In this document: in pieces, positions 1-13,484 of the stretch
How positions within the stretch are numbered: the stretch's first letter is position 1
Layout: each line of letters begins with the position of its first letter
From: an uncultured Ardenticatenia bacterium
Lineage (GTDB): Bacteria; Chloroflexota; Anaerolineae; Promineifilales; Promineifilaceae
Length of the DNA: 13,484 nucleotides
Direction: 5' to 3'
Assembly: GCA_937858165.1 (NCBI GenBank)
Contig: CALLZA010000781.1
Location: 1-13,484 of the forward strand
The notes under the pieces: generated by a model
What the model saw: the letters and a program-made list of their open reading frames with translations, nothing else
Database searches by the model: none
What the model was told of the DNA's origin: nothing
Program-made: the position numbers and the translations under genes

Positions 1-44
1 TTGCCTATCGTGAGTGTGTTTGATTACGTATGATGTTTTTTTTT
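1..44. other. Unplaced leader before adapter, probably non-genomic
   Basis: AT-rich stretch ending in a run of nine T immediately before a synthetic Illumina adapter. Because it lies outside the adapter it cannot be contiguous genomic sequence. It contains TTACGTAT, an 8-base match to the end of a common Oxford Nanopore ligation adapter, so it may be a noisy adapter read-through; the match is short and this is a guess. Confidence 0.5.
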
Positions 45-110
45 CAAGCAGAAGACGGCATACGAGATCTAGTACGGTCTCGTGGGCTCGGAGATGTGTA
101 TAAGAGACAG
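45..110 (+). other. Illumina P7 + i7 index + Nextera transposase adapter (assembly contamination)
   Basis: Bases 45-68 are the P7 flow-cell sequence (begins CAAGCAGAAGACGG). Bases 69-76 (CTAGTACG) match the i7 index portion of the Nextera N702 primer. Bases 77-110 are the Nextera read-2 transposase adapter, ending in the 19-bp Tn5 mosaic end at 92-110 (AGATGTGTATAAGAGACAG). This is a library-construction artefact, not an insertion sequence of the organism. Genomic sequence begins at about 111. Confidence 0.98.
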
Positions 111-130
111 CACGAGAAAGCCAAAGTAAG

Positions 131-1465
131 TCATCGTTGTCTCCTTTGGACGCGCAGAAAGACGCCGGGGTGCGGCTCCAACGTCGCGCCCATGTAGGCG
201 TGGACGCGGCGGCCGGTGCTGCTCAGGTCGAACTGTTGCAGGATGCGTCCCAGCACGACCTTGGCCTCCACCTGGGCAAAGGTCGCGCCGATGCAGACGC
301 GCGGCCCGCCGCCAAAGGGGACGTAGGTGAAGGCCGCCGGCCGCTCCGCCTCGCGGGCGAAGCGCCCCGGTCGGAACTCGTCTGGCGCGTCCCAGTAGCG
401 TTCATCGCGGTGGGTCAGGTAGATGGAGGCCATCAGGCGCGTGCCCGCCTGTAACTGATAGCCGGCAATGACCGCGTCGTGGTTGACAATGCGGTTGCCG
501 ACGTGGATAGGCGGGTAGAGGCGCAGCGCCTCCTTGATGACCGCGTCCAGATACTCCAGGTGCTCGACGTTGGCCGCGGTCGGCTCGGCCGCGCCCAGCA
601 CGGTATCGACCTCGGCCTGGGCGCGGGCCATCACTGCGGGATGTTCGCCGAGCAGGTGTAGCGCCCAGGCCAGCAGGGCGGTGCTGGTGTCGTGCCCGGC
701 GATGAGCATGGTCAAAATCTGGTCGCGGATGAGGTCGTCGGTCATCCCCTGGACGCGGGCAAGCTGGGTCAGCAGGTCGTGGGCCGGCTTCGTCGTGTCG
801 CCCGGCGGTTGGCCGGCCAGTTGCGCCCGCCGTTGGCGGATGATGGCGTAGAGGTAAGCATCCAGTTCGTCCAGCGCGGCCTGGTAGCCGAAGCGGGGCA
901 GGTTGGGCAGGACGATCCACAGACCGGGCGAGATGTACTTGATGGCCCGCAGGATGGGCCGCCACAGCCGTTCCATGTCTGGGCCGAATTCCACGTCGAC
1001 CAGCGTGCCCATGAAGATGAGCAGCGCCAGGCGGCGCATCTCGACCAGCATGTCGCGCGTTGCGCCGTTGGCCCAGCCGGCGGTGACGCGGTCGGTGTAG
1101 GCCAGCATGGCCGGTACGTGGTGGACGACCTGCGGCTTCAGCAGCACCGGCTCCATGTGGCCGCGCAGCCGGGCGTGGCTCTCGCCGTCTTCGACGAGCA
1201 CGCCGTGGCGCAGCAGCTTGGTCACCGGGTCGGTCTCATTGCGGAAGCGCAGGTGTTCGCGTTGCGAGACCATGATTTGGCGATTGCTGTCCGGCCCAAC
1301 CATGACCGCCGGCTGGAAGCCGGGCAGGGTGATGCGAAAGGCCGGGCCGACTTCGTCGCGCATGATAGACATGGCCGTCAGCAGCGAGCGATCGCGGGCC
1401 AGGCCGCGCAGGACGTGGAGGCCGGTCTGCGGCTCGGCCTCGGGCAGGGGGCAGCCGGTGGTCAT
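131..1465 (-). CDS. Cytochrome P450, probable carotenoid oxygenase/hydroxylase
   Basis: Complete 444-residue P450, a normal length for soluble bacterial P450s, with no N-terminal membrane anchor. All hallmark motifs are visible: I-helix AGHDTS (256-261), K-helix EALR with E312 and R315, the PERF-like FRPGRF (364-369), and the heme loop FGGGPRVCIG (384-393) with Cys391 as the predicted heme thiolate ligand. The ATG begins one base after the crtI stop codon, so the two are almost certainly cotranscribed and translationally linked. From that position, and by analogy with CYP175A1 (a beta-carotene hydroxylase of Thermus near crtB), I infer that it hydroxylates or otherwise oxygenates the carotenoid made by the operon. 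The electron donor (ferredoxin and reductase) is not in the window. The P450 call is very secure; the substrate is inference. Only 20 genomic bases follow the stop before the adapter, so any further operon genes are missing. Confidence 0.95.
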   Translation of the reverse strand: MTTGCPLPEAEPQTGLHVLRGLARDRSLLTAMSIMRDEVGPAFRITLPGFQPAVMVGPDSNRQIMVSQREHLRFRNETDPVTKLLRHGVLVEDGESHARLRGHMEPVLLKPQVVHHVPAMLAYTDRVTAGWANGATRDMLVEMRRLALLIFMGTLVDVEFGPDMERLWRPILRAIKYISPGLWIVLPNLPRFGYQAALDELDAYLYAIIRQRRAQLAGQPPGDTTKPAHDLLTQLARVQGMTDDLIRDQILTMLIAGHDTSTALLAWALHLLGEHPAVMARAQAEVDTVLGAAEPTAANVEHLEYLDAVIKEALRLYPPIHVGNRIVNHDAVIAGYQLQAGTRLMASIYLTHRDERYWDAPDEFRPGRFAREAERPAAFTYVPFGGGPRVCIGATFAQVEAKVVLGRILQQFDLSSTGRRVHAYMGATLEPHPGVFLRVQRRQR

Positions 1466-1466
1466 A

Positions 1467-3005
1467 TCAACCTGCCTGGGCCGCCAGTTGCGGCCGGGCG
1501 GCGGGCGCGCGCTGCCCGTCGGCGGCGACGATGAGGTCTTCGGCGATCTTCGACGACGACAGTACGCCGGGCAGCCCCGCGCCGGGGTGGGTTCCCGCGC
1601 CGACGAAGTAGAGGTTGTCGAAGTCCTCGGAGCGGTTGTGTGGCCGGAACCAGGCCGACTGGGTTAGCACCGGCTCGATGGAGAAGGCCGCGCCCAGGTG
1701 GCTGTTGAGCGTCGTCTCAAAGTGGCGCGGGTCGATCATGTGCTCGCTGACGATGTTGGCCTGCAACTCCGGCAGGTAGTTATCTTCCAGGAACTGCATG
1801 ATGGCGTCGCGGTACGGCTTGGCGGCCGTGGCCCAATCGACGTCGGCCCCCAGGTGGGGCACGGGCGACAGGACGTAGAAGCTCTCGTGCCCGTCCGGGG
1901 CGATGGACGGGTCGGTCAGCGTCGGCATGTGCAGATAGAGCGAGAAGTCCTGTGGGAGTTGTTTGGCCTTGAAGATGTCGGCCAGTAGCCCCTGATAGCG
2001 CTCACTCAGGATGATGTTGTGGTGGGCCAGCTTGCCCTCGTGGCGATAGAGCTTCTTGGTGCCGAAGTAGATGACGACCAGCGACATGCTGTAGCGGGTC
2101 AGCTTGCGATAGCGCAGGTCGCTGTTGCGCACGCCGCGCGCCCGGCTGGGGATCATGTTCAGGTAGGTCCAGGCCACGTCGGCGTTGGAGATGACGTGAT
2201 CGGCGCGGTGGGTTGTGCCGTCGGCCAGGCGGATGCCCGTGGCGCGGCGGCCGTCGACGATGATCTCGCTCACCTCGGCGTTGTAGTGGAAGCGCCCGCC
2301 CAACTCCTCGATGAGTTGCACCAGGGCGTTGACCAGCGCGCCCGTGCCGCCCATGACGTAGTGGATGCCCCACTCACGCTCCAGGTAGTGGATCATGGCG
2401 TAGATCGACGACGAATCGAACGGGTTGCCGCCGATGAGCAGCGGGTGGAAGGTGAAGCAGCGGCGCAGGAACTCGTTGTCGATGAACTGCGACACGTAAC
2501 GGTAGACCGACTTATGCGACTGCAGGCGGATGAGGTCAGGAGCGACGCGCAGCATGTCGCCCACGGTTAGGAACGGCTGATCAGCCAGTTCGACAAACCC
2601 CTTCTGGAAGATGGCCTTTGTCGAGCGCATGAAGCGGTGGTAGCCGTCGGCGTCGGCCGGGTTCCACTGGCGAATCTGATCGGCGATGAACTCCGGGTCG
2701 TCGTTGTAGTCGAAGGCGCGGCCGGTGTGGTCGAAGATGCGGTAGAACGGGTCGAGCGGCGTGAACTCGACGTACTCCTCGCGGCGGCGGCCGGCGGCGG
2801 CGAAGATGTCGTCGAACATAAACGGCGCGGTGACGACCGTCGGGCCGCCGTCGAACTTGAAGCCGTCCTGCTCATAGACGTAGGCGCGGCCGCCGGGCTT
2901 GTCGCGCTTCTCGAAGATCTCCACGTCGTAGCCGCGGGCGGCCAGCCGCGCCGCGGCCCCCAGCGCGCCGAAGCCGCTGCCGATGATAATGACTTTCTGT
3001 TTCAT
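1467..3005 (-). CDS. crtI: Phytoene desaturase (CrtI family)
   Basis: A 512-residue FAD-dependent carotenoid desaturase acting on phytoene and its intermediates. The N-terminus is a Rossmann dinucleotide fold with GSGFGALG at 9-16 and an acidic residue (E32) ending the second strand, followed by KPGGRAY (36-42) and FDGGPTVVT (51-59), typical of CrtI. The C-terminal FAD motif is [12 protein letters not shown] at about 469-480. An upstream GTG at 3023 is possible, but I chose the ATG at 3005 because it gives the family-typical start ([11 protein letters not shown]) and has GGGGAG ten bases before it. The number of desaturation steps (neurosporene or lycopene product) cannot be read from sequence. 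It lies downstream of crtB, with a palindromic repeat in the spacer, and one base upstream of the P450 start. CrtO- or CrtD-like relatives are possible alternatives, but the crtB neighbour favours CrtI. Confidence 0.93.
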
Positions 3006-3041
3006 TGTGTTTGTGCTCCCCACTCCATCTATTCAAAAGCG

Positions 3042-3095
3042 TCCACAGATTACGCAGATTACACAGAAGATAATCTGTGTAATCTGTGGATCCTC
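3042..3095. repeat. Palindromic 9-mer element, copy 1 (short form)
   Basis: Arms 3042-3061 and 3071-3090 are 20 bases each and pair at 19 of 20 positions (the exception is G opposite T), around a 9-base loop. The core 3044-3088 divides exactly into five 9-mers: CACAGATTA, CGCAGATTA, CACAGAAGA, TAATCTGTG, TAATCTGTG. The right arm is followed by ATCCTCT, a tail shared with the other copies. It sits in the crtB-crtI spacer, two bases from the end of the crtB stop codon, so it should be part of the operon mRNA as a strong hairpin. Confidence 0.9.
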
Positions 3096-3096
3096 T

Positions 3097-4050
3097 CTAG
3101 GCTGTTACTTGCGCGGCGCGGGACCGACGCCAGATGCCGGGCAGAAGGGTCAGTTTGCGACCGTCGCTGGCGCGGGCGCGGCGGTTGAAGACGTCGTAGT
3201 CGTGGGCTTCGATGTCGTCCAGAATGGCGGCGTAGAGCTCGGCCGCGGCCTGGACGGCGAAGCGGCTGCTGCCGCCCAGCAAGGCCACGCCGGGCAGGGC
3301 CTCGGCGAACAACTGGCGCGTCCGGGCGATCTGGAAGCGCATGAACTCGCGCCAGCGGTCATCGACCACGCCGGCGGCGATGTCGTCATCGCCCAGCCCA
3401 TAGGCGGCCAACTCGGCCTCGGGCAGGTAGAGGCGGCCGTTGCGCCAATCTTCGCCCACGTCGCGCAGGATGTTGGTCATCTGTAGAGCTACGCCCAGCT
3501 TGACGGCGTAGGGGATGGCCTCGTTGCCGGCGTAGCCGACGATGTGCATGACCATCAGACCGACGGTGGAGGCGACGGCGTAGCAGTAGTGGGACAGATC
3601 GGCGAACGTTTCGTAGCGTCGCGGGTTCAGGTCGCCGGCCACGCCGTCGAGTAGTTGCTCGGCGTATTGACGCGGAATGTGGTAGCGGACGCAGGTGTCG
3701 GCCCAGGCCAGGGCCACCGGGTCGTCGCCGGGGTTGCTGCCCAGGCTACGCTGGCGCCAGGCGCGCAGGTCGGCCGCCCGGTCGCCGTCGTTGCGGTCGA
3801 CGATGTCGTCGCTGACGCGGCAGAAGGCGTAGAGGGCCTGGATGGCGCGCCGGTGCTCGGCGTGCATGAGGGCTGAGGCAATAAAGAACGTGCGGCTGTG
3901 CTCGCGGGTGATGGCCCGGCACTCCTGATAGGCGCGCCGATACTGGGCGCTCCCGGCTGAAAGCTCTATGCTATGACGCAGGCGGTTTTCCAGCGGGGCG
4001 TAGGCCTGCGCTAGAAGGTTATGTTCCCAGAACTCCAGTTGAGCTGTCAT
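3097..4050 (-). CDS. crtB: Phytoene synthase (squalene/phytoene synthase family)
   Basis: A 317-residue enzyme that condenses two geranylgeranyl diphosphates to phytoene, the committed step of C40 carotenoid synthesis. Both aspartate-rich Mg-diphosphate motifs are intact: DDIVD at 81-85 and NILRDVGED at 193-201 (D197 and D201). HSRTFF at 51-56 and RVSDDIVD fit the family pattern. The ATG at 4050 has a good ribosome binding site (GAGGAG) a few bases upstream and a near-consensus promoter at 4118-4146, so crtB is the first gene of the crtB-crtI-P450 operon. Squalene synthase-like (HpnC/HpnD) enzymes share the fold, but the adjacent crtI supports phytoene synthase. Confidence 0.94.
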   Translation of the reverse strand: MTAQLEFWEHNLLAQAYAPLENRLRHSIELSAGSAQYRRAYQECRAITREHSRTFFIASALMHAEHRRAIQALYAFCRVSDDIVDRNDGDRAADLRAWRQRSLGSNPGDDPVALAWADTCVRYHIPRQYAEQLLDGVAGDLNPRRYETFADLSHYCYAVASTVGLMVMHIVGYAGNEAIPYAVKLGVALQMTNILRDVGEDWRNGRLYLPEAELAAYGLGDDDIAAGVVDDRWREFMRFQIARTRQLFAEALPGVALLGGSSRFAVQAAAELYAAILDDIEAHDYDVFNRRARASDGRKLTLLPGIWRRSRAAQVTA

Positions 4051-4117
4051 CCGCTCTCTCCTCTTTGCCGGTTAACTCTTGGCCAGACAGACCATTATCA
4101 AGACGCTCGATAGTGAC

Positions 4118-4146
4118 AAGATAGCAGATTGCCCAATATTTGTCAA
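4118..4146 (-). promoter_or_regulatory. Sigma-70-type promoter of the carotenoid operon
   Basis: On the minus strand the -35 is TTGACA (4141-4146), the spacer is 17 bases and the -10 is TATCTT (4118-4123). Transcription would start near 4111 and run into crtB, leaving about a 60-base leader. It is one of the best-matching promoter sequences in the window and lies in a local AT-rich patch. Confidence 0.8.
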
Positions 4147-4153
4147 TATATTG
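4144..4153. promoter_or_regulatory. Candidate operator palindrome over the crtB -35 box
   Basis: CAATATATTG is a perfect 10-bp palindrome that overlaps the -35 hexamer by three bases. Imperfect symmetry (ATTTGT left, AACAGTAT right) may extend it. A repressor bound here would block the promoter. No regulator gene is present and palindromes of AT-rich DNA can arise by chance. Confidence 0.35.
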
Positions 4154-4425
4154 TAACAGTATAGCGCAACTTTATTGCCGTGTGAAGGTCCTGGGTGGCC
4201 GTAGATGGCCAACTCCCGCACCCCTCTTTCAGAAGACGGAATAATACCGTCTTTCTGAGAGGTGAGCGAGTGAAGAGGGCAATTAATCCGGCCAAAAAGG
4301 GTCGGTTGTTGGCCAAAAAGCAGAAAAGGGGGTTGGGCGTCTGGCCGTGGGAGGGTAGGGTGGTGGTTAGCGATGGCGCAGAAAGAAGCCGGCCAGTAGC
4401 GCGGGTTGCTTTCCCCGCGCCACGC
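4154..4425. other. Non-coding spacer between the PPOX gene and the crtB promoter
   Basis: With the promoter region this is the longest gene-free stretch (4051-4425, 375 bases). It holds the hairpin at 4223-4262 and a direct repeat of GGCCAAAAAG (4290-4299 and 4311-4320, 21 bases apart). The plus-strand reading frame through it has no ribosome binding site and no recognisable protein, so I see no gene. Confidence 0.6.
4223..4262. repeat. Bulged hairpin downstream of the PPOX gene
   Basis: Arms 4223-4239 and 4247-4262 form three helices, CCTCT/AGAGG, CAGA/TCTG and AGACGG/CCGTCT (15 bp in all), with a TT bulge, a single-T bulge and the 7-base loop AATAATA. It lies between the end of the mttB-GNAT-PPOX operon and the crtB promoter, where a transcription end would be expected, but no U-tract follows on the minus strand. 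It could be a Rho-dependent or processing hairpin. Confidence 0.6.
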
Positions 4426-4857
4426 TCACCAGCCGGCGATGTCGTCCTCGCCGATGATCGTTGCCGGCGAAAGGCGCACCAGCAGTTCGCCGGGGACGGC
4501 GTTGCGCGCGCCGAAGGCGTCGGCCTGCGCTTCGCCCATGTAGCGGCCGCCGATGCGCGTGGCCCAATGGCGCAACTCGTCGAGGTTGTCGCTGAACGTC
4601 ACGGTTCCGTCCACCTTGACGTAGGTGAAGGGCGGAGCCTCGTCATCGACACACAGCGACACCCACGGGCTATGGCGCAGGTTGCGGGCCTTGACCGTCG
4701 TGTGCCAAGTGGTGAAGACGATCTGCTCGCCGTCGCGCTCAAACCAGATGGGCACGACGTGGGGGCGACCGTCGGGTCGCATCGTGGCCAGCTTGCCCGT
4801 GTGGGGCTGGGCCATCATGAACTCCCAGCATTCGGCGCGAGACATCTTTTTGGCCAT
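4426..4857 (-). CDS. PPOX-fold protein, probable F420-dependent oxidoreductase (TIGR03618-like)
   Basis: A 143-residue split-barrel protein of the pyridoxamine 5'-phosphate oxidase-like superfamily. LATMRPDGRPHVVPIWF (23-39), IVFTTWHTTVKARNLRHSPWVSLCVDD (46-72) and the C-terminal RNAVPGELLVRLSP (118-131) are typical of the small actinobacterial and chloroflexal F420-binding members (Rv1155-like). FMN or heme use cannot be excluded from sequence. I chose the ATG at 4857 because GGAAGGAGG lies just upstream; an in-frame ATG at 4884 would add nine residues that overlap that site. It follows the GNAT gene by 54 bases on the same strand and is probably the last gene of the mttB-GNAT-PPOX unit. The physiological substrate is unknown. 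Confidence 0.85.
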   Translation of the reverse strand: MAKKMSRAECWEFMMAQPHTGKLATMRPDGRPHVVPIWFERDGEQIVFTTWHTTVKARNLRHSPWVSLCVDDEAPPFTYVKVDGTVTFSDNLDELRHWATRIGGRYMGEAQADAFGARNAVPGELLVRLSPATIIGEDDIAGW

Positions 4858-4911
4858 GATCCTCCTTCCGTGCTGAGTCCGCATCTGAGGATGCGCACTC
4901 CGCGGCTGGCG

Positions 4912-5463
4912 TTAATCAAGCAAGAGCGCCATTACCAGATCGTCCAGATACTCCCCATCGCGCCGGGCGGCCCGGCGGCGGCGGCCCTCGACTTCAAAGC
5001 CGCACGACTCATAGAGCCGGATGGCGTTCGTATTGCGGACGAAGACGTTGAGTTCGATGCGCGTTACCACACCACCGGCCCGCGCCCAATCGATGGCATA
5101 CGCCATCAGCCGCCGGCCGATGCCGCGGCCGCGGTACCCCCGGCCGACAGTGATGCCCAGCGTCGTCGCGTGGCGCACGTTGCGCCGCTTGCCCCCTTGC
5201 AGCGTCAACTGGCCGACGATGCGTCCGTCAGCCTCGGCCACCAGGAAGAGACTGTTGCTGGCGCGGTTCATCTCGCTGATCATCCGCGCCTCGCTCTCCG
5301 TCGTCGGGTTGAACTCGTCGGCCATCGTGATCAAGTTGATGCCCGGCTCGGCGAAAACGCCGCGTGCGTAGGCAACAATCTGCGCCGCGTCTTCGGGGAG
5401 GGCGCGGCGGATAATGACCTCGTTGCTACCACTGGTCGAGAAAGCCGTCGAAAGAACGTTCAT
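4912..5463 (-). CDS. GNAT-family N-acetyltransferase
   Basis: A 183-residue single-domain GNAT enzyme. The acetyl-CoA pyrophosphate loop is GYRGRGIGRRL (109-119), and the C-terminal NTNAIRLYESCGFEVEGRRR (144-163) is the classic motif B of the RimJ/RimL-like and spermidine/peptide acetyltransferases. Its ATG overlaps the mttB-family stop codon as ATGA (5460-5463), so translation is coupled to the upstream gene, and GAGGGGG in the end of that gene can serve as ribosome binding site. The acceptor substrate (protein N-terminus, polyamine or small amine) cannot be decided. Coupling to a methylamine-type methyltransferase hints at a small amine, but that is speculation. Confidence 0.9.
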   Translation of the reverse strand: MNVLSTAFSTSGSNEVIIRRALPEDAAQIVAYARGVFAEPGINLITMADEFNPTTESEARMISEMNRASNSLFLVAEADGRIVGQLTLQGGKRRNVRHATTLGITVGRGYRGRGIGRRLMAYAIDWARAGGVVTRIELNVFVRNTNAIRLYESCGFEVEGRRRRAARRDGEYLDDLVMALLLD

Positions 5464-6929
5464 GTGCCCCCTCGCCGGTCGATGAACGCCAGACCGCGGG
5501 CCAGAAGGTCGCCGTGGTCATCCGGGGCGGGCGAATCGCGTAGGAGGGCCACGGTGCGATCGCGCAAGACCCGTTGCGCCGCCGGTTGCTGCTCCAGCAG
5601 CCACGTCTCCATGCTCCAGTGAGGATAGAGCGGGCTGGTGTAGTAGCCGGTCTTGTAGCGCTCCAATGTCGAGGGGGTGGTCAGGAAGTGGCCGCCGGGG
5701 CCGGCGTCGTGGATTTCGTCCAGCACGGCGTGGGCGTCGTCGAGTTGGAAGCCGTCGGCAAAGCGCCGCGCCTGGTCGATGATCTCGTGGACGTGGACGA
5801 TGGTCAACGGCGAGATGGCCTTGGAGCCGAGGGTGTCGCCGATGAACGGGGCCAGCCCGCCTTTGGTCAGGCCGAACGACAGGGCGTTGAGCCAGTAGGT
5901 GTCGGCAGCGATGAGGTCCATGCCCCAGCCCGTGCCGCTGCCCGACGTTCCGGTGTGGGGCAGACCGTAGTGGGCCATCATCTCGGCGCAGGCCAGATTG
6001 ATGAGCACGCTCTGCGGGTCGTAGAAGTTCATCATCGTCTTCATGTCGAAGTAGACCGGCAGCATCCCCAGGCTGATCGGCGCGCCGGGCCGAATGAGCT
6101 GGCTGATGGTCAGCCCGGCCAGCAGCTCGGCCAGCAGCAGGGCCAGCGTGCCGGCGGGTGTCAGCGGGGTGGAGGCCCCGGCCATGCTGTAGTTGGAGTA
6201 GATGACCGGCAGGCCGCGCTCCACGGCCACCTTCAGCTTGTCGGCCGTGCCCTCATTGACCACCAGCGGCGAGACGGGGTTGAAGTAGGGCAGCACGAAC
6301 GGCCGCGCTGCCAGATCGCCGTGGAGCATCTCGTACATGTCGAGTACAGCCGGGAACTGCGTCTCGTCCGACACCAGCAGCACCAGCGACTTGGTCGTGT
6401 TGGCGATCATCTCCAGGCTGGCGTAGAGGTCGGTCTGCGCCACCGGCACGTCCTGGACGATGCCGACGGTGGAGATGACGTCGTAGTGGGGCAGGGCGCT
6501 GCCGAGGCGCACCATGTCCTGCATGTGGCGGCGGGTGAAGGGGGTCACGTCGTCGGTCAGCGGGTCCTGGTAGAAGAGCGCTGTGACGCCGATCCCGAAG
6601 CGCAGCCGGTCGTCGCCCAGCCGGAAGATGGGGTTACCCAGCCGGTCGTAGACGGGGATGACCTTCGGCGCGGTACGGAGGGCGTCCTCGATCACCTCCG
6701 ACGGCAGGCGCAGCACGTCGGCCGCGGCCCGCGCGCCGAGCTTGCCCTCCAGGAAGCGCAGGACGCCGGGCGAATCAACGCGGACGCCGGTCTCGGCCAG
6801 GATGCGCAGGGCGTAGCCGTGGACTTGGGCTTTCTGTGCCTCGCTCAGCAACGTCAGGCGGGGGCGTGCGTTGTGGGGCTCGGCTGGGGGGCGATGTCGG
6901 CCGCGTTGGGTGGGTGCTCTGCGACTCAT
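5460..6929 (-). CDS. Trimethylamine methyltransferase (MttB) family protein, non-pyrrolysine type
   Basis: A 489-residue TIM-barrel methyltransferase of the MttB superfamily. Family-typical blocks include LAETGVRVDSPGVLRFL (44-60), the central YGLPHTGTSGSGTGWGMD loop (321-338) and the C-terminal GPGGHFLTTPSTLERYKTGYY (410-430). There is no in-frame UAG, so unlike the archaeal enzyme it has no pyrrolysine. Non-pyrrolysine members such as MtgB demethylate quaternary amines like glycine betaine and pass the methyl to a corrinoid protein. No corrinoid protein or activase is present here, so the substrate is open. The basic, proline-rich first 22 residues are probably disordered. The ATG at 6929 has only a modest GAGG site. 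It begins a unit with the overlapping GNAT gene and the PPOX gene. Confidence 0.88.
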   Translation of the reverse strand: MSRRAPTQRGRHRPPAEPHNARPRLTLLSEAQKAQVHGYALRILAETGVRVDSPGVLRFLEGKLGARAAADVLRLPSEVIEDALRTAPKVIPVYDRLGNPIFRLGDDRLRFGIGVTALFYQDPLTDDVTPFTRRHMQDMVRLGSALPHYDVISTVGIVQDVPVAQTDLYASLEMIANTTKSLVLLVSDETQFPAVLDMYEMLHGDLAARPFVLPYFNPVSPLVVNEGTADKLKVAVERGLPVIYSNYSMAGASTPLTPAGTLALLLAELLAGLTISQLIRPGAPISLGMLPVYFDMKTMMNFYDPQSVLINLACAEMMAHYGLPHTGTSGSGTGWGMDLIAADTYWLNALSFGLTKGGLAPFIGDTLGSKAISPLTIVHVHEIIDQARRFADGFQLDDAHAVLDEIHDAGPGGHFLTTPSTLERYKTGYYTSPLYPHWSMETWLLEQQPAAQRVLRDRTVALLRDSPAPDDHGDLLARGLAFIDRRGGT

Positions 6930-6960
6930 GGGTGGCCTCGGTGGGTGGATGATACAGAAA

Positions 6961-7029
6961 AGAAGAGCTCACGCAAAGGCGCGAAGGGGCAAAGAAGAAT
7001 AAGCCTTCTCACTTTGCGTGAGCTCTTCT
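6961..7029. repeat. 18-bp perfect inverted repeat with tandem 8-mers (second repeat family)
   Basis: Arms 6961-6978 (AGAAGAGCTCACGCAAAG) and 7012-7029 are perfect reverse complements over 18 bp. An inner GAAGG/CCTTC pair (6983-6987 with 7004-7008) can extend the stem. From 6971 the left side reads as three 8-mers: ACGCAAAG, GCGCGAAG, GGGCAAAG. The right arm reaches the last base of the elp3 stop codon. On the minus strand the stem is followed by a T-rich stretch (TTTTCTG), so it may also end elp3 transcription. Its sequence is unrelated to the CACAGATTA family elsewhere in the window. Confidence 0.88.
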
Positions 7030-8666
7030 CACACAAGCGAATGAGCCATATACAGTCCATCGGGCGCGAAGCCAAAGCGGCGATAGTACTCGCGCGTACC
7101 TACGGCGCTGATGACGGCCAGGCGCGAGTAGCCGGCGGCGCGGGCCATCATCTTGGCCCGTTCAATCAGCGCCGCGCCCAGCCCCGTGTGTTGGGCCTCG
7201 CCGCGGTTGTCGTCGCCGGGGTTGAGCGCCGGGCCGTAGACGTGAACCTCACGAATCATGGCGCAGCCGGTCAGTTCGGGGAAGGGGTGGGGTTGGGGCA
7301 GGTCGCGGCGCGGCAGCGAGAGGCGCAGGAACGCGGCCAGCCGATCATCAGCCGTGTCGTAGCTCAGGAAGTGTTCGGTCGTGGCATCGGTGTCATAGGC
7401 CAGGTCGTGGAACACCAGCGCGGCGGGCACGGGATCGCGGCGGATTTCGCGGCAGCGGATGCAGCGGCAGGGTGTTCCTGCTTCGCGTAGTCGCTCCTGG
7501 GCCAACTGGCGCAGGTTGGCCTTCTTGTTGCCGGCGACGACATTGGTGGTCGGAAAGTCGCGCACGACGCGGGTCAGGCGGGTGTAGGGCGGCGTCTGGG
7601 CCTTGCAGCGGGCCAACAGATCGACCAGTTGTTCCTCGGTGTAGGGCGTGTACTCGCCGCGCAGCCAGACATCGTGGAGTTCGGCGTTGGACAGCAGCAT
7701 GCAAGGGTAGATTTTCAGTTCGTCGGGGCGGATGGTTGGGTCGTCCCACAGGTGGGCGTAGTCGGCCGCGTCGCCGTCGGGCGTTGCGCCGAGCAGGTTG
7801 GCCATCCAGTGGCCGTGAATCTTGAAGCCGGCCAGCCGCAGCAGGCGAAAGGCGTCGCGGGTGGACTGAACGTCATGGCCGCGCTGGTTCAGCGCCAGCA
7901 CGCGCTCGTCGAGGCTCTGGATGCCGACCTGCACCTTCGTCACGCCCAGGCGGCGGAACCAGCGCAACTCGTCGGCGTCGATGTGGTCTTGCCGCGTCTC
8001 GACGACGAGGCCGACGTTGCGGCGGCGGGCGGTTTCGTTAGCGACCTGGGCCTCTTCCAGACCAGCCGCCTCAAAGCCGTTGAGCGCGTCGAAGCAGCGC
8101 TTGATGAACCATGCCTGGTAGTCGCGGCGGTAGCTCGACCACGTGCCGCCCAGCACCAGCAACTCGACCTTACCCGTCGGGTGGCCGATGTTCTCCAGCG
8201 CCCGCAGGCGGGAGGCGGTCTGGGCGAACGGATCGAAGGCGTGGCGTTCGGCCCGTTGCGCGCCCGGCTCGTCGTGGAGGTAGCTCTTGGGCATCCGCAC
8301 GTCTGTCGGACAGAAGATACACTTTCCGGGGCAGGGGTAGGGCTTGGTCAGCACCGTGACGACGGCCACGCCGGCCTGGGTGCGCATCGGCTTCATTTGG
8401 AGGTGGGTGCGCAGGTCGGGGTCGAAGGTCAGCCGGCCGGCGGTGCACAGGCGCTGGTAGGCGTCGAGCACCTGGCTCTTGGACAGCCACGGCAGGCCGC
8501 GCCGGGCGAAGGCGCGGACGGCGGCGTTGTAGCCGCGGCTGGTCAGCGGGCGCAGGGCGTCCAGTTCGTCGATGAGTTCGACGAGCAGTTCCTCGCGGCC
8601 GTCGAGCGCCACCGGCTTGTTGCGGGCCAGCCATTCAGCTTCGCGCGCCTGTGATGTGTCTGCCAT
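7029..8666 (-). CDS. elp3: Elp3-type tRNA uridine-34 radical SAM/acetyltransferase
   Basis: A 545-residue protein with both Elp3 halves. The radical SAM part has C112, C116 and C119 in PCPGKCIFCP for the 4Fe-4S cluster, and VQVGIQSLDERVL (245-257) in the barrel. A cysteine cluster C400, C402, C405 is the likely zinc site. The C-terminal GNAT domain has QHTGLGAALIERA (492-504) for acetyl-CoA and YYRRFGF (527-533). Elp3 catalyses the first step of cm5U formation on wobble uridine 34. Stand-alone bacterial forms are known, including the structurally studied one from Dehalococcoides, also Chloroflexota. I chose the ATG at 8666; a GTG at 8687 would start inside a repeat element. There is no clear ribosome binding site at either. 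It is bounded by repeat elements at both ends, which suggests it is a separate transcription unit. Confidence 0.93.
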   Translation of the reverse strand: MADTSQAREAEWLARNKPVALDGREELLVELIDELDALRPLTSRGYNAAVRAFARRGLPWLSKSQVLDAYQRLCTAGRLTFDPDLRTHLQMKPMRTQAGVAVVTVLTKPYPCPGKCIFCPTDVRMPKSYLHDEPGAQRAERHAFDPFAQTASRLRALENIGHPTGKVELLVLGGTWSSYRRDYQAWFIKRCFDALNGFEAAGLEEAQVANETARRRNVGLVVETRQDHIDADELRWFRRLGVTKVQVGIQSLDERVLALNQRGHDVQSTRDAFRLLRLAGFKIHGHWMANLLGATPDGDAADYAHLWDDPTIRPDELKIYPCMLLSNAELHDVWLRGEYTPYTEEQLVDLLARCKAQTPPYTRLTRVVRDFPTTNVVAGNKKANLRQLAQERLREAGTPCRCIRCREIRRDPVPAALVFHDLAYDTDATTEHFLSYDTADDRLAAFLRLSLPRRDLPQPHPFPELTGCAMIREVHVYGPALNPGDDNRGEAQHTGLGAALIERAKMMARAAGYSRLAVISAVGTREYYRRFGFAPDGLYMAHSLV

Positions 8667-8681
8667 ATGAAGATAAGAATA

Positions 8682-8837
8682 AACCACAGATTACGCAGAT
8701 TCCACAGATTTCAACAAAATGATCCGTAGGTTGAGCGGATTTCAGAGAACCGCAATTCTCTCCTTATTAATCTGCCCAATCTGTGGATTGCTCCTCTTCA
8801 ATCCGTGAAATCTGTGTAATCTGTGGTTCCTCTTCTT
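8682..8837. repeat. Palindromic 9-mer element, copy 2 (long form)
   Basis: The outer arms 8682-8710 and 8800-8828 pair at 26 of 29 positions. Between them is an inner right-arm-like copy, AATCTGCCCAATCTGTGGAT (8769-8788), and a small hairpin AGAGAA/TTCTCT (8744-8749 with 8756-8761). Both right arms are followed by a CCTCTTC tail (8792-8798 and 8829-8835). It fills nearly the whole 170-base spacer between the LLM oxidoreductase stop and the elp3 start and is the most complete copy in the window. Confidence 0.88.
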
Positions 8838-9862
8838 CAGGAAGCTAGTTCTACCATCGCCCGCAACGTCTCCACGTCGAACACGGTCATGTTCAGCGTC
8901 GTCACCGGGCTGTGGCGCCAGAGCGACAGCCGTTCGCGAACGCGCTCGCGCGGACCGACGAGGGCCACGGCGTCAATGAGTTCGGCCGGCACGCGGGCCA
9001 TGGCCGCGCCTTTATCGCCGCTCAGGTAGAGGTCCTGAATCTCGGCCGCCGCGCCCTCGAATCCGTAGCGGACGGCCAGGTCGTAGTAGAAGTTCTTGCC
9101 CCGCGCGCCCATGCCGCCGACGTAGAGGGCCAGCATCGGCCGCAGCATGTTGTAGGCGATGTCGAGGTTGTCGTTGATGACGACCGAGACGGTCGGCGCG
9201 ATGTCGAACTGCTCGCTCGTCTTGCCTGCCTTCGCCAGCCCGGCATCTACGTGAGGCTTAAATACCGCGTCGTAGCGCTCTGGGGCGAAGAAGATGGGCA
9301 GCCAGCCGTCGGCGACTTCGGCGGCCAGCTCGACGTTCTTGGGCCCGATGGCCGCCAGGTAGATGGGGATGGTGGGATCGGCCTTCAAGGTACTCTTCAG
9401 CGGCTTGCCCAGGCCGGTCGCGTCGTCACCGCGATAGGGGATTTGATAGTGGTGGCCCTCGAAGGTCAGCGGGGTCTCGCGGCGGAAGATGGCGCGGACG
9501 ATGCTGACGTATTCGCGCGTGCGCCGCAGCGGTTGGGCGTAGCTGACGCCATGCCACCCCTCGACCACCTGCGGCCCGGAGAGACCCAGGCCCATCAGGA
9601 AGCGTCCGCCGGAGAGCTGGTTGAGCGTCATGGCGGTCATGGCGGCGTTGGCCGGGGTTCGGCCGGGCATCTGCATGATGGCCGTGCCCAGCTTAATGCG
9701 TGTCGTCAGCGCCCCCAGCCAGGCCAGCGGCGAGACGGCGTCGGAGCCATAGGCCTCGGCCGTCCAGACGCTGTGGACGCCCAGCCGGTCGGCCTCCTGG
9801 ACGAGTTCGATGGGGAGTTGCATTTGGCCGGCGGCGTAGCCGAGCATGAGACCTAGGCGCAT
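8837..9862 (-). CDS. LLM-class flavin/F420-dependent oxidoreductase
   Basis: A 341-residue luciferase-like monooxygenase-fold (TIM barrel) protein. [10 protein letters not shown] at the start, [15 protein letters not shown] (83-97) and [20 protein letters not shown] (170-189) are characteristic of the F420-dependent subgroup found in Actinobacteria and Chloroflexota. F420 rather than FMN use is inferred from this likeness. Such enzymes carry out hydride-transfer redox reactions on varied substrates; none can be assigned here. The ATG has GAGAGG seven bases upstream, lying inside the end of the PIN toxin gene, whose stop is only four bases away. It may therefore be read through from the toxin-antitoxin promoter. 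Confidence 0.9.
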
Positions 9863-9866
9863 GGGT

Positions 9867-10253
9867 TTACCTCTCGTAGGGAACTTGAAGGTTGGCGATC
9901 ATGGGGAAGTGGCGTTGGTTGAAGGTAATCAGAGTTGCCCCGGTTAGTTCGGCTGTCGCCGCAATAAGTGCGTCGACAATGCCTGTCCCATGACTTTGCT
10001 GGTACTGCCGGCGTATGCTGCCCCCAAGTCTGGCAATACTCTCGTCTACCGGCACAATCCTGGCTAGGCGCATTAGAGCTGCAACCCCCTCTTCCTCCCG
10101 GTTGTGGCGAATTCCGGCGATTAGCTCGGCCACTGTCATGACGGAAACCAATAGCTCTCCGTCCTCACTTAACTGGGCGAGGAAGGTTTTTGCTTGTTCA
10201 CGACCGCGCAGGTGTTCGATAAGAATATCTGAATCGAGAATGTATTGATTCAC
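9867..10253 (-). CDS. vapC: PIN-domain ribonuclease toxin (VapC family), module 1
   Basis: A 128-residue PIN domain, the normal VapC size. Acidic active-site residues are visible at D7 (ILDSDILIE), E43 (TVAELIAGI) and D94 (GIVDALIAA); the fourth position is N112 in LITFNQRHF, where D is common but N or other residues also occur. VapC toxins cleave tRNA or rRNA when freed from their antitoxin. It starts with GTG and overlaps the antitoxin stop by four bases (GTGA, 10250-10253), with a weak ribosome binding site, as expected for a toxin made at a lower level than its antitoxin. Third-position base use is less GC-rich than in the flanking metabolic genes, which suggests transfer. Confidence 0.9.
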
Positions 10254-10507
10254 TGCCTTGACTCAATTCGCTCATCCCATTCCTGGCGAAGCTCGGCAAA
10301 GAATTCATCCAGATCATCACGATCGGCCCAGATGCCAAAAGATTGCTCCAGGAGTTCTGACTTGCTTGCCGGTGGCAACTCCTCGTTAAGCAAGCGATCA
10401 ACAGCCATGCGGATTAGCTCGCTTTGAGTCTGACTGCGCAGTTCGGCTAACGTTCTCAGCCCCTCGCGCTCTTCGCGCGTCAGGTAGATTTGCGTTCGCT
10501 CCATCAT
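10250..10507 (-). CDS. vapB: Ribbon-helix-helix antitoxin (VapB/CopG-like), module 1
   Basis: An 85-residue protein whose N-terminus (RTQIYLTREEREGLRTLAELRSQTQSELIRMAVDRLL) matches a ribbon-helix-helix DNA-binding domain: a beta strand, then two helices. The acidic, tryptophan-containing C-terminus (about 55-85) would wrap the toxin. I chose the ATG at 10507, with GAGGTG six bases upstream; in-frame GTG codons at 10510 and 10516 overlap that site. It heads the operon with vapC and probably represses its own promoter at 10537-10565. Confidence 0.88.
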   Translation of the reverse strand: MMERTQIYLTREEREGLRTLAELRSQTQSELIRMAVDRLLNEELPPASKSELLEQSFGIWADRDDLDEFFAELRQEWDERIESRQ

Positions 10508-10524
10508 CACTATCACCTCGTATG

Positions 10525-10565
10525 ATGTATAAGGATAATGTATATGAGAGCGTTTTTTGAGTCAA
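10525..10565 (-). promoter_or_regulatory. Promoter and candidate operator of toxin-antitoxin module 1
   Basis: On the minus strand TTGACT (10560-10565), a 17-base spacer and TACATT (10537-10542) form a plausible sigma-70 promoter. The -35 overlaps the stop codon of the upstream ycaQ homologue. The plus-strand heptamer ATGTATA occurs at 10525-10531 and 10538-10544, 13 bases apart, over and just downstream of the -10, and is a candidate site for the RHH antitoxin. Confidence 0.55.
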
Positions 10566-11854
10566 GCTTTAAAGACCCCAGGGCGGGGCGTGCCTGTCAC
10601 TCGCTCACGCCTGGCCAACGACGCGACTAGTAACGGCTGCCGAATCGCTTGCGCGTCCAGCGCACCCGCGCCAAGCAAGGCCACGAACCGCTCAAACCCA
10701 CGCGCCAACGCCGCGGCGAACGCTTCATCCTGGCCCAACGCTTCATCTTCCAGCCACAGGCCGAGGATGACGAGTGTGTTGGTCGTCCGGTCAAGTTTGC
10801 TGTCGAAGCGGCCGACGAGCCGCTCGCCCCACAGGATGGGCAGGGTGTAGTAGCCGTACTTGCGCTTGTCGGCCGGCTTGTAGACTTCCCACACGTAATC
10901 GAAGCCGAATAGAACTTTGGCCCGGCCGCGGGCGCTGACGGGATCGAGCGGCGCGAGGAAGACAACCTCTTCCATTGTGGTCGTTGCCAACGGCGCCCAC
11001 GCCGCCGGGACGCGCCCGGCGCTCAGGTCGGCCAGTACTTCGGCGTCGCGGCCCAGGGCATGGTGCAGCGCTTTCCAGCCTTCAACCCGTACCTCGATAA
11101 TGTCCCCGTCGGCCAGCATCCCCTCCAGTAGTTTCTTGGCGGCGCGGTCCGGCTCGCCGCGCTGCCACGTCTCGCTCGTCCGCTTGATCCGCGTCAGGCC
11201 GGAGAAGCCGATCTCCTTTTTGATCAGGAAACGGTCGGCCTCCTCCTCGTCGCTTTCACGAATAAGATGCGCCGGAGCGACAGTTTCCGTGAGGGCGTAG
11301 ACGCGCTCGAACTTCTCGCGGTGGTGGGTCATTACCTCACCCGTGCGCCACAGGTAGTAGAGGGCCAGGGCGCTGTCCTTGCGGCCGCGATAACTCTGCG
11401 TGCGGGTGCGCGTGGCCATCTGGAAGTCGCGATTGCTGACCGTACCGCGCTCGCGCAAGATGGCCCGCATCTCGACGATGGCCTCGGCGTGCTCGCGGCC
11501 CATCGCACTAATTCGCGAGTCGCCCGAGATGTTGTCGCGCTCGCGGCGCATGACCACGCGCCAGTGGGGCAGTTCGTCCATCGGCCGCACGGCCAGCCAG
11601 CCGCCCCAGTCGAAGAACCGGCGCTGGCCGTAAGTAGCTTCCTCCCAACCGCCGGGCGAATAGTCGAGGACGCGACTATGGAGTTGAATGTCCTGGCTGC
11701 GGGCGATGATTTGCAGCGGGTCGAGTTGCAGGTACTCCATCTGGCGCATGGCCGCGGCCGTGCCCTCGTTGCCCCGCCAGCGCCGGCCCGGCCATAAGCC
11801 CTGCTTACCGAGGATGAAGCGCCGGGCGGTGTCGATGTCGATGGTCAGTGTCAT
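10562..11854 (-). CDS. YcaQ/AlkX-type winged-helix DNA glycosylase (HTH_42 family)
   Basis: A 430-residue protein of the HTH_42 (formerly DUF1006) family. MRQMEYLQLDPLQIIARSQDIQLHSR (36-61) is the family signature; it includes the Q-hydrophobic-D catalytic motif at Q43-L44-D45. This motif marks the E. coli YcaQ (AlkX) group, which unhooks interstrand crosslinks and removes bulky alkyl-purines, rather than the QxQ AlkZ group. The C-terminal half (VFLAPLDPV..., LFGFDYVWEVYKPADKRKYGYYTLPILWGERLVGRFD) also matches the family. The ATG lies six bases after the stop of the dinB-like gene, whose TAG stop forms part of the AGAGG site. Cotranscription of the two genes is therefore very likely. DNA-repair function is inferred from family, with good motif support. 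Confidence 0.88.
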   Translation of the reverse strand: MTLTIDIDTARRFILGKQGLWPGRRWRGNEGTAAAMRQMEYLQLDPLQIIARSQDIQLHSRVLDYSPGGWEEATYGQRRFFDWGGWLAVRPMDELPHWRVVMRRERDNISGDSRISAMGREHAEAIVEMRAILRERGTVSNRDFQMATRTRTQSYRGRKDSALALYYLWRTGEVMTHHREKFERVYALTETVAPAHLIRESDEEEADRFLIKKEIGFSGLTRIKRTSETWQRGEPDRAAKKLLEGMLADGDIIEVRVEGWKALHHALGRDAEVLADLSAGRVPAAWAPLATTTMEEVVFLAPLDPVSARGRAKVLFGFDYVWEVYKPADKRKYGYYTLPILWGERLVGRFDSKLDRTTNTLVILGLWLEDEALGQDEAFAAALARGFERFVALLGAGALDAQAIRQPLLVASLARRERVTGTPRPGVFKA

Positions 11855-11860
11855 GTGCCT

Positions 11861-12370
11861 CTAAGCCCCATTGGTTCTGGCTCTGGACACCCAATCCGGG
11901 GCCGACCCGGTCTTCTGGCCCAGGTGCAAGCTCAACTGGGCGGCATGTTCCTGCGCGTGGCGCATGGTGTAGAGCATCAACTCGGCGAAGGGCATCTCGC
12001 CACCCCAGGGAAACACGTAGGGTTGGGCGGCCTTTTCGTCGTCCAGCGCCTCCAGCGTCGCCCGGCACTTCCAGCGGCACTGTTGGAGATAGGCTCGAAG
12101 ATCATCCTTTGTATATGGCTCGTCCGGCAGCGCGCCGGCGATGAACGGCGCCGGCGGAACGAACCCTTTCCCGATCCCGGATAGGTAGCGGTCTGTCCAG
12201 GCCAGGGTGTGATAGACGATAAACCAGAATTCGCCATACGCCTGCCCATCGGGATCATCCCAAATCACGTCCTGCCACCGTTCGTCGGGGCAGGCGCGAA
12301 CCACGTCGTCGAGCAAATCGAAGGCCGCGCCGAACTGGCCCCAGATGATCAAGCCCCAGTGGAAATTCAT
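11861..12370 (-). CDS. DinB-family (DinB/YfiT-like four-helix bundle) protein
   Basis: A 169-residue protein with the three-histidine metal triad expected of DinB-like four-helix bundles: H54 (YHTLAWTD), H138 and H142 (MRHAQEHAAQL). This superfamily is not DNA polymerase IV. It includes thiol-S-transferases that conjugate bacillithiol or mycothiol to electrophiles, and many damage-inducible proteins of unknown role. The ATG has an excellent GGAGGAGACA leader. It lies 18 bases downstream of the PIN toxin of module 2 and six bases upstream of the ycaQ homologue. The catalytic activity is not known; detoxification is an inference from family. Confidence 0.85.
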   Translation of the reverse strand: MNFHWGLIIWGQFGAAFDLLDDVVRACPDERWQDVIWDDPDGQAYGEFWFIVYHTLAWTDRYLSGIGKGFVPPAPFIAGALPDEPYTKDDLRAYLQQCRWKCRATLEALDDEKAAQPYVFPWGGEMPFAELMLYTMRHAQEHAAQLSLHLGQKTGSAPDWVSRARTNGA

Positions 12371-12388
12371 TGTCTCCTCCGAGCGTCG

Positions 12389-12793
12389 TTATCGCTTGTA
12401 TGGAAGGGTTTCTAACTGAACCGCTGCCGACAGGACAGCGTACTCCGGGTCTTTGTGGACCAGTACCGCCCGATGACGGAGCGCAAAGGCAGCAATGAGC
12501 GAGTCGGCCAGGGAGAGACGATGGTCTGCCTTCAGGCGGCCGGCCGTCAGCAAGGTCGGTTCGTCAACGTCCCAGAGAATTGTTGCCGGCAACTGTTTCA
12601 GAAGCGCGTAGCGTCTGTCGGCCACGTCCTCAGTCTGTTCCTGGAGGGTGATGTAATACGTTTCCAGCAAGACGAGGAATGGCAGCAGAATTGACTCCTG
12701 ACGCAGCAATTCTTCCACCCGCGCGGCACCCTCTTCGTCCTCCAGCAGGGTGAGGATGGCGGACGTATCAAGCAGGTATGACGTTTGTCTCAC
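12389..12793 (-). CDS. PIN-domain ribonuclease toxin (VapC-like), module 2
   Basis: A 134-residue PIN domain with the full acidic set: D9 (LLDTSAIL), E44 (LLETYYITL), D97 (SLADSLIAA) and D115 (HKDPEY). It starts at a GTG that lies inside the antitoxin gene, giving a 26-base overlap; no later in-frame start would preserve D9, and AGAGG lies nine bases upstream. It is paired with an AbrB-type antitoxin and is not closely similar to the module 1 toxin. Base composition is less GC-rich than the metabolic genes of the window. Confidence 0.9.
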   Translation of the reverse strand: MRQTSYLLDTSAILTLLEDEEGAARVEELLRQESILLPFLVLLETYYITLQEQTEDVADRRYALLKQLPATILWDVDEPTLLTAGRLKADHRLSLADSLIAAFALRHRAVLVHKDPEYAVLSAAVQLETLPYKR

Positions 12794-13013
12794 GTTGCCT
12801 ATCCTCTTGCCGTGACTCGATGAGACGCTCCGTCAAGCGTTCCCCTTTGGCAGACCCGCGCAGAGCCTTGATAGGGTCGGCGGGTAGAAGGATAACCTTA
12901 ATCACTTCCCCATCGTCGATCCATTCCAGGTAGGCCCCGCTTTCAATGCCATGACGCTCGCGAATGGCTGCCGGGACGACGGTCTGACCTCTTTTGGTGA
13001 CAGTTGTTCTCAC
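12768..13013 (-). CDS. AbrB/SpoVT/MazE-type swapped-hairpin antitoxin, module 2
   Basis: An 81-residue protein beginning with RTTVTKRGQTVVPAAIRERHGIESGAYLEWIDDG, the standard AbrB-type DNA-binding beta-hairpin domain (first about 45 residues). The charged C-terminal tail (about 52-81) would bind the PIN toxin. I chose the GTG at 13013 because GGAGGT sits six bases before it; an in-frame GTG at 13031 would overlap that site. It shares 26 bases with the toxin gene and probably represses the operon through the repeats at 13036-13065. Confidence 0.88.
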   Translation of the reverse strand: MRTTVTKRGQTVVPAAIRERHGIESGAYLEWIDDGEVIKVILLPADPIKALRGSAKGERLTERLIESRQEDRQRETNVIPA

Positions 13014-13035
13014 GCGCTCACCTCCAATCACATTT

Positions 13036-13077
13036 TACAAGTCAAAATAGGTATATACAAGTCAACTATCTATTATA
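13036..13077 (-). promoter_or_regulatory. Promoter -10 and 20-bp-spaced direct-repeat operator of module 2
   Basis: A perfect TATAAT -10 lies at 13072-13077 on the minus strand; the matching -35 (ACCTTC, 13095-13100) is poor. Downstream, TACAAGTCAA occurs twice on the plus strand (13036-13045 and 13056-13065) with starts exactly 20 bases apart, about two helical turns. Both copies lie between the -10 and the antitoxin start, as expected for autorepressor sites. Confidence 0.6.
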
Positions 13078-13100
13078 CCTTGCGCCAACAACGAGAAGGT

Positions 13101-13130
13101 AAGAAAAAAGCCAACCGCTCGCGGTTGGCT
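13101..13130 (-). terminator. Rho-independent terminator of tRNA-Glu
   Basis: A 9-bp stem, AGCCAACCG/CGGTTGGCT (13109-13117 and 13122-13130), with a 4-base loop is followed on the minus strand by TTTTTCTT. It starts seven bases after the tRNA 3' end and separates the tRNA from toxin-antitoxin module 2. Confidence 0.9.
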
Positions 13131-13136
13131 TTCTAG

Positions 13137-13209
13137 TGCCCTCACGGGGATTCGAACCCCGGTCTTAGCCTTGAAAGGGCTACGTCCTGGTCCCCTAGAC
13201 GATGAGGGC
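13137..13209 (-). tRNA. tRNA-Glu (anticodon UUC)
   Basis: A 73-base cloverleaf on the minus strand. The acceptor stem is GCCCTCA/TGAGGGC (5' end at 13209), with discriminator A at 13137. The anticodon stem TAGCC/GGCTA closes the loop CTTTCAA, giving anticodon TTC. The T-arm is CGGGG-TTCGAAT-CCCCG, and the D-arm stem is GTCT/GGAC. CCA is not encoded. It has its own promoter and terminator. Confidence 0.97.
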
Positions 13210-13219
13210 AACGGAGAGG

Positions 13220-13248
13220 ATTTTAGCACCGGAGCGGCGGGCGGTCAA
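13220..13248 (-). promoter_or_regulatory. Promoter of tRNA-Glu
   Basis: On the minus strand TTGACC (13243-13248), a 17-base GC-rich spacer and TAAAAT (13220-13225), preceded by TGC, an extended -10. The predicted start is a few bases before the tRNA 5' end at 13209, so the leader is very short. Confidence 0.82.
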
Positions 13249-13257
13249 ACGGGGAGC

Positions 13258-13376
13258 AACCACAGATTAAGCAGATTTTCGAAGAAGAACAATCTCTCTT
13301 CAGGGAATCTGCCTAATCTGTCAAATCTGTGGATAATGCCTCTTGTATCTTTCAAATCGGTGCAATCTGTTGCTAA
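13258..13376. repeat. Palindromic 9-mer element, copy 3 (degenerate long form)
   Basis: The left arm AACCACAGATTAAGCAGATT (13258-13277) pairs imperfectly with an inner right arm (13315-13333). A more decayed outer right arm follows (about 13354-13373, AATCGGTGCAATCTGTTGC). A CCTCTTG tail (13339-13345) follows the inner right arm. The order left arm, inner right arm, outer right arm is the same as in copy 2. It lies between the tRNA-Glu promoter and the start of the plus-strand gene. Confidence 0.8.
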
Positions 13377-13391
13377 TAGCTTCTGAGGATC

Positions 13392-13484
13392 TTGTTCGGC
13401 AATTACGCCATCCGTGATTACCAACCCCCCGACGCCGCGGCGCTGTTCGTCCTTACCCCCGCCCACGAAGCCGTAAACCCCACG
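13392..13484 (+). CDS. Partial N-terminus, probable GNAT acetyltransferase
   Basis: An open frame runs to the window edge (31 codons) with strong G/C third positions. It starts at a TTG preceded by GAGGATC and translates to (M)FGNYAIRDYQPPDAAALFVLT..., which looks like the first beta strand and helix of a GNAT domain (IRxYxPxDAxAL). It is the only protein gene on the plus strand and is divergent from tRNA-Glu. The family call rests on about 20 residues; the TTG start is the best available in the window. Confidence 0.45.
   Translation, partial: MFGNYAIRDYQPPDAAALFVLTPAHEAVNPT

Follow-up and report, generated by a model that had tools for sequence, protein, structure and literature searches.

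Three intergenic spacers of the window, by which we mean the whole 13,484-nucleotide stretch of DNA that was analysed, carry palindromes belonging to a dispersed, high-copy family with 379 exact paired units in the window's own genome and none for the reversed control. Our best explanation, put forward tentatively, is that they are selfish DNA: non-coding, non-autonomous palindromes which exist as DNA hairpins and evolve in that form. The working name used here is tandem-unit palindromes. The shared design is a pair of inverted arms, in each of which one 6-9-nt unit is repeated in a short tandem run and nearly always points towards the centre.

Architecture of the palindromes

The three intergenic palindromes have arms made of CACAGATTA-type 9-mers and lie at 3042-3090 (S1), 8682-8828 (S2) and 13258-13376 (S3). 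A preliminary description had reported forward 9-mers followed by their reverse complements in three non-coding spacers, and the repeats, the complementarity of the arms and the predicted folds confirm this. A fourth palindrome of the same design but with GCAAAG units (S4, 6961-7029) had been overlooked. The features are as follows.

3042..3067, plus strand: S1 left arm, TCCACAGATT-ACGCAGATT-ACACAGA
3071..3090, minus strand: S1 right arm of reverse complement units, 95% complementary to 3042-3061, with 9 nt separating the arms
6961..7029, unstranded: S4 palindrome of the GCAAAG unit family, arms AGAAGAGCTCACGCAAAGG.. / ..CTTTGCGTGAGCTCTTCT
8682..8710, plus strand: S2 left arm, AACCACAGATT-ACGCAGATT-CCACAGATT, 90% complementary to 8800-8828
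8711..8799, unstranded: S2 centre, GATCCGTAGGTTGAGCGGATT .. AATCTGCCCAATCTGTGGATT, a degenerate palindrome that is itself a nested hairpin in the predicted fold
8800..8828, minus strand: S2 right arm, from its complementarity to the left arm
13258..13280, plus strand: S3 left arm, AACCACAGATT-AAGCAGATT-TTC
13281..13305, unstranded: S3 centre, GAAGAAGAACAATCTCTCTTCAGGG, with the closing motif GAAGA..TCTTC, as in several unit families of the relative G001
13306..13336, minus strand: S3 right arm, from the repeat analysis
13337..13376, minus strand: S3 extra degenerate arm, AATCGGTGCAATCTGTTG, repeat families D1 and D9

Tandem Repeats Finder detected a period of 9 at 3044-3067, 3071-3088, 8685-8710, 8800-8825 and 13306-13330. 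All 12 copies of the heptamer ACAGATT/AATCTGT in the window fall inside the S1-S3 spacers; in 500 first-order Markov sequences the mean number of copies was 0.66 and the highest was 4. S3 is an imperfect copy, with the pairing of its arms visible in the predicted fold. For the S4 region (6930-7040) the predicted folds of the two strands have energies of about -43 and -44 kcal/mol, and the left arm of S4 matches many places in the relative G003. The S1 spacer is flanked by genes for an amine-oxidase-family (desaturase-like) protein and a squalene/phytoene synthase, the S2 spacer by radical SAM and luciferase-like monooxygenase genes, and S3 adjoins a tRNA-Glu.

A protein search with the translated repeat found no homologue. 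According to the accessible part of a 2026 paper (PMC13321764), a peptide bearing PQITQITQI ranks first by frequency among the antimicrobial peptides predicted, in Chloroflexota MAGs. We read PQITQITQI as a probable translation of these units. The idea that such spacers give rise to spurious short proteins fits this one published case; the palindromes shape spacers, and a published list of antimicrobial peptides apparently contains spurious peptides derived from them.

Copy number, placement and presence in relatives

Within the same genus two genomes are also rich in paired units (412 in G001 and 206 in G006), and the other five have 22, 7, 5, 3 and 0. Paired units of the GCAAAG type number 29 in the window's genome and 49 in G003. 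Sister species differ in the units they use, and family counts are uneven between them. A strict-palindrome pattern, run on a sample of 300 further genomes from across Chloroflexota, matched none of them, its single match being the window's genome; as this pattern detects near-perfect copies only, and the sample held just one other genome of the genus (G005), the result is a lower bound. The sensitivity of the family search is likewise limited. The same palindrome pattern is found in eight named groups outside Chloroflexota, with 119 paired units in Asticcacaulis biprosthecium, which bears out the earlier remark that similar spacers occur in several phyla.

The expected intergenic bias was also seen. 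Of 17 clusters examined in the window's genome, where 77.6% of the sequence is called coding, 15 fall outside called genes, and in G001 87 of 102 elements are in intergenic intervals, with 83-89% called coding; copies are thus not found within genes as often as between them. The gene calls used here, and below for the sense-strand counts and the orientation of gene pairs, are our own codon-bias or longest-ORF calls rather than annotation.

Looking for empty sites in sister species, as had been proposed, gave orthologous spacers without the elements in up to seven species of the genus. S2 is missing from 7/7 orthologous spacers, S1 from the 4/4 that are anchored on both sides, and S3 from 7/7 stretches anchored on the left and at most 500 bases long. 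The Chloroflexota spacers are too diverged, and none gave an exact empty site that could be read cleanly at its junction. In a pair of Bacteroides genomes no insertion was caught, most sites in aligned blocks being occupied in both.

Unit families, nesting and turnover

G001 contains about a dozen families of this kind, whose units are 6-9 nt long. Unit polarity is strongly biased (91 inward pairs against 3 outward). The motif GAAGAG, picked only after the sequences had been inspected, is present at 21/98 centres in G001, compared with 1.4 in shuffled sequences (maximum 5) and 1/49 in other palindromes; it is nearly absent from the AGTGG, GCGGGT and ACGGAT families. AGTGG arms lie inside 5/16 of the CAGATT palindromes of G001 when judged by eye and inside 1 by a strict script, which suggests, partly by eye, that one family occupies the hairpin centre of another above chance expectation. 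Across 80 loci the elements mostly end in CCACAGATT..AATCTGTGG, and in Bacteroides in TCACCACAGA..TCTGTGGTGA. G001 also has a separate class of GTAG-type palindromes (GTAGGTTGAACA.., GTAGTCAGCAAC..), which we label REPIN-like ourselves.

Both arms are of the same unit type in 65 of 71 Bacteroides elements; of the others, 5 are hybrids and 1 is mixed. Two loop lineages are each found with both arm types. When 12 flank-matched elements were compared between two close Bacteroides genomes, 2 had changed type and 1 was 68% alike. The remaining 9 sites are 97-100% identical, so turnover is not universal. Alignments revealed three further type switches and two inverted loops, and BLAST two additional inversions. 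Part of the switched sites lie within blocks of only 85-92% identity, and strain recombination could have brought in a different copy there. Arms could also be exchanged through ectopic homologous recombination.

A proposed hairpin-based explanation

If the elements are selfish DNA hairpins, the palindrome would extrude when it lies on the lagging strand or undergoes repair. Template switching from arm to arm would keep the arms matched, and slippage would homogenise the units within an arm. Arms and loops may then be copied or replaced when a hairpin tip or another palindrome is invaded, by which families would interconvert and occasionally land in new intergenic sites. The presence of the same unit in distant groups requires horizontal spread or strong sequence recognition, for which template switching alone is insufficient. 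This points to a specific partner, none of which was found here, and argues against a reading based on hairpins only.

The pairing looks to be at the level of DNA, as G.U mismatches show no excess over A.C on the sense strand, either in 69 G001 elements (36 against 46, p 0.32) or in 42 Bacteroides elements (37 against 57).

A more far-reaching proposal, which we consider possible rather than probable, is that these palindromes form a large undescribed class of bacterial selfish hairpins. They would have tandem 6-9-nt arms and need no dedicated transposase, multiply and rewrite themselves via replication and repair of extruded hairpins, convert between families arm by arm and land preferentially in one another's hairpin tips. 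With a spread over at least eight named bacterial groups, they would be a bacterial counterpart of organelle double-hairpin elements. Among the openly accessible papers listed, we found no published description of these palindromes. They represent abundant non-coding DNA, with as many as several hundred paired units in a genome, to which we could link no enzyme, and offer a natural test of the idea that a palindrome needs no transposase to be selfish.

Alternative explanations and the search for a mobilising enzyme

That the elements are MITEs of an unidentified DDE-type transposon seems unlikely. The inverted ends TCACCACAGA/TCTGTGGTGA in Bacteroides, the variable loops and the uneven family counts among sister species would suit such an origin, but the arms consist of tandem units, and about a dozen differing unit families share one design in one genome. 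Nor was any target-site duplication seen in 71 Bacteroides elements (best direct flank repeat 2.06, against 1.97 shuffled) or in 102 G001 elements (1.32 against 1.46), though old copies may have lost theirs. The MITE origin raised in the preliminary description is therefore disfavoured for a target-duplicating transposase.

It is similarly unlikely that the elements are REP/REPIN-like and owe their mobility to a RAYT (Y1 tyrosine transposase) or to a relative associated with TIRs. In favour of this reading, they are palindromic, mostly intergenic, high in copy number and without any target-site duplication seen, and Y1_Tnp matches are present in the window's genome (1) and in G001 (3). Over 59 Chloroflexota genomes, copy number shows a weak correlation with the number of Y1_Tnp matches (rho 0.28, p 0.03); within the family, rho is 0.29 and p 0.09. 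The accessible part of one paper (PMC3733652) describes TIR-type elements adjoining RAYT-like genes, which we also count in its favour. Against this, 9 of 32 element-bearing genomes, including the complete chromosome of Bacteroides fragilis Q1F2 and A. biprosthecium, have no Y1_Tnp match at E<=0.001, within the sensitivity of PF01797; the other 23 do. Out of 30 Chloroflexota Y1 loci (the best match, one locus per genome) none is flanked by these palindromes; one has a single AGTGG-unit match, and those of G001 and G003 have other, non-tandem palindromes. No GTAG (or CGTC) tag was found at element ends in the 80 loci or in the Bacteroides elements. Dependence on a RAYT, as tested, was rejected, leaving over the weak correlation with Y1 count, and a RAYT-dependent REP/BIME system is not supported. 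PDDEXK_2/Rpn nucleases (PF12784) gave no match in any genome or control, which makes that search uninformative.

An RNA hairpin module had also been suggested. Selection for RNA hairpins acting as terminators or as processing or stability signals is rather improbable. The folds are very stable and, in G001, elements are mildly depleted between divergent gene pairs (9 observed, 19.7 expected) and number 19 between convergent pairs (12.0 expected), but the sense strand lacks the G.U excess, no Rfam family covers the S1-S3 spacers with matches up to E = 1 considered, and presence varies among sisters at the same gene pair.

We regard as just as improbable that the palindromes are maintained for a host function, either as uptake-type sequences or as arrays of sites recognised by a conserved DNA-binding protein. 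The same unit in distant groups would be accounted for. However, the window has no exact CACAGATTA outside S1-S3, in contrast to uptake words, which are scattered singly; the strict palindrome is absent from the 300 other genomes of the phylum sampled, and sister species use different units.

An origin as integrated relics of telomerase-like tandem-repeat cDNA from a defence reverse transcriptase of the DRT10 type, which copies an ncRNA template into 9-nt tandem-repeat DNA according to the accessible part of its description (PMC12632851), is very improbable. In its favour, 5' arms are purine-rich in 88/102 G001 elements, yet also in 28/45 other palindromes. Against it, the units within one arm differ, and RVT_1 has no match in near-complete G001 or in G069, G072, G082 and G087, all five being element-rich. 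RVT_1 is present in 10/15 element-rich and 8/19 element-poor genomes (p 0.19); with 5/15 element-rich genomes lacking it, a DRT10-like enzyme is not supported as a current requirement. The origin may be old, or the reverse transcriptase may be missed by RVT_1.

Comparison with known systems

Like REP, REPIN and BIME sequences, tandem-unit palindromes are short, mostly intergenic, present in high copy number and arranged as inverted pairs. They differ in having no GTAG/CGTC tag and in having arms of tandem 6-9-mers, and unlike systems with a RAYT they show no Y1 match in several rich genomes and no flanking association at the 30 loci. The heptanucleotide STRR repeats of cyanobacteria resemble them in being 7-nt tandem units in spacers, but are direct repeats that are not known to have inverted arms.

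Plasmid searches with two queries gave 10 and 2 'plasmid' records of Bacteroides finegoldii, respectively; we suspect these to be mislabelled chromosomal contigs. With BLAST, whose low-complexity filter may hide more, there were 2 weak phage matches and no match in E. coli.

Organelle palindromes also lie in spacers and have no agreed transposition enzyme. In the accessible parts of the sources, short palindromic repeats of Volvox are inserted into one another, and yeast mitochondrial GC clusters merge and shuffle at homologous positions (PMC2670323, PMC4478555). Differences between relatives at one site, which would be expected of elements of the organelle type, are seen here as presence or absence within the genus and as differing content at some fixed Bacteroides sites. 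The elements described here are bacterial, and tandem 9-mer arms are absent from the portions of the organelle descriptions compared. The yeast clusters have putative target-site duplications, as far as those portions go, and our elements have none. Fungal double-hairpin elements, compared by citation only, are likewise selfish palindromes of organelles. In Fusarium mitochondria, the accessible part of one report (PMC7218506) describes palindromic (A)n/(T)n microsatellite elements, which are similar in being palindromes of repetitive units that are optional between species, but have mononucleotide units and are mitochondrial.

Palindromes of the window

The three spacers in which the preliminary description recognised a palindromic 9-mer design are real, as judged by unit enrichment, arm complementarity and a period of 9, and a fourth palindrome is also present in the window:

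3042-3090: S1, intergenic palindrome with arms of 9-mer units
6961-7029: S4, palindrome of GCAAAG units
8682-8828: S2, intergenic palindrome with arms of 9-mer units
13258-13376: S3, intergenic palindrome with arms of 9-mer units

ACAGATT/AATCTGT occurs 12 times in the 13.5 kb, every copy inside the three spacers; 500 first-order Markov sequences gave a mean of 0.66 and never more than 4. The arms of S1 and S2 are 20-33 nt long and 73-95% complementary with a period of 9, and the elements with short flanks have a GC content of 41-47%, against 64% for the window. Nothing unusual is encoded on either side: the neighbours are amine-oxidase-family, squalene/phytoene synthase, MttB-like, radical SAM and luciferase-like genes, PIN domains, a MazE-type antitoxin and tRNA-Glu. 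The start of the contig (40-110) resembles an Illumina/Nextera adapter (CAAGCAGAAGACGGCATACGAGAT.. GTCTCGTGGGCTCGGAGATGTGTATAAGAGACAG), which would have been left uncleaned in the assembly.

Abundance and probable gain within the genus

The elements are real and, in the patchily scattered genomes that carry them, abundant; they constitute a dispersed palindromic element of new build; copy number in the window's own genome, relatives and other phyla all bear out the dispersed family first proposed. The paired unit (CAGATTNNNCAGATT) has 379 matches in the own 4.4-Mb assembly (79% complete), while the reversed control has none. Since the first 100 listed matches form 45 clusters, a total of about 170 clusters is suggested. 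Intergenic bias was evident, with 15 of 17 distinct clusters (from the window and 13 of 30 fetched loci, the others overlapping) outside gene calls, against a called coding fraction of 77.6% of bases. At least one match was found in 42 of 59 genomes, many only at the level of the reversed control, and paired-unit counts within the genus are uneven (412, 206, 22, 7, 5, 3 and 0). A stricter palindrome pattern gave 84 matches per strand in the own genome, a count in which a single element can score several overlapping matches; a phylum-wide sample of 300 other genomes, just one of them of the same genus, gave none.

Syntenic stretches were located in seven same-genus genomes, and the elements were missing from the orthologous spacers compared: S2 in all seven, where the spacer is 154-220 bases long against 321 in the window frame; S1 in four of four genomes anchored on both sides; S3 in seven left-anchored stretches, each up to 500 bases; and S4 in three genomes anchored on both sides. 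The simplest reading is that the elements were gained in the window's lineage, divergence being too high for exact junctions. In the relative G001 (locus L131) the spacer orthologous to 3020-3113 carries a palindrome of another unit family, of ACGGATTTA 9-mers, suggesting that the S1 spacer is a preferred site.

A class of unit families

The elements are a class, not a single family. When 800 kb of G001 was scanned de novo for hairpins, 102 palindromes at the score used had arms that were periodic or could be assigned to a family, and 45 had neither.

Repeat units of palindromes in G001
6 nt: ATCGCT
7 nt: AATTASG, AATGACG, AGTGGNY, CTAGGTG, GACCRCN, GCGGGTG
8 nt: GCAGGGGA
9 nt: CACAGATTN, ACGGATTNA, CACAGAGNN, CGCAAAGRN

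Intergenic intervals hold 87 of the 102 and the other 15 lie elsewhere; 10 are placed deep within a gene call, and 6 of these 10 are of the GC-rich GCAGGGG family. For arm blocks no more than 220 nt from their neighbour, 91 cases point inward, 13 run in the same direction and 3, all of the GACC family, point outward. GAAGAG or its complement, a motif chosen after inspecting the sequences, lies at 21 of 98 centres, shuffling giving 1.4, and among the other palindromes at 1 of 49; it is concentrated in the CTAGG, CAGATT, AATGACG, ATCGC and AATTASG families and nearly missing in AGTGG, GCGGGT and ACGGAT. AGTGG-type arms were found within CACAGATT palindromes in 5 of 16 by eye and in 1 by strict script. 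Unit families differ between sister genomes: AGTGG matches number 472 in G001, 51 in G003 and 15 in the own genome, and GCAAAG matches 14, 49 and 29, respectively.

Hairpins of any kind (score at least 17) number 60 per 200 kb on the 1-Mb contig C2 of G001 (L150-L159); contig C1 as sampled (L111-L130, L140-L149) is sparser, with 12, 17 and 43. In another genome, G011, the reversed control of the unit scan matched 201 times, apparently because a further 7-nt tandem family (GGTGAYN) is abundant there.

Other phyla

Among named genomes, at least 109 stretches with the palindrome pattern were found. Titles of the 80 listed place them in Alphaproteobacteria, Bacteroidota, Chloroflexota, Acidobacteriota, Planctomycetota, Cyanobacteria, Deltaproteobacteria, Aminicenantes and Ignavibacteriae, groups of which some merge under other taxonomies and in which many records are MAGs; the expected spread over several phyla is thereby upheld. 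The listed matches include isolates of Asticcacaulis, Bacteroides, Phocaeicola, Flavobacterium and Laspinema. The end form CCACAGATT..AATCTGTGG predominates among the listed stretches, and mirrored flanks vary by lineage. Paired units number 2 to 341 in 30 of these genomes, and reversed controls 0 to 11, highest in Flavobacterium. Because the unit is common to distant phyla, some sequence-specific partner or horizontal spread is argued for.

Such spacers had been said often to cause spurious short protein predictions, for which we can offer one apparent published case. In the available text of PMC13321764 the most frequent predicted antimicrobial peptide is TLLKKPQITQITQIFTRLKLVKIRAIRGFFQ, reported five times, in three Chloroflexota MAGs; because CCACAGATTACACAGATTACACAGATT encodes exactly PQITQITQI, this peptide, which contains PQITQITQI, would be a translated element.

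Exchange of arms and loops in Bacteroides

In B. fragilis Q1F2 and its close relative G102 there are elements about 95 bp long, TCACCACAGATTACACAGATT..AATCTGTGTAATCTGTGGTGA; another type, built of CACAGAG units, shares these ends. At 12 flank-matched sites (both 100-base flanks above 70% identity) nine elements are 97-100% identical, two have changed type and one is at 68% identity. Alignments beyond this filter gave three additional type switches and two inverted loops, and BLAST added two elements inverted without a change of site. Arm types among 71 distinct elements of both genomes, orthologous pairs included, are T/T in 39, G/G in 26, hybrid in 5 and mixed in 1; two loop lineages occur with T/T as well as G/G arms, and one links hybrids of opposite arm order. 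The type switches, inverted loops and shared loop lineages show an exchange of arms and loops at constant ends and sites. Since some aligned blocks with switched elements are merely 85-92% identical, exchange between strains could account for the switched sites.

At L290 (4947-5975) of B. fragilis two elements bracket additional sequence containing a 229-aa ORF, at the place where the relative (L296, 3253-3352) has one element; elements may mediate gene gain or loss between them.

Known systems and mechanism

Among the papers listed by a literature search on the elements and candidate mechanisms, which covered literature outside subscription, no description of them was found, and within that literature they are apparently undescribed. 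In the available text of each source, GTAG/CGTC REPs and their TIR-type relatives (PMC3733652) differ in tag and transposase; the systems behaving most alike are organelle palindromes found nested within each other (PMC2670323), yeast GC clusters, which merge and shuffle (PMC4478555), and Fusarium palindromic microsatellites (PMC7218506).

We infer both mobility and mechanism. What remains is either some enzyme not named here or host replication and repair, which would act on extruded hairpins; that the host route is the likelier of the two is a tentative call, falling just short of even. Spread by a RAYT with matching ends, as had been suggested, would accord with the one match to the Y1 transposase (PF01797) in the own genome and with a weak correlation between paired-unit load and Y1 count that remains across 59 genomes (rho 0.28, p 0.03) and within the family (rho 0.29, p 0.09), genome size not being factored into either; however, of 32 genomes bearing elements 9 lack any Y1_Tnp match, and none of 30 fetched Y1 loci was flanked by tandem-unit palindromes, so dependence on a RAYT is not supported. 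A search for target-site duplications at the elements found none. For reverse transcriptases, DRT10 produces 9-nt repeats according to the available text of PMC12632851; RVT_1 is present in 10 of 15 rich vs 8 of 19 poor genomes, with no match in G001 and four other element-rich genomes. The RNA hairpin module was not borne out, since sense-strand G.U mismatches do not exceed A.C (36 against 46 across 69 elements of G001, and 37 against 57 across 42 of Bacteroides) and thus give no sign of pairing kept at the RNA level.

The Y1 loci of G001 (L066) and G003 (L082) carry palindromes without tandem units (AACCGGCTGAAGCCGGTT; TAGAAACCGAGTTTCT..), which may be the genus's genuine RAYT/TIR-type families.
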